From positions 310,001-374,000 of the forward strand of contig NC_014804.1 of assembly GCF_000151105.2 (NCBI RefSeq): 64,000 bases of DNA, given 5' to 3'. Shown here piece by piece: positions 1 through 64,000 of the stretch (positions within the stretch are counted from its first letter, which is position 1; the number at the start of each line of letters is the position of its first letter). The translations under genes and the position numbers were made by a program. Below the pieces are notes generated by a model. It saw only the letters and a program-made list of their open reading frames with translations. It was not told the DNA's origin and searched no databases. The stretch comes from Thermococcus barophilus MP. Lineage in GTDB: Archaea; Methanobacteriota_B; Thermococci; Thermococcales; Thermococcaceae.

Positions 1-1
1 A

Positions 2-121
2 GCATGTGGTGAAAAGACTAAAGTGGCACATCCTCCGAGGTTTTCACCTGAGGATCCGTATGGGGAGTACAGGAGAAAGCTCAAGAGGGAGCTTTTAGGT
101 ATTGGGAGGCGCTCAGAATGA
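2..121 (+). CDS. nop10: RNA-protein complex protein Nop10, C-terminal part (gene truncated by window start)
   Basis: Reading from base 2 gives 39 codons and a TGA. The residues start with an A-C-G-E-K-T-K stretch, then V-A-H-P-P-R-F-S-P-E-D-P-Y-G-E-Y-R-R and a basic tail. This is the second Cys pair of the small zinc ribbon plus the conserved C-terminal helix of archaeal Nop10, a core H/ACA RNP protein that binds Cbf5 in guide-directed rRNA pseudouridylation. The N-terminus and first zinc-ribbon half lie outside the window. The stop overlaps the ATG of the next gene (ATGA), so the two are translationally coupled; next to aIF2-alpha and a PAC2 protein is the usual place of nop10 in Thermococcales. 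Confidence 0.9.
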   Translation, partial: ACGEKTKVAHPPRFSPEDPYGEYRRKLKRELLGIGRRSE

Positions 122-912
122 AAGAAACCGTTGTAGTTGTGTATGAAAAACCCGAAATCTACGATCCAATCTTTATTGAAGGTCTGCCCGGAATAGGACT
201 GGTCGGAAAACTTGCAGCTGAGCATCTAATTCAGGAGCTCAATGCTAAAAAGTTTGCCGAGCTTTATTCACCCCACTTCATGCATCAGGTATTAATCAAG
301 AAAGATTCAACCGTTGATCTTATGAAAAACGAGTTCTACTACTGGAAGAGCCCAGATGAAGAGCACAGAGATTTAATAATAATCACAGGAGACACTCAGG
401 TTCCTCCAACAGACAGCTATGGTCACTTTGAAGTGGTCGGCAAGATGCTTGACTTTGTTGAGCAGTTTGGCACAAGGGAGATAATAACAATGGGCGGCTA
501 TCAAGTCCCAGAGCTTCAGGGTGAGCCTAAGGTTTTGGCATCATTCACTGATTTAGAGACGAAGGAGAGATATAAGCAGATTCTTGGTGACATGGTGGTA
601 TTCAGAGAAGATGAAGGGGGAGCAATTGTCGGAGCGGCTGGACTTCTGCTTGGGATAGGGAAGCTTAGGGGAATGAGAGGGGCATGCTTCCTTGGCGAGA
701 GTCTTGGATACATAGTCGATGCTAAAGCAGCTAAGTCAGTGTTGACAGTTGTAGCAAAGGTTCTTAACCTCGAAATTGATATGACCGCACTTGAGGAGAG
801 GGCAAAAGAAACTGAAGAGATTCTTAGAAAAGTACAGGAAATGCAGAGGGCAATGTTTGAACAACAGCTGCCTCAGCCAAGTCATGAGGAGGAAGACAGG
901 GGGTATCTCTGA
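118..912 (+). CDS. PAC2-family protein (proteasome-assembly-chaperone-like)
   Basis: The 264-aa protein belongs to the PAC2 family (COG2047/COG1938 type). The N-terminal glycine-rich F-I-E-G-L-P-G-I-G-L-V-G segment and the later G-G-Y-Q-V-P and G-E-S-L-G-Y stretches are typical. Residues about 220-250 form a charged helix (probable coiled coil), followed by an acidic, flexible tail. Relatives in Pyrococcus (PbaA/PbaB) and eukaryotic Pac1/Pac2 bind 20S proteasomes through a C-terminal HbYX motif. Here the protein ends Gly-Tyr-Leu, so the Tyr is in the right place but the hydrophobic residue before it is Gly. Coupled to nop10 by ATGA. Family is firm; proteasome role is inference. Confidence 0.85.
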   Translation: MKETVVVVYEKPEIYDPIFIEGLPGIGLVGKLAAEHLIQELNAKKFAELYSPHFMHQVLIKKDSTVDLMKNEFYYWKSPDEEHRDLIIITGDTQVPPTDSYGHFEVVGKMLDFVEQFGTREIITMGGYQVPELQGEPKVLASFTDLETKERYKQILGDMVVFREDEGGAIVGAAGLLLGIGKLRGMRGACFLGESLGYIVDAKAAKSVLTVVAKVLNLEIDMTALEERAKETEEILRKVQEMQRAMFEQQLPQPSHEEEDRGYL

Positions 913-939
913 CTCTTATTCTCCTTTTTTGGTGGTTTT

Positions 940-2205
940 ATGCACGTAGATGCTGATTTGCACATACACTCCCGGTACTCAAAAGCAGTCTCAAAATTGA
1001 TGGTTTTTCCAGTTCTTGCTGAGTATGCCAAACTTAAAGGACTTAACGTTGTTGGCACGGGGGATATTCTGAATCATAGATGGGAAGAGGAGCTTTTAAA
1101 ACATGCAGAAAAAGTTGATGAAGGTACATATGAGATTAAAGGTGTTAGATTTCTCCTCACCGCCGAAGTTGAAGACAGCAGAAGGGTTCACCATGTCTTA
1201 ATTTTCCCAAGCATTGATGCGGTTAGGGAGATGCGAGAGTGTTTGAGGAAGCATTCTAAAGACATAGACAGTGAGGGCAGACCTCACCTGAACTTAAGGG
1301 GAGCAGAAATAGCGGATCTGGCTAATGAATTCGATGTTCTGATTGGCCCGGCGCATGCATTCACCCCGTGGACAGCTTTGTATAAGGAATATGACAGCCT
1401 AAAAGAATGTTATGAAAATGCTGAGGTACATTTCCTTGAGCTCGGGCTTTCAGCTGATTCACAAATGGCAGACATGATAAAAGCCCACCATAGGCTAACC
1501 TATCTATCAAATTCAGATGCTCACTCTCCCCAGCCCCACCGCTTGGGAAGGGAGTTTAACCGTTTTGAGGTTAAAGATGCAACTTTTGAAGAAATTAGGA
1601 AGGCGATTCTAAAAAGAGGCGGAAGAAAAATAATTCTCAATGCGGGCTTAGATCCAAGATTGGGTAAGTATCACTTAACTGCCTGTTCCAAATGTTATGC
1701 AAAATATAAACTTGAGGATGCCAAAAGGCTAAACTGGAAATGCGAGCGCTGTGGAGGAGCTATAAAAAAGGGCGTGAGGGATAGGATTTTAGAGCTTGCT
1801 GATACAAGGGGGAGACCAAAAGATAGGCCTCCCTACCTTCATCTTGCCCCTTTAGCAGAGATAATCTCAATGGTGACTGGGAAGGGTATTGAAACTAAGA
1901 GCGTAAAGGCAGTTTGGGAAAGGCTTTTGAGGGAATTTGGCAGTGAGATTAAGGTTTTAGTTGATGTTCCAATTGAAAGTATAGCACAGCTTATTGGCGA
2001 AGACATAGCTAAAGCTATTTGGGCTTTCCGCAATGAAAAGCTCATAATTATTCCGGGTGGTGGAGGTAAGTACGGCGAGATTAAGTTGCCCGATGAAATA
2101 AAAAGGGCAAAAATTCAGGATTTGAACAGCATTGAGATAAAACAAGAGGAAGTCTATTATAAGCCAAAGCAGGCTTCAATTCTGAGTTTTTTGAAAAAGA
2201 AATAG
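940..2205 (+). CDS. Endonuclease Q (EndoQ), PHP-domain DNA-repair nuclease
   Basis: The 421-aa protein starts with a PHP motif D-A-D-L-H-I-H-S-R-Y-S, followed by further PHP metal ligands (H-H-V-L, G-P-A-H-A-F, S-N-S-D-A-H-S). A CxxC...CxxC zinc finger (C-S-K-C, C-E-R-C) occurs around residues 247-273. Characterised homologues in Pyrococcus and Thermococcus nick DNA 5' of deoxyinosine, deoxyuridine and AP sites. The last 11 residues, Q-A-S-I-L-S-F-L-K-K-K, match a PIP box (Q-x-x-I-x-x-F-L), which fits recruitment by PCNA. GTGG-type SD precedes ATG 940. It lies 27 bp after the PAC2 gene in the same direction and converges on the membrane-protein gene. Confidence 0.92.
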   Translation: MHVDADLHIHSRYSKAVSKLMVFPVLAEYAKLKGLNVVGTGDILNHRWEEELLKHAEKVDEGTYEIKGVRFLLTAEVEDSRRVHHVLIFPSIDAVREMRECLRKHSKDIDSEGRPHLNLRGAEIADLANEFDVLIGPAHAFTPWTALYKEYDSLKECYENAEVHFLELGLSADSQMADMIKAHHRLTYLSNSDAHSPQPHRLGREFNRFEVKDATFEEIRKAILKRGGRKIILNAGLDPRLGKYHLTACSKCYAKYKLEDAKRLNWKCERCGGAIKKGVRDRILELADTRGRPKDRPPYLHLAPLAEIISMVTGKGIETKSVKAVWERLLREFGSEIKVLVDVPIESIAQLIGEDIAKAIWAFRNEKLIIIPGGGGKYGEIKLPDEIKRAKIQDLNSIEIKQEEVYYKPKQASILSFLKKK

Positions 2206-2207
2206 GA

Positions 2208-2813
2208 TCACAGGAAAAGAGGTTTTATCAAAACAGCAACTACTGGCACAGCTACATTGTCATCGATTACTTTTTGGTACTCGGCAAGCATTAAAATTAT
2301 GGACCATGCAATTTTCATTAGGAAATTCAACTGAGGCAGTATGAGAAAAGCGATGATAACTGCACTTACGATGTAGCCAACGCTCCCTATCCAGTGCTTT
2401 CTGAGCTTGACGTTAAAGCCATTCTTTTTGAAGTAGTAGAACCTTAGAACACCGGTTATTCCATCGCTTACTGCCATTACAAGCATTATTGCTGACGCAT
2501 AGTTAACATCCATGAAGAGAGCCATGGCTGAGAACATTATGCAGTAAAACACTTCCCCGTAGTTGTTTTTTATCTGGTACCATGAAAGCTCTTTGTTCAT
2601 GAGATGGGTAAGCAACTGTCCAAATGCAAAGAGCATAACCACTGCGGCAAGCTCCTTTCCAGTTACCAACCCTTCCCTAAAGAACAATATTGCAGGAACG
2701 CTGCTGAAGTGTATTATTTTTCTATTTATCCAGGCGTATTCCTCTCCAAGATACTTCGTAAATAGAATTGCCAGCACAGGGAACATGACACCAACTGCCA
2801 GATATTTCAGCAT
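2208..2813 (-). CDS. Dolichol/phytol/DAG-kinase-like polytopic membrane protein
   Basis: The 201-aa protein has about six or seven hydrophobic segments. It carries the N-R-K-x-x-H-F motif near residue 32, a V-S-D-G-x-x-G segment near 135 and a K-H-W-x-G-S-x-G motif near 160. These are the hallmarks of the SEC59/VTE5/DGK1 family of CTP-dependent polyprenol, phytol or diacylglycerol kinases, related to phosphatidate cytidylyltransferases. In an archaeon the likely substrate is a polyprenol or isoprenoid lipid, but this is inference. SD GGAGGG precedes ATG. A TATA-like element (TTATAAAC on the minus strand, around 2862-2869) lies about 50 bp upstream. Convergent with EndoQ, 2 bp apart. Confidence 0.75.
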   Translation of the reverse strand: MLKYLAVGVMFPVLAILFTKYLGEEYAWINRKIIHFSSVPAILFFREGLVTGKELAAVVMLFAFGQLLTHLMNKELSWYQIKNNYGEVFYCIMFSAMALFMDVNYASAIMLVMAVSDGITGVLRFYYFKKNGFNVKLRKHWIGSVGYIVSAVIIAFLILPQLNFLMKIAWSIILMLAEYQKVIDDNVAVPVVAVLIKPLFL

Positions 2814-2918
2814 CTTATTCCCTCCAGTATTTCTGAATTATTGGATATTTTTCAACAGCCGTTTATAAGTTTTCCGCATTCGCTGGAAGTTTCTTCGATA
2901 ATCGTCGGTAAAAGGTGT

Positions 2919-2943
2919 GGGCAATCCTAATAAACAATTGCCC
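2919..2943. promoter_or_regulatory. Inverted repeat upstream of thiL (candidate operator)
   Basis: GGGCAAT (2919-2925) and ATTGCCC (2937-2943) form a perfect 7-bp inverted repeat with an 11-nt spacer, 20 bp before the thiL ATG. The spacer contains TAATAAAC, which could itself be the thiL TATA region. The repeat could be a repressor site or an mRNA hairpin; no family is assigned. Confidence 0.4.
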
Positions 2944-2963
2944 GTCATATTTAGCTGAGGAGT

Positions 2964-3899
2964 ATGGAGCGGGAAATAATAAAAGTCTTTATGAGGCATT
3001 TCAAGCTTCAGGGAGATCTGCCGTTAGGAGATGATGCAGGAGCGGTAAAAATTGGCAGGGAATGGCTGGTTGCTACAAACGACATGCTTGTTAAAACAAC
3101 GGATGTACCAGAGATAATGACGCCAGAACAAGTTGGATTTAAAGCCGTGACAATGAACGTGAGTGACTTAGCCGCCATGGGCGCTAAACCAATGGGGTTT
3201 CTATTTTCCCTTGGCATTCCAAAGAATCCTGATATGAAATACTTGGAAGGAATTGCAAAAGGAATTGCAAGAGCATCTGAGTTCTATAAGATACCCATAA
3301 TAAGTGCTGACACAAATGAAGCCTGTGATTTGATAATCGATGGAATTGCACTGGGAAAAACAGAGAGACTTCTGCTTAGAAGCAATTCAAAACCTGGCGA
3401 TTTGGTTTGTGTCACTGGGGACGTTGGAAGAGCCTTAGCTGGACTTAAGGTATATTTTGGAAAGCTTGAGATTGAGGAAAGAATTCAAAAAGCCCTTTAC
3501 GAGAAGCTCCTCGAGCCAAATGCCAGGATTAATGAGGGAATTGCGCTAAGTAGATATGCCAATGCCACAATAGACATAAGCGACGGTATGAGCAAAGAGC
3601 TACACTTAATTGCGGAGATGAGCAATGTTAAGATTGTGATTGAGTCTGAAAAATTGCCAATTAGAGGAGAAGTTTTTGAAGTGGCTGAGATTTTGGGATT
3701 AGACCCAATTGAAATTGCTTTAGCGTCTGGAGAGGAGTTTGAACTCATCTTTACAATTCCTGAGGAGCACTTGAACAAGCTCAATTTTGATTTCACTGTG
3801 ATTGGAAAGGTTGAGAAGGGAGAAGGGGTTTATCTGAAGCGTGAAGATAAACTGGAAAAAATGCCGATTTTAGGGTGGGAGCATCTGACGAAATCTTAA
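2964..3899 (+). CDS. thiL: Thiamine-monophosphate kinase ThiL
   Basis: The 311-aa protein phosphorylates thiamine monophosphate to thiamine pyrophosphate with ATP. It has the PurM/ThiL superfamily layout: G-D-D-A-G-A near residue 22, the N-x-S-D-L-A-A-M-G-A-K-P motif near 66, G-D-V-G-R-A near 152 and D-I-S-D-G-M near 207. The length is normal. It sits alone between the membrane-protein gene (divergent) and the toxin-antitoxin pair. An SD-like GAGGAG lies only one or two bases before ATG 2964, which is unusually close; the next in-frame ATG would remove conserved residues, so 2964 is kept. Confidence 0.93.
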   Translation: MEREIIKVFMRHFKLQGDLPLGDDAGAVKIGREWLVATNDMLVKTTDVPEIMTPEQVGFKAVTMNVSDLAAMGAKPMGFLFSLGIPKNPDMKYLEGIAKGIARASEFYKIPIISADTNEACDLIIDGIALGKTERLLLRSNSKPGDLVCVTGDVGRALAGLKVYFGKLEIEERIQKALYEKLLEPNARINEGIALSRYANATIDISDGMSKELHLIAEMSNVKIVIESEKLPIRGEVFEVAEILGLDPIEIALASGEEFELIFTIPEEHLNKLNFDFTVIGKVEKGEGVYLKREDKLEKMPILGWEHLTKS

Positions 3900-3907
3900 A
3901 ACCCTAA

Positions 3908-4736
<829 letters not shown>

Positions 4737-4799
4737 GCATATTAAGCAACTCGACAAAACCCTAATAATTTTTTCTTGCCAAATTTTTTAGGATGTACC

Positions 4800-5280
4800 A
4801 TGAAAAGGATAAAGTTCAAAGTTCCACTCAATCAAGAAATGTTTGAAATGTTTAGGGGATTTCCTGAAGCCGTAGAGTGGGGTTACGGGGACACCTACTT
4901 CATACTCGACGATGAGGTCGTTAAAATAACGGAGGTAAAGTTCAGAGAAGATGTCAGTCCGGAAGAGATCATTGGAAGCCTTAGGAAACTCCATTATATA
5001 AAAAGAGCTCAAGATCATACCAAAGAACGACCACCACATAATTTACAGCAGGATTGACGTGAAAGGCACCCCTTTCCCAACGGAGCAGGTTGGTAAAATT
5101 CTCGGCCTTCAGAGGAAGGGGCTTGTGGTATTTGAGAAGGGAACTTTTGATGGGGATTCGATTGTTCTCTACGTTCTCTGTGAGGATTCTCTCCCAAGTG
5201 AAGTTATTTCCACCGTCAGGGAAGTGTACAGGGGGAGTATTTTTTCACTGGTTTTATTGTTTAAGAGGAAGATTCTCTAA
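4800..5280 (+). pseudogene. Decayed regulator-like gene (frameshift, C-terminus missing)
   Basis: From ATG 4800 one frame encodes about 70 residues (M-K-R-I-K-F-K-V-P-L...), ending in L-H-Y-I-K-R-A. From base 5011 the +1 frame continues with K-I-I-P-K-N-D-H-H-I-I-Y-S-R-I-D-V-K-G and on to a stop at 5278-5280. Joining them at about 5001-5011, next to an A5 run, gives a smooth protein of about 160 residues. It resembles the N-terminal part of archaeal bacterio-opsin-activator-like (HTH_10) regulators, but the C-terminal helix-turn-helix is absent. This may be a genuine pseudogene, or one frameshift could be an assembly error. The family assignment is tentative. Confidence 0.55.
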
Positions 5281-5342
5281 CCTTTTCTCTTTTTAACCAA
5301 AAGTTTAAACTATCATGAGCCCTATTCTCTTATGGTGAGAAT

Positions 5343-6389
5343 ATGAGAGAGGCAATGTATTGGGAGCCTTTGGAGAGTAATCGGGTGAGATGTCATTTAT
5401 GTCCACTGAACTGCATCATTGATGAAGGCAAGAGAGGTTCTTGTAGGGTGAGGGAGAACATAGGCGGGAGGCTTTATACATTAAACTATGGCATGATTTC
5501 TTCAATGGCTGCTGATCCTGTTGAGAAAAAGCCCCTCTTTCACTTTTATCCCGGTTCGTGCGCTTTTTCAATAGGTACAGTTGGATGCAACATGCACTGC
5601 AAGCACTGTCAGAACTGGGAAATAAGCCAAGCCGATGAGAGATTTCCCTATCTCCAAAATGCCACACCAGAAGGAATAGTAAGCTTGGCAAAACATTATG
5701 AATGTGAGAGCATAGCATACACCTATAATGAGCCGACAATATGGTACGAGTTCGTTCTTGATACGGCGAAGATTGCTAAAAAAGCCGGGCTGAACAATAT
5801 TCTGGTCACCAACGGCTACATAAATGAGGAGCCTTTCCGTGAATTGGCACCATATATAGATGCAATGAACATAGATATCAAAGCCTTTGATGACAAATTC
5901 TACATGAAAATAGCGAGTGTGCCAACTGGAGAGCCCAGCAGAAGAATAGCCAAAATAGCAAAAAAGGAATTTGGGATTCATGTTGAGCTGACTTATCTCA
6001 TAATTCCCACGCTTAATGACAAAGAGGATGAAATTCGAGCATTTGCAAGGTGGGTTGTTGAAGAGATTGGAGATGATACTCCTGTGCACTTCTCACGGTT
6101 TTTCCCTCACTATAAGCTTCTTAATTTGCCTCCCACTCCAATCAAAACAATTGAAATGGCATATAGGGTTGCAAAAGAAGAGGGACTTAAGTTTGTCTAT
6201 GTGGGCAACATACCGGGACATTTTGGAGAGCACACATACTGCCCAAAATGTGGAAAACCTTTAATAGTGAGATGGGGCTTTACAATTGAAGAGTACCACA
6301 TTAAGGATGGAAAATGTGAATACTGTGGTGAACCAATTCCAATAATTGGAGAATATAAGAAAAGACATTATAGGGGAATGTGGTGGTAA
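5343..6389 (+). CDS. amrS: AmmeMemoRadiSam-system radical SAM enzyme AmrS
   Basis: The 348-aa protein has an N-terminal Cys-rich segment (C17-x2-C20-x3-C24...C34) and the radical SAM motif C82-N-M-H-C86-K-H-C89. Next come a Y-N-E-P-T segment and the N-I-D-I-K-A-F motif. It ends in a C-terminal zinc ribbon (C-P-K-C-G ... C-E-Y-C-G). This is the radical SAM member of the AmmeMemoRadiSam trio, which shows similarity to pyruvate-formate-lyase activases; the reaction is not established. A TATA-like AAAAGTTTAAAC sits about 40 bp before the ATG. The last codons overlap the next ORF. Confidence 0.9.
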   Translation: MREAMYWEPLESNRVRCHLCPLNCIIDEGKRGSCRVRENIGGRLYTLNYGMISSMAADPVEKKPLFHFYPGSCAFSIGTVGCNMHCKHCQNWEISQADERFPYLQNATPEGIVSLAKHYECESIAYTYNEPTIWYEFVLDTAKIAKKAGLNNILVTNGYINEEPFRELAPYIDAMNIDIKAFDDKFYMKIASVPTGEPSRRIAKIAKKEFGIHVELTYLIIPTLNDKEDEIRAFARWVVEEIGDDTPVHFSRFFPHYKLLNLPPTPIKTIEMAYRVAKEEGLKFVYVGNIPGHFGEHTYCPKCGKPLIVRWGFTIEEYHIKDGKCEYCGEPIPIIGEYKKRHYRGMWW

Positions 6390-7219
6390 AATTGGCTGAT
6401 ATTGGTGTGATTTTTTATATTGAAGGGCTTGGAAACGACAGGAAAGCTTTAGAAAGAGCTATAGAACAAGTTGTTAAAGAGCTTAAGGAAGAAACTGCTA
6501 TAGACGTTAAACGGGTTAACACTGAGGATATCATAGAGAATCAAGAGGAGGATTTGCTCAGATATTCAGCAATGGTAGAAGTGGAGCTTGAGGGATCACT
6601 TAGAGATGTCGTGGATGCAACAATGAAATACTCCCCGGTTGTGGTTGAGGTGCTAAAACCCGGAAGATTGGAGATCACGGCCAAAGAACTGATGAAAATT
6701 TTGGGAGATGTGTCCCTGTTTATGGGGAAATTAATGGATCAGTTTGGGGGTTTGGCTGCCTATCCTCCACTTGACCAGCTCCCCAAACCGAAGATTGGCT
6801 ATACTGAGGATGAGATTGAAGAGTTTATAGTTGATGAGAGGAACATCAGGTATCAGTTTGTAATTGAAACTTATGGAAAAGATAAGGAGACAGTAGAAGA
6901 GACCATAATGAAGGCATTCTACCTTGAGGGATGCAAGATCAACAAGTTTGTTGTCCAAGTGCAGGAGGAAAGGGAAGACAAGGTTTATGCATTAGTGGCA
7001 GCTGAATTGCTATCTTCATTTGAAACCCTCATGCAGCTTACGGCAAAGTATGCCCCCGTTGCAATATCAATCCTTGAGCCGGAGATTATTGACGTGACAG
7101 CGTCAGAACTTCAAAATGTGCTGACGGATTTGGCTGGATTCGTACATGAGCTCGTCCATAGACCTTTGAAGAAGAGGCTTATTGAGCATGACACAATAAA
7201 GTTTGAAATTTCCAAATAA
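6380..7219 (+). CDS. Conserved Thermococcales-type protein of unknown function, tandem duplicated domain
   Basis: The 279-aa soluble acidic protein has no motif I recognise. It consists of two related halves. Residues about 20-117 (with T-M-K-Y-S-P-V-V-V-E-V-L-K-P and I-T-A-K-E-L-M-K-I-L-G-D) match residues about 165-262 (with T-A-K-Y-A-P-V-A-I-S-I-L-E-P and V-T-A-S-E-L-Q-N-V-L-T-D). Start: GTG 6380 overlaps the end of amrS by 10 bp; a TTG at 6392 preceded by GGTGGT is an alternative. The overlap makes it an operon partner of amrS, but I infer no function. Confidence 0.8.
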   Translation: MVVKLADIGVIFYIEGLGNDRKALERAIEQVVKELKEETAIDVKRVNTEDIIENQEEDLLRYSAMVEVELEGSLRDVVDATMKYSPVVVEVLKPGRLEITAKELMKILGDVSLFMGKLMDQFGGLAAYPPLDQLPKPKIGYTEDEIEEFIVDERNIRYQFVIETYGKDKETVEETIMKAFYLEGCKINKFVVQVQEEREDKVYALVAAELLSSFETLMQLTAKYAPVAISILEPEIIDVTASELQNVLTDLAGFVHELVHRPLKKRLIEHDTIKFEISK

Positions 7220-7353
7220 CCCCAAGTTAGTGCCCCGTAATATAGACAGATATTATCGGCAAAAGGCGAAGGCATTGTAGGCATTTAGTAAAGCTTCTTT
7301 TAATTTTTACGGCAATTAGCGAGCTTATTTAATCGTTAGAAAGGGTCTGAAAG

Positions 7354-7443
7354 CGAAAAGTATATATACCCCAAGTTTATAGTTAGGTATTGACAACACA
7401 TTAGAAAACACTTTAGGGCTCTATGCCCAAAACTATGGAGGTG
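7354..7443 (+). promoter_or_regulatory. S-layer gene promoter, 5' leader hairpin and SD
   Basis: A BRE-like CGAAAAG (7354-7360) followed by TATATATA (7361-7368) is the best promoter in the window. A start near 7390 would give a leader of about 60 nt. Within it GGGC (7416-7419) and GCCC (7425-7428), flanked by TTT and AAA, can form a small hairpin. GGAGGTG (7437-7443) is a full-strength SD 7 nt before the ATG. This is consistent with very high expression. Confidence 0.75.
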
Positions 7444-7450
7444 TTGCGAA

Positions 7451-9169
7451 ATGAAAGTTAGAAAGATTGCGGCACTTGCAGTTGGTGCCGCAATGGTTGG
7501 AGCAACCATGGGCTTTGCAAGTGCTCAAGCGAACCTTCCAGGGAAGGACTTCTTCGTTAAGGACGGACAGCCAAATGTTAAAATCGTCGTTGGCAGCCAA
7601 GCTGCTGCAATGGACGTTGCAAGCGCAGCTGACATTGCCGTTGCATTAGGAAGCCTCCTCTACACTGAGAAGGAAGCAGAGGCAGCTGGTGTCAGTGTCG
7701 TTGTTAAGAAAGACCTTACTCCTGACTACACATACTACATCCCAGTTTTCAGCAACTACTATGAAGACACCGGTACTAACCCAAGTGCAACCGCATGGGA
7801 TCAGCTAACAGACAACTGGTGGAACGGAAGTGCCTACAACGGCTCCTACACAGACTGGACATCATGGACACCAAAGTTTGTTGACGAAGTTGAGAACATG
7901 GATGCAATAAACGGCGACTACCAAGTTGATTGGGACTTCACAATCAGCAACATTGAGCTCAGTGACCCAGAGCAAAACACAATCGTATATGTTCCAAGGA
8001 GCGCTGACCTGACAATCCCAGCAGGCGACTTCACAGTTCTGCTCAACTACACAATTGCAAACTGGACATACAGTGCAACTGAACCAGACAGCATTTGGGG
8101 CACCCTCAACCCATCAACAGTTTACGATGAGGTTCACGATGACGACAACCCAGGAGGATACACATTCTCAGGCTATATATATGATGGTGTTGGTGCAGGC
8201 GATACATTCACAGTACTTGGAAACACCTACTACATCTTGGATGTATTGGCAGATGGAATTAAGTACGGTCACGACCACGGACAGGTATGGTTCCACGTTG
8301 GTGACGTTAAGGAGTTTGACGGATACAAGATAAAAGCCGTTGACATCAGCGTCAGCCCAAGCAACAAGGCACTCTTTGAGATTACAGCCCCAGATGGGAG
8401 AAGCGACCTTGTTATTATAAGCACAGATGAGGGAGATGTTGACATCAGCACAAAGTCAGACAAGTTCAACCCAGGAGAAGTTGTCCTTAAGCTTGACGAC
8501 ACATTCGTTGGTATCGATGGCAACTTAATCGCACAGCTTGAAGTTAGAACAAACGTTGTCGAAGTCCACACCGGCGATGAGCTTGTTTCAGGATGGGTAG
8601 TCAACTTCACCATCGAGAACAACAAAGTTAAGTGGCTTACACTCACAAACGCCAACGATCTCTCAGGATCAACCCTTGACATCCTTGGTAAATACAAGAT
8701 GTACTATGAGGTTGACAGCCACACCTTGGAGACAGATGACACAACATACTACGCTGCAAAAGCATACATAGTGGTTAAGCCATCAGAACCAATCATTCAG
8801 ACCGAAGAGCTCAAAGTCGGCGACGAAGTAAGCGACACTGGATGGGTTGTTGACCAGATCAAGGGCGGCACATACACCGAAGTTACAGTTATGCACCCAA
8901 CAGAGCCAATCACATACCTTGACACTGAGATTGACCCAGAAAACATCGACAGCAACCTCATCCTTGTTGGTGGACCAGTTGCAAACGCCGTCACCAAGTA
9001 CCTTGTTGACAACGGCTACAGCACAGTTGACTGGTACAACAGTGCTGGTGACATCGAGTACATCGAGGACTACAACGGATTCGGAATCCTCATTGTTGCA
9101 GGTAAGGACAGGTACGCCACAAGAGAGGCAGCCAAGCAGCTCATGGAGTACCTTGCAAACCTTAGCTGA
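7451..9169 (+). CDS. S-layer protein
   Basis: The 572-aa secreted cell-surface protein forms the outer protein lattice. The signal peptide is residues 1-25 (K-V-R-K then a hydrophobic A/V/G core, ending A-S-A). The mature N-terminus has the Thermococcales S-layer pattern K-I-V-V-G-S-Q-A-A-A-M-D-V-A-S-A-A-D. The C-terminal domain has N-L-I-L-V-G-G-P-V-A-N and A-G-K-D-R-Y-A-T-R-E-A-A. The middle is rich in Asp, Thr, Tyr and Trp with many N-x-S/T sequons. The synonymous codon choice is visibly more C-ending than in neighbouring genes, as expected for a very highly expressed gene. Monocistronic promoter or short operon with the next gene. Confidence 0.93.
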   Translation: MKVRKIAALAVGAAMVGATMGFASAQANLPGKDFFVKDGQPNVKIVVGSQAAAMDVASAADIAVALGSLLYTEKEAEAAGVSVVVKKDLTPDYTYYIPVFSNYYEDTGTNPSATAWDQLTDNWWNGSAYNGSYTDWTSWTPKFVDEVENMDAINGDYQVDWDFTISNIELSDPEQNTIVYVPRSADLTIPAGDFTVLLNYTIANWTYSATEPDSIWGTLNPSTVYDEVHDDDNPGGYTFSGYIYDGVGAGDTFTVLGNTYYILDVLADGIKYGHDHGQVWFHVGDVKEFDGYKIKAVDISVSPSNKALFEITAPDGRSDLVIISTDEGDVDISTKSDKFNPGEVVLKLDDTFVGIDGNLIAQLEVRTNVVEVHTGDELVSGWVVNFTIENNKVKWLTLTNANDLSGSTLDILGKYKMYYEVDSHTLETDDTTYYAAKAYIVVKPSEPIIQTEELKVGDEVSDTGWVVDQIKGGTYTEVTVMHPTEPITYLDTEIDPENIDSNLILVGGPVANAVTKYLVDNGYSTVDWYNSAGDIEYIEDYNGFGILIVAGKDRYATREAAKQLMEYLANLS

Positions 9170-9212
9170 TTTCTTTTCTCTCTTTTAATTAACTTTTCTG
9201 GAGGTTTCTGGA

Positions 9213-9878
9213 TTGAATAAGCGTCTTCTTGCTCTTGTGCTGACAATTATATTGATTGTAGTTCCCCTCGCTGTTGCTTTCTATGGGTATAATAATTACA
9301 CAAAAGTGATTGAGCCTCAGAGGAAGCCACTGGCAGTTAAACCTGTTGCGGTTCCCTTTGAGGGAAGGACATATCCAATTTTGCTTGAAAGTTATATCAC
9401 CGGTGACCCATTGGTGGATATAAACATGACATTGAGGAGCCCCTATGAAAGGGCGACTATAATCTTAGGAGACCCAAGTTTTAAAGACTGTAAAGGAAGC
9501 GAAGCCTGTATCTGGAGGGTTAGAACAGTTTCGGAGCTTGGAGCCACTATTGGGGCAGTATTTGGGGTTAAGTACTATGTTGAGGACATAATGAAAAGCG
9601 GCAGCAACAAAACGGCGGCATATAAAGCCGCCAAAGAGACTACTGAAAGAATTGATAACCGCTATCTTGCATTTATCCCCAAGGCCGAAATAGGGCTTGG
9701 ACTTATAGGAAACAAAAAGCATCTCTTGGTAATTTTAAAAGGCCCAAGAGAAGGTGCTGAAAAGAACAGAATTTACTGTCCAAAACCCGGAATTTTGGTA
9801 ATTGAAGGGACAACAGAAGACACATTGTTTGTTGAAGTTTTGCTCATAAAAACGATAATCTCATCTCAAGTTAAGTGA
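9213..9878 (+). CDS. Membrane-anchored extracellular protein of unknown function downstream of S-layer gene
   Basis: The 221-aa protein has an N-terminal hydrophobic segment (residues 5-25) acting as signal anchor. The remainder is predicted to be outside the cell and has one Cys pair (C-K-G-S-E-A-C) and another Cys near the C-terminus. No catalytic motif is recognised. The start is TTG 9213, supported by a strong GGAGGT SD 7 nt upstream. It lies 43 bp after the S-layer stop in the same direction, so a role at the envelope is a fair guess and nothing more. It overlaps the convergent radical SAM gene by 8 bp. Confidence 0.8.
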   Translation: MNKRLLALVLTIILIVVPLAVAFYGYNNYTKVIEPQRKPLAVKPVAVPFEGRTYPILLESYITGDPLVDINMTLRSPYERATIILGDPSFKDCKGSEACIWRVRTVSELGATIGAVFGVKYYVEDIMKSGSNKTAAYKAAKETTERIDNRYLAFIPKAEIGLGLIGNKKHLLVILKGPREGAEKNRIYCPKPGILVIEGTTEDTLFVEVLLIKTIISSQVK

Positions 9879-11616
9879 CCACTATTTCCCTGTACATTTC
9901 TTTCAGGTCTTTGTCCAATAGTGCTAAAAATTCCTCTTTGCTTTTAAATGGTCTTTTTGTGAGAATTTTTGTAACTCGTTTCCTGCCTATCCCCGGCAAA
10001 TAACTGAGGACTTTTGAGCTTTCCTTATTGACATTGATGGGGATGGGGATTCCAGTTATGCTCCTGAATCCATGATCGACAATCAAAACGTCGTAGAATT
10101 TATTGAGTTTTATCTGCTTGGGAATGCCGACAATCAGTGGATAACTCCCGATCTGCCTTCCGTAGGTCAGTCCATTCTCGTAGACTTCGGCTCTAACATC
10201 TCTTAATATTGTCCCAACCGGAGCAACCCGCTTGAGCATAGGTAAATCAATCTCATGCCTGATTTTGTACTTGTAATGTTTAATCAAATGCTTGTGTTTT
10301 TCTGTCTTAACTTTGTCTTTCATAAACCACAAAGGGGTTCCAGGAAACACAACCACCTGCCGAATGTTTATCCTCCTGACCATCAATCCATCATCAACCA
10401 ATCTCTTAAGAAACTGAAAGGTTATCTCATAGCTTTTCTTAGTTTCCCCAGGCAATCCGAAGATAATATTTATCCCGGGCAGAAGCCAAGGCATGCCATT
10501 ATATCCTCTCTTAGCTCCGATTTCATTGAGGATTTTTACAGCTTCGTAGGTTTCTTCGGCTGTAGTATTGAGGTTGTTTCTTTTAGCAACCTTTGGATCA
10601 GCCGTCTCTAATCCAAACGCAACCACATTCCCGGGGGTTCCATATTTTATCAGCGCTTTTGCAATTTTGATACTTTCTTCAGGATAATTTGCTATTACAG
10701 CTGGATTGGCATTATCAACGTGGAGCGTCTTTATATTTGGTGCAGCTTCCCTAATCCCCTTGAAGAGCTTTTCAACTGCCTCTGGATTTGGAACTGGAAC
10801 TCTTCCATTGGGTTCTGCCATGTATGAGAAGATACAGCTCTGTCTTCCAACGCGGAAGTGCCTAACACCAAGATCATATAGGACTTTAATCTCCTCAACT
10901 ATATCTCCGATAGGCCTGTCTTCAACTCTTTTATATCTCACGGGCTCTGTACAAAAGCTGCACCCTCCAATTCCCATAGCTTTTGGACAGCCTCTCTGGG
11001 TCTCTATCTCGACTATTACGAATTCAGGATAATCTGGAAACTGCTTAACTACTTCAGCACCAAGCAGAGCATAATCTCTAAGCTCACCATAAGTTCTGAA
11101 TCTAAAGGGGTCAGCATCTTTAGGGGTGGTCAAGAGATCATACAGAAAAGCCTCTAAATCTCCATAAACTATATGGTCAAAAATCTGGTCTGCAAGCATC
11201 AACTCGCGGGAGCTTATCCTTGTTCCTCCCTCATGAGCGGAACCCATGAAAGCGGGCCCGCCAAGGATTTTTGTGCCGTTAAAATGTTTCAAGAATCTGG
11301 CTACCTCTTCCACCTGTGATGGAACTGCGGAGAGGTATTTCCCTGGAGTGTGCAGACCACCGATGTAAACTATTAAATCTGCTTTTGAGAGTATTTCCCT
11401 GACCTTGAAGACGTTAGGGGTCTTGTTTTTTGTTTTTATCCCCTGCTCTCCCTCAAAGGTGAAGCGTAAATCATCAATGGTTAGATAGAAGATTTGAGCA
11501 TCCTTTCTTGCTTTCTTAATTGCCCCATATGCATAACGGGGATATATTCCTAAATAGGGAGGCACTCCAAGACCCGCTGGCTCATCAGTGTATCCATCAA
11601 CTATTGCAACTATCAT
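9871..11616 (-). CDS. COG1031-type radical SAM protein with C-terminal helix-hairpin-helix
   Basis: The 581-aa protein has an N-terminal Rossmann-like region (residues 1-180, cobalamin-binding-like fold possible but no D-x-H-x-x-G seen). The radical SAM region follows, with cysteines C210, C219 and C222 in R-G-C-P-K-A-M-G-I-G-G-C-S-F-C. The spacing is CX8CX2C, not the usual CX3CX2C. The TIM-barrel part includes G-L-E-T-A-D-P and a G-I-N-I-I-F-G-L-P-G-E-T stretch. Near residue 540 a helix-hairpin-helix (L-P-G-I-G-R-K-R-V) suggests nucleic-acid binding. The substrate is unknown. Single gene, convergent with the S-layer neighbour. Confidence 0.82.
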   Translation of the reverse strand: MIVAIVDGYTDEPAGLGVPPYLGIYPRYAYGAIKKARKDAQIFYLTIDDLRFTFEGEQGIKTKNKTPNVFKVREILSKADLIVYIGGLHTPGKYLSAVPSQVEEVARFLKHFNGTKILGGPAFMGSAHEGGTRISSRELMLADQIFDHIVYGDLEAFLYDLLTTPKDADPFRFRTYGELRDYALLGAEVVKQFPDYPEFVIVEIETQRGCPKAMGIGGCSFCTEPVRYKRVEDRPIGDIVEEIKVLYDLGVRHFRVGRQSCIFSYMAEPNGRVPVPNPEAVEKLFKGIREAAPNIKTLHVDNANPAVIANYPEESIKIAKALIKYGTPGNVVAFGLETADPKVAKRNNLNTTAEETYEAVKILNEIGAKRGYNGMPWLLPGINIIFGLPGETKKSYEITFQFLKRLVDDGLMVRRINIRQVVVFPGTPLWFMKDKVKTEKHKHLIKHYKYKIRHEIDLPMLKRVAPVGTILRDVRAEVYENGLTYGRQIGSYPLIVGIPKQIKLNKFYDVLIVDHGFRSITGIPIPINVNKESSKVLSYLPGIGRKRVTKILTKRPFKSKEEFLALLDKDLKEMYREIVVT

Positions 11617-11668
11617 GTTCGTGAGTTTAAGTGGAAGGTTTAAAAATTCACCGAAAGCTAAATGCTCT

Positions 11669-12511
11669 CTATGTGCCGGTTATAGAGCAGCCCAAAATTC
11701 CTTCTTTTCTCAAAAATTCTTCAATGTCTTTTATCTCCCAAATTGAAAGCTGAAAAACTCTCTTTTCGGCATGCGGGATCTTATCAAAGATCCTCCTAAT
11801 CTCTTTGAATTTTTCCTTTGTTAATTCCAGCATGTGATATGAGTCTTTCAGGGCTTTTGAAGCCTTTTTTCTCCGGTGCTGGAACAATGCCTTAACTAAG
11901 CTGTCATCAAGTTCGATCTGCTCTTCTTTGGGCTTTGGATTCAAGATTATCACTGCAGAATCGACTTTTGGTTTTGGATAGAATGCTCCCCTCCCGATTC
12001 TCTCAACAAGCTCAACATCTGCCTTTGCTTGAACCATAACTGATAGGCGAGAGTAGTTCTTGTCACCGGGCTTAGCAGTCATCCTCTGAGCAAATTCAAG
12101 CTGGTAAATAAGAACTGCCTTCTTAAAATCATATCTCAGAAATTTGAAGGTTATCGGAGATGATATCTGGTAAGGTAGATTTGAAACTATTTTATCGAAT
12201 TCAGGAAATTCGACTTTAAGCGCATCTCCACGAATTATTTCAACATTTTTCCAAGAGTATTCTTTTTGAAGGATCTCAACAAGACGAGAATCCTTCTCAA
12301 CTGCATAGACTTTCTTTGCATACTTACTCAATTCATCTGTCAGAAATCCCAATCCGGGACCAATTTCAAGAACGGTTTCATTTGCTTTTATTTCTGCCCT
12401 TTCAACTTCTCTTTTGATGATGTCATCAACTATTAAAAAATTCTGCCCCAAATCAGAATTTATTCTCAAATTGTATTTTGAAAGAAGAGAAAAAAGACGA
12501 GATTTAAGCAT
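11669..12511 (-). CDS. rsmA: 16S rRNA dimethyladenosine transferase (KsgA/Dim1)
   Basis: The 280-aa SAM-dependent methyltransferase dimethylates the two adjacent adenines at the 3' end of 16S rRNA. Visible motifs are D-L-G-Q-N-F-L (residues 20-26), motif I E-I-G-P-G-L-G-F-L-T (49-58), motif II A-V-E-K-D and the catalytic N-L-P-Y-Q-I-S-S-P. The family's C-terminal helical domain follows. It starts 2 bp after the DUF655 gene and is the last gene of the pus10/rpl21e/rpoF/DUF655/rsmA run, a conserved archaeal order. Confidence 0.96.
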   Translation of the reverse strand: MLKSRLFSLLSKYNLRINSDLGQNFLIVDDIIKREVERAEIKANETVLEIGPGLGFLTDELSKYAKKVYAVEKDSRLVEILQKEYSWKNVEIIRGDALKVEFPEFDKIVSNLPYQISSPITFKFLRYDFKKAVLIYQLEFAQRMTAKPGDKNYSRLSVMVQAKADVELVERIGRGAFYPKPKVDSAVIILNPKPKEEQIELDDSLVKALFQHRRKKASKALKDSYHMLELTKEKFKEIRRIFDKIPHAEKRVFQLSIWEIKDIEEFLRKEGILGCSITGT

Positions 12512-12513
12512 CT

Positions 12514-13137
12514 CTACTCCCTGAATAGTCTGTTATGTCCAACAAAGAGTCTGTATCTATCTTTGCCCTGAAGTTCATCGAGGATTCTTTTGGCTATCAT
12601 TTTGACTGGATCAGGAAGACCTTTGACTCTGTGTCTCAAGTCCTCAAAGCTTTCAAATGGTTGTCTTTGCCTCTCTTCAATAATCTCCCACATGTGCTTT
12701 TTTCCAATTCCTGGTAAAAGCTCCAAGCTGTGCAGTCTATTCGTTATAGGTGGGGCGATATTAAAAAACCTTATAAATCTATGCTCGTTGTTTTTCACGA
12801 TTTCTTCGACAACATACGGCAACTCAGCTTTTGCAGTCGGTGTCAGGTCTTCATATCTGAGCTTTCTGTTTATCATGAGGATTTTATCCCTCTGACCTTT
12901 TCCTATGAAGACTCTCTCATATAGCATTAAATCCGCTTTTGGAACAACCTCAAGAAGCGTAAAAGCCTTCTCTCCTATGACTTGAGCAACGGGCTTATTG
13001 TCTCTCTTCATTCTAAAGTGTTCCATATCGATGTAACCAGTGGGCAAGTAGTCCAATACATAGGCATACTCTTCATACTCTGTGTTTCTTTTCTTTTTTA
13101 TGCTCTGCATATATGAGTGCTTCCTATAATAATCCAT
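12514..13137 (-). CDS. DUF655 family protein with helix-hairpin-helix
   Basis: The 207-aa basic protein, archaeal DUF655 (COG1491), has an N-terminal OB-like region (Y-A-Y-V-L-D-Y-L-P-T-G) and a C-terminal helix-hairpin-helix (L-L-P-G-I-G-K-K-H-M-W). It probably binds RNA or DNA; the constant position beside rsmA suggests ribosome biogenesis. I chose ATG 13137, not the longer ORF from 13164. A GGGGGAG SD lies just before 13137, and a TATA-like AAGTATAAAA (minus strand, about 13171-13180) would start the RNA between the two ATGs. Confidence 0.87.
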   Translation of the reverse strand: MDYYRKHSYMQSIKKKRNTEYEEYAYVLDYLPTGYIDMEHFRMKRDNKPVAQVIGEKAFTLLEVVPKADLMLYERVFIGKGQRDKILMINRKLRYEDLTPTAKAELPYVVEEIVKNNEHRFIRFFNIAPPITNRLHSLELLPGIGKKHMWEIIEERQRQPFESFEDLRHRVKGLPDPVKMIAKRILDELQGKDRYRLFVGHNRLFRE

Positions 13138-13230
13138 TTTCTCTCCCCCAGAAAATATACACATAGGAGGTTTTTATACTTTTGTCTGCTTTCTCGTAGA
13201 AAAGTATAGGGCAGAAAAGATTAAAAAAGA

Positions 13231-13593
13231 TCACTCTCTGTATTCGTCGAGTATCTTAATTATCTCTTCAGCTTCTTCCTTGGTTGGCATGTAGTCCTCT
13301 TTGGCAAATATGACTCTGATGTCTATGTAGTCTTCTGGCATTATATCAACTATTTTTGCTGCCAGTCTTTCGTCCATCCACTCAAATGCAGAAATGAGCC
13401 TGTCTTTGAGCTCTTTTGCCTGTTCTGAAGTGACTTTTGCAAATCTTTCTGCATGTTCAAGGCTTATCCTCGCTTCATAAAACATCGGTTCCTCTGGGTT
13501 CTCCTTTAATCCTTCCTCTCTCCTTTTCAGTAGTATCTCTTTTGTTTCTGCAATTGTTAAATAGTGCTCTTCAAGCTTTTTCCTTCCTATCAT
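13231..13593 (-). CDS. rpoF: DNA-directed RNA polymerase subunit F (Rpb4 homologue)
   Basis: The 120-aa helical acidic protein corresponds to archaeal Rpo4/RpoF. It pairs with Rpo7 (RpoE) to form the polymerase stalk used in open-complex formation and RNA binding. The family pattern of a helical N-terminus (I-A-E-T-K-E-I-L), a central A-x-R-F-A-K and a C-terminal HRDC-like region (I-M-P-E-D-Y-I-D-I-R-V-I-F-A-K-E) is visible. It starts 6 bp after rpl21e. Confidence 0.95.
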   Translation of the reverse strand: MIGRKKLEEHYLTIAETKEILLKRREEGLKENPEEPMFYEARISLEHAERFAKVTSEQAKELKDRLISAFEWMDERLAAKIVDIMPEDYIDIRVIFAKEDYMPTKEEAEEIIKILDEYRE

Positions 13594-13599
13594 TTTAGG

Positions 13600-13893
13600 T
13601 CACTTCTGGGGTCTTAAGTGAACTGGATGGATAAAGAACGTCTTAACCTTTCCACCATCGGTTATCTGGACGATATATGCATCGCCCCTCTTTCCTACGA
13701 CGGTTCCTGTTCTTCCATGGAATCTTGGATCCGGCATGCCTTTGTGATAGCTTGGCTCAATTACGATATGGACTTTCTGCCCGACCTCAAACTCTTGGAG
13801 GAATCTCGTGAGTGGGGGGAGTCCTCTTCTCCTCGGGTGTTTGCTAAGCTTACCTCTTGTCTTCCTCCTAAAGCTGTGTGCTTTTTGGACCAT
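13600..13893 (-). CDS. rpl21e: 50S ribosomal protein L21e
   Basis: The 97-aa basic ribosomal protein has [13 protein letters not shown] at its N-terminus and the SH3-like segment with [14 protein letters not shown]. Start: an in-frame GTG at 13902 sits inside the SD (AGAGGTGA), so ATG 13893 is the real start. A TATA-like TTTATAAACG around 14011-14020 on the minus strand, about 120 bp upstream, would give this operon segment its own promoter with a long leader. Followed by rpoF. Confidence 0.96.
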
Positions 13894-14027
13894 ATCAATC
13901 ACCTCTTAGAGTTTTAATTAAATTTCGAGGATTTAGGAATTTACAATTTTAGGTTTGCTTTTCAGCGAAAGGGTCTTTCCCCAAGTGTCATAAGCTCATT
14001 TACATAAGCGTTTATAAAGTTTTCACC

Positions 14028-15203
14028 TTAATCATCCAGGATGTTCAGCACATCTAACTTTTCACACCATGCTTTCTTTCCCAGGATTTCTGAGACTGAA
14101 GGAGTTGTTCTACCATTATCCCCAGAGATAAGTTCCTTAATATACAAACCGCCATCTGTGATTAATCTAAGCTTGAGGTGTTTTTTATCAACAATTTCTG
14201 CTTTAACATCATAAACTTTTCTAACCCTTACAATGTCAGCTCTTCTTCTGAGAACTCTTCTTGGAGTTCTTTGGTAAATTGTGCAATTTTGGAGCTTTTC
14301 TACAACTCTCTTCACATCTTCTTCTGTTATGCCTTCTTCAACATAAACAAGAGCTTCGTATTCTTTTTTGTGATTGCTCGTAAGTATCTTCTCCATTTCT
14401 TCTCTTGTTATGAATTTTAAATCTAACACCTCAACCTTTTTGCTCTGATTAATTTCTTGGGCAATCTTTTCCAAGTCAATTTTCCTCTTTATTGGCTTTT
14501 TTATTTCCACAACAAAAGGTCTCCCATTACCAAGCATTCTAACGTCAACATCCTCTCTCCCAGCTCCATGGAAGATGCACTTACCTTTTGTTGCTTTTGA
14601 AAATGGTCTGCAGATTATCGAAGCAACACTCTCTTTAAATCCCTTTAGTGGCGTCTGGGGAATGCCTCTTACAAGCTTTCTATACCTTCCATAAATGTAT
14701 AGGGGCTTTATCTGGAGTTCAGTCCTCTCATTATATGGGTCAATAATAAAGACCACATCAGGATCTTCTTTATTAACGGGCTTTTGAAGTAGAACTTCAA
14801 GAAACTTTCCCACTTCCCGGTTAAGCTCTCTATTAATTGGCTCGGCAAATTCTAACCCGAATTCCTCCCAGAGCTGCTTTTCTTTTTCCAGAATTTCTTT
14901 TGGAAATCTTGAGCCCACAAGAAAGCTTTCAAACTCAAGCCCAAGTTTTTGAGCCTTATCATAGCACAACCTCGCAAGATATTCAGTCTTTTTGAATATA
15001 TTTCCACAGAGCTCGCATTTTTCTGGCTCCCCAAAAGTAGGCAACCCTTCTGCTTCTCGCTTCATATTGAGTACTAATCTAATTGATTTACCCCTGATAT
15101 AGTTGGTGCTCTTTCCTAACCTCCCAAATAACCTTCCAAGGCAGTTGTTGCACAGGCTGTGCTTTTCTAAGATTTTTTCTGATTTTTCAAGTATCACTCT
15201 CAT
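14028..15203 (-). CDS. pus10: tRNA pseudouridine(54/55) synthase Pus10
   Basis: The 391-aa protein makes pseudouridine 54 and 55 in archaeal tRNA. The N-terminal THUMP-containing domain has a zinc site (C-N-N-C-L-G-R, C-E-L-C-G). The catalytic domain has the conserved G-A-G-R-E-D-V-D-V-R-M-L-G-N-G-R-P-F segment with the nucleophilic Asp. The C-terminal part has Q-R-T-P-R-R-V-L-R-R-R-A-D. ATG 15203 is preceded by GGTG; the GTG at 15206 is only part of that signal. First gene of the leftward information-processing run. Confidence 0.95.
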   Translation of the reverse strand: MRVILEKSEKILEKHSLCNNCLGRLFGRLGKSTNYIRGKSIRLVLNMKREAEGLPTFGEPEKCELCGNIFKKTEYLARLCYDKAQKLGLEFESFLVGSRFPKEILEKEKQLWEEFGLEFAEPINRELNREVGKFLEVLLQKPVNKEDPDVVFIIDPYNERTELQIKPLYIYGRYRKLVRGIPQTPLKGFKESVASIICRPFSKATKGKCIFHGAGREDVDVRMLGNGRPFVVEIKKPIKRKIDLEKIAQEINQSKKVEVLDLKFITREEMEKILTSNHKKEYEALVYVEEGITEEDVKRVVEKLQNCTIYQRTPRRVLRRRADIVRVRKVYDVKAEIVDKKHLKLRLITDGGLYIKELISGDNGRTTPSVSEILGKKAWCEKLDVLNILDD

Positions 15204-15300
15204 CACCTGTCAAATGTTCAATATGAAAGGGTTTTTCAGCTTTTAATATGTCATCTGTCTAACCTTAATCTTTATATTTTAATGCCTTCAATTAGCTTTG

Positions 15301-15600
15301 ATGCCAATGATGACTCGAAGGCAGAAAATAATAAAGCTTTTGGAGGAAAGGGATTACAGCGTTAGCGAATTAGCCACGATGCTCGATATGAGAGGAAAAG
15401 GTAGTAAAAAGGCAGTTCTTGAAGATTTAAAAGCGGTTGCTAAAATTGTTAGAAGGGAGGGGAAAGTTCTGCTTATCCAGCCTGCAATTTGCAGAAAGTG
15501 TGGCTTTGTATTTAGGGCTGAAATAAACATTCCCTCTAAATGCCCAAAATGCAAGTCTCAATGGATTGAGGAACCGAGGTTCAAGATAGAGGTGAGGTGA
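15301..15600 (+). CDS. HTH-zinc-ribbon predicted transcriptional regulator (COG3357 type)
   Basis: The protein of about 99 aa has an N-terminal winged-helix-like half (Q-K-I-I-K-L-L-E-E, then V-S-E-L-A-T-M-L). The C-terminal zinc ribbon has C-R-K-C-G-F-V-F and C-P-K-C-K-S-Q-W-I. It matches the archaeal family of predicted HTH regulators with a C-terminal zinc ribbon. A TATA-like TTTATATTTT at 15271-15280 is about 27 bp before ATG 15301 and there is no SD, so the mRNA is probably leaderless. Five bases separate it from gatD, which makes an operon with gatDE likely. Targets unknown. Confidence 0.82.
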   Translation: MPMMTRRQKIIKLLEERDYSVSELATMLDMRGKGSKKAVLEDLKAVAKIVRREGKVLLIQPAICRKCGFVFRAEINIPSKCPKCKSQWIEEPRFKIEVR

Positions 15601-15604
15601 TACC

Positions 15605-16924
15605 ATGAAAAAAGTGGAGGTCTTTATGAAGAAAAGGGGAATAAATCCAGGAGATTACGTCGAAGTTGTTGAGAAAGAAAATGGGAATCACAGCATTTAT
15701 AGAGGCTTAGTAATGCCTCCTTATGAACTTTCAGAGGGAGAAACACTCACATTAAAGCTCGACAATGGCTACAACATCGGGATTCTTGTTGATCAGATAG
15801 TTGAGATTAAAGTTCTTGAGAAAGCTAAGCCACGAGAAGTGAGAGAGTTCAAAGCTCTTTTGCCTAAGAAGCCAAACCTGCCAAATGTCACTATCTTTGG
15901 AACAGGTGGGACCATCGCATCAAAAATTGATTATAAAACCGGTGCTGTCCATCCAGCGTTTACAGCTGAGGAATTAGCTTTAGCTGTTCCAGAGATATTT
16001 GAAATTGCAAACATAACACCAAAGCTCATCATGAACATCCTTAGTGAAGATATGAAACCAGAATATTGGGTTAAAATCGCTCATGAAGTTGCCAAGGCTT
16101 TGAATGAAGGCGAGGATGGAGTGATTATTGGACATGGAACAGATACAATGGGATACACTGCGGCGGCATTGAGCTTCATGCTGAGAGATTTGGGAAAGCC
16201 CGTTATTTTAGTTGGTGCACAGAGGAGCAGTGATAGACCCTCAAGTGATGCTGCTATGAACCTTATCTGCTCTGTCAGAATGGCCACTGCCGATTTTGGA
16301 GAGGTAGCAGTGGTCATGCACGGAGAAACGGGCGATACCTATTGCTTGGCTCACAGGGGCACAAAGGTTAGGAAGATGCACACCTCAAGAAGAGATGCGT
16401 TTAGGAGCATAAACGATATTCCAATAGCAAAGATTTGGAGCAATGGAAGGATTGAGTTTCTCAGGGATGACTATAGGAAAAGAACCGAGACCGATGTGTG
16501 GGTGGATGATAAGATTGAGGAGAAAGTTGCTCTCATAAAGTCGTTTCCAGGAATGCAGAGTGAAATCATTGATTTCCTCGTTGATAAGGGATACAAGGGC
16601 ATTGTTATTGAGGGCACGGGTTTGGGACACACTCCAACTCACATAATTCCAAGTATTGAAAGGGCAGTCCAGGAGGGGGTTGCTGTCTGCATGACAAGCC
16701 AGTGTCTTTACGGAAGGGTCAACCTGAATGTCTATTCAACTGGTAGAAAGCTTCTCAAAGCTGGAGTTATCCCATGTGAAGATATGCTCCCAGAAACTGC
16801 CTATGTGAAGCTAATTTGGGTTCTTGGACACACTCAGAACCTCGAGGAAGTCAGAAAGATGATGCTAACGAACTATGCAGGTGAGATTACACCTTACACA
16901 AGATTTGATACATATCTGAGGTGA
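15605..16924 (+). CDS. gatD: Glu-tRNA(Gln) amidotransferase subunit D
   Basis: The 439-aa asparaginase-like subunit of the archaeal GatDE complex hydrolyses glutamine and hands ammonia to GatE for conversion of Glu-tRNA(Gln) to Gln-tRNA(Gln). An N-terminal small domain (residues 1-85) precedes the asparaginase fold. That fold has G-T-G-G-T-I-A-S-K near residue 99 (first catalytic Thr) and H-G-T-D-T-M-G-Y near 174 (second Thr and Asp). The family's length is normal. Its TGA overlaps the gatE start region. Confidence 0.97.
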
Positions 16925-16929
16925 TGACA

Positions 16930-18813
16930 ATGGAACTTAATTACAAAGAGATTGGTCTTAAAGTAGGTTTGGAAATTCACAGACAGCTTGACACTAAAAA
17001 ACTGTTTTCACCTGTACCAAGTGAGCTTCATGAAGAAGTTGATTTTACATTTCAGAGAAGGTTGAGGCCAACGATGAGCGAGCTTGGCGAGATTGACCAG
17101 GCAGCTTTGGAAGAATTCAAAAAGGGAAAGACTTACGTTTACGAAGGAAACTACAAGTTCAGCGATCTGGTTTACATGGATGAGGAGCCTCCCCACATGC
17201 CGGACGAAGAAGCCTTAAGAGTTGCTCTTCAAATTGCATATCTTCTCAACGCTACCCCAGTTGATGAGGTTCACTTCATGCGTAAAATCGTCATTGATGG
17301 TTCCAACGTTTCGGGCTTCCAGAGAACTGCGATAATAGCAATGAATGGAAAGGTTGACACTCCATGGGGAAGCGTTGGAATTCCGACAATCTGTCTGGAG
17401 GAAGATGCTGCAAGGATAATTGAGAGAAAAGATGGTAAAGTGATTTACAGGATAGACCGTTTGGGAATCCCATTAGTTGAAATTGCAACAACTCCGGACA
17501 TTCACCACCCAGAACAAGCAAAGGTGGTTGCCAAATATATTGGTGATGCCTTGAGGGCAACAAGGAAAGTCAAAAGAGGACTCGGAACAATCAGACAGGA
17601 CCTGAACGTTTCAATTAAAGGCGGTGCAAGGATTGAGATTAAAGGCGTTCAAGAGCTGGACATGATACCTATCATAATTGAGCGCGAAGTTATAAGGCAG
17701 TTAAACCTTCTCAGGATTCGTGATGAACTCAAAAAGAGAGGTGTAAATGAGGAAGAGCTGAAGGAAGAATTCTATGATGTTACCGATATATTCGAGAACA
17801 CCCAATCAAAGATTATTGCGAGGGCAATTAAGAAGGGTGGAAAGGTTTTGGCATTAAAGCTTCCAAAGTTCAGAGGGTTAATCGGCTATGAAATTCAGCC
17901 GGGAAGGAGATTAGGAACGGAAATGGCAGATAGGGCGAAGAAATACGTTAAGGGAATATTCCACATTGATGAACTGCCCAATTATGGGATTACGCAGGAA
18001 GAAGTTGATGCAATCATTGAGAGACTTGGCTTAGGAGAGCAGGATGCTTTTGTTTTAGTTGCAGCTGAGGAGGAAATAGCCAAGAAGGCTTTGAGAGAAG
18101 TCCTTCAGAGGGCTAAGGAAGCACTGTATGGCGTTCCTGAGGAGACAAGGAGAGCCCTGCCAGATGGGAACACCCAATACATGCGTCCACTGCCGGGTAA
18201 AGCAAGAATGTATCCAGAGACAGATATTCCACCTATACTCATAACGAAAGAGATGAAGGAGGAAATTCTTGCAAATCTTCCAGAGCTTCCACAGGCTAAG
18301 GTTGAGCGCTATGTCAGGGAGTTCAAGATTGACAAGAGCTTAGCTAAAACGCTGGTCGATGATGAAAGGGATGAGCTGTTTGAGGAGCTTATTGGAATGG
18401 GGGTTAAGCCTTCATTAGCTGCGTCAATCCTTGTGGTTGTCCTCAAAGGTCTGAAGAAAGAAGTTCCAATTGATAACATAACTGATGAGCATATCAAGGA
18501 GGCATTTAAGCTTTACCTTGACAACAAGATTGCCAAAGAGGCATTTGAAGAGATATTCAAGGAATTAGCTTTGCATCCGGAGAAATCACCATTCCAAGTT
18601 GCTGAAGAAAAAGGACTTACCCTTCTCAGCCCCGAGGAAGTGGAAAAGATAATTGACGAAATAATCCAACAGAACATTGATGTTATCAAAGCTAAGGGAA
18701 TGGGAGCAATGGGTATGATAATGGGAAGGGCCATGGCAAAGCTCAGGGGTAAGGCTGACGGTAAGCTTGTCAGCCAACTGGTCAGGAAAAAGATTCAGGA
18801 ACTGAGTTCTTAG
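16930..18813 (+). CDS. gatE: Glu-tRNA(Gln) amidotransferase subunit E
   Basis: The 627-aa subunit activates and amidates Glu on tRNA(Gln). It has the GatB/E cradle fold with [10 protein letters not shown] near the N-terminus and [11 protein letters not shown]. An AspRS-like insertion follows, then the C-terminal YqeY-like tail domain. ATG 16930 is preferred because the GAGGTGAT SD at 16918-16925 lies just upstream; GTG 16921 and ATG 16924 fall inside that SD. Works as a heterotetramer with GatD. Confidence 0.97.
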
Positions 18814-18871
18814 CTTTTCCTTTCTTCAATAAATTTTTAAATACCAATATCTAAAGTAATTTGGTGAGCAA

Positions 18872-19495
18872 ATGCCAATTCCGACGCCTTCAACTGTACC
18901 TGCCTTTAGAAAAAAGATTGAAAGCATCCAAAATGAACAACCCAAGAAGAAAAAACCGAAAAAGAAGGAGTTTAGATTAGTTTATATTAAAATTGAGACA
19001 AAAGAGAGTAAAACCGTAGGTGAAGCTGCCAAAGAACTCGAGATAAATTTCAAGGGATTTTCCCCAGCGAGGCTTATTGAACCAGACGAAACAAATTTGC
19101 TCTTAGCGGTTGAGAAGTTCTTGAAAAATAATCCACCAAGGATTTACATTGTTGAGCTGACCGATGGAATCAGCAGATGGTTTTATGTGTTTCCGAGTGT
19201 CGAGAAGATAAAATTTGAGGAGAAGAGAGCTTATCGAGTGTTTGTCGTAAAAAAGAAAGATGCTGTTAAGGAGATTCTTAGAAGGATCGTTAGCGGTGAG
19301 TTCTCAGGGAGATTTAAGCTCGACTTTTTAACACTCCTTCAAATCTTAATTGGGTTTGTGCCTTTTATATTCGCATATATGGCAGGACAAAATTCCCTTC
19401 AGGATTTATTTAACTATCTCCTCTGGGCAGTTGCTGTTATTTCTGCAATTCAAGGGATTAAGAGGGGATACAAAGAGAAAAGCTGGGAGGAGTAG
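18872..19495 (+). CDS. Membrane protein of unknown function, paralogue of the gene at 19600
   Basis: The 207-aa protein starts with a very basic, proline-rich stretch (residues 15-33, run of Lys). A soluble domain follows (residues 33-145, with A-R-L-I-E-P-D and V-E-L-T-D-G-I-S-R-W-F-Y-V-F). Two membrane segments lie near the C-terminus (about 152-172 and 177-195). The soluble core and the order of parts match the protein at 19600-20241, so these are diverged neighbours from a duplication. No known family is recognised. A TATA-like TTTTTAAATACC lies about 35-45 bp upstream. Confidence 0.72.
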   Translation: MPIPTPSTVPAFRKKIESIQNEQPKKKKPKKKEFRLVYIKIETKESKTVGEAAKELEINFKGFSPARLIEPDETNLLLAVEKFLKNNPPRIYIVELTDGISRWFYVFPSVEKIKFEEKRAYRVFVVKKKDAVKEILRRIVSGEFSGRFKLDFLTLLQILIGFVPFIFAYMAGQNSLQDLFNYLLWAVAVISAIQGIKRGYKEKSWEE

Positions 19496-19599
19496 TCAGT
19501 GCATCGGCTCCTCATCACAGCTCAGAGTGAGGGAAAAAGTCATCATCCTCAATTATCTACATTACATGTTGTTTTTAAACTCTGCGGAGGTATTCTGTC

Positions 19600-20241
19600 A
19601 TGCCAGTGCTTGGGAAGATTAAGGGAATGTTTCAAGTGATGACAGAGGGAAAAATTTTCAAGTATGCCAGCATTAGATGCGAGGTTCTTTCAGAATGCAT
19701 GAGACGAATGGAGGACTATTTCCAATTTAGGAGAATGCACTACACCCGGCTGATCGATCCAGACCCGTACCTGCTGGAGACTATGGCGGATTCCCTATAC
19801 GAAAGAGGGCAATTTCTCGGAGTGGTGGAGCTAAAAGCGGAACTAAGCCGCGCTTTTTATTTTCTCGACTCAGATGTCCCAATAGAACTTAAGGATATCC
19901 CCGGACTGGAGTTTACTCTAACTTTTAGAGTTCGGAAAAAGGAGGGACTACAGGAGCTTCTCGGAATCATTGGGAAGGAAAAGGCTGGAAGAATAAGGCA
20001 CAAACATCGCTCGACGCTGAACTTTCTGATAAGTCTTCTGAGTGGCACTGTTTTCTCCTCGGTAATGGAGTTTAGGAGCTACTGGTCAAATCTTCTTGTC
20101 ACAATCTTTTTTGCCCTAATCCTTTACCTGGTGCTCGACTATCCTTTTTCGTTGCTCTATTTCAAGGGTGTTGAAGTCATGTCAACGGGAGAAGTTCACA
20201 CGAAAGTCTTTGTTGTCAAAGTTAGGATGGGAAGGAAGTAA
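19600..20241 (+). CDS. Membrane protein of unknown function, paralogue of the gene at 18872
   Basis: The 213-aa protein has a soluble N-terminal domain. It contains T-R-L-I-D-P-D and V-V-E-L-K-A-E-L-S-R-A-F-Y-F-L, corresponding to R-L-I-E-P-D and V-E-L-T-D-G-I-S-R-W-F-Y-V-F in the upstream neighbour. Two hydrophobic segments follow (about 143-160 and 166-188), then a C-terminal extension of about 25 residues that the neighbour lacks. GGAGGT SD before ATG 19600. The 104-bp gap between the pair holds no gene. Confidence 0.72.
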   Translation: MPVLGKIKGMFQVMTEGKIFKYASIRCEVLSECMRRMEDYFQFRRMHYTRLIDPDPYLLETMADSLYERGQFLGVVELKAELSRAFYFLDSDVPIELKDIPGLEFTLTFRVRKKEGLQELLGIIGKEKAGRIRHKHRSTLNFLISLLSGTVFSSVMEFRSYWSNLLVTIFFALILYLVLDYPFSLLYFKGVEVMSTGEVHTKVFVVKVRMGRK

Positions 20242-20247
20242 GAAGAG

Positions 20248-21474
20248 CTAACGGCCAAGCTCCTTATGGGCTTTAGCCAGGTGCTTTGCAGCTATTGCTG
20301 CCAAGAGTGAAAGCTCTCCAGCCAAAACTGCTCCCGCTATTATTTCCGCGAACTTCTTTGCATTTGTTCCAGCCGGTTCTCCCCCTCCAGCAACACCCAT
20401 AATGCTCAACGCTTCTCTCTGAGGTGGGACCCTTGTTCCACCGCCGACTGTTCCTATTTCAAGGCTTGGCATTGTTATGCTTATGTATAAATCTCCCTCC
20501 GGAGTTACCTCTGCTAACGTTATTCCATGGGCACCTTCCGTAATTTGTGCTTCATCTTGACCTGTTGCCAAGAAAATAGCACCAACGATGTTTGCAAAAT
20601 GAGCATTGAAGCCGTAACTTCCAGCCTGCGCAGAGCCAACTAAGTTCTTGCGGTAATTGACCTCTGCTATTAACTCTGGCGTTGTTTTAAGCTTTTTCTC
20701 AACAATTTCTCTTGGAATAACAGCCTCAGCTATGACGGTTTTTCCCCTGCCTAAAATGAAGTTAAGTGCGTTGGGCTTCTTATCGACACATAGGTTTCCA
20801 GACAGAGCGAGATACTTAACATCTGGGAACTTTTCTTCAATGACTTTCATTATTTCCTCGCTCGCTATCGTTACCATATTCATGCCCATAGCATCGCCAG
20901 TTTCAAATTCAAATCTTAAATAGAGGTTGTTGCCCACTATAAATGGCTTAACATCTTTAAGCTTTCCATGTCTTGTAACCTTTGAAACAGCAACTTCTTG
21001 CAGATAGTCTATATTCTCTTTTACCCACTCTGCAACTTCTCTCGCCCTTCTTGCATCTGGGCACTTTAGGAGAGGTGCTCTTGTCATTTTGTCACCGATA
21101 ATTGTTGTCTTCACTCCTCCAGCGGCAGTTAAAGCCGAACATCCTCTATTCACTGATGCAACCAGTGCTCCTTCTGTTGTAGCTAATGGAATGTAAAATT
21201 CTCCTTTGGCATATTCGCCGTTTATCCTGAGCGGCCCGGCAACACCCATCGGGATCTGAACGACGCCAATCATGTTCTCTATATTCTTTCCAATAACCTG
21301 ATTTGGATCGATTGAGTAGTGTCCTATGTGTTCTAAACTTATCCCGAATTTTTTCTCAAGTGCCTTTCTTCTGATTTCTGTTGCAAGTTTTTTGTCTCCA
21401 TTGGTGTATTTCTCAACCTGATGGAGCTTAATTTCGCCACTCACGACTTTTTCAATGATTTCATCAATGTTCAT
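20248..21474 (-). CDS. hmgA: Hydroxymethylglutaryl-CoA reductase (NADPH)
   Basis: The 408-aa class I HMG-CoA reductase makes mevalonate for archaeal isoprenoid lipids. Seen are E-G-A-L-V-A-S-V-N-R-G (catalytic Glu), G-D-A-M-G-M-N-M-V (NADPH site) and G-T-V-G-G-G-T. Also present are G-Q-D-E-A-Q (catalytic Asp) and a C-terminal H-L-A-K-A-H with the catalytic His. SD GGAGGTG just upstream. The gene lies downstream of the MinD-like gene, 21 bp apart, in the same direction. Confidence 0.97.
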   Translation of the reverse strand: MNIDEIIEKVVSGEIKLHQVEKYTNGDKKLATEIRRKALEKKFGISLEHIGHYSIDPNQVIGKNIENMIGVVQIPMGVAGPLRINGEYAKGEFYIPLATTEGALVASVNRGCSALTAAGGVKTTIIGDKMTRAPLLKCPDARRAREVAEWVKENIDYLQEVAVSKVTRHGKLKDVKPFIVGNNLYLRFEFETGDAMGMNMVTIASEEIMKVIEEKFPDVKYLALSGNLCVDKKPNALNFILGRGKTVIAEAVIPREIVEKKLKTTPELIAEVNYRKNLVGSAQAGSYGFNAHFANIVGAIFLATGQDEAQITEGAHGITLAEVTPEGDLYISITMPSLEIGTVGGGTRVPPQREALSIMGVAGGGEPAGTNAKKFAEIIAGAVLAGELSLLAAIAAKHLAKAHKELGR

Positions 21475-21495
21475 GAGAATACACCTCCAAAATAG

Positions 21496-22248
21496 TCACT
21501 TCACTTTTTCGAAGATCCATTCTTCGACAAGCTGTCCGCTTTCGTAAAATGCGAGGGATGCATCGCTTCTTGGCTTATATGCCAAGATTGGAATTCCCAC
21601 ATTAACCGATTCGGGGACATCTTCATCAAATGGGATTACACCGAGAACTGGAACGCCAATGTCATCTTCAACAGTTTCAATAATTTTGTCCACAACATCT
21701 TGGGATTCTCTCACTTTATTTAATATTACTCCCACCTTTAACCCATATTCATCTCCAAGGGCTTTGAGCTTCTCAACTTCATTTTCTACCATAATTTCAA
21801 ATGAATATATAGGAGAACGCTCGATTTCGACCACTATAATTTGATAATTCGCCACCTCAAAAGTGGGTAGAGTATCAAAAGGTATTCCGGTTGGAGAATC
21901 CACAAAAACAAGACCAAATTTGTACCTCATTTGATCGACGATATCCCTAAGCCTCCTTGCAGAGATGCCGAGAACATCTTGAAGGTTCGTGCTTCCTGGC
22001 ATAACATAGACACCAGTATGAGAATGCTTGTAAATTGCCCATTCTGGATCGAGGTTTGGATTTTTCAAAATTGAATGAACTGTATATTTTACATTTTCCA
22101 GCCCAAAGTGAAATCCAAGATTGGGGAGATATAAATCCCCATCAATTGCGAGAACTCTGTACTCTCTCTGAGCAAAATATGTGCTTAAATTAGCGGTTGT
22201 TGTAGTCTTACCGGCCCCGCCTCTCCCTGTGACGATTACAACGGCCAT
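21496..22248 (-). CDS. MinD/ParA-like P-loop ATPase with Arg in the deviant Walker A
   Basis: The 250-aa SIMIBI-class ATPase has T-G-R-G-G-A-G-K-T-T at residues 7-16. The family's signature Lys (K-G-G-x-G-K-T) is replaced by Arg9, while the P-loop Lys14 remains. Other motifs are A-I-D-G-D-L-Y-L-P-N (switch I), F-V-D-S-P-T-G (Walker B region, D-x-P) and I-L-N-K-V-R. The very C-terminus is amphipathic (L-V-E-E-W-I-F-E-K-V-K) and could contact membrane. The role may be positioning or cofactor transfer; none can be assigned. Likely co-transcribed with hmgA. Confidence 0.83.
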   Translation of the reverse strand: MAVVIVTGRGGAGKTTTTANLSTYFAQREYRVLAIDGDLYLPNLGFHFGLENVKYTVHSILKNPNLDPEWAIYKHSHTGVYVMPGSTNLQDVLGISARRLRDIVDQMRYKFGLVFVDSPTGIPFDTLPTFEVANYQIIVVEIERSPIYSFEIMVENEVEKLKALGDEYGLKVGVILNKVRESQDVVDKIIETVEDDIGVPVLGVIPFDEDVPESVNVGIPILAYKPRSDASLAFYESGQLVEEWIFEKVK

Positions 22249-22393
22249 AGATTATGCACGCCCCATAATTTAATTTCAAGTGACCCTGATAAATTGAATC
22301 ACACTTTAACTTTCATTTTATAAAAATATAAGGTTTTCTAAATTCATAATCTGATAGCGTGTAAAAAGAGATAGAAGAATTTGGAGATTTGAA

Positions 22394-22636
22394 TTATCCA
22401 ATCACTTCCCCAAAAGCGAACTTCTGCTTTACGGAGTTGATCACAATTTCTACCTCATCTCCGATTTTAGTTTGGGGAACAAATACAACAAAACCTTTAA
22501 TTCTTGCTATGCCATCTCCACCTTTGCCAAGGGCTTCAATTTTGACCTTATACCTTTCGCCAACTTTAACTGGAGGTTGTCTGCCCCTTGATCTGCTTCT
22601 ATCAAACTTCTTTCCACCAAACTTCCTATTTTCCAA
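22394..22636 (-). CDS. TRAM-domain RNA-binding protein
   Basis: This small archaeal TRAM protein has a basic, Arg/Gly-rich N-terminus, then one TRAM OB-fold: [25 protein letters not shown] with F-V-V-F-V-P. Stand-alone TRAM proteins act as RNA chaperones in cold adaptation in methanogens. The start is uncertain. GTG 22648 and GTG 22645 are possible, but GGTGGTG there looks like an SD for TTG 22636 (80 aa). A TATA-like ATTTAAATAG lies around 22683-22692. Single gene. Confidence 0.85.
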
Positions 22637-22874
22637 CTCAGACACCACCGCAGGGATGTGTGCACTTAAAGCTTCTTTTGATGCTATTTAAATTTTTTGG
22701 TTTTTCTTTATGTTTTTCAAAACTTTTGTTGCTAAAATTCATAGCACTGATTTTCATACATCTGTAAACTTTTCTTAAAAATATCAGTAACCCATTATCA
22801 TATTTTTACTTGACATAACTTTTGAATTGGGGTTTTACTGTATGACAGGAATCAGATATCCTTTTGCACAAAAA

Positions 22875-22930
22875 GTTTATATCGCTTCTCATTTAGATAC
22901 TCATGTAAGCGTTTTATGGAGATGATAAAG
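22875..22930 (+). promoter_or_regulatory. tdh promoter and SD
   Basis: AAAAAGTTTATATCGC, BRE plus TATA (TTTATAT, 22876-22882), is followed by GGAGATGAT (22919-22927) just before ATG 22931. Between 22649 and 22875 I see only AT-rich spacer and the divergent TRAM promoter. Confidence 0.65.
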
Positions 22931-23983
22931 ATGGCTGATAAGATGATTGCTATTATGAAGAGCAAGCCTGCTTATGGTGCTGAGCTCGTTGAAGTTGATG
23001 TCCCCAAGCCAAAAGAGGGAGAGGTTCTCATTAAGGTTTTAGCAACCAGCATCTGTGGAACCGATCTCCATATCTATGAATGGAATGAATGGGCTCAGAG
23101 CAGAATTAAGCCACCCCAAATTATGGGACATGAAGTTGCTGGAGAAGTCGTGGAAGTTGGCCCGGGGGTTGAGGACATACAGGTTGGTGACTATATATCT
23201 GCAGAGACGCACATAGTATGTGGCAAGTGTTATCAGTGTAGGACTGGCAATTATCATGTCTGTCAAAATACAAAGATTTTCGGTGTTGATACAGATGGTG
23301 TTTTTGCCGAATATGCAATAGTCCCGGCTCAGAACGCATGGAAGAATCCAAAGAATATCCCTCCAGAATATGCAACCCTTCAAGAGCCATTAGGGAATGC
23401 TGTTGATACGGTCTTAGCTGAACCTGTTGCTGGAAAAACAGTACTCATAACGGGAGCTGGGCCTCTTGGGCTACTTGGTATTACAGTTGCAAAAGCTGCG
23501 GGGGCTTCTCTTGTAATAGTAAGTGAGCCAAGCGACTTCAGGAGAGAATTAGCAAGAAAAGTTGGGGCAGATGTTGTCATTAACCCATTTGAGGAAGACG
23601 TTGTTAAGGAGGTCAGGGATTTAACAGACGGCAATGGTGTTGATGTATTTCTTGAATTCAGCGGTGCTCCAAAGGCCCTTGAACAGGGATTGCAGGCAGT
23701 AACTCCAGCGGGAAGAGTTTCTCTACTTGGACTCTTTCCAAGGGATGTCTCAATTGACTTTAACAACTTGATAATATTCAAATCACTCACAGTTTATGGA
23801 ATAACTGGAAGACATCTCTGGCAGACTTGGTACACTGTTTCAAGATTACTCCAGAGCGGAAAACTCAACCTTGATCCAATAATTACCCACAAGTATAAAG
23901 GCTTTGACAAGTTTGAAGAGGCATTTGAGCTTATGCGTGCAGGAAAGACTGGAAAGGTTGTGTTCTTCCCACACAGGAAGTGA
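22931..23983 (+). CDS. tdh: L-threonine 3-dehydrogenase
   Basis: The 350-aa zinc-dependent medium-chain dehydrogenase oxidises threonine to 2-amino-3-ketobutyrate with NAD. Catalytic zinc residues are in T-S-I-C-G-T-D-L-H and the G-H-E motif (M-G-H-E-V-A-G-E). The structural zinc lobe has [15 protein letters not shown]. The NAD site is [12 protein letters not shown] 22931 fits the SD better than the in-frame ATG 22916. Single gene with own promoter. Confidence 0.95.
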
Positions 23984-24057
23984 ACCTCCTCTTCTCTATT
24001 TATTTCCTAACCGCAATTTTTAAGTAAATGCTCGCTAATTTTCTGCGGGGGTTTAAG

Positions 24058-25569
24058 ATGGAACTAAGTTATCATGAAAAATTAACTCTCATTAAGCTTA
24101 AGGACTTAAGAAAGGCAAAATTTGAGGATCTTGTTAAGGAAACAGGACTTGACCAAGTTGCAGTAATGAGAGCAGTACTATGGCTTCAAAGCAAAGGGCT
24201 TGCAAAGCTTCACGAAAAGAAGAAGAAAGTTGTAAAGCTAACGGAAACAGGCAAAAAATACGCTGAAATTGGACTTCCTGAGAGAAGAGCTCTAATGCTT
24301 CTTGCTGAGAGGGGTAGAGTGACTCTTAAGGATTTAACGGAAGTTCTTAGTGAGGATGAGCTTAAGCCGATAATTGGAATTCTGAGAAAAGAGGGATGGG
24401 CAACAGTCAAAAAGGAGGATGGTAAACTTGTTCTTGAGGTTACAGAGAAGGGCAGAGAAGCACTGAATTTGGATAGGCCCATAGATAAAGCCCTCAAAAT
24501 TCTTGCTGAAAATGGTGAAGTTGAAGCTAAAGAAATTGAGGACTTAATCTCACTAAATGAGCTTAAACGAAGAAAAGTTGCAGAGGATGAGCTTAAAACA
24601 GAGAGGGAAGTTGAGATAACCGAAAAGGGGCTTAAGTTAGCAGAAAAGGGCTTAGAACTCAAGGAAGAAATCTCAATACTTACACCAGAGCTTATAAAAA
24701 GCGGTAAGTGGAGAAACGTTGAATTCAAGCGTTTTAATATTAAGGCACCAGTTAAGAGAATTTATCCTGGTAAAAAGCAGCCTTACAGAGCTTTTCTTGA
24801 TAAGATTAGAAGAAAGCTCATTGAGATGGGTTTCATTGAGATGACAGTTGAAAGTTTAATTGAAACCCAATTCTGGAACTTTGATGCTCTGTTCCAGCCC
24901 CAAAATCATCCAGCAAGGGACTGGACGGACACTTACCAGCTTAAATATCCAAAGTATGGATTTTTGCCGGAGGAAGAGCTCGTTGAGAGAGTAAAAGCCT
25001 CTCACGAGCATGGGTGGATAACTGGTTCAAGGGGTTGGGGCTACAGATGGGATCCAAGAATGGCCATGATGCTGATGCCAAGGGCTCATGGAACAGCACT
25101 GAGTGCTCGTCAGTTGGCTAAAGATGTTCAAATTCCGGGGAAGTATTTTGCCATCCAGAGGGTCTTCAGACCAGATGTTTTGGATAGAACTCACTTGATA
25201 GAGTTCAACCAAGTTGAAGGATTTGTTATTGGAGAAGATTTAACATTTAAGCACCTTCTTGGAATACTCAAGCGCTTTGCTACCGAGGTTGCAGGAGCAA
25301 AGAAAGTAAAGTTTTTACCTGACTATTATCCGTTCACAGAGCCCAGTGTTCAGATGAGCGCTAAACATCCAGAGCTTGGCTGGGTTGAGTTTGGAGGTGC
25401 TGGGATTTTTAGAGAGGAGATGACCAAGCCTCTCGGAATCGATGTTCCAGTTATTGCATGGGGAATTGGAATTGATAGGTTAGCAATGTTTAAGCTCGGA
25501 ATTGACGACATAAGGTACCTCTTCAGCTATGATCTAAAGTGGCTTAGAGAGGCTAAGATAATTTGGTGA
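24058..25569 (+). CDS. pheS: Phenylalanyl-tRNA synthetase alpha subunit
   Basis: The 503-aa archaeal/eukaryal-type PheRS alpha subunit has N-terminal winged-helix tRNA-binding repeats (residues 1-200). The class II catalytic core follows: motif 2 ([14 protein letters not shown]), the substrate loop, and motif 3 (G-I-G-I-D-R-L-A-M). ATG 24058 follows a G-rich SD; an upstream ATG at 24028 adds ten residues without support. A TATA-like ATTTTTAAG lies just before. Directly followed by pheT. Confidence 0.97.
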
Positions 25570-25579
25570 GGTGAGCAAA

Positions 25580-27259
25580 ATGCCAAAGTTCGATGTTGCT
25601 AAGGAGGATTTGGAAAGGCTCATAGGAAAGTCCTTCACGGTTGAGGAGTGGGAAGACTTATTCCTTTATGCTAAATGTGAGCTCGACGATATCTGGGAGG
25701 AAAACGGCAAAATTTACTTTAAAGCTGATGCAAAAGACACAAACAGACCAGACTTATGGAGTGCCGAGGGAATTGCGAGACAGATAAAGTGGGCACTGGG
25801 AATGAAAAAGGGCTTGCCAGAATACGAAGTTGAGAAGAGCGACATTGTTGTTTACGTTGATGAGAAGCTTAAGGATATTAGACCCTATGGAGTCTATGCA
25901 GTTGTTGAAAACATTAGGCTTGATGAGGAAGCCCTTAAACAGCTGATTCAGCTTCAGGAGAAAATTGCTTTAACCTTCGGAAGGAAGAGAAGGGAAGTTG
26001 CAATTGGGACTTTTGACTTTGATAAACTCAAGCCCCCCTTTTACTACAAGGCAGTTGAGCCAGATAAGATAAAATTCATCCCTTTGAACTGTGAGGAAGA
26101 GATGACCGCTGATGAAATCCTCGAGAAGCACGAGAAAGGACAGGAATATGGGCATCTTATTAAAGGAAAGCCATATTATCCTCTTTTGATTGACAGCGAG
26201 GGCAATGTTCTTTCTATGCCTCCGGTTATAAACTCAGAAACTCACGGAAAAGTCACTGAAAAAACAAGAAACATATTCATAGACATCACTGGCTGGAACT
26301 TAAACAAGATAATGCTCGCTTTAAATGTTCTTGTAACGGCTTTAGCAGAGCGCGGCGGAAAGATAAAAAGCGTGAAAGTTGTTTACAAAGACTTTGAAAT
26401 AGAGACGCCTGACTTAACTCCAAAAGAATTTGAAGTTGAGCTGAGCTATATCAAAAAGCTTGCTGGAATTGAATTAAGCGATGAGCAGATTAAGGAGCTT
26501 TTAGAAAGAATGTTCTATGAAGTTGATCTTAAGGATGGAAAAGCCAAACTCAAGTACCCAGCGTTTAGAGACGACATAATGCATGCAAGGGATGTATTGG
26601 AGGATGTGCTCATCGCTTATGGATACAACAACATTGAACCAGAGGAGCCAAAATTGGCTGTTCAAGGAAAGGGAAACGACTTCATCGAGTTTGAGAATGC
26701 CATTAGAGAACTGATGATCGGTTTTGGGCTCCAAGAGGTCATGACGTTTAACCTGACAAACAAAGAAGCCCAGTTCACTAAAATGAATATCCCAGAGGAG
26801 GAGATAGTTGAAATCGAAAATCCAGTGAGTTTGAGATGGAGCGCATTGAGAAAATGGCTTCTCCCATCACTGATGGAATTCCTCAGCTTAAACACACACG
26901 AAGAGTATCCACAAAAGATTTTCGAAGTTGGCAAGGCGACACTCATTGATGAAACAAGGGAAACAAAAACGGTAAGCGAGAGCAAATTAGCAGTTGTGAT
27001 AGCGCATCCCAGAGTTACATTTACAGAGGTTAAAGAAATTCTTGACAGCATTATGCACCATTTAGGCTTTGAATACGAGCTTGAAGAGACAGAGCACGGC
27101 TCATTTATTCCGGGCAGGGTTGGAAAGATAGTCGTTGAGGGCAAAGAAGTCGGGATAATTGGGGAGATCCACCCGCAGGTTTTGGAGAACTGGGGTATCG
27201 AAATGCCCGTTGCAGCTTTTGAGATATTTCTGAGACCTCTCTACAAACCCTCTTCCTAA
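25580..27259 (+). CDS. pheT: Phenylalanyl-tRNA synthetase beta subunit
   Basis: The 559-aa beta subunit of archaeal type has B5 and B3/4 editing-domain segments (P-P-V-I-N-S-E-T-H-G, B3/4 region), then a catalytic-like class II core without active residues. It begins with the Archaea-typical M-P-K-F-D-V. SD GAGGTGAG at the end of pheS supports ATG 25580. Forms the alpha2-beta2 enzyme with PheS; edits mischarged Tyr-tRNA(Phe). Confidence 0.97.
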   Translation: MPKFDVAKEDLERLIGKSFTVEEWEDLFLYAKCELDDIWEENGKIYFKADAKDTNRPDLWSAEGIARQIKWALGMKKGLPEYEVEKSDIVVYVDEKLKDIRPYGVYAVVENIRLDEEALKQLIQLQEKIALTFGRKRREVAIGTFDFDKLKPPFYYKAVEPDKIKFIPLNCEEEMTADEILEKHEKGQEYGHLIKGKPYYPLLIDSEGNVLSMPPVINSETHGKVTEKTRNIFIDITGWNLNKIMLALNVLVTALAERGGKIKSVKVVYKDFEIETPDLTPKEFEVELSYIKKLAGIELSDEQIKELLERMFYEVDLKDGKAKLKYPAFRDDIMHARDVLEDVLIAYGYNNIEPEEPKLAVQGKGNDFIEFENAIRELMIGFGLQEVMTFNLTNKEAQFTKMNIPEEEIVEIENPVSLRWSALRKWLLPSLMEFLSLNTHEEYPQKIFEVGKATLIDETRETKTVSESKLAVVIAHPRVTFTEVKEILDSIMHHLGFEYELEETEHGSFIPGRVGKIVVEGKEVGIIGEIHPQVLENWGIEMPVAAFEIFLRPLYKPSS

Positions 27260-27279
27260 CTTAATTTTTGGTGAGTGCA

Positions 27280-27690
27280 ATGAACTTGGGAGTTGTATTT
27301 GCAATTGTCATAGGGCTTTTAATCGGAATGTTTATCCCAAAACTTATGGAAAGGCACAGGGAATGGGGAAGATTTGTTATATTGCTAATGATGGTTGGCA
27401 TAGCCCTGGCTAACTGGAAAGCTGGGAGTGTGAGAGATGCGTATATATACTTTGAAATAGTTGTGTGGCTCCTTTTTGGCTTAGTTTCTTATGTCGAAGA
27501 GTTTGGTATAAAAGTGATGATGACACTTCTTCTTATAGCAGTTGGAATTTTGGGATTAACCCTATACAGACTTGAGGCAACCATAACGGATATTTTAGGA
27601 CTGGTCGTTAGTACAGTTGTTGCATTGTATGGGTTTGCATATCTGGGTGATTTAGTTAATCAAAGAAGGGCTGAGAAGCCTAAAAATTAA
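27280..27690 (+). CDS. Small four-helix membrane protein of unknown function
   Basis: The 136-aa very hydrophobic protein has about four or five membrane segments, and its tail is basic (N-Q-R-R-A-E-K-P-K-N). No family is recognised. GGTGAG SD before ATG 27280; the longer ORF from GTG 27268 would start inside the SD. It follows pheT by 20 bp and may be co-transcribed with it. Confidence 0.7.
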   Translation: MNLGVVFAIVIGLLIGMFIPKLMERHREWGRFVILLMMVGIALANWKAGSVRDAYIYFEIVVWLLFGLVSYVEEFGIKVMMTLLLIAVGILGLTLYRLEATITDILGLVVSTVVALYGFAYLGDLVNQRRAEKPKN

Positions 27691-27694
27691 AAAA

Positions 27695-27814
27695 CTAAAC
27701 TTTAAGTTTTTTCTTCTTGATCTTTTCCAATATCTTAATCAACTGAGTGAGCATTATCTCAAAGTTTTCAACAGCGCTTAATACTTCATTATCCCTAATA
27801 CATTTGTTCTCCAC
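27695..27814 (-). CDS. Probable short gene (39 aa, amphipathic helix)
   Basis: From GTG 27814 a 39-aa reading frame starts V-E-N-K-C-I-R-D-N-E-V-L-S-A-V-E-N-F and continues as an amphipathic helix ending in a Lys-rich tail, compatible with a coiled coil. Support: GGGGGTGA (27820-27827, minus strand) is a near-perfect SD 5 nt upstream, and a TATA-like GTTTAAAT preceded by GACAAA lies at 27851-27866. The longer frame up to 28006 lacks these signals and is less likely. No homologue is recognised. Convergent with 27280-27690. Confidence 0.5.
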   Translation of the reverse strand: MENKCIRDNEVLSAVENFEIMLTQLIKILEKIKKKKLKV

Positions 27815-28101
27815 TCTCTTCACCCCCAGTAATAATAACCATCCATGTGCATTTAAACTTTGTCTCAGTTTTATTGTCAATGTTTCGAAAAATTTAAGAC
27901 ATATTTGGCTAAATTTGAACATTTTTCCTTTACATTTATAAAGATTTACATAACAAAAGACACCAATGTTTGGAGAAAAACTTGGAAGGTAATTATTGTA
28001 CAGCAATGTATAAGATTTTCAAATTCAAAAAACAAGATAAAAGTTTTATTTCCAAAAGTCTTTTATAACTAAAGCTTATTATCCAATTGTAGGCGAAAAA
28101 G
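27815..28101. other. AT-rich intergenic region with two promoters
   Basis: It contains the leftward signals of the 39-aa gene (27820-27866) and a rightward TATA-like TTTTATAACT (28061-28070) about 35 bp before truA. The remaining 200 bp are AT-rich with runs of A and T; I see no gene or RNA there. Confidence 0.5.
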
Positions 28102-28902
28102 ATGAGGATTGCGTTGAAAATAGCATATGATGGAAGTAAATTTTATGGATTCCAGCGACAGCCAGGGTTAAGAACCGTGGAAGGCGAAATAATTAGGGTT
28201 CTTCAAAAGCTTGATGTAATTGAGTCTCCAGAAAATGCTAATTTTAAAGGGGCATCAAGGACAGATAGGGGAGTTAGTGCCTTGGGAAATGTGATTGCAT
28301 TTAACACGGAAAATCCAAAATTAGCCCAGCCCAGAGTTTTAAATCATCATTTAAGAGATATTTGGGTTTTAGGAGTTGCTCAAGTTTCAGATGACTTCCA
28401 CCCGAGGTTCTGGGCAAAGAGCAAAATTTACCGGTACTACTTGGTTGATGAAGGGTTTGATGTAAATGCAATGAAAGAATGTGCCAGACTTTTCGTTGGC
28501 ACCCATGATTTTTCTGCCTTTGCCAGGGTAGAAAAGTTTAAAGACCCCATAAGAGAAGTTAACAGACTTGAAATTATCCCAAGGGGAGATTTGATCATAA
28601 TTGAAATTGAAGGAAAGAGCTTTCTCTGGGAAATGGTGAGGAGAATTGTAACTGCATTGAAACTGTGTGGTTTTGGTATTGTTGAAACTGAAGATATACG
28701 AAAAATGCTGGAAGGAAGAACTGATAAAAAGCTTCCTCCTTCCCCTCCAGAAAATCTTGTTCTGTGGGAAATAAAATATGAAAATATCATCTTTCAAATT
28801 GATGAATACTCACTCAGAAAGATTAAACAGGAGTTTTTCGAAAGGTTTAGTAGCTTTTTGGTCAAAGCTGGCATGTTTAAGGATTGGTTATCTTATTTAT
28901 GA
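28102..28902 (+). CDS. truA: tRNA pseudouridine(38-40) synthase TruA
   Basis: The 266-aa protein makes pseudouridines 38-40 in the anticodon arm. The motifs are Y-D-G-S-K-F-Y-G-F-Q-R-Q near the start and the catalytic G-A-S-R-T-D-R-G-V-S-A-L with the nucleophilic Asp. F-W-A-K-S-K-I-Y-R-Y-Y follows. Archaeal length is normal. It overlaps the end of the convergent helicase gene by 6 bp. Confidence 0.95.
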   Translation: MRIALKIAYDGSKFYGFQRQPGLRTVEGEIIRVLQKLDVIESPENANFKGASRTDRGVSALGNVIAFNTENPKLAQPRVLNHHLRDIWVLGVAQVSDDFHPRFWAKSKIYRYYLVDEGFDVNAMKECARLFVGTHDFSAFARVEKFKDPIREVNRLEIIPRGDLIIIEIEGKSFLWEMVRRIVTALKLCGFGIVETEDIRKMLEGRTDKKLPPSPPENLVLWEIKYENIIFQIDEYSLRKIKQEFFERFSSFLVKAGMFKDWLSYL

Positions 28903-30261
28903 TTTTTGTTTGACCTTGGTTGAAATACCATTATCGTAAAATTTTCCGTAATAATGCTTCAAAGCTTTCTCCCTTTCGATAAAGTGTGTGAATAATAGCG
29001 GATCATCATCCTGCACATCAACTATTACCGCTTCCCTTCCATCCTTTGGTCTCAAGGCTCTTCCTATGGTCTGGATTGTCATTATGTCACTCTTTCCCCC
29101 GCCAGCTAAAATTATAGCAGAAATTTCTGGTATGTCAACTCCCTCTTTAAGCAGAGTTGAAACCAAGACTTGAATTTCCCCTTTTTTAAATTTCTCAAAA
29201 ATTTCCCATCTATTGGGGCTTTGAGAGCTTAAAAACTCAGCGTTAACCCCTCTCTCCTTGAGCATCTTCACCAAGATTTCCCCGTGATCAATTCTCCTGA
29301 CATCAATCAAGACCCTGTGTCCTTCTTTTGCAAGTTCAATAGCTTTTTCAACTATAGCCTTATTTCTTTCCTCATTTTCCATGATCATTTCTTCGTAGAG
29401 CTCCTTGTATCTCTCAGCTAATGCTGGCATTTTTGACTTGTATTGTATAATTTCGAATTTTGGTTTTGCCAAGAATCCTTCTCTAATCAGCTCATCTGCC
29501 TTAACCTCATAGATTATAGGCCCTATTGCTCCTTCGATCTTTATCTCTTCCCCTCTAATCCGTCTCCATGGTGTAGCTGAGAGCCCAAAGCGGTAGACTT
29601 GGGGGAGAGACATACCAAGCTGGTAGAACTTTTCAGCCGCTGAAGTTCTGTGACACTCATCAAAAATTACAATAGCATATGGGAGCTCAAGTTTATCAGC
29701 ACCTCTTGAAAGAAGCGTCTGAATCATTGCCACAGTTACGGGTTTTTCATTCCATTTGTTATCCCCCACAATGCCAGCTTCGACTCCGAGAACTTCTTCA
29801 ACTTTTTCTTTCCACTGATAGAGGAGTTCCTTAGTGTGAACGACTATAAGGGCAGAAAGATCGAGTTCGTGGACTATCCTCAAGCCAACAACTGTTTTTC
29901 CACTACCAACAGGTAACGCAAGAACACCCATCTTTGCCTTTATTGCCTTTCTAACGGCTTTCTGCTGATATCTCCTTAGTTTGTACTTCTCGTTCCATTC
30001 TGAGTTCAGATTGATGCCTTCCACTTTCCTTTCATCTATAATCCTAACCCGGTAACCTTTGGAATTCAAAAGTCTCTTAACTCTCGGAATCAGACCTACG
30101 GGAAAAGACTTCTCATATGGATCATATAAGCTTTCAGGCTTCTCCCATTTACCGAAATCTCTCTTGTAGCTTAAGGCTTCATAAATCATAAAGTACACTT
30201 TCGGTTCTGCCTTCTCTATGATGACCTTTGCACTTTTATCTGGGATTCGTAACGTTACCAT
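28897..30261 (-). CDS. XPB-like superfamily 2 helicase
   Basis: The protein is about 454 aa. N-terminal ~85 residues form a damage-recognition-like domain. Next are motif I A-L-P-V-G-S-G-K-T, motif II D-E-C-H, motif III S-A-T-P-W-R and the second RecA domain, ending with motif VI Q-T-I-G-R-A-L-R-P. The archaeal XPB family acts with nuclease Bax1 in nucleotide excision repair in some species; no bax1-like gene is next to it here. ATG 30261 is preferred over the upstream ATG 30273. Confidence 0.86.
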   Translation of the reverse strand: MVTLRIPDKSAKVIIEKAEPKVYFMIYEALSYKRDFGKWEKPESLYDPYEKSFPVGLIPRVKRLLNSKGYRVRIIDERKVEGINLNSEWNEKYKLRRYQQKAVRKAIKAKMGVLALPVGSGKTVVGLRIVHELDLSALIVVHTKELLYQWKEKVEEVLGVEAGIVGDNKWNEKPVTVAMIQTLLSRGADKLELPYAIVIFDECHRTSAAEKFYQLGMSLPQVYRFGLSATPWRRIRGEEIKIEGAIGPIIYEVKADELIREGFLAKPKFEIIQYKSKMPALAERYKELYEEMIMENEERNKAIVEKAIELAKEGHRVLIDVRRIDHGEILVKMLKERGVNAEFLSSQSPNRWEIFEKFKKGEIQVLVSTLLKEGVDIPEISAIILAGGGKSDIMTIQTIGRALRPKDGREAVIVDVQDDDPLLFTHFIEREKALKHYYGKFYDNGISTKVKQKS

Positions 30262-30372
30262 GGCCATCGTCAATCAAAAGACAGTTTTGGAAAAAACTCT
30301 TTATAGACTTTTTGCCTCAAATTTGTACAGAAAGGATAAAAGTGGGTTAGCATAATTTGGAATGGTGGTGTT

Positions 30373-31641
30373 ATGCTGAGGGAAATCATCGAAAAATTTG
30401 AAGATGAAGTTGTCACTATTGAAAAGCCCATTAGCAAAAGCCTTGAGATAACGAAATATTTGCTTAAATACAAAACAAAGCCTGTTCTCTTCAAAGATGT
30501 TGATGGATGGGAGGTCGTTGGTAATCTCTGGTCAACGAGGGAGAGAATAGCAAAATACTTGGGCATTAAAAAAGAGGATATTCTGCATGTTATGGAGTGC
30601 GCAATGGATAATCTTCACGATTACAAATTAATTGAGAAAGCAGAGTTCATGGAAAACATCACTAAAGATTTCTCCCTTAAAGAACTCCCGATTCCAAAGT
30701 ACTACCCAAAAGATGGAGGGGAATATTTCACGTCTGCTGTTGTAGTTGCGAAAGACGAAAACGGCTTTGTGAACATGTCTTTCCACAGAATGATGGTGAT
30801 TGATGATAAAAGGACAGCAATAAGAATTGTTCCCCGTCACTTGTATGCAATGTGGAAAGAGAAAGCAGAGAGAGGAGAAGAGCTTGATGTCAGAATAATT
30901 GTTGGTAATCCAATCTATGTTTTGCTTGCCGCTGCTACAAGCGTAGAATACGGCAAGAGTGAGCTTAACATTGCTTCTGCAATAAAGGAGAAAACCTTAG
31001 GGTCGCCTTTAGAGGTTGTCAATGTCAACGGTATTGAAGTTCCAGCGGAGAGTGAGCTTGTTTTTGAGGCAAAGATTCTGCCGGAGCTGACTGATGAAGG
31101 TCCTTTCGTTGACATAACGGGAACTTATGATCACATCAGAAAGCAGCCCGTCGTAGTTTTTGAGAAGATGTACCACGTTGACAATCCAATTTTCCATGTC
31201 CTTCTGCCAGGAGGCTATGAGCACTACATGCTCATGGGCCTTCCAAAAGAGCCTCAAATCTACAAGAGCGTGAAAAGGGTTGTCCCTAAAGTGCATGGAG
31301 TAAGGCTGACGGAAGGAGGCTGCATGTGGCTTCATGCCGTTGTTTCAATTACAAAGCACCACGATGGCGATGGAAAGAACGCTATATTGGCGGCATTTGC
31401 AGGACATCCATCATTAAAGCACGTTGTAGTTGTTGATGAGGATGTAAACATCTATGATGACAGGGAAGTGGAGTGGGCTATAGCAACAAGATTTCAAGCT
31501 GATAGGGATTTGGTGGTAATTCCAAATGCAAGGGGCTCTTCGCTTGACCCTTCAGCCGATAAAAGCCTGACAGCAAAGTGGGGCATTGATGCCACGAAGC
31601 CTTTGGATAAAAAGGAAGAGTTTGAGAGGGCTAAATTATGA
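30373..31641 (+). CDS. UbiD-family decarboxylase (candidate anhydromevalonate phosphate decarboxylase)
   Basis: The 422-aa UbiD-fold enzyme works with prenylated FMN. Seen are N-M-S-F-H-R-M-M-V and I-R-I-V-P-R-H-L, the E-x-E-L-V-F-E-A region, and [12 protein letters not shown] with catalytic Glu candidates. Archaea with the modified mevalonate pathway use a UbiD homologue to decarboxylate anhydromevalonate 5-phosphate to isopentenyl phosphate. HMG-CoA reductase is 10 kb away. The family is firm; the substrate is inference. GGTGGTG SD. Confidence 0.85.
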
Positions 31642-31662
31642 CCTTTCCTTTTCAACCTTATT

Positions 31663-32445
31663 TTACCGATTAATCTCAAGCGACAGAATCTTCGACTTCT
31701 TCGTCGCGGCATCCACAGCTTTCATTATCGCCGTTCTTACCCTGCTGTCTTCAAGCTCAAAAATACCATCTATCGTTGTTCCTCCTGGGGTTATCACCAT
31801 ATCTCTAATTTGGGCCGGGTGTAAATTTGTCTCCAAGAGGAGCTTTGCTGTGCCCAGAAGGGTCTGAGCAGCTGCGAGTAGGGCAACATCCCTTGGTAAT
31901 CCAACTTTTAAACCTCCATATATGAGAGATTCTAAAAAGACGGAAGCATAAGCTGGTCCAGAGCCGCTCAGACCTGTTATTGCGTCCATGTATTCCTCTT
32001 CAATTTTAATGCACTTTCCAAAGGTTTCAAAAATCTCCTCAACAAGCTTTATTTCTTCATCGCTCAGATCATTTGTGGCATAAGCTGTGAACGATTCTTT
32101 CACGAGAATTGCTATATTCGGCATAGCTCTAACAAACTTTGCATCAGCTGAGCTTTTAAGAACCTTTAAAGGAATGCCAGCGGCAAATGAAATGACGATT
32201 TTCCCTTTAACGACTTCTCTAATTTCTTCAAGAACTTTTCTAACTTTATTTGGCTTTACAGTGAGTATAATGACATCTGCTACTTCAGCTGCAGCCTTAT
32301 TGTCCTTCATGAGCTTAACGCCATGTTTTTCGAGCCATCTGACCTTTTCAATTCTTCTCCTTGTGGCTATGACTTCATATTTCTCTGAGAGCGCTTTGGC
32401 AACAGCACTTCCAACTGTTCCAGCCCCGATTACAGCTATTTTCAT
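31663..32445 (-). CDS. proC: Pyrroline-5-carboxylate reductase
   Basis: The 260-aa protein has an N-terminal Rossmann G-A-G-T-V-G-S-A. Next are T-V-K-P-N-K, V-R-A-M-P-N and the C-terminal P5C reductase signature (L-S-G-S-G-P-A-Y-A and T-P-G-G-T-T-I-D-G). The last step of proline synthesis. It is the last gene of the threonine operon and overlaps asd by 4 bp, an unexpected combination because proline does not derive from aspartate. Confidence 0.93.
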   Translation of the reverse strand: MKIAVIGAGTVGSAVAKALSEKYEVIATRRRIEKVRWLEKHGVKLMKDNKAAAEVADVIILTVKPNKVRKVLEEIREVVKGKIVISFAAGIPLKVLKSSADAKFVRAMPNIAILVKESFTAYATNDLSDEEIKLVEEIFETFGKCIKIEEEYMDAITGLSGSGPAYASVFLESLIYGGLKVGLPRDVALLAAAQTLLGTAKLLLETNLHPAQIRDMVITPGGTTIDGIFELEDSRVRTAIMKAVDAATKKSKILSLEINR

Positions 32446-33428
32446 TTTATCACCCCTAACCTATAAGATAGCTCTGCATTCAGAATCGAACCTCCAGCAG
32501 CTCCTCTAACTAAATTGTGTCCTAAAGTGACGTATTTGAACTTTTTCTTCCCGATTTTTTCTAATCTTCCAACTGTAACTGTCATTCCATTGCCGAGTTT
32601 TCTGTGAAGTTTTGGCTGGGGAATTTCCTTATAAACGATTGGCTTTGCATATGAAGGAAGCTTAAGCTTTTTCAATGGATCAAATGAGTCAAAAGCTTTT
32701 CTAAGTTCTTCTACACTGATGTCTTCACTAAGTTCAACAAAAACTGCCTCTGTGTGTCCATGAGATACTGGAACCCTCGTTGTAATGGCTGACATCTCAA
32801 AGTCAAAGCCAAGGATCTTCCTTGATTCATTCTCGATTTTCCACTCCTCTTTTTCAATGTAGGGAATTACGTTGTCAAAGATCTGCAGAGCCGATAAGCC
32901 CTTAAATCCAGCTCCACTTATTGCCTGCATCGTTGCAACGTTGACCTTTTTGAGTCCGAATTCTGAAAGAACTTTCAGCGAAAGCATTAAAATGGCTGTG
33001 GAACAGTTTGGGTTTGTAACTATAAACCCCTCCCACCCTCTTTGCTCTTGCTGAAATTCGATAAGCTTTAACTGGTCCGCGTTAACCTCTGGAACTAAAA
33101 TGGGCACATCATCTTCATATCTATGGGACGAAGCGTTGCTGAACACGGGAATTTTCTCGGCAAGCTTTTCCTCAACTTTACCGGCTATTGAAGAGGGCAA
33201 AGCTGAGAAGACTAAGTCCACGTCTGGATTCTTCAGGAAATCTTCCAAGCTCTCTACCTCTATATCCCCAGTATCATCACTGACCCATTCTGCAATCTCT
33301 CTGTACTTTTTTCCCTTTGATCTCTCTGAGGCTACCAATCTTTCAATTTTAAACCAGGGGTGATTTTCTAAGAGCCTTACAAATATCTGTCCAACTAAAC
33401 CTGTAGCACCTAAAATTGCAACCTCCAT
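32442..33428 (-). CDS. asd: Aspartate-semialdehyde dehydrogenase
   Basis: The 328-aa protein is an NADP-dependent dehydrogenase giving aspartate semialdehyde from aspartyl phosphate. The Rossmann motif is G-A-T-G-L-V-G-Q. The catalytic Cys lies in N-P-N-C-S-T-A, and S-G-A-G-F-K-G and H-G-H-T-E-A-V are also seen. The archaeal/fungal type is suggested by the sequence around the Cys. Position in the operon ask-thrB-thrC-asd-proC; overlaps thrC by one base. Confidence 0.95.
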   Translation of the reverse strand: MEVAILGATGLVGQIFVRLLENHPWFKIERLVASERSKGKKYREIAEWVSDDTGDIEVESLEDFLKNPDVDLVFSALPSSIAGKVEEKLAEKIPVFSNASSHRYEDDVPILVPEVNADQLKLIEFQQEQRGWEGFIVTNPNCSTAILMLSLKVLSEFGLKKVNVATMQAISGAGFKGLSALQIFDNVIPYIEKEEWKIENESRKILGFDFEMSAITTRVPVSHGHTEAVFVELSEDISVEELRKAFDSFDPLKKLKLPSYAKPIVYKEIPQPKLHRKLGNGMTVTVGRLEKIGKKKFKYVTLGHNLVRGAAGGSILNAELSYRLGVIK

Positions 33429-34603
33429 CAGAGAACCTCCTTAAACGCTTCCAAACTCGGCTCTATCGGCTCCGGAAGCTTAAAGTTCTCAATAATTATG
33501 TTCGGGTCTTTCAGTCCATGTCCCGTTGTAATTAAAACATAGCTTTCATCTGGCTCAATTAGGTTAAGTTCTTTCAGCTTAATTAGACCAGCCAAGGAAG
33601 ATGCCGATGCTGGTTCGACAAAAATTCCCTCCTTTGATGCGAGCAGTTTTTGAGCTTTCAGGATCTCTTCATCACTCACGCTTTCAAACAATCCGCCTGA
33701 TTCTTCAACAGCTCTCCAAGCTTTCTTCCAGTTAGCTGGATTTCCAATCCTTATGGCTGTTGCTACAGTTTCGGGTTTCTCTTCAGGCTTGAACTCTCTC
33801 TTCTTCTTCCAGGCTTTAGCCAGTGGAGATGCTCCTTCAGCCTGAATACCAATCATCCTTGGTAGCTTATCGATAAATCCTGCCTCGTAAAGCTCTTTAA
33901 AACCCTTCCAGATTGCTGAAATGTTGCCAGCGTTTCCTACGGGCAGAATAACGTTATCTGGAACAGAGCCAAGTTGGTCAAATATTTCAAAAGCTATCGT
34001 TTTCTGTCCCTCAAGGCGGAATGGATTTATAGAGTTGAGCATGTAAACTCCCAATTCCCTGCTTGCCTCCACTACAACCCTTAAAGCATTGTCAAAGTTT
34101 CCCCTAACTGGAACAACCTTTGCACCATAAACTATCGCTTGGGCAAGCTTTCCTAAGGCTATCTTTCCGCTTGGTACTAAAACATAGCTCTTTATCCCGG
34201 CTTTTGCTGAATATGCAGCTAAAGATGCTGAAGTATTCCCCGTTGAGGCGCATATAACTTTGTCCATGCCCAGCTCAATTGCCTTTGAGACACCGACCGT
34301 CATTCCCCTGTCTTTGAAAGAACCTGTTGGATTTGCACCTTCGTTCTTGACGTAAAGCTCTCTCATCTCAAGCTCTTTCTGAAGGTTTTCCAAACGATAG
34401 AGAGGTGTCCCTCCTTCCTTGAGAGAAACTCTTTTTTCAACTGGAATAAAGCTCTTGTACTTCCAGAGTGTCATGTTTTTTCCATCAAAAACATTTTCAA
34501 CTTTATCCAAATCTATAATTATCTCCAGTAAGCCACCGCATTCACATCTATATCTAACTTCATCTTCCGAGTATTCTTTGCCGCACTCTATACATCTGAG
34601 CAT
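33428..34603 (-). CDS. thrC: Threonine synthase
   Basis: The 391-aa PLP enzyme starts with a zinc-finger-like segment (C-I-E-C-G-K ... C-E-C-G-G). The PLP lysine is in G-S-F-K-D-R-G-M, and the phosphate loop is G-N-A-G-N-I-S-A. Converts phosphohomoserine to threonine. The start overlaps the end of thrB by 16 bp. Confidence 0.95.
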   Translation of the reverse strand: MLRCIECGKEYSEDEVRYRCECGGLLEIIIDLDKVENVFDGKNMTLWKYKSFIPVEKRVSLKEGGTPLYRLENLQKELEMRELYVKNEGANPTGSFKDRGMTVGVSKAIELGMDKVICASTGNTSASLAAYSAKAGIKSYVLVPSGKIALGKLAQAIVYGAKVVPVRGNFDNALRVVVEASRELGVYMLNSINPFRLEGQKTIAFEIFDQLGSVPDNVILPVGNAGNISAIWKGFKELYEAGFIDKLPRMIGIQAEGASPLAKAWKKKREFKPEEKPETVATAIRIGNPANWKKAWRAVEESGGLFESVSDEEILKAQKLLASKEGIFVEPASASSLAGLIKLKELNLIEPDESYVLITTGHGLKDPNIIIENFKLPEPIEPSLEAFKEVL

Positions 34604-35475
34604 TTCGCTCCTCCTCCAACTTTGGTTATGAAATATTCCGCTCCAATTCCCTCATTCTCAAAGGCTTCAACCATAGCCTTTCCAATATCCCCTAAATCCT
34701 CCCCCAAAGCAAACATTGCTGGACCCGAACCCGACAGAGAAACACCATAAGCCCCGCTTTCCAGTGCAGCTCTTCTAACATTATCGAACCATGGTATGAG
34801 CGGTTTTCTGTAAGGAATAGCCAAGTAGTCATCCAGAAGTTTTCCGGCTTTTTCTATATCACCTTCTTTCAAAGCTGAGATTAAGGCACTTGCAAGGGCT
34901 AAATTTCTGACAGCATCGCTTAGAGGAACATATCTTGGTAACACTGCTCTTGCTCTTTTTGTGCTAACTTCAACTTTTGGAAGAACTATGACGAGTTTAA
35001 AGCTGACATCGAGCTTAAACACTTCAAGAGGTGAGAGGGATTTTAATATTGTAAACCCGCCAAAGAGTGAGGGAACAATGTTATCTCCATGAGCACTTCC
35101 AGATGCAGCTTTTTCTCCCTCAAGAGCGGCCTTTATTATGAGTTCCCTATTTTCAACTCCAAGGAGCTTTGCTAATGCTAATGCCCCACCTAAAGCTGAT
35201 GCTCCAGAACTTCCAAGCCCGCTTTTGGGTCTTATCCCCTTTATAATCTTCATCCTAAATCCCATTTCCGCTTTAAGCATCTTCAAGAGTGCAAGGGCAG
35301 ATATTGAAGCAACGTTCTTTTCTGGGTCTTCTGGCACGTTGAATCCCTCGACCTCTACCATAACCTCATCGCTTTCTTTGACTTTGATGACATCTCTTGG
35401 TTCATCAAGGCACAAACCAAACACATCAAATCCGGGTCCAAAGTTCGCTATCGTCGCTGGTGCTGAGACTTTCAT
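34588..35475 (-). CDS. thrB: Homoserine kinase
   Basis: The 295-aa GHMP kinase has an N-terminal K-V-S-A-P-A-T-I-A-N-F-G-P-G-F-D, the ATP loop P-K-S-G-L-G-S-S-G-A-S-A and C-terminal S-G-S-G-P-A-M-F-A. It phosphorylates homoserine before threonine synthase. The 5' end overlaps the 3' end of ask by 50 bp, so translation is probably coupled. Confidence 0.95.
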   Translation of the reverse strand: MKVSAPATIANFGPGFDVFGLCLDEPRDVIKVKESDEVMVEVEGFNVPEDPEKNVASISALALLKMLKAEMGFRMKIIKGIRPKSGLGSSGASALGGALALAKLLGVENRELIIKAALEGEKAASGSAHGDNIVPSLFGGFTILKSLSPLEVFKLDVSFKLVIVLPKVEVSTKRARAVLPRYVPLSDAVRNLALASALISALKEGDIEKAGKLLDDYLAIPYRKPLIPWFDNVRRAALESGAYGVSLSGSGPAMFALGEDLGDIGKAMVEAFENEGIGAEYFITKVGGGAKCSDV

Positions 35476-36523
35476 TTAAAACCACCTCATGGATCTCGTT
35501 TAAAGCAGCTTCAAGATTATCTCTTTCAACGAGAAAGCATACAAAGTTCCTGCCATGTTCGACAATGGGATATTCTACATCAACATGAAAAGCTCCAACA
35601 ACTCCTATCTCCGCAGTATCTCTGAAAGTTTTGTAGGTTATTATTGGCATTTTAAAGCTGATATCCGAAACCAATGTTCCTAATCTCCATTCACTTGTCT
35701 TTCCAAGGATTAGCGGAACTCTATCTTTTATCGGTTCAATTGTTCTCTCATGTAATGCCTTCATTCCAAGTCTTGAAGCTGTTAAAGCCTCTTCGTAGGA
35801 TATAAATGGGATAATTCTGGCATTTTTGACTATCCTTGGATCGGCGGTGTAGATCCCTTTAACATCACTCATTATTAAGACAGCCCTGGCGTTCAGCAGA
35901 TATCCCAAAACTGAGGCGGTGTAATCACTTCCCCCTCTTCCCAATGTAGTTCTGATGCCATTAAAATTCCCAAGAAATCCTGTAACAACTGGAATCTTAC
36001 CCTTTTCCAGTAGACGCTCTATTGTCCAAATATTGCCTTTTGTTTTTTCCAAATCAACTCTGGCGTTGCCAAAGTTTCCATCCGTTTCTATTAGATAAAA
36101 AGCATCAACTGGAGAGCTTTTGATCCCTTCATCTTCTAAGGCTTTTGAAAAAATCTTTACTGACAGTCTTTCCCCAAATGATAGAACATAATCCACATAC
36201 GCCTTTCTGTTTGGGAATCTCTTCTCATTTTCCAGGATAAATCTAAGTTCTTTGATTTCATTTTCAATACTTAGTTCGATTCCAAGCTTCTCAATTGCCC
36301 CTAAATGTATTTCCTCCAACTCTTCAAGAATCTCCGGACTCCTGGTTTCTGCTAACTTTAGTAGTAAATCTGTAACACCTTTCAATGCGGATAGAACAAT
36401 TACAACTTCATTGCCCTCATGAAACTTTTGAACAAGTTCTAACGCTTCACTAAAAGAGTCTCTAACTGAACTTCCTCCAAATTTAATAATTACCCTTGAC
36501 TTAGCGGAGAGTTTGTAAATCAC
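35426..36523 (-). CDS. Aspartate kinase
   Basis: The 365-aa protein makes aspartyl phosphate, the entry to threonine, methionine and lysine routes. Motifs are K-F-G-G-S-S-V at the start, V-T-G-F-L-G-N, G-R-G-G-S-D-Y-T-A and a C-terminal region with room for only one ACT-like unit. It is shorter than bacterial LysC enzymes with two. Start GTG 36523 with GGTGAT about 10 nt upstream. TATA TTTATAAG around 36562-36570 (minus strand). First gene of the leftward operon; no homoserine dehydrogenase is in the window. Confidence 0.92.
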   Translation of the reverse strand: MIYKLSAKSRVIIKFGGSSVRDSFSEALELVQKFHEGNEVVIVLSALKGVTDLLLKLAETRSPEILEELEEIHLGAIEKLGIELSIENEIKELRFILENEKRFPNRKAYVDYVLSFGERLSVKIFSKALEDEGIKSSPVDAFYLIETDGNFGNARVDLEKTKGNIWTIERLLEKGKIPVVTGFLGNFNGIRTTLGRGGSDYTASVLGYLLNARAVLIMSDVKGIYTADPRIVKNARIIPFISYEEALTASRLGMKALHERTIEPIKDRVPLILGKTSEWRLGTLVSDISFKMPIITYKTFRDTAEIGVVGAFHVDVEYPIVEHGRNFVCFLVERDNLEAALNEIHEVVLNESLSTSDDSELWTRI

Positions 36524-36627
36524 CGATAGTGCATCACCTTATCCGTAGAGTTTTTAATATTCTTATAAATTTTTTCGAAAATTTTCTGTCTTTTTGTCGA
36601 GATTTGTAAAATTCGCCTGAAAACGAT

Positions 36628-36640
36628 TGTCAAAATGACA
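36628..36640. promoter_or_regulatory. 13-bp palindromic motif, copy 1 (thr/aro region)
   Basis: TGTCA-AAA-TGACA, a perfect 5-3-5 palindrome 17 bp upstream of the rightward TATA-like CTTTAAGTT. Related copies lie at 47000 and 55707. The 5-3-5 shape is that of Lrp/AsnC-type (feast/famine) regulator sites in Thermococcales; assignment is inference. Confidence 0.5.
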
Positions 36641-36662
36641 TATTTTCATGCAATAATCTTTA

Positions 36663-36679
36663 AGTTAGTTCAACTAACT
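36663..36679. promoter_or_regulatory. Perfect 17-bp palindrome (candidate operator)
   Basis: Arms AGTTAGTT (36663-36670) and AACTAACT (36672-36679) around a single C. It overlaps the TATA-like element at 36658, the position expected of a repressor site on the aro promoter. Confidence 0.5.
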
Positions 36680-36854
36680 GCGGTTTAAAATACCATAATG
36701 ATAGGCTGGCTGGCTTTTCCTGACCAAAAATTTAAATAGTAATAAAGAGTCTTCAAAGTTCGGTGATGGTGATGCCCCGCCAATATCTGTAACCCCAAAC
36801 CCAAGGATTGAAAAAGAAGAATTAGCTGTTTTTAGAAAGCTCTTTTTAAGGGCT

Positions 36855-37091
36855 TTGAATGAAAATCAGATGCTAATTCTAAGGAGCATAAATGGGAAGC
36901 ATCGTTCCCTAAATGCCCTTTTAGAAGAGATTAGCAAGGATACCAAGAAGCCAATCTCAACATTAAAGCTCAATGCCAGGATTCTGAAAGAGCTCGGCTT
37001 AATTGACTACGGCGAAAAGAACAATCCAAAGCCCGTTGAACTGACAAAACATGGAAAGCTCGTTCTAAAAATTCTCGAGGTGGTAGAATGA
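36855..37091 (+). CDS. Small HTH protein at the head of the aro operon (N-terminus frameshifted)
   Basis: The 78-aa frame from TTG 36855 encodes a winged-helix-like domain (I-L-R-S-I-N-G-K-H-R-S-L-N-A-L-L-E-E-I, then L-K-E-L-G-L-I-D-Y). Coding sense continues upstream without stop: P-P-I-S-V-T-P-N-P-R-I-E-K-E-E-L-A-V-F-R-K-L-F. It joins an ATG at 36772-36774 if one C of the CCCC run (36775-36778) is removed. That ATG has an SD (GGTGATGGTG) and a TATA at the right distance. So the gene is probably about 105 aa with a one-base frameshift or sequence error in codon 2-3. Its stop overlaps the transketolase start; it may regulate the operon. Confidence 0.68.
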   Translation: MNENQMLILRSINGKHRSLNALLEEISKDTKKPISTLKLNARILKELGLIDYGEKNNPKPVELTKHGKLVLKILEVVE

Positions 37092-37753
37092 GCGAAAGCT
37101 TGATTCACTTGGTCTTAAGTGACAAGCTCAAAGAAATGCTCTCAGGAGTGAACAACTTCCACCTCAACTCCTCTATGACGTGCCTTGAGATTTTAAAGGC
37201 TGTGATAGCAAAGAAAAGAGAAAATGACGTAATAATCTTAAGCAAAGGACACTCGGCGCCAGCATTTTACGTAATCCTTTCAGGGCTTGGACTTTTAAGT
37301 GAAGATGAGCTGAAAAGCTTTGCCAATTTAGATGGACTGCCGAGCCACGTTATCAGGGGTTTCCCATTCATTGAGGTCTCAAGCGGTTCATTGGGACAGG
37401 GATTATCAGTTGCCAACGGAATTGCACTGGCATCAAAGCTCGAAGGAGAAGAAAGGAATGTTTATGTGATCTTAGGCGATGGAGAACTGGATGAAGGACA
37501 AATCTGGGAAGCAGCAATGACTTCTTCGCATTATAGGCTTGACAATGTTATAGCCATTGTCGATAGGAACTTTAGGCAGTTAACAGGAATGACAGAGGAG
37601 ATAATGTCAAAAGAACCCTTGGCAGAGAAGTGGAATTCCTTTGGCTGGGAAGTGTTTGAGGTTGAAAACAATGCCGAGAAACTCCTAAAGTTGCTCTTTG
37701 AGCTCGATAAAGTAAAGGGAAAGCCGAAAGTAATAATAGCTAAATGGGAGTGA
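37088..37753 (+). CDS. Transketolase, N-terminal (ThDP-binding) subunit
   Basis: The 221-aa protein corresponds to the first third of transketolase. It has K-G-H-S-A-P-A-F-Y near residue 54, S-G-S-L-G-Q-G-L-S, the ThDP motif G-D-G-E-L-D-E-G-Q, and I-V-D-R-N. The archaeal split form needs the next gene for the Pyr domain. In this operon it probably supplies erythrose 4-phosphate for DAHP synthase. Start overlaps the HTH stop by 4 bp. Confidence 0.93.
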   Translation: MSESLIHLVLSDKLKEMLSGVNNFHLNSSMTCLEILKAVIAKKRENDVIILSKGHSAPAFYVILSGLGLLSEDELKSFANLDGLPSHVIRGFPFIEVSSGSLGQGLSVANGIALASKLEGEERNVYVILGDGELDEGQIWEAAMTSSHYRLDNVIAIVDRNFRQLTGMTEEIMSKEPLAEKWNSFGWEVFEVENNAEKLLKLLFELDKVKGKPKVIIAKWE

Positions 37754-37759
37754 AAGGCT

Positions 37760-38686
37760 ATGGATAAAATCATCGAAAGCTTTAGGGAAGCCTTTGGAAG
37801 GGCTTTAGTTGAGATGGGAAAGGAGAACGAAAACGTTGTAGTTCTCGATGCGGATGTAAAGGGCTCAACAAAAACGATTTACTTTGAAAAAGCTTTCCCC
37901 GGTAGATTCTTCCAGATAGGCATAAGTGAGCAGGATTTAATTTCAACGGCGGCAGGCTTCGCGATAGCTGGCAAAATTCCAATAGCTTCTGCTTTTGCAG
38001 CTTTTATGATGAGAGCATGGGAACAGATAAGAAACACAGTGGCAAGGGATAACCTAAACGTCAAAATTGTTACGACTCATTCGGGTTTTTCCGATTTCAT
38101 GGATGGCTCATCGCATCAATGCTTAGAGGACATAGCTTTGATGAGGGTTTTGCCGAACATGAGAGTCCTTGTACCGGCAGATGCTTATGCAACCAGAGTT
38201 CTCCTTGAGCAGATGGTTGAAAGCGAAGGGCCCTTTTACATGCGTCTGGGAAGGGATTACACGGTAAAGGTTTACGATGGAGAAGAGCTCAAAGTTGGCA
38301 AGGCAGAAATCCTAAGGGAAGGGGAGGATGTTTTTTTGATTGCCTGTGGATTCATGGTTTCAGTGGCTTTAGAAGTCGCTGAAAAGCTTAAAGACCTGAG
38401 CGTTGGAGTGGCGGATTTTCACACGATAAAGCCCCTTGATGAGAACACATTGCTCAAAATAGCTAAAAAAGTCAGCTTAATAGTCACCTTGGAAGAGCAC
38501 AGCATTTTTGGAGGGCTTGGAGGAGCTGTAGCAGAAGTTTTGAGCGAAAAGATACCAAAGAGGGTCATTAGAATTGGAGCAGAAGAGTTTGGCAGAAGCT
38601 CGAGGGACTACTTAGCGTTACTGGATTTCTACGGCTTAAGTGCTGATAAAATTGCAAAGAGAATAGTCAAAGCAGTTGGGGGGTAA
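37760..38686 (+). CDS. Transketolase, C-terminal subunit
   Basis: The 308-aa Pyr plus C-terminal domain subunit has L-D-A-D-V-K-G-S-T, G-I-S-E-Q-D-L with the catalytic Glu, T-H-S-G-F-S-D, H-Q-C-L-E-D-I-A and a C-terminal L-E-E-H-S-I-F-G-G-L-G. Forms the complete enzyme with the product of the preceding gene, 6 bp upstream. Confidence 0.93.
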   Translation: MDKIIESFREAFGRALVEMGKENENVVVLDADVKGSTKTIYFEKAFPGRFFQIGISEQDLISTAAGFAIAGKIPIASAFAAFMMRAWEQIRNTVARDNLNVKIVTTHSGFSDFMDGSSHQCLEDIALMRVLPNMRVLVPADAYATRVLLEQMVESEGPFYMRLGRDYTVKVYDGEELKVGKAEILREGEDVFLIACGFMVSVALEVAEKLKDLSVGVADFHTIKPLDENTLLKIAKKVSLIVTLEEHSIFGGLGGAVAEVLSEKIPKRVIRIGAEEFGRSSRDYLALLDFYGLSADKIAKRIVKAVGG

Positions 38687-38690
38687 TTTG

Positions 38691-39476
38691 ATGTTTAAAT
38701 TCAGCAAAGAATACAAAGCTAAGACCGTTGTCAAAGTTGATGGGGTCAAATTTGGGGAAGGATTTACCATAATTGCCGGACCGTGTTCCGTTGAAACAGA
38801 GGAGCAGATAATGAAAACTGCAGAATTTTTGAGCGGGCTTGGTGTTAAAGTCCTGAGAGGAGGAACATTTAAGCCCCGCACAAGCCCCTACTCTTTCCAA
38901 GGGCATGGAGAAAAGGCTTTGAGATGGCTCAAAAAAGCTGGAGAAGAGTTTGGCTTAGTTACGGTCAGTGAAGTTATGGATACAGGGAAAGTTGAACTCG
39001 TGTCTAAATACGTTGATATTCTGCAAATCGGGACGAGAAACGCTCAAAACTTTGATCTTCTGAAAGAGGTCGGCAAAAGGGATAAGCCGGTCATTTTAAA
39101 GAGAGGCTTTGCCAATACGATTCAAGAGTGGCTCTATTCGGCAGAATACATCTTAGCTGAGGGAAATGAAAACGTCATTCTCTGTGAGAGAGGTATTAGA
39201 ACATTTGAAACATCAACGCGCTTTACCCTTGACATCTCAGCGGTTCCAGTCGTTAAAGAGCTGTCCCATCTTCCAATAATAGTTGACCCCTCCCACGCTG
39301 CTGGAAAGAGGAGCTTAGTTAAACCCCTGTCCAGAGCAGCACTTGCCGTCGGAGCGGACGGAATCATGGTTGAAGTACATCCAAAGCCCGAAAAAGCCAT
39401 GTCGGATTCAAAGCAGCAGCTGAACTTCGAGGAATTCAAAGAACTCCTGGAGGACTTGAGAAAATGGAGATTATAA
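38691..39476 (+). CDS. aroF: 3-deoxy-7-phosphoheptulonate (DAHP) synthase, type I beta
   Basis: The 261-aa KDOPS-like DAHP synthase has A-G-P-C-S-V-E-T, F-K-P-R-T-S-P-Y-S-F-Q-G, K-R-G-F-A-N-T, C-E-R-G-I-R-T-F and D-P-S-H-A-A-G-K-R. It condenses PEP with erythrose 4-phosphate. There is no N-terminal ferredoxin-like or ACT regulatory domain, so the enzyme is probably not feedback inhibited. ATG 38691 follows a GGGGGG SD. Overlaps aroB by 13 bp. Confidence 0.94.
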   Translation: MFKFSKEYKAKTVVKVDGVKFGEGFTIIAGPCSVETEEQIMKTAEFLSGLGVKVLRGGTFKPRTSPYSFQGHGEKALRWLKKAGEEFGLVTVSEVMDTGKVELVSKYVDILQIGTRNAQNFDLLKEVGKRDKPVILKRGFANTIQEWLYSAEYILAEGNENVILCERGIRTFETSTRFTLDISAVPVVKELSHLPIIVDPSHAAGKRSLVKPLSRAALAVGADGIMVEVHPKPEKAMSDSKQQLNFEEFKELLEDLRKWRL

Positions 39477-40462
39477 TCAAGAAAGGTAGCATTAAAAAGC
39501 TAAAAAGCATTGTTGATGAGCTTTCTCCCTACAAAACCGCCGTAATAACCAACACAACTCTCGAAAAGCTCTGGTTGGATAAGATATTGGATCAGATAAA
39601 CGCTGTTCCAATCGTCATTCCCGATGGGGAGGAGTTCAAAAGCTTAGAGACGGCTCAGCAGATATGGAAAAAGCTAATTGAGATCAGCTTCACAAGAAGA
39701 TCCTTGATAATTGGACTTGGTGGTGGGGTTATGACGGATTTAGCTGCTTTTGCTGCCTCTACTTTTATGAGGGGAACCTATTTGGGCTTGATTCCAACGA
39801 CCCTTTTAGCTCAAGTTGATGCCGCTATAGGGGGGAAGACTGGGGTTAATTTTGAGGGCAAAAACATCATTGGAACTTTTTACTTGCCTAACTTTGTTCT
39901 AATTGATCCAGAAACCCTGAAAACACTTCCCGAGGTTGAAATAGTGAACGGCTTTGGCGAGGTCGTTAAGTACGGGATTCTTGATTCAAGAGTCTACAAG
40001 AAGCTCAAGTCTTTCAGGAAAATCGATGAAGAGCTGATTAGAGAATGCGTAAACGTAAAGCTCAGAATCGTTGAAGAGGACTTAAGGGAAAGCGGGAAGA
40101 GGAGGATTTTAAATTTAGGCCACACCGCTGGGCATGCAGTAGAGAAAGCTTCAAATTACAGGGTAAAGCACGGCTTTGCCGTCGCTATCGGCTTGATGGC
40201 GAGCGCACTAATAGCGGAAAAGGTCAACGGTTTCGATTCTGGAAAAGTCGAGGAATTATTAGATAAGTTTAGCCTTCCAAAGAGGCACAGCTTTGAACCA
40301 AAGGAGCTTTTAGAAGCCATGAAAATAGATAAAAAAGCCTGGTATGGGAGGTTAGTTTTCATACTTCCAGAGGAGATTGGAAAAGTTACCATAAGGGAAG
40401 TTGAGGAAAAAATAGTTTTAGCTGTTCTTGAGGCGATGAAAAATGATAGCAGGGACAATTAA
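39464..40462 (+). CDS. aroB: 3-dehydroquinate synthase
   Basis: The 332-aa NAD-dependent enzyme has P-D-G-E-E-F-K, G-L-G-G-G-V-M-T-D-L, the long T-L-L-A-Q-V-D-A-A-I-G-G-K-T-G-V-N segment, the zinc ligands G-H-T-A-G-H-A and K-H-G-F-A-V-A-I-G. Bacterial-type AroB, not the archaeal AroA' route. Overlaps both neighbours. Confidence 0.96.
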   Translation: MEIIIKKGSIKKLKSIVDELSPYKTAVITNTTLEKLWLDKILDQINAVPIVIPDGEEFKSLETAQQIWKKLIEISFTRRSLIIGLGGGVMTDLAAFAASTFMRGTYLGLIPTTLLAQVDAAIGGKTGVNFEGKNIIGTFYLPNFVLIDPETLKTLPEVEIVNGFGEVVKYGILDSRVYKKLKSFRKIDEELIRECVNVKLRIVEEDLRESGKRRILNLGHTAGHAVEKASNYRVKHGFAVAIGLMASALIAEKVNGFDSGKVEELLDKFSLPKRHSFEPKELLEAMKIDKKAWYGRLVFILPEEIGKVTIREVEEKIVLAVLEAMKNDSRDN

Positions 40463-41093
40463 AGCTAAAGGCATTGATGAAGTAATAAAAATAATTGAAA
40501 GAGGAGAAGCTGATCTCTATGAACTTAGAGTTGATGCCATGGAAAGCTTTGAGGGAATTGAAAAGCTGAAGCCCTTTGCTGGGAAGCTGATAATCACAGT
40601 GCGTTCTAAGGAGGAAGGAGGATTCAGAGAGATTAGGGATGAAGAGAGACTAAAACTCTTCAAAGAGTTCCTGGAGATTAACCCAGCGTTCGTTGATGTT
40701 GAGTTCAAATCAAAGATTGCTGAAGATGTAATAAGATTGGCAAGAGAGAAAAAAGTTAGGGTTATTATTTCATATCACGATTTTGAGAAAACGCCAAGCT
40801 TTGAAGAACTCAAAGCACTCTTGGAGGAAATGAAAAAGCTCAAAGCTGACGTCATAAAAGTAGTCACCTTTGCCAAGCACCACATTGATAATGTAAGGAT
40901 TGTAAGGCTCTATGAATACGAAAAAAACCTCATTGCTTTTTGCATGGGGGAAAAAGGGAAGATTTCAAGGGCTCTCAGCTTGATTTTAAGCCCATTTACT
41001 TACGCTTCTCTGGACGAAGCAGCTGCACCTGGACAGCTAAGCGCTGAAGACATGAAGCTGCTCTTAGCTCTAATTGGTGATGGAAATGATTAA
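40443..41093 (+). CDS. aroD: 3-dehydroquinate dehydratase, type I
   Basis: The 216-aa class I enzyme forms a Schiff base. E-L-R-V-D-A near residue 27, T-V-R-S-K-E-E-G-G, I-I-S-Y-H-D-F (catalytic His), K-V-V-T-F-A-K (Schiff-base Lys) and A-P-G-Q-L are seen. Overlaps aroB by 20 bp. Confidence 0.95.
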   Translation: MIAGTIKAKGIDEVIKIIERGEADLYELRVDAMESFEGIEKLKPFAGKLIITVRSKEEGGFREIRDEERLKLFKEFLEINPAFVDVEFKSKIAEDVIRLAREKKVRVIISYHDFEKTPSFEELKALLEEMKKLKADVIKVVTFAKHHIDNVRIVRLYEYEKNLIAFCMGEKGKISRALSLILSPFTYASLDEAAAPGQLSAEDMKLLLALIGDGND

Positions 41094-41904
41094 CGCCAAA
41101 ACGAGACTCTACGGATTAATCGGGAAGCCCGTTGAGCACTCGCTAAGTCCAGTTATCCACAACGCCCTGTTCAAAAGATACAACATCAACGCGGTTTATT
41201 TAGCCTTTGACGTTGATGATTTGGAATCAGCGGTTAAAGGGGTTAAAGCTCTTGGGATTTCTGGATTGAATGTTACAATGCCCTACAAAGAGCAAATTTT
41301 GGAGTTTTTAGATGAGCTTTCAGAAGAAGCCAGAGCGATTGGAAGCGTGAATACAGTAGTAAACAGAGAAGGGAAGCTCATTGGATACAACACTGACGGT
41401 ATTGGTGCGTTAAAAGCTCTAAAGCGCTTTACGGAAGTTGAGGGGAAAAGGGTCTTGCTTTTGGGAGCTGGAGGTGCCGGGAAGGCAATAGCCTACACTC
41501 TCTCCAGGTTAGCCAAAGTTGTGGTTTTGAATAGAACTGAGAGAAAAGCAAAAGAGCTTGAAAAGTTTGGCGTCAAAGGGGGTAAGCTGAGCAAGGAGAA
41601 TTTGAAGCGTTACTTAAGCTGGGCTGACATCGTGATAAATGCCACATCCCTTGGCATGAACGAAGATAGGAGTCCAATTCCAAAGGGGCTTTTGAGAGAA
41701 AATCTGGTTGTTTTTGATATCGTTTACTCCCCCTTGGAAACCAATCTCTTAAGGGAAGCCAGAGAAGTTGGCTGTTTGACTATTGACGGCCTGTGGATGC
41801 TAATCCACCAAGGAGCCGAGAGCTTCAGGCTGTGGACTGGAGTCAAGCCAGACGTTGAGTTTATGCGTCGGGAGGCGCTTAAAGGTGAAAAGCGAAGCAT
41901 TTAG
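41086..41904 (+). CDS. aroE: Shikimate dehydrogenase
   Basis: The 272-aa protein has a substrate domain with [10 protein letters not shown] and N-V-T-M-P-Y-K (catalytic Lys), then the NADP site G-A-G-G-A-G-K-A and N-R-T-E-R-K. ATG 41086 lies 4-5 nt after GGTGATGG within aroD; TTG/GTG/ATG codons at 41074-41080 belong to that SD. Overlaps aroD by 8 bp and aroK by 20 bp. Confidence 0.95.
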
Positions 41905-42700
41905 CGCGGTAACGGTAATCAATGCCTTTGCCACCGGGAAGGGGGGAGCAATTGGAATAGATTTGAAGGTTAGCGTTGGGGTTAAGCTGACTGGTGAAGG
42001 GGTTAGCGGTGAAATCTTCGTTAGAGGGGAAAAGTTTGAGGACTTTTCGTTAGTTGGAACAGTTGTGGAGACAATTAAAGATAAATTCGGCTTAGATTTT
42101 GGCGTTAAAGTTAAGATAGACTCGGAGATTCCAGTTGGAAAGGGCTTGAAGAGCAGTTCAGCGGTAGCTAACGCTTTAACAGATGCAATCTTAAAAGAGC
42201 TTAAAATTGAGTTGTCCGATATTGAAGTTGTTAAGCTCGGAGTTGAGGCATCGAAAAGAGCTGGTGTAACTTTAACGGGAGCATTTGACGATGCCTGTGC
42301 CTCGTACTTTGGTGGTCTATGTTTGACAGACAACTTAAAGCTTGAGCTCTTGAAGAAAGAGGAAGTGGAGAAACTACCCGTCGTTTTGCTAATTCCCAAA
42401 GAAATCCTCCTGACGTCAAGTCTGAGGGGGAGAAACTTCAAAGTCCTCGCTCCATATGTCGAGGAAGCCTTTAAGTTGGCACTAAGAGGGGAGTGGAAAA
42501 AAGCTCTGGTTTTGAACGGGTTGATATACGGGTCTTTCTTGGGATATAATCTCGAACCCATTGTTGAGGCTCTAAGAGCCGGAGTGGTTGCCGGACTTTC
42601 AGGAAAAGGTCCTGCAATGTTTGCAATAACTGAAGAGCCCGAAAAAATTGTAGAAACTTGGAGAGACTATGGGGAAGTTTTGACAACAAGGCTGAGGTGA
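41885..42700 (+). CDS. aroK: Shikimate kinase, archaeal GHMP type
   Basis: The 271-aa GHMP-superfamily enzyme, unrelated to bacterial AroK, has [10 protein letters not shown] near the start. The ATP loop is [12 protein letters not shown], and [10 protein letters not shown] and a C-terminal [10 protein letters not shown] follow. GTG 41885 is preceded by GGGAGGCG. Context between aroE and aroA supports the substrate. Confidence 0.93.
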
Positions 42701-42704
42701 GCCG

Positions 42705-43916
42705 ATGATAGAAATCACGCCGGTGAAAACTTTAGATGGAAAAATTAGGGCTCCCCCCTCAAAGAGCTACACGCATAGGGCATTATTTTTGGGATTGCTC
42801 TCGGAAGGGAAAACAAAAATAGAGAACCCGCTAATCTGCACTGATACGCTTGCAACGCTGAACGCCGTGAGAGCATTTGGAGCCAGAGCAGATTGGAATT
42901 TTGTCGAAAGCTCTGGAGAGGTTGAGCCAGCCAAAATTAACGCTTTTGAATCAGGAACAACCGCGAGGTTGGCCATAGGCATTGGTGCCTTAGCAGATGG
43001 GAGAAGCGTGATAGACGGAAAGGAATCTTTGAGGAAACGCCCCATGGAACCTCTGCTCAGAGCTTTGAATGATTTGGGCGTAAAAACCCAATCAAATGGC
43101 TTTCTGCCGGTGAGGGTTTTTGGTGGGGAGATAAGAGAGGATTACGTGAGAGTTGATGGAAGCATTTCATCGCAGTTCATCACTGCTCTGCTTATCTTGG
43201 GGGCCAAAGTTGGGTTGAGCATAGAGGTGCTGAACCCGGTTTCAAAGCCCTACCTTGAGATAACGCTTAGAACGCTGAAGTGGGCCAATGTTAAGGTTGA
43301 AAGAGATGATGGCATTTTCCACGTTCACCAAGGTGTAAAGGCTGATCACTTCTCAATCCCCGGTGATTACTCCTCGGCTTCATTCTTTTTAGTGGCTGGA
43401 GCAATATTCGGTAAGGTTAGGGTTGAGGGATTAGATAAAGAGGATGTTCAAGCTGATAAACTAATTCTTGACCTTTTGAGGGAGTTTGGGGCAGAAATAA
43501 GAACGGGCAAAGACTACGTTGAAGTTGAGAGGGATGAATTAGTAGGGCAAGAAGTTGATTGCAGGGACTTTCCTGACCTCTTTCCAATTTTAGCGGTTTT
43601 AGGAGCTTACTCGGAAGGAAAAACAGTTTTGAGGGCGAAGCATTTGCGCTACAAAGAGAGCGACAGGATAAGGACTATGGCTTTGAACCTGGCAAAGATG
43701 GGTGCAAAAGTAAAAGAACTCGATGATGGTCTAATAATAAGCAAGAGCGAGCTTAGAGGCACTGTATTGAATCCGCAGAATGACCACAGGATTGCGATGG
43801 CACTCACAATTGCCGCTTTGGGCGCAAAAGGAAAAAGTCTTATCTTAAACGAAAGATGCGTTGAAAAGTCCTACCCAAACTTCTTCAAAGATTTGCGGGG
43901 GTTGATTGACCAATGA
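42705..43916 (+). CDS. aroA: 5-enolpyruvylshikimate-3-phosphate synthase
   Basis: The 403-aa two-domain enzyme has P-P-S-K-S-Y-T-H-R-A at residues 17-26, E-S-G-T-T-A-R near 87 and R-K-R-P-M-E-P-L. Further on are K-E-S-D-R-I-R and N-D-H-R-I-A-M-A. Lies 4 bp after aroK; its TGA overlaps the aroC ATG. Confidence 0.96.
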   Translation: MIEITPVKTLDGKIRAPPSKSYTHRALFLGLLSEGKTKIENPLICTDTLATLNAVRAFGARADWNFVESSGEVEPAKINAFESGTTARLAIGIGALADGRSVIDGKESLRKRPMEPLLRALNDLGVKTQSNGFLPVRVFGGEIREDYVRVDGSISSQFITALLILGAKVGLSIEVLNPVSKPYLEITLRTLKWANVKVERDDGIFHVHQGVKADHFSIPGDYSSASFFLVAGAIFGKVRVEGLDKEDVQADKLILDLLREFGAEIRTGKDYVEVERDELVGQEVDCRDFPDLFPILAVLGAYSEGKTVLRAKHLRYKESDRIRTMALNLAKMGAKVKELDDGLIISKSELRGTVLNPQNDHRIAMALTIAALGAKGKSLILNERCVEKSYPNFFKDLRGLIDQ

Positions 43917-44995
43917 TGGGAAGAATGCTCAGATTTTCGCTCTTTGGAGAGAGCCATGGAAGAGTCGTTGGAGTTTTAATTGAAGGAGTTCCACCAGGAA
44001 TTAAAGTCAACTTAGAAAAGATGAAAGCTGAGCTTGAGAGGAGAAAGGGCATTAGGAGGTTTTCAACTAAAAGAAGAGAGAACGACGAGCCAGTAATCCT
44101 CTCGGGAGTTTTCAATGGCTTTACGACCGGCTTCCCTATAGCTGTAATCATTGAGAACAAAGATGTTGATTCATCTTATTATGAGGAAATAAAAAACACT
44201 CCAAGGCCCGGGCACAGTGATTACACAGCTAAAATCAAATATTTTGGATTCAACGATTACAGAGGAGGTGGATTTTTCTCCGGCAGATTGACAGCTGGAA
44301 TAGTAATAGCCGGCTACTTTGCGAAGGAAATTCTAGCAAAAGCTGGAATAGAAGTGAAAGCCTACATAAAATCCATTGGAAATATAAAAGCAAAGGATTT
44401 GAGCGTTGAAGAAATCTTTATCTCAAAAAACAGCTTTTGCCCAGATGAAGAAGCGTTTCAAAAAATGCTCGAAGAGATGGAAAGAGCAAGGAAAGAGGGA
44501 GACAGCGTCGGAGGTGTTGTGGAAGTTGTTGCTATAAACGTTCCTCCCGGCATTGGTGGGCCTTACGATGAAGATTTGGAAGGGGATTTAGCTAAAGCTT
44601 TCTTTGCAATTCCAGCTGTCAAAGGGGTTGAATTTGGTTTAGGCTTTAAGCTAGCCGAGCTTAGAGGAAGTGAGGCAAACGATCCCTTTGTTGTCAAAGA
44701 TGGGAAAATTATGACAGAGACCAACAACTGCGGCGGCATCTTAGGGGGGATAAGCAACGGAATGCCAATAGTTGCGAGAATTGCATTCAAACCAACACCC
44801 TCAATTTACAAGCCACAAAGAACGGTTGACTTGGAAAAGATGGAAGAAACCGAGATAAAGCTCAGAGGTCGCTTTGATTCCTGCATAGTGCCAAAAGCTC
44901 TGCCAGTTATTGAAGCAATGATGGCGTTGATTTTGGCAGATCATTTGCTGAGGTGGTTGAGTTGGAAAGGCTTAATGAGCTTAGGAAAAAGATAG
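43913..44995 (+). CDS. aroC: Chorismate synthase
   Basis: The 360-aa FMN enzyme has G-E-S-H-G-R-V-V-G-V near the start. R-P-G-H-S-D, then R-G-G-G-F-F-S-G-R, G-G-I-L-G-G-I-S-N-G and R-G-R-F-D-S-C are also seen. Two consecutive ATG codons (43913, 43916) are both possible. The last 43 bp overlap the chorismate mutase gene. Confidence 0.97.
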   Translation: MMGRMLRFSLFGESHGRVVGVLIEGVPPGIKVNLEKMKAELERRKGIRRFSTKRRENDEPVILSGVFNGFTTGFPIAVIIENKDVDSSYYEEIKNTPRPGHSDYTAKIKYFGFNDYRGGGFFSGRLTAGIVIAGYFAKEILAKAGIEVKAYIKSIGNIKAKDLSVEEIFISKNSFCPDEEAFQKMLEEMERARKEGDSVGGVVEVVAINVPPGIGGPYDEDLEGDLAKAFFAIPAVKGVEFGLGFKLAELRGSEANDPFVVKDGKIMTETNNCGGILGGISNGMPIVARIAFKPTPSIYKPQRTVDLEKMEETEIKLRGRFDSCIVPKALPVIEAMMALILADHLLRWLSWKGLMSLGKR

Positions 44996-45192
44996 ATGAG
45001 ATTGATAAACAAATAATTGAGCTCTTGGAAGAGAGGGTTAGAATTGCTAAGGAAATAGGAGAAATAAAGAGAGAGTTAAACTTGCCCATAAGGGATGAAA
45101 AAAGAGAGGAAGAAGTCCTTAGGAGAGCTGGTAAGTTTAAGGAGGTTTTTGAGAAGATAGTGGAGGTCTGTAGAGATGTTCAACGTTTATGA
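44953..45192 (+). CDS. aroQ: Chorismate mutase, AroQ type
   Basis: The 79-aa monofunctional AroQ helical protein has L-R-K-K-I-D-E-I-D-K-Q-I-I-E-L-L-E-E-R (conserved Arg and catalytic region), then K-R-E-L-N-L-P-I-R-D. Start is GTG 44953 or TTG 44962 (GAGGTGGT just upstream favours TTG). Nested between aroC and the aminotransferase gene, overlapping both. Confidence 0.92.
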   Translation: MVELERLNELRKKIDEIDKQIIELLEERVRIAKEIGEIKRELNLPIRDEKREEEVLRRAGKFKEVFEKIVEVCRDVQRL

Positions 45193-46213
45193 ATTTTTTA
45201 ACAAGATCTCCTCCATCAACCCTGAGATAAGGCTGGATGCGGGACAGCCAGATATAAAGGTAGATGAAAGGATAATAGAAGAGGCTGTGAATTCGTTAAA
45301 GAGATATGAAACGGGTTATACTAAAACTCCTGGCTTAGATGAGCTCAGAGAGAAGATAGCAGAGGTTGAGGGCGTTGAAAAGGAGAATGTAATAGTTGGC
45401 AACGGCTCAAAGATTTTAATTGCTTCGCAAATCTTAAGGGCTAAGCGGATAGGAATAATTTCCCCTCACTGGCAGGCGTATGAGAGCCCAGCTAAGATGT
45501 TCGGAAAAGAGCTCAGAATTTTTAAAACTTCCCTTGAAGAAGGCTGGGAGCCAAAAATAGAAAGATTAAATGTTGACTTACTCATCTTAAACTATCCAAA
45601 CAATCCAACGGGAAAAATTCTACCAAGGGAAAAGCTTAAAGAAATCCTTGAGATCGCTGAGGATGAAAATGTAAAAGTTTTAGCCGATGAAATTTACTCT
45701 GACATAACTTTTAAACCCTTTACACCAGCGAGGGAGCTTTATGACAACGTTGTGACCGTTAAAGGCTTCTCAAAGCTCTTCTCCATGACGGGATTTAGAG
45801 TAGGATATGCAATAGCGCAAAGGGAGGATATTAAAGCTATGCAGAAGTTTCTTGAAGTAACAACAACTTGTGTCCCCATCTTTATTCAAAGGGCGGGAGT
45901 TAAAGCGCTGGAAATTAGGGATGAGATCAAAAAGAGGGTTGTAAGGATCTACGAGGAGAGAGCAAGACTTGCTTCAAGAATCCTGAAAGGGACATTTGAA
46001 TTTTACAAACCCGATGGGACATTTTACCTCTTTGTTAAAACAGGGGTTGATGGGCTCAGCTTTGCCGAGAAGCTTTTGGAAAAGGGTGTCTCTGTTTTTC
46101 CCGGGATAGCCTTCGGAGATTATAGAGATTTTATCAGAATTTCGTTGGTAAGTTCGAGGCTTGAAGAAGGACTCAAAATAATCAAGGAGGTTAAGCTATG
46201 CGCATTGGGGTAA
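45176..46213 (+). CDS. PLP-dependent aminotransferase, probably aromatic
   Basis: The 345-aa fold type I aminotransferase has N-Y-P-N-N-P-T-G-K, L-A-D-E-I-Y-S-D and the PLP lysine in G-F-S-K-L-F-S-M-T-G-F-R-V-G. Position between chorismate mutase and tyrA indicates transamination of prephenate or hydroxyphenylpyruvate/phenylpyruvate. Shorter than typical (about 390) mainly at the N-terminus. Overlaps both neighbours by about 16 bp. Confidence 0.88.
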   Translation: MFNVYEFFNKISSINPEIRLDAGQPDIKVDERIIEEAVNSLKRYETGYTKTPGLDELREKIAEVEGVEKENVIVGNGSKILIASQILRAKRIGIISPHWQAYESPAKMFGKELRIFKTSLEEGWEPKIERLNVDLLILNYPNNPTGKILPREKLKEILEIAEDENVKVLADEIYSDITFKPFTPARELYDNVVTVKGFSKLFSMTGFRVGYAIAQREDIKAMQKFLEVTTTCVPIFIQRAGVKALEIRDEIKKRVVRIYEERARLASRILKGTFEFYKPDGTFYLFVKTGVDGLSFAEKLLEKGVSVFPGIAFGDYRDFIRISLVSSRLEEGLKIIKEVKLCALG

Positions 46214-46983
46214 TCGGCTATGGAAAAATGGGGAAGCTGTTTGCCAGAGAGTTTAGCACAAAGCATGAAGTTGGAATTTACTCAAGGCATGCAAAGGGAA
46301 TTGAGTTTAAGCTGTTTGGTTCAATAGATGAGCTTTTTAAATGGGCAGATGTGATTATTGTTGCAAAATCTCTTGAAGAGATCCCTCAAGTTTTGGAAAC
46401 GCTTGCAAAATTAAGTGAAAAAAGCCAAGGAAAGGCTATTTTTGACATATCAACATTCAAGAGAGATGTGATAGAGATTTACAAAAGATTTCCGGAGAGC
46501 GTTAATGTATGTAGTGTTCATCCGATGTTTGGTGCTGGAGCTGAGAACTTTGAAGGCAGAAGGTTCATAGTAATTCCAGTTGAGGGAAGGGAAGGGGATA
46601 TAACTCCAGTGATAAATCTTTTCAAGGAATTTAAAGCCGAAGTCTTCATTGCAGATGCAAAAACTCACGATGAAATGATGAAACTTGTCATTGGGATTCC
46701 GTATTTCATTGGCATCTCATTCCTGAGCTTTCTCTCGGAATTTGAAGGAGTTGAAAACTTCGGAGGCACGTCCTTTGAATATTTAGCCACTTACGCAAAG
46801 GCTGTGCTCAATGACTCACCAGAGTTTATTAAAGAGGTTTTGGAGTTCTCAAAGGATAAACTTAGAGAATTCCTCAGATTTGCTGAAAAAGGAGAATTTG
46901 ATATTGAAATGCTGAGGAAGAAGTTTGAACATGAAATTGAGGAGAGATATAAGAGATTTTACAAAGTGTTAAGCGAAACATAA
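46198..46983 (+). CDS. tyrA: Prephenate dehydrogenase
   Basis: The 261-aa protein has G-Y-G-K-M-G-K-L-F near the N-terminus, V-H-P-M-F-G-A-G and a helical C-terminal dimerisation domain. It oxidises prephenate to 4-hydroxyphenylpyruvate on the way to tyrosine. No ACT domain. Last gene of the aro operon; no prephenate dehydratase gene follows. Confidence 0.92.
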   Translation: MRIGVIGYGKMGKLFAREFSTKHEVGIYSRHAKGIEFKLFGSIDELFKWADVIIVAKSLEEIPQVLETLAKLSEKSQGKAIFDISTFKRDVIEIYKRFPESVNVCSVHPMFGAGAENFEGRRFIVIPVEGREGDITPVINLFKEFKAEVFIADAKTHDEMMKLVIGIPYFIGISFLSFLSEFEGVENFGGTSFEYLATYAKAVLNDSPEFIKEVLEFSKDKLREFLRFAEKGEFDIEMLRKKFEHEIEERYKRFYKVLSET

Positions 46984-46999
46984 TTAAATTGACAAATTC

Positions 47000-47012
47000 T
47001 GTCTAAATGACA
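47000..47012. promoter_or_regulatory. 13-bp palindromic motif, copy 2
   Basis: TGTCT-AAA-TGACA, one base from the perfect copy at 36628. It lies 16 bp upstream of the TATA-like CTTTTTATCG (47029-47038) of the next gene. Part of a larger overlap with GACA-AATTC-TGTC (46991-47003). Confidence 0.45.
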
Positions 47013-47068
47013 TTATCTCCCCGAAAAACTTTTTATCGCTTAAGGATTTCAAAAGGAAAGTGTTGAAA

Positions 47069-47659
47069 ATGGAGAAGATAGCATTCATAGACGTTGAAGG
47101 AACTTTGACTGACTTTGAGTTCTGGAATGAGATAGCGAATTACGTAGAGAATGGAGACGAGATTAGGGCTTTGCTTCATCTTGGACTTACGGGAAAAATT
47201 AATTGGCTTCAGGGGTTTTTGATGAGAATTGATCTAATTAGAGGGCTCGAGATTTCTACAGTCAAAAAAGTCTCTGAGAAGTTTAAACTTAAAAATAGGA
47301 CAATAAAAACAATTTCTTACCTCAAACAAGATGGGTTTAAGATTATTCTTATAAGTGGAATGTTTAAGGAGGTTATTGGAAAAGAACTCTCAAAATCAAA
47401 AGCAGATATAATTTCAAACAATTTAATAGTCAAAAATGGTATCGTAGTTGGAGCAAATTTAAATTTTATTGACAAAGGAAGCGTTGTTAAAAGATATCGG
47501 CGCCAAAACGTATTTGTGTTGGCTGTTGGAGACGGAGCAAATGATTTGCCGATGTTTAGATGGGCTGACATTAAAATATGCGTTGGAGGAAATCCAGTTC
47601 TCAGAAGGGAAGCTGATTTTTGCATTAATGATTTCACTGAGATTATTAATGTGATCTAA
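47069..47659 (+). CDS. HAD-superfamily phosphatase, SerB-like
   Basis: The 196-aa protein has motif I F-I-D-V-E-G-T-L-T, with Asp nucleophile and Glu where SerB proteins have D-x-D or D-x-E. Motif II is I-L-I-S-G-M-F, Lys follows in D-K-G-S-V-V-K and motif IV is G-D-G-A-N-D-L-P-M-F. Phosphoserine phosphatase is the nearest guess; substrate unproven. ATG 47069 (not TTG/GTG upstream). Own promoter with motif copy 2, so possibly co-regulated with the amino-acid operons. Confidence 0.8.
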   Translation: MEKIAFIDVEGTLTDFEFWNEIANYVENGDEIRALLHLGLTGKINWLQGFLMRIDLIRGLEISTVKKVSEKFKLKNRTIKTISYLKQDGFKIILISGMFKEVIGKELSKSKADIISNNLIVKNGIVVGANLNFIDKGSVVKRYRRQNVFVLAVGDGANDLPMFRWADIKICVGGNPVLRREADFCINDFTEIINVI

Positions 47660-47694
47660 ATATTATTGTGGCTGTTAATGGAGAGCTAAAAAGT

Positions 47695-48423
47695 TCACAA
47701 AAGAGACTGTAAAAGTTCATTCACGTCCTTGATATCTCTACCCACCATAAGGAAGTTGAAATCTTTTCCGTAAGCTTTTTTGTAATTCTTCACAAGCAGT
47801 TCGTCGTTTATTGTATCCCCAATGTAAATTCCTTTCTCACCTTTTGTGAGATGCCAGAGGGCTTTTGGATCAGGCTTGACATAAAGTTCTCTTGTCACAG
47901 CATTTTTGAAGTGAAACCCAACTATTTTCTCCGCCAACTCAAGCTCTAAGGCACTTCTCCCTGTTATAATCCCAAGCTTGAATCTTTCGTTGGCTTTTTC
48001 TAAGAGCTCTTTTTTCACTATTGGCTTTTCCTTCTTCCAAAGCCCCTCAAAGTCGAAAGCTCTCTCTTTGTAGTGCTCACCAAGGTAGAATGTGTTGAAA
48101 ATCCTCTCAATGGTTTTGGGATCTATTACTACTCCAAACTGCTTTCTAACCCAACTTATCCCTTCTCCGGCTGGAAAGTTTTGCACAAAGCTCCTTAGGT
48201 CTCCAGTCAAGACTCCGATTATCAAAGCTTCACTAACTTTGAAGTCATCTCCAAATGCGCCTTTCCTTCGTAGAGTCCTTATTAAATCTAATTCGATTTC
48301 AATGCTTTTGTCGAGCTTTTTTAGAAAATACTCAACAGTCAGCTTTGTCGCCAGGTCGTAGCTCTCGCTCACGTCAATTAAAACGCCGTCAACGTCAAAA
48401 ATCAGCCATTTTAGCTCTGTCAT
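47695..48423 (-). CDS. HAD-IA phosphatase at the end of the his operon (candidate histidinol-phosphatase)
   Basis: The 242-aa protein has motif I I-F-D-V-D-G-V-L-I, a helical cap, motif II I-T-G-R-S, Lys in Y-V-K-P-D-P and motif IV Y-I-G-D-T-I-N-D. It resembles the HAD-IA subgroup often found with archaeal his genes. Every other histidine enzyme between PRPP and histidinol is encoded upstream. No PHP-type or other HolPase is in the operon. Dephosphorylation of histidinol phosphate is therefore the likely job, from context only. 35 bp after hisC. Confidence 0.78.
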   Translation of the reverse strand: MTELKWLIFDVDGVLIDVSESYDLATKLTVEYFLKKLDKSIEIELDLIRTLRRKGAFGDDFKVSEALIIGVLTGDLRSFVQNFPAGEGISWVRKQFGVVIDPKTIERIFNTFYLGEHYKERAFDFEGLWKKEKPIVKKELLEKANERFKLGIITGRSALELELAEKIVGFHFKNAVTRELYVKPDPKALWHLTKGEKGIYIGDTINDELLVKNYKKAYGKDFNFLMVGRDIKDVNELLQSLL

Positions 48424-48458
48424 TAATTAACCCCCCGAATCATGGCCCATGCAGGAAA

Positions 48459-49472
48459 TTAGTAATCTCCCTCCAAAAACTCCTTTAATGCGTTAATCAA
48501 CTCGTCGTTTTCCTCTCTCTTGCCGATGGTAACTCTTATGTGTTCCTTTAATTGTCCACCGAGCTTTCTCACCACAATGCCTTTCTCAAGAAGGAATTCA
48601 TAGGCATCTAAGCGCATAAGCAGAAAGTTTGCCTCGCTTGGATAAGCGTAATCTTTGAATTTTTTATAGATGCGCTCACGCTCTTTAATTATGTAATTAA
48701 CTCTTTCCATAACTACATCATAGTGATTTAGCATGACTTTTGCCGTGATCATTGTTAAGGAGTTGAGGCTGAATGGAGATTTAATTCTGTAGAAAGCATT
48801 GATAATCTCTTCATCTGCCAGAAGGTAACCTGCCCTTGCTCCAGCCAAACTGAAAGCCTTTGAAAATGTCCTCAAAATTATGAGGTTCTCATATTTATCA
48901 AGCAGATCAATACAGCTCTTTCCTGAAAATTCTGCATAGGCTTCATCCAGAACAACCGTAACACCAGTATCGAGGACTTTAAGTATCTCTTCCCTTGGCT
49001 GGGTATTACCTGTTGGGTTGTTTGGAGAGGTTATGAAAACAATGCTCGCTTTTTTAGCTTTCTCTGCGATCATATCGCCGTTTATGGTAAAGCTTTCGTC
49101 CAGAGGTACTTCTACGACGGGAATTTCATTCAGCTTTGCATAGAAATAGTACATACCAAAAGTCGGAGGCGTTGTAACTATGTAGTCCCCTTTAAAAAGT
49201 CTGGTCAAATAGCTCAGCAGCTCATCTCCTCCGTTTCCTACAGCAACATTCTCTGGATTGAGTCCATAAAACTCCGCTATAGCCTCCCTCAGAGGCATGG
49301 CTGTTATGTGTGGGTAGCGATTGAAGGGAGTTTTCCGGAGCTCTTCAAAAATCTCTTCTTTTATTTCTGGCGGCAGGTCGAAGGGATTCTCGTTCTTGTC
49401 AAGCCAAATCTTGTAGTTGCCCTCCAAAACCCTGTAAGGCTCAAAACTTTTAACTAATCCTCGAATCTTCAC
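48459..49472 (-). CDS. hisC: Histidinol-phosphate aminotransferase
   Basis: The 337-aa fold type I PLP enzyme has N-E-N-P-F-D near the start. [15 protein letters not shown] and PLP Lys in [13 protein letters not shown] follow. Converts imidazole acetol phosphate to histidinol phosphate. Overlaps hisIE by 4 bp. Confidence 0.96.
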
Positions 49473-50095
49473 TTTCTCCGCCTCCTCAATTCCTCCATAA
49501 CTTTCCCTAAGCTGATTTCATTGTAGGCAAGCAAAACCAGCAGATGATAAAGCAAATCGGCAGTCTCGTATATTATTCTCTCCCTTCCTTCAGCGACTAA
49601 AACCTCAATTGCCTCCTCTCCAAACTTCTTGTAGATTTTCTCCTTCCCCTCTTTGAACAGCCTTGACGTGTAAGAATCTTCTTTTGGATTTTCTTTCCGC
49701 TGCTTTATCAACTCTTCAAGCTCCCTCAAAATTGTCAGCGAGTAATCTATCCCACCAACGGCTTTTTCAGGCTCTCCTAACTTTCTGTAAAAGCATGAAT
49801 AATTGCCAGTGTGGCATGCAACACCAACTTGCTCAACAATTAAAAGCAAAGCGTCATTGTCGCAGTCTATCCTAATCTCCTTTACTTTTTGAACGTTTCC
49901 ACTAACCTCACCTTTCATCCTAATTCTCTTTTGACTCCTTGAATAGTAGTGGGCATAACCCGTTTCAAGCGTCTTCATTAAAGCTTCTTTGTTCATGTAA
50001 GCCAATGTTAGAACTTCCCCCTTTGTATCCTGGACAATTACTGGAACAATCCCATTGTTCCTCTCCCAGTTGACTTTTTCAATAAGCTCCTTCAT
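49469..50095 (-). CDS. hisIE: Phosphoribosyl-AMP cyclohydrolase / phosphoribosyl-ATP pyrophosphatase
   Basis: The protein of about 208 aa is a fusion. HisI part (1-110) has D-C-D-N-D-A-L-L and C-H-T-G-N-Y-S-C-F zinc ligands. HisE part (120-208) has [10 protein letters not shown] and E-T-A-D-L-L-Y-H. Catalyses steps 2 and 3 of histidine synthesis. Start: ATG 50095 has GGAGTG 6 nt upstream; ATG 50101 is possible. Confidence 0.96.
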
Positions 50096-50100
50096 TTTCA

Positions 50101-50856
50101 TCACTCCAATCTTATAGGAACGCCTTTCTTAGCAAGATACTCTTTCAGCTCTCTAACCGTGTATTTTCCATAGTGGAATATCGAAGCTGCCAAAGCTGCC
50201 TCAGCACCTATTTTAAACGCTTCATAAAAGTGCTCCGGACTTCCAGCACCTCCAGAGGCTATAACTGGAATATCCACGGCTTCAACGATCGCTTTAGTCA
50301 GCGGAATATCAAAGCCTTGCTGAGTTCCATCTGTGTCCATTGATGTCAGGAGTATTTCTCCAGCACCTAAGCGCTCAACTTCCTTTGCCCACTCTATAGC
50401 ATCAAGTCCTCTTGCTTTTCTTCCTCCGTGAGTATAAACCTCCCAGTATTTGCTGTTCCACTTTGCATCAATCGCTATGACCAAATTTGCAGAGCCAACA
50501 ACTTTTGCAGCTTCGCTTACAAGCTTTGGATTCTCAACGGCCGCTGTATTTAGGAAAACCTTATCAGCACCGCTTTTGATAATCTCCCTTATCTCTTCGA
50601 CGCTTCTAATTCCTCCACCAACTGTAAATGGGACGTAAATCTCCTCTGCAATGCGCTTTACTAAGTCGAGGAGAATTCTCCTCTTTTCAAACGATGCTGT
50701 GATGTCAAGAAAGACTATCTCGTCTATTCCTTCTTCCTCATAGCGCTTCGCTAATTCTATTGGATCCCCAGCATCTCTGATGTTTTGAAACTTTATTCCC
50801 TTGACCACTCTACCTTCCTTTATATCCAAGGCTGCGATAATCCTCTTAGCTAACAT
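50101..50856 (-). CDS. hisF: Imidazole glycerol phosphate synthase, cyclase subunit
   Basis: The 251-aa TIM barrel has [19 protein letters not shown] at the N-terminus (catalytic Asp). [14 protein letters not shown] and T-S-M-D-T-D-G-T (second catalytic Asp) follow. Works with HisH. ATG 50856 fits the family start and the GGTGATTG upstream; the ORF from 50874 would overlap hisA. Confidence 0.97.
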
Positions 50857-50857
50857 C

Positions 50858-51547
50858 TCAATCACCCAAGACATTTAACAGCTCTTCTAAAGTAACCTTA
50901 CCTTCGTAGAGGGCTTTTCCCACTATAGCTCCAGAGAATCCAATCTCTCTAAGCTTGATCACATCATTCACGCTTGAAACTCCTCCAGCATAAATGAATT
51001 CCTCATTGTTCCAAAAGCGCTCTATGCTCCCTATCCCAGTTAAAGTGCCATCTTTTTCGATTGCCGTGTAAATAAATCTTTTGACGTATTTTCTAAGCAT
51101 TTCGTAGGCTTCCTCAACACTTATTGAGCTCTCCTCAAGCCAGCCCTTCACCGCTATCTTTCCGCCCTTGGCATCTAAGCTAACAGTAATTCCTTCAAAA
51201 TCTTGTGTTACTCTTTCTAAAAACTCCAAGTCAAAGGCTTTCGTGCCAATTATGACGTTTTCGACGCCGATTTCATAAGCCTTTGCTATGCTCTCATAAT
51301 CTCTAAAGCCACCCCCAAGCTGAATTCTCAGTCCTGTTTTCTCTATTATTCGTCCAACAACACCAAGATTTTGAGGCTTTCCGCTAAAAGCCCCATCCAA
51401 GTCCACTATGTGAATTTTGTCAACGTATTCGGCGAAGCCCTTGGCTATCTCCACCGGGTCACCGTAAACTTTCACTTTATCCTTTCTCCCCTTGTAGAGG
51501 CGAACGGCATTTCCATTCATTAAATCTATAGCGGGGTAAATCTTCAT
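50858..51547 (-). CDS. hisA: ProFAR isomerase
   Basis: The 229-aa TIM barrel, sister of HisF, has Y-P-A-I-D-L-M-N-G-N-A-V-R-L near the start (catalytic Asp), V-D-L-D-G-A-F, Q-L-G-G-G-F-R and Y-T-A-I-E-K-D-G-T. One base after hisH's stop. Confidence 0.96.
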   Translation of the reverse strand: MKIYPAIDLMNGNAVRLYKGRKDKVKVYGDPVEIAKGFAEYVDKIHIVDLDGAFSGKPQNLGVVGRIIEKTGLRIQLGGGFRDYESIAKAYEIGVENVIIGTKAFDLEFLERVTQDFEGITVSLDAKGGKIAVKGWLEESSISVEEAYEMLRKYVKRFIYTAIEKDGTLTGIGSIERFWNNEEFIYAGGVSSVNDVIKLREIGFSGAIVGKALYEGKVTLEELLNVLGD

Positions 51548-51548
51548 C

Positions 51549-52139
51549 TCACAACCTCCTGAAGTTCGCTAAGAGCTTTAACCCAACTCTGCTCGACTTT
51601 TCTGGGTGGAACTGAACCGCGTAGACGTTGTCCTTGCATACTGCAGAGGTAAAAATCACTTCGTTGCCCTTCGACTGATAGTCTGTAACCCCTGCGACTA
51701 TGTTCTCATCTTGGGGATCTGCGTAGTAGGAGTGGACAAAGTAGAAATATGCTCCATCCTTTATGCCTTCAAAGAGCCTGCATTCTTTCTTCTGCCACAC
51801 CTGATTCCATCCGATGTGCGGCGTTCTGACTCCTCTAAAGCGCACAACTTTGCCTTCAAACACGCCAAGCCCTCTGCTTCCCGGGCTTTCCTCGCTCTCT
51901 TCAAAGAGCAGCTGAAGTCCAAGGCATATGCCGAGGAACGGCTTCCCGTCGTTTATGGCATCTAAGATGACTCCTCTCAAAGGCTCAAGCTTCTCCATCA
52001 CAGCTCCAAAGTTCCCAACGCCGGGCAAAACTATTTTCTCAGCTTTCTCTATTTCATAAGGGTCGCTCGTAATGACTCCACCTAAAGCTTTTCTCACGTT
52101 GGCTAAGTTGCCGATTCCCAAATCAACTATCGCAATCAC
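51549..52139 (-). CDS. hisH: Imidazole glycerol phosphate synthase, glutaminase subunit
   Basis: The 196-aa class I glutamine amidotransferase has I-V-D-L-G-I-G-N-L at the start. The nucleophile elbow is G-I-C-L-G-L-Q-L-L, and His/Glu are in V-Q-F-H-P-E-K-S. Supplies ammonia to HisF. GTG start at 52139, overlapping by one base the TAG of the 59-codon frame in the insert upstream. Confidence 0.96.
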   Translation of the reverse strand: MIAIVDLGIGNLANVRKALGGVITSDPYEIEKAEKIVLPGVGNFGAVMEKLEPLRGVILDAINDGKPFLGICLGLQLLFEESEESPGSRGLGVFEGKVVRFRGVRTPHIGWNQVWQKKECRLFEGIKDGAYFYFVHSYYADPQDENIVAGVTDYQSKGNEVIFTSAVCKDNVYAVQFHPEKSSRVGLKLLANFRRL

Positions 52140-52318
52140 TACAGCACCCCCTCAGCCCTTTGCTTCGCATGTTGGGACAAAGTCCCAACACGTCGGGAAG
52201 CTTCGCTTCCCACGAAGCGCTGGTGGAAATTTTCCATCTGCCAAAGGCTTGTCCCACAGTTGGTGTTCCAATATGCCTTTTGAGTACATTTTAGGTTGCT
52301 CTCTATGGAATTCCTCAT
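52139..52318 (-). other. Hairpin-rich insert between hisB and hisH with a 59-codon frame
   Basis: This is the only real gap inside the operon. Perfect inverted repeats: 9-bp arms 52170-52178 and 52182-52190; 7-bp arms GGGAAGC (52195-52201) and GCTTCCC (52205-52211); TGGAAA/TTTCCA (52224-52236). An outer GCTTCG (52162-52167) pairs with CGAAGC (52213-52218) around the first two. In the sense direction an ATG directly follows the hisB TGA, in the same frame. It stays open for 59 codons to TAG 52141-52139, ending A-E-G-V-L like hisB's own K-G-V-L. The ends are near-identical (GGGGTGTTGT and GGGGTGCTGT). It may be a small mobile or repeat element, or an operon RNA element. Confidence 0.55.
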
Positions 52319-52849
52319 TCACAACACCCCTTTTGTGCTCTCCAAACGCTCACTTTCGCTTAAAGCCTGCCTCAGAGCAACACCGAGTCCCTTAAACGCA
52401 GCCTCAATTATGTGGTGTGCATTCACTCCAGCCAGCTGCTTCATGTGGATTGTGGCATTTAATGTCCTTGCTAAAGCCCAGAGAAATTCCCTAACTAACG
52501 TAACCTCGAAGCCTTTCTCGCTCTCCTTTATATCGAGCTCAAGGTTGAGGTAAGGCCTTGAGATATCGACAGCGACCAGAACCAGTGCATCGTCCATCGG
52601 CATTATCGCACTTCCAAAGCGGGCTATCTTTCTGCCTTTAATTTTCTCTCTAAGCTCTTCACCCAGGACTATACCCAAGTCCTCCCACAGGTGGTGCCTT
52701 AAATCATAGCTCGCCTTGATGCTGACATTTTGTTGCATGTAAAAGAATAAAGCAGTAAGGAGGTGGTCAAATACTCTATCTCCTGTTTCTATGCCTCCAT
52801 CAACGCCAATCTCTACAATAATATCAGTCTCTTTCGTTTTGCGCCTCAT
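52319..52849 (-). CDS. hisB: Imidazoleglycerol-phosphate dehydratase
   Basis: The 176-aa monofunctional IGPD has F-D-H-L-L, the metal motif H-H-L-W-E-D, P-M-D-D-A-L, a second N-A-H-H-I-I-E and the canonical C-terminal S-T-K-G-V-L. That ending shows the gene is complete at its 3' end despite the insert that follows. Slightly shorter than bacterial forms. ATGA overlap with hisD. Confidence 0.95.
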
Positions 52850-53979
52850 CTTCTAACCTCCATCGATTTCCTGTGCATCTCCATTCCCTCTATCTCTGCA
52901 AGCCGAATTCCAAGATAGCGCTCGCTTAGAAATTCTTCTCTGCTTACGTAGGCTAAGCTTATTCTCTTCATGAAGTCCATGACTGTTAAAACCCCACTGA
53001 ACTTTGCTGCTCCCCCTGTAGGCAGAACGTGGTTAACTCCAAGGAAATAGTCAGCAGCTGGCACCGGTGTGTATTCTCCCAAGTAGATAGCTCCAGCATT
53101 TTCAATTAAATCTACGAGCTTCAGCGGTTCCTTCGTGATTATCTCCAAGTGTTCTGGAGCTATCTCGTTAGCTTTTTCGGCGCACTCCTCCAAGCTTTCA
53201 CACACGACAACTTCAATTCCATTCTTTCTGCAGTACTCCGCTAATTCCTTTGAAGTCGTTAAAAGCCAAGCTTTGCTGCCTTTTCCGTGCTCCAGCTGGG
53301 AAAGCAAATCGTATAAAACATACTCCTTATTTGCCGTCTCGTCGGCTATAACAGCTATCTCCGATGGTCCAGCTAAGCTGTCAATTCCTACAACACCAAA
53401 GACCTGCCTCTTTGCTTCATTCACGAACCTATTGCCTGGACCGAAGATTTTGTCTACCTTCTTCATTCCAATGCCGTAAGCCATTGCCCCAATCGCTTGA
53501 ATTCCACCGAGCTTGTAAACCTCTTCGATGCCGAGAAGCTTTGCAACATACAGGATGTACGGATTGATTTTGCCGTTTTTAGGTGGTGTTGTAACCGCTA
53601 TCTCCTTAACACCTGCTACTTTTGCTGGAACTCCAGCCATGATGAGCGTTGAAGGCAGAGGTTTTCCTCCGGGGACATAGATACCGATTCTCCTTATCGG
53701 CTTGTAGATTATGCCGTAAAGCGAAGCGTTCTTTATGTAGAGCTTATCGCTCTCAAGCTGTTTCTCGTGGTAAAAGCGGATTCTTTCTATTGTGCGCTTG
53801 ATTATCTCTTTATCTTTCTCTGGAATCTGCCTCTCCGCTTCTTCAAACTCCTTCTCACTAACAAGGAATTCCCCGTCATAGCCGTCAAACTTCCTTGAGT
53901 ATTCCTTTACAGCTTCAATACCCCTTTCCCTTATGTCTTTCAAAATTTGAGCCACATAGCTTTCTAACTCAAGATTCAT
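52846..53979 (-). CDS. hisD: Histidinol dehydrogenase
   Basis: The 377-aa enzyme oxidises histidinol to histidine in two steps. Motifs: [33 protein letters not shown], the zinc/catalytic L-E-H-G and I-A-P-E-H-L-E. It is about 40-50 residues shorter than bacterial HisD, mainly at the N-terminus. Start overlaps the end of hisG by 11 bp. Confidence 0.95.
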
Positions 53980-54586
53980 CTTTGATAACCTCCTTAATTT
54001 TTAAAACAAGCTCGTTAATCTCCTTAAACTTCGTTTTCTGGGAAATTCTGTTCACCAAAAGCAAAGCCGAAACATCCATAATCTTCTCAACCTCAACTAA
54101 TCCATTGGCTCTCAATGTGTTTCCCGTCTCGACGATATCAACGATGGCATCTGCAATCCCAATTTTTGGAGCAAGCTCGATGCTTCCGTGAAGCTTTATC
54201 ACCTCAACTTCAACTCCTCTTTTCTCAAAGAACTTCCTTGCAAGGTTTGGGTATTTGGTGGCTATTCTAAAACCGTCCATCTCTTCAACGCTGACTACAT
54301 TTTCCTTGGGCATCGCCAAGCTTAAGCGGCATTTTCCGAAAGGCAGCTCAAGAGGGACGAGGACGTCACTTTCCCTTTCCTCAACAACGTCGCTTCCAGC
54401 TATCCCAACATCTACACCGTACTCTACATAAACAGGCACATCGAATGCCCTGGCAAGAAGAAGCTCATACCTGCCGTTTTTCACAATCAGTTCTCTGTTC
54501 TCTGGTGGCTTAAGCTCAATCCCGGCTTTTTGCAGAATTTCAAGCGAACCCTTGAATAGCCGTCCTTTTGGCAGAACAAACCTCAT
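53969..54586 (-). CDS. hisG: ATP phosphoribosyltransferase, short form
   Basis: The 205-aa HisG short form lacks the C-terminal regulatory domain. It has L-P-K-G-R-L near the start, [19 protein letters not shown] and the PRPP-binding [13 protein letters not shown]. Short HisG enzymes need HisZ, encoded just upstream. Catalyses the committed step of histidine synthesis. Confidence 0.96.
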
Positions 54587-55473
54587 TCTTCCACCTCCAC
54601 CGGAATGCCAAGCTTTACGAGTTCTCTTGCAAGCTTGTATGCTTCTTTCATCTTCCCTCTGATCCTCTTTCTGCTCTTCTCTATTTTCCCGTCAAAGAGC
54701 TTTGAGAGGGCATTTAAGTCGAATGCGAATCCAAAAGCGCTGGCTCCCTTGAAAGTGTATTCCCCTCCGCCTCCGAGCGGCTTTCCGATTCTTGGAGAGT
54801 AGACCTCAAAGATTATGTCGCTGTAGTAAGGCAGGGGTCTTATTGTGCCGAAGTCTATGAAGACTCTCTCATCATCCACTGCCTCGATAATTTTGTTAAG
54901 CTTTTCATATTCACAGCTCTTCCCTCTGAAGTTGAACAGCTGCCAGAGCTCTTCTTTCTTCTCCTCGTTTATAGGTAATCTCTCGATGATTTCGAAGTTT
55001 CTTCTTGTTAATGCCCTGAAAATTTCTGCTTTGAATTCTTCAATTCCCTCAATTGCTCTCTCCCAGACCTTCAAGCTGCCGACATCGATGTAGAAATCCT
55101 CGATGCCGAGCGCTTCCAAGGAAGTTATAACAGTTAAAAGAACCTCGACCTGCATTTTAATGTCATCTCCTCCGATGAACTCAACTCCAGCCTGCCAGTC
55201 TCCTTTAATTCCACCGTTCAGCACTTCACTGATGTAGTAGATCTTAAGTCTCCTTGGCTCTTTGAGGTTTGCAAGGATCTGGGATGTTAGGTCGGGCTTT
55301 ATTACATAAAATTCATTGTTGTAGACAAATTTTGTCCCTTTCCTAAGCTGCCCACTGAACTCTTCTATTGTCGGCAAGAATATCTCCCTATAACCCCAAA
55401 GCTCGAAGGTTCGTCTTAAATACTTTGTAATGTCTGCTAACCTCTCTGATTCGGAAAATAAATCCTTCTTCAA
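54583..55473 (-). CDS. hisZ: ATP phosphoribosyltransferase regulatory subunit HisZ
   Basis: The 296-aa HisRS-like protein keeps the class II fold ([22 protein letters not shown]) but lacks tRNA-binding and usual motif 3 features. It binds HisG and conveys histidine feedback. Shorter than bacterial HisZ. Start is TTG 55473 with GGGGGGAT (55478-55485) 4 nt upstream; that SD can be paired away by the leader RNA. First enzyme gene of the operon. Confidence 0.92.
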
Positions 55474-55476
55474 GAG

Positions 55477-55533
55477 AATCCCCCCAGAAATTTCTTGATG
55501 AAAACCCTTCTGAATAAGGGAGCATCCGGAATT
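55477..55533 (-). promoter_or_regulatory. Alternative RNA structures between his leader ORF and hisZ
   Basis: On the sense (minus) strand CCCTT (55520-55516) pairs with AAGGG (55509-55505), followed by TTTT (55504-55501). An outer GATG/CATC pair (55526-55523 with 55500-55497) flanks them. Alternatively AATTCC (55533-55528) pairs with GGGATT of the hisZ SD (55482-55477, one G-U), which would hide the SD. CTCCC can also pair with the SD G-run. The set is consistent with a conditional terminator or SD switch; T4 is short for an archaeal terminator. Confidence 0.5.
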
Positions 55534-55548
55534 AATACGTTAGAATAG

Positions 55549-55647
55549 TCAATGATGATGGCAGTAGCTCACCAGAAGAGCGATTGAAAATTCAACCTCT
55601 CCCTCAAGGCTTATGCTTCTTTTGCTGTTTACTCTCAACTCTCTCAT
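55549..55647 (-). CDS. Candidate his operon leader peptide (32 aa, ends Cys-His-His-His)
   Basis: From ATG 55647 the frame reads M-R-E-L-R-V-N-S-K-R-S-I-S-L, then an acidic and hydrophobic stretch, and finishes S-Y-C-H-H-H-stop, with three consecutive CAT codons. The SD GAGGTG lies 7 nt upstream (55660-55655), with GGAGGTT before it. A TATA box sits 34 bp upstream of the ATG. The hisZ start is 75 nt after the stop, with alternative RNA pairings between. It could instead be a small functional metal-binding peptide; no homologue is known to me. Coding signals are good, the regulatory role is inferred. Confidence 0.6.
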   Translation of the reverse strand: MRELRVNSKRSISLEGEVEFSIALLVSYCHHH

Positions 55648-55680
55648 TTTTAGACACCTCAACCTCCAATGTTCCGTGCC

Positions 55681-55719
55681 CTATATAAGTTTAACCTATG
55701 GAAGTTTGCCAATATGACA
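55681..55719 (-). promoter_or_regulatory. his operon promoter with palindromic motif copy 3
   Basis: TATA box CTTATATAG on the minus strand (55689-55681). Upstream by 17 bp is TGCCA-ATA-TGACA (55707-55719 as read on the plus strand), within the near-palindrome TTTGCCAATATGACAAA. Same spacing to TATA as at 36628 and 47000. Transcription is expected to start about 55660, just before the leader SD. Confidence 0.6.
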
Positions 55720-55736
55720 AAGATTTGCGAAAAATA

Positions 55737-56531
55737 TTAGGTCTGAAGGGAAGCCAGCTCAAAGATAAGCTCAGCTCTGGGGCAGTATTTTTTCAATCTT
55801 TCTTTAACTTCTGCGTGCTTCCCGAGAACGGGCCAGAGAATTGAATCTATGTGAAGAGGTGGGATATCAACGTCTCTTGCAATTCTTGACCAGAAAACTG
55901 TGGGAGGTTCGTTTGTGAATCTCTTTGTATATGCATTTATTCTCACATCATCTGGAATTTCAATTTCCATTGGATAGGGGATGAATTCCCTAAATGCTAT
56001 TCTGCCCGCATACCCAAACATCTTCACAGCAAAGACTATTGTTTTGGCATTTCGTTTGGAATTCAGCACTTTTGCAAGGTCGTTCCTTAGAGATGTCATT
56101 GAATAGTAGTAATTTTTGAGGTCTTTAAGTTTAAGCTCAGCCAAGAAAGGCTCAAGCTTTTCAAGCCTTTTAATTTTTGCAGCTGTCAGCCTTCTGTTAG
56201 TCTTTGACTCTGATAGAAACCTTGAATAAGCATCAGCAATACCTTTTTCTGAAGGGTTCGATGAGAAATACTCGGCAAATTCCCACCACCACTCTTCTCC
56301 AGTGGCTGTCAGCTGATAGCTGACTACTGCGTTGGCAATTACGAGCTTTATAAACAGCTCATCGTTTTTGAGATTTTTGTAAAGATGTTCTAAAGCCGAA
56401 AACTGCAGATCAACTTTCTCCTCGATAGTTCTGGCACATTCTATGCCCAACTCTCTAAGGATTCCCTTTAATCTTTCGATTTTTGGCTTGTTCTCCTTGT
56501 ATTTGACTGTGATGAAGCGGTCAAGGGTCAT
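55737..56531 (-). CDS. Archaeal 8-oxoguanine DNA glycosylase AGOG
   Basis: The 264-aa helical protein of the AGOG family is an N-glycosylase/DNA lyase of the helix-hairpin-helix superfamily that removes 8-oxoguanine. Family hallmarks are D-L-Q-F-S-A-L, G-E-E-W-W-W-E-F, the Lys-containing K-T-I-V-F-A-V-K-M-F-G-Y-A (catalytic Lys candidate) and I-P-P-L-H-I-D-S. Three bp after the RFAP synthase gene, so co-transcribed with it. Confidence 0.9.
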   Translation of the reverse strand: MTLDRFITVKYKENKPKIERLKGILRELGIECARTIEEKVDLQFSALEHLYKNLKNDELFIKLVIANAVVSYQLTATGEEWWWEFAEYFSSNPSEKGIADAYSRFLSESKTNRRLTAAKIKRLEKLEPFLAELKLKDLKNYYYSMTSLRNDLAKVLNSKRNAKTIVFAVKMFGYAGRIAFREFIPYPMEIEIPDDVRINAYTKRFTNEPPTVFWSRIARDVDIPPLHIDSILWPVLGKHAEVKERLKKYCPRAELIFELASLQT

Positions 56532-56533
56532 AT

Positions 56534-57505
56534 TTATCCCTTCGCTACGCTGTTTATCAGCCTCAGCAGATAGGCATTTTCCATCACAATTTCTGCTCCT
56601 TTGTTCCTTGGAATTCCGAGCTCTATCTCGGCTTTGAGGCCGTAATCCTTCAGAAAGTCATGCAGCTTTGCCTTCAGCATGGAGTATTCGTTTTTCTGTA
56701 TTAGCCCGTAAACAGTTGGACCCCACGAGCTCTGTCCGTATCCATAAGTGTTCTCCCTCAAAAACTCCATGATTAGCTTGACATCTTCCCTGAATTCCCC
56801 TCCCTGGTAATCCTCAAAATGCTTTCCAACCAGCCTTTGAATTTCACTCAAATGTTTTCCAAAGGTCTTAATGTCCCTTTCTTTTAGAGATGGTAGAAGT
56901 CCAAGCAGAATTCTGTGGCTTATTTCCTTTGCAATTTCGGATTTGCCTCTAATGCTTGCCATTATAGGCTTTTCCTCTTCTTCATTAAATCCTCTCTTAA
57001 CTTGAGGAATCACTAAAAGAAAAGCCCAGTTCTTAGGAAACTCCTCTCTAAAAATCAGAGGTGGTATTCCTTCCTTAACTCCCCCATCAATAACAAAGCC
57101 GCCGTATTTGAAGGTGTAAATCCCAGCACCGCTGTTCTTTCCTCTTCCAAAAATTTCAGCCAGCTCTTCAAGTTCAGCATTTATGTTGTTCAGCTTTGCT
57201 ATTCCTACACCAACAGCTAAAGAGAGCTGAGTTGTTGATCCTAAGCCAATATGTCTTGGGATTGCTTTTCTAACTTCAACGAGATAATTGAAGCCCGTGC
57301 TAAAATGTTTGTTCATCCTTCCAATGATGAATTTAATTGTTTCTTTGTCTTCTCTTTCAGCCCTAATTTCGAGTTTTTCATGTGGCATGAGCTTTATCTC
57401 GTAGCCTTCTTCAAGGGCAACACCTAAGCTTCCAAATCTTCTTCCCAAAGAACCGGAGGGGTCAATTAAACCTAAATGCAGTCTTCTTGGTGTTTTGATT
57501 ATCAT
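56534..57505 (-). CDS. Beta-ribofuranosylaminobenzene 5'-phosphate synthase family (GHMP fold)
   Basis: The 323-aa GHMP-superfamily protein of the beta-RFAP synthase family has T-P-R-R-L-H-L-G-L-I-D and the phosphate loop R-H-I-G-L-G-S-T-T-Q. G-R-G-K-N-S-G-A-G, and Y-G-Y-G-Q-S-S-W-G-P-T also appear. The enzyme joins p-aminobenzoate or a hydroxybenzoate to PRPP in tetrahydromethanopterin-type cofactor synthesis. ATG 57505 follows GGTGGTGG. A FolP homologue is encoded 1 kb away, which supports the pathway. Confidence 0.85.
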   Translation of the reverse strand: MIIKTPRRLHLGLIDPSGSLGRRFGSLGVALEEGYEIKLMPHEKLEIRAEREDKETIKFIIGRMNKHFSTGFNYLVEVRKAIPRHIGLGSTTQLSLAVGVGIAKLNNINAELEELAEIFGRGKNSGAGIYTFKYGGFVIDGGVKEGIPPLIFREEFPKNWAFLLVIPQVKRGFNEEEEKPIMASIRGKSEIAKEISHRILLGLLPSLKERDIKTFGKHLSEIQRLVGKHFEDYQGGEFREDVKLIMEFLRENTYGYGQSSWGPTVYGLIQKNEYSMLKAKLHDFLKDYGLKAEIELGIPRNKGAEIVMENAYLLRLINSVAKG

Positions 57506-57609
57506 AACCACCACCATATTGGACTCGAGAGCTGCCTTTTTAATTCATTTGCTATTGCATGACAAAAATGATTTAACAACGAAAGTCAAAATGCAGTTGG
57601 TGAAGGAGT

Positions 57610-58419
57610 GTGCCGTTTATTAAAGTAGATGGGATTAAGATCCATTTCTATGACTCGGGAAAGGCAGTGGAGGAGAATTTGCCGGCTCTCCTATTTCTTC
57701 ATGGCTCTCCGGGTCAGATTAGCAACTGGAAACATATTCTACCGTGTTTTGAAGGGAGTTATAGAGTTGTTGCAGTGGATTTGAGAGGGTATGGAAAATC
57801 GGATAAGCCATTAAATGTTGCACTTGAGGACTACATCAGGGATATTGACGCGATAAGATCTGAACTCGGACTTGAAAACATTGTTCTAATTGGGCACAGC
57901 TTTGGAGCGATGATAGCAATCGAATACGCTGCTCGGAGGCATGTTAATGGAGTTGTGTTGATAGGTCCAGTTGCGTATTTAAAAACTGATGCTATTGACA
58001 AGATTATAATGCATTTGCCTCCTGCAATTTGGAAACCGATTCTCTTCAAAAGCAACCTCCTCACAAGGCGGATGTATAGGAAGATGTTTTTCAGTCCATC
58101 AACGCCAGATGAAGTGTTCTTAGAGTTCATGAAGGATAATAAAGATTACATAGAATCCTTACCCCCACAAAGCTTCAGATATTTAATTCATCTGGCAGGA
58201 TATAACGCCAAACCTTCTGCAGAGAGAGTAAAAGTTCCTACTTTAATAATAGTTGGAGAAGATGATGTTGTGACACCGCCCGAACATGCAAAGCTGATAC
58301 ATAAGTGGGTTGAAAATTCAAAGCTTGTAATTATACCAAAAGCTGGGCATTTGGTACTCTATGAAAAGCCTGGAGAAATATGCAGGCTGATTAAGGAGTT
58401 TATCAAAGGGGCAGATTAG
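57610..58419 (+). CDS. Alpha/beta hydrolase
   Basis: The 269-aa alpha/beta-hydrolase fold protein has oxyanion segment F-L-H-G-S-P-G. The nucleophile elbow is G-H-S-F-G-A, the Asp lies near I-V-G-E-D-D-V-V-T-P, and the catalytic His is in A-G-H-L-V. GTG start at 57610. Its substrate cannot be read from sequence. Followed after 14 bp by the folP homologue, so probably one transcript. Confidence 0.85.
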   Translation: MPFIKVDGIKIHFYDSGKAVEENLPALLFLHGSPGQISNWKHILPCFEGSYRVVAVDLRGYGKSDKPLNVALEDYIRDIDAIRSELGLENIVLIGHSFGAMIAIEYAARRHVNGVVLIGPVAYLKTDAIDKIIMHLPPAIWKPILFKSNLLTRRMYRKMFFSPSTPDEVFLEFMKDNKDYIESLPPQSFRYLIHLAGYNAKPSAERVKVPTLIIVGEDDVVTPPEHAKLIHKWVENSKLVIIPKAGHLVLYEKPGEICRLIKEFIKGAD

Positions 58420-58433
58420 GGAGGTGAACGGAA

Positions 58434-59258
58434 ATGAAGTTTGCCGGTGTTAATCTTGAGGAACCGAAAATTATGGGGGTTATTAATGTTTCCCCGGAAA
58501 GCTTTTACAAGGGAAGTGTCAAGCAGAGTGAGGATGAGCTGATTAGAACAGCTTTAAAAATGGTTGAGGATGGAGCCTCTTTTATTGATATTGGGGCAAA
58601 ATCTACAGCTCCTTATTTAGAAACCCAAATTCCAGTTGAAGAGGAAATCAGAAGGGCAGTCTGGGCAATCTCAACACTAAGGGATTATGTCAATGTTCCA
58701 ATCAGCATAGATACAACAAATGCAAAGGTTGCTGAGGAAGCAATAAAAGCTGGAGCAGATATCATCAACGACGTTTCTGGACTTAAAGGGGATTCAGAAA
58801 TGGTTAAAGTTGCAAAGGAATATGGCGTTCCTGTGATAATCTGCGCCCATGGAGAAGTTAGGGACTTCATGGAGCCTGTTCACACTGTAATCAGCTTCCT
58901 CCAAGAAAGTCTCCAGATTGCATACAAAAACGGAATTGAGAAAGAAAAGATTGCAATCGATCCGGCAATTGGCTTTTTAAGGCCAAGCTATCCCCCTTGG
59001 TATGAGTGGGATTCAAAAGTTATAGCGAATCTGAACATGCTCAAGATGTTTGGGCTTCCTATTTTGGTGGGTGTTTCCAGAAAGTCCTTTATTGGCGCAA
59101 TAACAGGAAGAAAAGACCCAGGTGAAAGGCTGCCAGGCTCACTGGCAACAACGGCAATAGCTGTTTGGAATGGGGCGAATATCATAAGAACCCATGATGT
59201 TAAAGAAACATTTGATGCAGTTAGGCTTGCATGGTTTATTAAGAGGTTTCGGGCATGA
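58434..59258 (+). CDS. folP: Dihydropteroate synthase homologue
   Basis: The 274-aa TIM barrel has I-M-G-V-I-N-V-S-P-E-S-F-Y, D-I-G-A-K-S-T-A-P, I-S-I-D-T, I-I-N-D-V-S-G and the C-terminal G-V-S-R-K-S-F-I-G. The G-A-K-S-T region replaces the canonical G-x-E-S-T/R, as in archaeal members. In Archaea the real aminobenzoate acceptor is RFAP, so the exact reaction is uncertain. Strong SD GGGAGGTG. Confidence 0.87.
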   Translation: MKFAGVNLEEPKIMGVINVSPESFYKGSVKQSEDELIRTALKMVEDGASFIDIGAKSTAPYLETQIPVEEEIRRAVWAISTLRDYVNVPISIDTTNAKVAEEAIKAGADIINDVSGLKGDSEMVKVAKEYGVPVIICAHGEVRDFMEPVHTVISFLQESLQIAYKNGIEKEKIAIDPAIGFLRPSYPPWYEWDSKVIANLNMLKMFGLPILVGVSRKSFIGAITGRKDPGERLPGSLATTAIAVWNGANIIRTHDVKETFDAVRLAWFIKRFRA

Positions 59259-59264
59259 GCATCG

Positions 59265-60062
59265 TTATAATCTGACCTCTTCAATTTCAAATCTTTCTGT
59301 TTTTGGATAAATTTTGACGTAGAATGCCGTTCCGTTTTCAACTTCTTCGAATGGGATGTATGAATAATGCTCGAAAGTTGAAGATACAGTTGCAAAGACA
59401 TCAGCACCTTCAAAATATAGCAACCTGCCATAGTAGTAGTTCAAAGTGTCTGAAGCATATACATCGGTCATATATGCAGTTATAAACGCTCGAATTTCCT
59501 TTTTATTGTTCATGAGCAGTGTTGCTGTGTTCATAAGGGATCTTGTTGCCGTTTTAATCTCTATAAACCTTCTCAATAGATGTTCCTTTTCAATTCCTTC
59601 TAAAAAGCGGCAGAGGTAAGCCCCCATTACATAGCTGTCTGAAGCCCCTTTTAATTCTTCTGGATTAAGCTCTCCCATCTCTATCAGCTGTTTTTTGTTC
59701 AAATCTCCGTTATGCAGCGTCCAGAATATAAAGCCCCTTCTCGTTGAAAAGCCAAAAGGCTGGACATTAAACAGATTTTTCTCCCCCTGGCTTGCAGCTC
59801 TGGTATGGGCCATAAATATTACGAAGCCGTCCAGTTTTTCCATTGCTTCTTTTACTTTTTTCCTGTCTTCAAAAATTGCACTTTCACTGCGATAGTGTTC
59901 GATGTAGCCATCTTTCAGCAGGAGATAGCCCCAGCCATCCCTATGTTGGCTTCCCTTTTTGCGGGCGAGTTTGTAAGGGTCATGTTCTGAAGATTTAAGC
60001 AGCGCCTCAAGAAGAGGTCTTACCCTTTTTCCATCACCTACAGCGAACAGTATTCTGCACAT
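59265..60062 (-). CDS. Class II glutamine amidotransferase domain protein
   Basis: The 265-aa Ntn hydrolase begins M-C-R-I-L-F, so Cys2 would be the N-terminal nucleophile after Met removal. Other family residues are H-R-D-G-W-G-Y, H-T-R-A-A-S and H-N-G-D-L. No synthetase partner is fused or adjacent. ATG 60062 is chosen because it exposes the Cys; the upstream codons to 60074 form the SD (GGTGG). Confidence 0.86.
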   Translation of the reverse strand: MCRILFAVGDGKRVRPLLEALLKSSEHDPYKLARKKGSQHRDGWGYLLLKDGYIEHYRSESAIFEDRKKVKEAMEKLDGFVIFMAHTRAASQGEKNLFNVQPFGFSTRRGFIFWTLHNGDLNKKQLIEMGELNPEELKGASDSYVMGAYLCRFLEGIEKEHLLRRFIEIKTATRSLMNTATLLMNNKKEIRAFITAYMTDVYASDTLNYYYGRLLYFEGADVFATVSSTFEHYSYIPFEEVENGTAFYVKIYPKTERFEIEEVRL

Positions 60063-60116
60063 TAAGACCACCAAAGGTTTTTAGCTTTTCATAGTATAAA
60101 AATTTGGGGATCGAGA

Positions 60117-60869
60117 ATGATACTTAGAAAGTTGAAGAAGGAAGCACTTCGAATCATTGACGAAGACTTCACGATCGTAGATTTTTCATTTGCTCTTCCA
60201 TACACTTATGTTGTTATCGAAGGGAAGAGGGGGAAGTCTTTGGGAGTTGCAATGACGCTTCCAGAAGAGATTCAAATGTATTCAAATGAAATCGAAGATG
60301 TGGACGTTAGAAAATTCATTGAAAAATTGGACAGCTTAAACATAATTGAGCGTACTTTGGCAATAGCGACAATAAATGCAGTCTCTCAATACTACATAGA
60401 TTTAAGCAGAACCAAAAATGAAGATGCTGTAGAGCTCTTAGATGACAGCATTGAAAAAGTTGCAGTAATTGGGAATATGCATCCCATAGTGAAGACGCTA
60501 AAAGAGAGGGGTTTTGATGTGTATGTATTTGAAAGAAACCTCAAACTTTGGGATAGGGAAACTCTAAGCGATTCTTTGGAACACTGGCTTCTTCCAGAGA
60601 TGGATGCTGTTATTGTGAGCGGATCTGCATTGGTGAACGCTACTTTAGACATGATCCTTGAAAGATCCAAGAAAGCCAAACTGATTGTTTTAACTGGTCC
60701 AACAGCTCAACTTTTGCCTGAGCTTCTCAGAGGTTCAGGTGTTACTCATCTGGCATCAATGAAGGTTCTAAACATCGAAAGAGCCCTTACAAAGCTTAAA
60801 CTCGGAACCTTCAGAGGCTTTGAGAAAGAAAATAAAAAGTACATCATTGAGGTGCCGGAGGATGGATAA
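60117..60869 (+). CDS. DUF364-family Rossmann-like protein
   Basis: The 250-aa protein has the N-terminal DUF4213-like part and C-terminal DUF364 (V-A-V-I-G-N-M-H-P-I-V, then D-A-V-I-V-S-G-S-A-L-V-N, and L-T-G-P-T-A). Members are linked to metal or cofactor handling but not proven. A TATA-like AGTATAAAAATT lies about 20-27 bp before ATG, so the RNA may be leaderless. The 3' end overlaps the nuclease-domain gene by 8 bp. Confidence 0.8.
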   Translation: MILRKLKKEALRIIDEDFTIVDFSFALPYTYVVIEGKRGKSLGVAMTLPEEIQMYSNEIEDVDVRKFIEKLDSLNIIERTLAIATINAVSQYYIDLSRTKNEDAVELLDDSIEKVAVIGNMHPIVKTLKERGFDVYVFERNLKLWDRETLSDSLEHWLLPEMDAVIVSGSALVNATLDMILERSKKAKLIVLTGPTAQLLPELLRGSGVTHLASMKVLNIERALTKLKLGTFRGFEKENKKYIIEVPEDG

Positions 60870-61731
60870 GATAGAGAGGGCAATACTCGATGTTCTCAAA
60901 AAAGTAAATGAGCACAGGAAATTGTACGAAAGAAACGAGGAAGCAGTAAAACAGCATTTAATTGGTGAGGTATTCCAAGCCCTTGGCTGGGAGTGGAACA
61001 ATCCCAAGGAAGTGCGCCCAGAGGAGAGAACTGATGAGGGAAGGGCAGATTATGCATTAATCACTGGTAACAGAGTGGTTGCGTTTGTTGAGGCTAAGAA
61101 TCTTAGTATAAACGTTCTCAAAAAGGAAAAACCACTGAGACAGCTTGGGAGATACTGCTTCAATAATGGGGTTAAATATGGTATTCTGACGAATGGAGTT
61201 GCATGGGTGGTTATTAAAGCATTTGAGGAAGGCTCCCGCCTGGAGGACAGGATTATTTTAAGTGTGGACATAGAAAATGAACCAATTGAGAGAACGACCC
61301 TCAAATTAAGCCTCTTATCAAAAAGTAGAATAGAAAAACTTGAAAGATTTGCAACCCTTCTAAGAGCCTTAGAGTTCAGCTTTGATGAGCTTAAGCGGGA
61401 AGGTATCAGCGAGAGGAAGCTAATAGAGTTTTTAACTGCTTCAAAGAAGAGATTGCTCACTTTGGAAAAGTTAAGAGGGGATGAGCTTCCAAGGGCTCTC
61501 TACATCTATGATAATGGCTGGAAGATCGTTCCTCTTGTAGAGCGGAGTATTAAGGGGATTTTGCTGTCCCTCCTTCTCTATCTCAGCGAGAAAAGTGAAG
61601 GTGAAGAAAAAGCTCAGATTAAAAAGGCTTATGCGTATCTCAAGGAAATGCCAATTGACACTCAAAAAATTCTAAGGCTTCTGCATGAAATAGAAAAGGA
61701 GAAGGGGATCAGAATAGGAATTGAAATTTAG
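60862..61731 (+). CDS. Stand-alone HsdR-N-type nuclease domain protein
   Basis: The 289-aa protein has an N-terminal half (1-150) like the R-subunit nuclease domain of type I restriction enzymes: G-E-V-F-Q-A-L-G-W-E, then G-R-A-D-Y-A-L and F-V-E-A-K-N-L. That is a PD-(D/E)xK-type core, with G-I-L-T-N-G-V-A-W following. The C-terminal half is helical and unassigned. No helicase, methylase or specificity gene is near. Start ATG 60862, inside the end of the DUF364 gene; convergent with the phosphoesterase gene, 4 bp overlap. Confidence 0.8.
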   Translation: MDKIERAILDVLKKVNEHRKLYERNEEAVKQHLIGEVFQALGWEWNNPKEVRPEERTDEGRADYALITGNRVVAFVEAKNLSINVLKKEKPLRQLGRYCFNNGVKYGILTNGVAWVVIKAFEEGSRLEDRIILSVDIENEPIERTTLKLSLLSKSRIEKLERFATLLRALEFSFDELKREGISERKLIEFLTASKKRLLTLEKLRGDELPRALYIYDNGWKIVPLVERSIKGILLSLLLYLSEKSEGEEKAQIKKAYAYLKEMPIDTQKILRLLHEIEKEKGIRIGIEI

Positions 61732-63251
61732 CCGTTGTTTTTCCATGGAACCTCTGTTTTGATTTTCCAGATGCCCAAAAGCTTTCTTGAGCCCCAGGTT
61801 GCCTGAATTTCAAAAGCAACGATCATGTCTTCATATATGTCAATCAAGTTGAATGAGTTTCCAAATGGATCTCTCTGCAGCTCCCAGCTCACTGATCCAG
61901 CGTTTACTATTGGTGTTCTTTCAATCCTGACTCCAAAGGCGTTGCCCCCATGTCCTGTCATTACAAGTTCTGTCCTTTCCTCAGTGAGTATTTTTAGGAC
62001 ATTTCCAGCATCCTCCAAAAATCCAAGCTCCCTGCTCCTTGGAATTGGTATGAGGTTATGATGCATCACAACTGCCGTAAACTTCTCTTTGTGCTCTTCA
62101 AGAAGGGACTTCAAAAGCCTTTGACCCATCCTGCCAACTACCCCTATGGGCGTTTCGTATTGTGCCGTCAGCAGGGGAATGAATACGAAATCCCCGAATT
62201 CTTTAATCTCAGGTTCCCCAAAGTACTCTTTGAATAAGTCATAGCCAAGGTATGTTATGTCATTGTGTCCAGGAACGATCATTTTTTCAGCTTTAATCTT
62301 CTCGTAGTACCCTGCTGCCGCTTCATAGTATCTCTCAATTCCAACATCAACGATGTCACCGCAGTGTATAACCAGATCAGGTTTGTATTTCTCATTTATT
62401 GCCCTTATTGCATTTTCAAGAACGCGTTTTCTGAAATAAATCCTGTCAGAAACATTGCTCTCGCTCATCTGAACTATTCTCAATAAGTGTTTTCCTTTTG
62501 GGATGAAAAGTTTGGGCTTTACGGATTTGTAGCTCTTTTTCTCTTCATCTCCAGTTACCCTTCTTATGGTTACGTCTATTCTTCCGTCTCCATTCAGCTT
62601 GATGATGTTGTAGCTGTTCACGTCACCTTTTCTTGTCTTTCTGCATGATGTGCACCCAGCGTTCACCACAACCAGGTCTTCGATGCTGTAAACATTTGGA
62701 ACATGCTTGTGTCCGCAGAGATAGAGATTAACCTCATGCCTTAAAAGCAGATCTAAAACGTCGCCTGCATTGTACAGAACATTCCTCTCTCTGCCTGTAT
62801 CCGGTAGAGGAACGAGATGGTGATGAGCGGCCACGATTTTAAATTTTTTGTGCGAATACTCTTCAAGCTTTTCTTTCAGCCAACGGAACTTGTATCCCCC
62901 AACTCTCCCATCGCTTAAGTCAGGTATCGTTGAATCTATCCAGATTATCACAAGATCATCTCGTTCATAAACCCCGTATAGTGGACCAATGTACTTCTCG
63001 AACAGCTCATATCCAACATTTCTGGCGTCGTGATTTCCGGGAAGCACAATTAGAGGCTTTTCAATTTTTCTAATCAGATAGCTGGCATGCTCGTATTCTT
63101 CTTTGAGACCCTGATTTGTCACATCTCCGGTATGAATTACTAAGTCAAAATCACTGCGGTTTACTTCGTTCACTATTAGATCATAGGCATAGGACTTGAA
63201 AGCTGGGTCCTGCGTTATATGGGTGTCGCTTATGTGTGCTATCCTAATCAT
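61728..63251 (-). CDS. Metallophosphoesterase with two calcineurin-like domains, the second degenerate
   Basis: The 507-aa protein has domain 1 with all ligands: I-S-D-T-H (D9, H11), H-T-G-D-V-T, P-G-N-H-D, A-A-H-H-H and C-G-H-K-H. Domain 2 (about 255-507) repeats the fold, but the ligands are changed. M-S-E-S-N replaces D-x-H, G-H-N-D replaces G-N-H-D and G-H-G-G-N replaces G-H-x-H, while H-C-G-D and M-H-H-N remain. Probably only domain 1 is active. ATG 63251 chosen; 5 bp from the CBS gene. Confidence 0.88.
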   Translation of the reverse strand: MIRIAHISDTHITQDPAFKSYAYDLIVNEVNRSDFDLVIHTGDVTNQGLKEEYEHASYLIRKIEKPLIVLPGNHDARNVGYELFEKYIGPLYGVYERDDLVIIWIDSTIPDLSDGRVGGYKFRWLKEKLEEYSHKKFKIVAAHHHLVPLPDTGRERNVLYNAGDVLDLLLRHEVNLYLCGHKHVPNVYSIEDLVVVNAGCTSCRKTRKGDVNSYNIIKLNGDGRIDVTIRRVTGDEEKKSYKSVKPKLFIPKGKHLLRIVQMSESNVSDRIYFRKRVLENAIRAINEKYKPDLVIHCGDIVDVGIERYYEAAAGYYEKIKAEKMIVPGHNDITYLGYDLFKEYFGEPEIKEFGDFVFIPLLTAQYETPIGVVGRMGQRLLKSLLEEHKEKFTAVVMHHNLIPIPRSRELGFLEDAGNVLKILTEERTELVMTGHGGNAFGVRIERTPIVNAGSVSWELQRDPFGNSFNLIDIYEDMIVAFEIQATWGSRKLLGIWKIKTEVPWKNNG

Positions 63252-63256
63252 TAGCA

Positions 63257-63664
63257 TCACTCCACGGAGATTGATGTTTCAAGCTTTCTCCTTGTTGCTT
63301 CAAGCAGATCGCTCAGCGTGAAAATACCGACTATCTTCCCCTCCTCTTCAATCAGGATGTGCTTAATTCTATGATATGCCATTGTCTTGAGAACTTCTCT
63401 CACTGGGGTGTTCGCATCCGTAGTTATCAACTCCCGGGTCATTATTTCCTTTACAGGGGTGGTGTATGGCAAGCCAGGTACAATAACCCTTCTTATGATG
63501 TCCGATTTTGTGAAGAAGCCAACAACCCTGTCATTCTCAATAACAACCAAAGAGCCTATGTCAAACTTTACCATAATCCTGCAGGCTTCCTGAATGGTAT
63601 CATCAGGGTTTACTCCAATGAGTTTTCTTGTCATGTAAACCTTAATTGGTGCATTTCTTTCCAT
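63257..63664 (-). CDS. CBS-domain pair protein
   Basis: The 135-aa protein consists of two CBS motifs (V-Y-M-T-R-K-L-I-G-V..., then I-M-T-R-E-L-I-T-T-D). Each has the G-I-F-T/G-F-F-T-x-S-D ligand-binding turn. Probably an adenosine-nucleotide sensor. ATG 63664 follows GGTGGT; likely co-transcribed with the phosphoesterase gene. Confidence 0.88.
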   Translation of the reverse strand: MERNAPIKVYMTRKLIGVNPDDTIQEACRIMVKFDIGSLVVIENDRVVGFFTKSDIIRRVIVPGLPYTTPVKEIMTRELITTDANTPVREVLKTMAYHRIKHILIEEEGKIVGIFTLSDLLEATRRKLETSISVE

Positions 63665-63781
63665 AACTACCACCACATTATCAATAATGAATATTGATAT
63701 TCATCTTTAAAATAAACTTTTTTCGGCAAATAAATAAGGACACCATATTGACGCATCTGAACTAAAATTGAATAACGGATA

Positions 63782-64000
63782 TCACTCCCAAATTTCAATG
63801 CCCCGCTCCTTCAATCGCCCCAAGACTTCTTCCATAAGACGCTCCATTATTGCGTTCACTGTTTTTTCAAGCTCCACGTTTTCAATAATCGGTATCCCAT
63901 GCTCCTTAGCTTTCTCAATTAAAAACTCTTGAATTTCCATTATCTCATCGAGGTTCTTTAAGTAGTATTCAGCTGGTCTGAGGCTGTATCTTGTCCTCTC
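63782..64000 (-). CDS. Probable 2-phosphoglycerate kinase, C-terminal part (gene truncated by window end)
   Basis: The last 72 codons of a minus-strand gene, reading R-Y-S-L-R-P-A-E-Y-Y-L-K-N-L, then E-I-Q-E-F-L-I-E-K-A and G-I-P-I-I-E-N-V, ending in I-E-I-W-E. This resembles the C-terminus of archaeal 2-phosphoglycerate kinase, a P-loop enzyme in cyclic 2,3-diphosphoglycerate synthesis. The P-loop is outside the window, so the call is moderate. Confidence 0.55.
   Translation of the reverse strand, partial: ERTRYSLRPAEYYLKNLDEIMEIQEFLIEKAKEHGIPIIENVELEKTVNAIMERLMEEVLGRLKERGIEIWE

Follow-up and report, generated by a model that had tools for sequence, protein, structure and literature searches.

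The his operon in the window, that is, in the whole 64,000-nt stretch of Thermococcus barophilus DNA that was analysed, is preceded by a short leader ORF, here named hisL, which lies right behind a TATA-like box and a Shine–Dalgarno (SD) sequence and whose tandem CAT codons are kept in relatives while the remaining peptide drifts. The box, the SD and the open frame point to a leader that is translated as the first ORF of the transcript; the terminal tandem His codons, the opposite choice of His codon in the operon genes, and a first protein, HisZ, that is mostly free of histidine point to the charging of His-tRNA being sensed by ribosome pausing. On this sequence evidence, the leader probably senses histidine shortage through ribosome stalling. 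We consider it very likely that histidine is what is sensed, and likely that this ORF of 32 codons acts in cis on the his operon as its leader gene, in the way laid out below.

The initial annotation had described a TATA box, an SD, an ORF of 32 codons that closes with Tyr-Cys-His-His-His-stop, and, 75 nt further on, the TTG with which hisZ starts, all of which are indeed present in the sequence (Table 1). The ORF extends on the minus strand from the ATG at 55647 to the TGA at 55551–55549, and its peptide ends in LVSYCHHH; hisZ starts with the TTG at 55473, 75 nt 3′ of the leader stop, and is followed by hisG, hisD, hisB, hisH, hisA, hisF, hisIE, and hisC. The next gene upstream of the leader on the same strand encodes an N-glycosylase/DNA lyase. 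Judging from the position of the TATA-like box, transcription would be expected to start ∼12 nt 5′ of the leader ATG. Similar signals accompany the leader in relatives, a TATA-like sequence being found 39–50 nt 5′ of the leader ATG in 34/47 loci and an SD-like sequence before an in-frame leader ATG in 44/47.

Table 1. Features of the his locus within the window, in order of transcription.
Feature	Position	Strand	Basis or remark
TATA-like element TTATATAG	55681..55688	(-)	sequence
Shine–Dalgarno GAGGTG of leader ORF	55655..55660	(-)	sequence
hisL, leader ORF, 32 codons, MRELRVNSKRSISLEGEVEFSIALLVSYCHHH-stop	55549..55647	(-)	HH at or near the end in 47/47 family hisZ loci
conserved GGTGAGCTACTGC just 5′ of the His codons	55561..55573	(-)	family comparison
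three tandem CAT codons, proposed stall and sensor site	55552..55560	(-)	codon counts in family
CTATTCT after leader stop codon	55542..55548	(-)	TTCT kept in 47/47 loci
CCCTT/AAGGG hairpin, then T4 (55504-55501)	55505..55520	(-)	found in 1/47 loci
GGGGGG, Shine–Dalgarno of hisZ	55480..55485	(-)	aligns with GGAGGG in relatives
hisZ, ATP phosphoribosyltransferase regulatory subunit, 296 aa	54583..55473	(-)	TIGR00443, E 1.4e-37; score below the curated cut-off, yet the best-matching family
hisG (short form)	53969..54586	(-)	TIGR00070
hisD	52846..53979	(-)	TIGR00069
hisB	52319..52849	(-)	NF002114
hisH	51549..52139	(-)	TIGR01855
hisA	50858..51547	(-)	NF003156
hisF	50101..50874	(-)	TIGR00735
hisIE	49469..50104	(-)	NF002747
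hisC	48459..49472	(-)	TIGR01141

Of the 94 genomes of the family (taken as Thermococcaceae), 47, from six genera, contained hisZ at an E-value of 1e-30 or better, the lowest identity among these loci being 56%. In every one of them, 24–80 nt separate the hisZ start from a short ORF that has His-His(-His) at its C-terminus or close to it; thus, the leader with codons for the cognate amino acid, which the initial annotation had seen ahead of the operon's first gene in the window, is kept together with its terminal His codons in 47/47 loci. The idea of a leader peptide with His codons thereby withstands the comparison with relatives that the initial annotation had named as a means of refuting it. 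When an ATG, an SD-like sequence, a length of 10–60 codons, and HH within the last five residues were demanded, 43/47 upstream regions passed, compared with 2/2350 dinucleotide-preserving shuffles, although the 47 loci are related and do not amount to 47 independent trials. The four that failed (L042, L055, L058, and L059) did so on the SD or on the position of HH, yet they have an HH peptide. A leader ORF with terminal His codons therefore occurs far beyond chance; the short ORF is genuine and kept across the family. Runs of two and of three His codons are equally common (23 loci each), and one locus has four, so that the doubt raised earlier about a stretch of only three weighs less now. From the run to the stop codon the distance is 0 codons in 34/47 loci, 1–3 in 12, and 6 in one.

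The ORF mostly ends in GTG-AGC-TAC-TGC-CAT-CAT(-CAT) or a variant thereof, with SLHH, LHCHH, or IFHHI standing in for SYCHH in other loci, and the N-terminal parts vary freely. Changes at the conserved codons include synonymous ones (AGC/AGT, TGC/TGT, TAC/TAT, and GTG/GTA). Codon changes in the N-terminal part are spread about evenly over the three codon positions (computed for six of eight clades, all but L058/L059 and L050/L054), which indicates that the leader peptide itself is little constrained. The sequence TACTGYCATCATCATTGA occurs in 14/94 genomes, once in each and always at the hisZ leader, and is absent where hisZ was not found. The G preceding GTG is kept in 38/45 distinct sequences despite the varying amino acid at this position. 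It belongs to an SD-like GGTGA that precedes the first CAT by 8 nt, roughly as far as an SD precedes its start codon, and that might keep a ribosome in place with this CAT in its P site. Possibly, GGTGAGCTACTGC serves to carry the SD-like GGTGA, or it forms the 5′ arm of a small hairpin. RNAalifold predicted such a hairpin, GGTG-GC/GC-CATC, in the clade of the window, with one compensated pair; a partner slid by −3 scores about equally or higher over the 47 loci. Another constant feature is TTCT: all 47 loci have it in frame with the first His codon and no more than 30 nt after it, either before or after the stop. The hisZ gene starts with TTG in 21 loci, GTG in 21, and ATG in five (start codons and SDs of the relatives were chosen by a script rule), and weak starts such as TTG and GTG might be expected where initiation is controlled.

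The choice of His codon sets the leader apart from the operon that it precedes. CAT occupies the first His position in 44/45 distinct leader ends and the second in 44/45, and accounts for 115/119 codons of the leader His runs in the 47 loci. Codon usage of the operon was compared for the window and 20 genomes fetched from among the 47 with hisZ, 6–9 his genes being recognised in each and mechanically called ORFs of at least 120 aa nearby serving as neighbours. The his genes contain 48 CAT among 516 His codons, compared with 697 among 1,626 in the neighbours (odds ratio 0.14), and the share of CAT is lower in the his genes in 21/21 loci, although these loci are related and the counts not independent. 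In the window, hisZ to hisC (48459–55473) use CAC 24 times and CAT once; the other ORFs use CAT 141 and CAC 148 times. Part of the CAC excess reflects general codon optimisation, because the his genes favour the preferred synonymous codons of other amino acids too: for eight other two-codon amino acids the odds ratios range between 0.53 and 0.84, and the preferred Tyr codon is favoured in the his genes of 21/21 loci (odds ratio 0.60). The preference is, thus, general but much stronger for His.

Histidine itself is avoided at the beginning of the operon. HisZ contains none in 39/47 loci, including one fragment of 74 residues (L007), and the HisZ of the window is devoid of it over 296 aa. That biosynthetic enzymes tend to avoid their cognate amino acid is a known bias. 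As a separate observation, histidyl-tRNA synthetase lacks histidine in 5/5 loci of the window's genus (L010:697-2007 on the minus strand among them), and 20 further ORFs resembling it (L087–L106) contain between 0 and 3 histidines, nine of them none. One tRNA, with the anticodon GUG, should read both His codons, CAT by G:U wobble, for which reason CAT is probably read more slowly than CAC. On balance, CAT is somewhat more likely than not the deliberately sensitive codon of the leader. Selective charging of isoacceptors would not apply where there is a single one; a model paper explains codon choice in attenuators by that principle (PMC1183508).

In the mechanism that we propose, ribosomes would translate hisL and, when charged His-tRNA is scarce, pause at its CAT codons. 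A paused ribosome would switch on hisZ and hence the whole operon, the genes of which could be made during starvation by virtue of being depleted in CAT and of beginning with a usually His-free protein. The output would most likely be exerted at the hisZ start 24–80 nt away, either on its accessibility or through coupling with it, rather than by an intrinsic terminator. This is the least certain step, and a translational output is suggested here only tentatively.

Base pairing between the stall region and the SD of hisZ bears on this step. Nine loci, all from one clade, can form a 13-bp helix between GGAGGGGTTAGTG in the SD region of hisZ and the second CAT, the TGA, and CTCTTCT, with z −2.7 to −3.6 for the duplex relative to shuffles, which suggests translational attenuation in that clade; there, a paused ribosome would mask the pairing of the His codon and stop region with the SD. 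No compensatory changes were found in the helix. In L019, L021–L023, L050, and L051, the corresponding duplex scored z −1.8 to −2.7, and in the other loci, it was weaker, absent, or positive (z +0.38 in the window); the mean over the 47 loci was z −0.77, and the duplex ranked within the best 5% of windows in 16/47. As a universal switch, the pairing was rejected, for it is strong in one clade only and in the window no better than in shuffles. The notion that a ribosome masking the His codons frees the SD of hisZ throughout the family was not supported: when this was evaluated for each locus, the mean was z 0.13 over 47, with 10/47 above 1, 7/47 below −1, and the window at −0.62. Five of the 47 were at or below 0.05 (L019, L021, L023, L031, and L053), as was 1/9 in the clade with the 13-bp helix. 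A search of positions 55300–55800 against Rfam gave a single match (E 3.4), which fell far short of the gathering score, and inspection of the other strand by eye for a box C/D sRNA revealed a C-box-like ATGATGA and no consistent D box.

Other explanations of the locus differ from the preferred one mainly in what follows the His codons, or in whether the codons matter at all. The his leader-peptide attenuator originally drawn for the window combined the leader with an intrinsic terminator and an antiterminator, as in classical bacterial attenuation, and the window does possess CCCTT/AAGGG followed by T4 (CCCTTATTCAGAAGGG-TTTT, 55520–55501). Its leader part holds in 47/47 loci, but the switch does not: the hairpin lies between leader and hisZ in 1/47 loci, the window alone, and so do the segments AATTCC and CTCCC that had been proposed to compete for pairing. 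An intrinsic terminator was not found as a conserved element between leader and hisZ, terminator-like hairpins occurring there at chance level (3/47, that is, 6.4%, compared with 4.9% in mononucleotide shuffles). RNAalifold recovered no terminator/antiterminator pair from the 15 sequences of the window's clade, and folding of the window's leader RNA showed no advantage over shuffled versions of it (z +1.11). In L045, L047, and L049, moreover, spacers of 24 nt leave no room for such elements; they would hardly accommodate a promoter ahead of hisZ, either. With the hairpin confined to one locus and terminator-like hairpins no commoner than by chance, attenuation of the bacterial type is not what the family conserves, and we find it hardly credible as the explanation. 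A polarity switch would do without a hairpin, which agrees with the fact that no terminator-like hairpin is conserved. Here, the ribosome would leave at the leader stop and the naked RNA would allow a termination factor, with FttA/aCPSF1 invoked in this role, to stop transcription before hisZ, whereas termination would be prevented by a ribosome that pauses at the His codons and stays close behind the polymerase. Leader, His codons, and short spacer fit this equally well as the preferred model, and polarity is known in Thermococcus, which counts in its favour. However, a conserved U-rich tract is missing between the leader stop and the SD of hisZ, where the longest T-run is three or fewer in 21/47 loci, and spacers down to 24 nt leave little naked RNA. 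A polarity switch is, in our estimate, unlikely.

Two further explanations shift the weight from the codons to the peptide or to the nucleic acid as such. In nascent-chain arrest of the TnaC type, the VSYC-HH peptide would stall in the exit tunnel on free histidine, whatever the charging of the tRNA. This would give meaning to Val-Ser-Tyr-Cys/Arg/Tyr ahead of HH being the commonest ending in the family. That SLHH, LHCHH, and IFHHI take the place of SYCHH in some loci argues against it, as do the lack of a fixed distance between the His run and the stop (0 codons in most loci, up to 6 in one) and the leaders of a second family (see below), which have only HH in common; the direction is awkward, too, as histidine should repress the operon rather than induce it. 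We therefore regard arrest by the peptide as improbable. Still less probable is it that a small protein made from the ORF has a function of its own, or that the conserved stretch is a binding motif in DNA or RNA and has nothing to do with translation. Conservation of GGTGA...CATCAT...TTCT at the nucleotide level would be in keeping with the latter, but the N-terminus drifts without codon-position bias, some of the changes at the conserved codons are synonymous, and the opposite choice of His codons in leader and operon would be left unexplained.

Leaders of this kind are not confined to hisZ. In a second family, which belongs to the same class, seven type-1 hisG genes, each followed by hisD, have leaders with His codons at or near the end in 7/7 cases, although for one of them, L133, the contig begins there and only the last leader codons are visible. 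These leaders end in HHH (five), HHN (one), or HHQ (one), their stop lies 26–28 nt before the hisG ATG, and the first His codon is CAC in 2/7. No match to hisZ was obtained in the eight genomes of this family that were searched, and none of seven type-2 hisG genes of the family (a set without L126 and L132) has HH within 200 nt upstream. When the leaders of the two families were compared by eye, no similarity beyond the His codons was seen; the leader device is, thus, either old, with only the His codons kept, or it arose twice. In the second family (L118–L122, L131, and L133), a 4-bp hairpin, CGYC/GGCG, abuts the SD of hisG just after the leader stop; it is paired in 6/6 and shows no informative change. 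Taken in its widest form, the proposal would be one of archaeal ribosome-mediated attenuation without terminators, in which a CAT sensor acts on the start of the first his gene, the choice between CAT and CAC sets sensitive versus starvation-proof translation, and the device either predates at least two families of the class or came about in them independently. We see the case for this general form as evenly balanced. If true, translation-sensing control of an amino-acid operon would extend to the archaeal domain, probably without a terminator hairpin, and the opposite His codons in sensor and operon would provide a clean test of starvation sensitivity with two codons and one tRNA.

Compared with known systems, hisL resembles its namesake of Salmonella and Escherichia coli in that it is short, contains His codons in tandem, and precedes the his genes; at the bacterial leader, the ribosome stalls when His-tRNA is short (PMC4046918), and stalling is what we infer here. 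It differs in that the bacterial leader has seven His codons in a row, whereas the archaeal ones have two to four, mostly CAT, at or near the stop, in that a conserved terminator/antiterminator was not found, and in that the first gene is hisZ or hisG. Translational attenuation of the ermC type likewise relies on a leader ORF, on which a stalled ribosome would uncover the SD of the gene that follows. There, the signal is an antibiotic, whereas the archaeal leader would respond to tRNA charging; in one archaeal clade, the stall region itself pairs with the next gene's SD, but the sequestering helix does not extend to the whole family, and the window lacks it. By its sequence, the archaeal leader would, thus, combine the sensor of the bacterial his leader with the lack of its defining terminator and be a member of neither attenuator class. 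With the TnaC arrest peptide it shares a short conserved C-terminal motif near the stop codon, but the position of the archaeal motif relative to the stop varies, and induction by shortage rather than by excess would be expected.

Control of amino-acid operons in Thermococcus has been described for Tar (TK0271), which, unlike a leader, is a DNA-binding activator; it regulates the aromatic amino acid operons of Thermococcus kodakarensis at their promoters, and the main text of that paper contains neither ‘leader’ nor ‘attenuat’, and ‘histidine’ in a methods passage only (PMC6737238). According to a paper from 2014, attenuators in vivo in Archaea had no direct experimental support at that time (PMC4247193). 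An archaeal leader-peptide attenuator for an amino acid was not found in searches of an open-access library, which lacks the bulk of subscription papers and of preprints.

Inspection by eye of hisS in five loci from the window's genus, of the window's thr operon, and of argG in three genomes of the genus revealed no leader of a comparable kind, which suggests that it is not a general device at these genes. The genome of the window yielded no match for PF01450 (ilvC) or PF00697 (trpF), and its only match for PF00764 (argG) falls below the cut-off. Upstream of the thr operon, a 39-codon ORF (36685–36804, minus strand) has a central run of four His codons, which was taken as chance. In L116, a member of the genus, the trp operon looks decayed by eye, with short trpB and trpA frames and a transposase-like ORF between them. 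Finally, the palindrome TGTCA-N3-TGACA is found upstream of both the his promoter (55707–55719, one mismatch) and the thr promoter (36628–36640, perfect). Across the whole window, it is mildly enriched (six occurrences versus 2.0 expected), and with one mismatch at most, it is present 5′ of the leader in 13/47 hisZ loci, compared with ∼0.25 expected from mononucleotide shuffles. Possibly, it represents the operator of a transcription factor common to his and thr.
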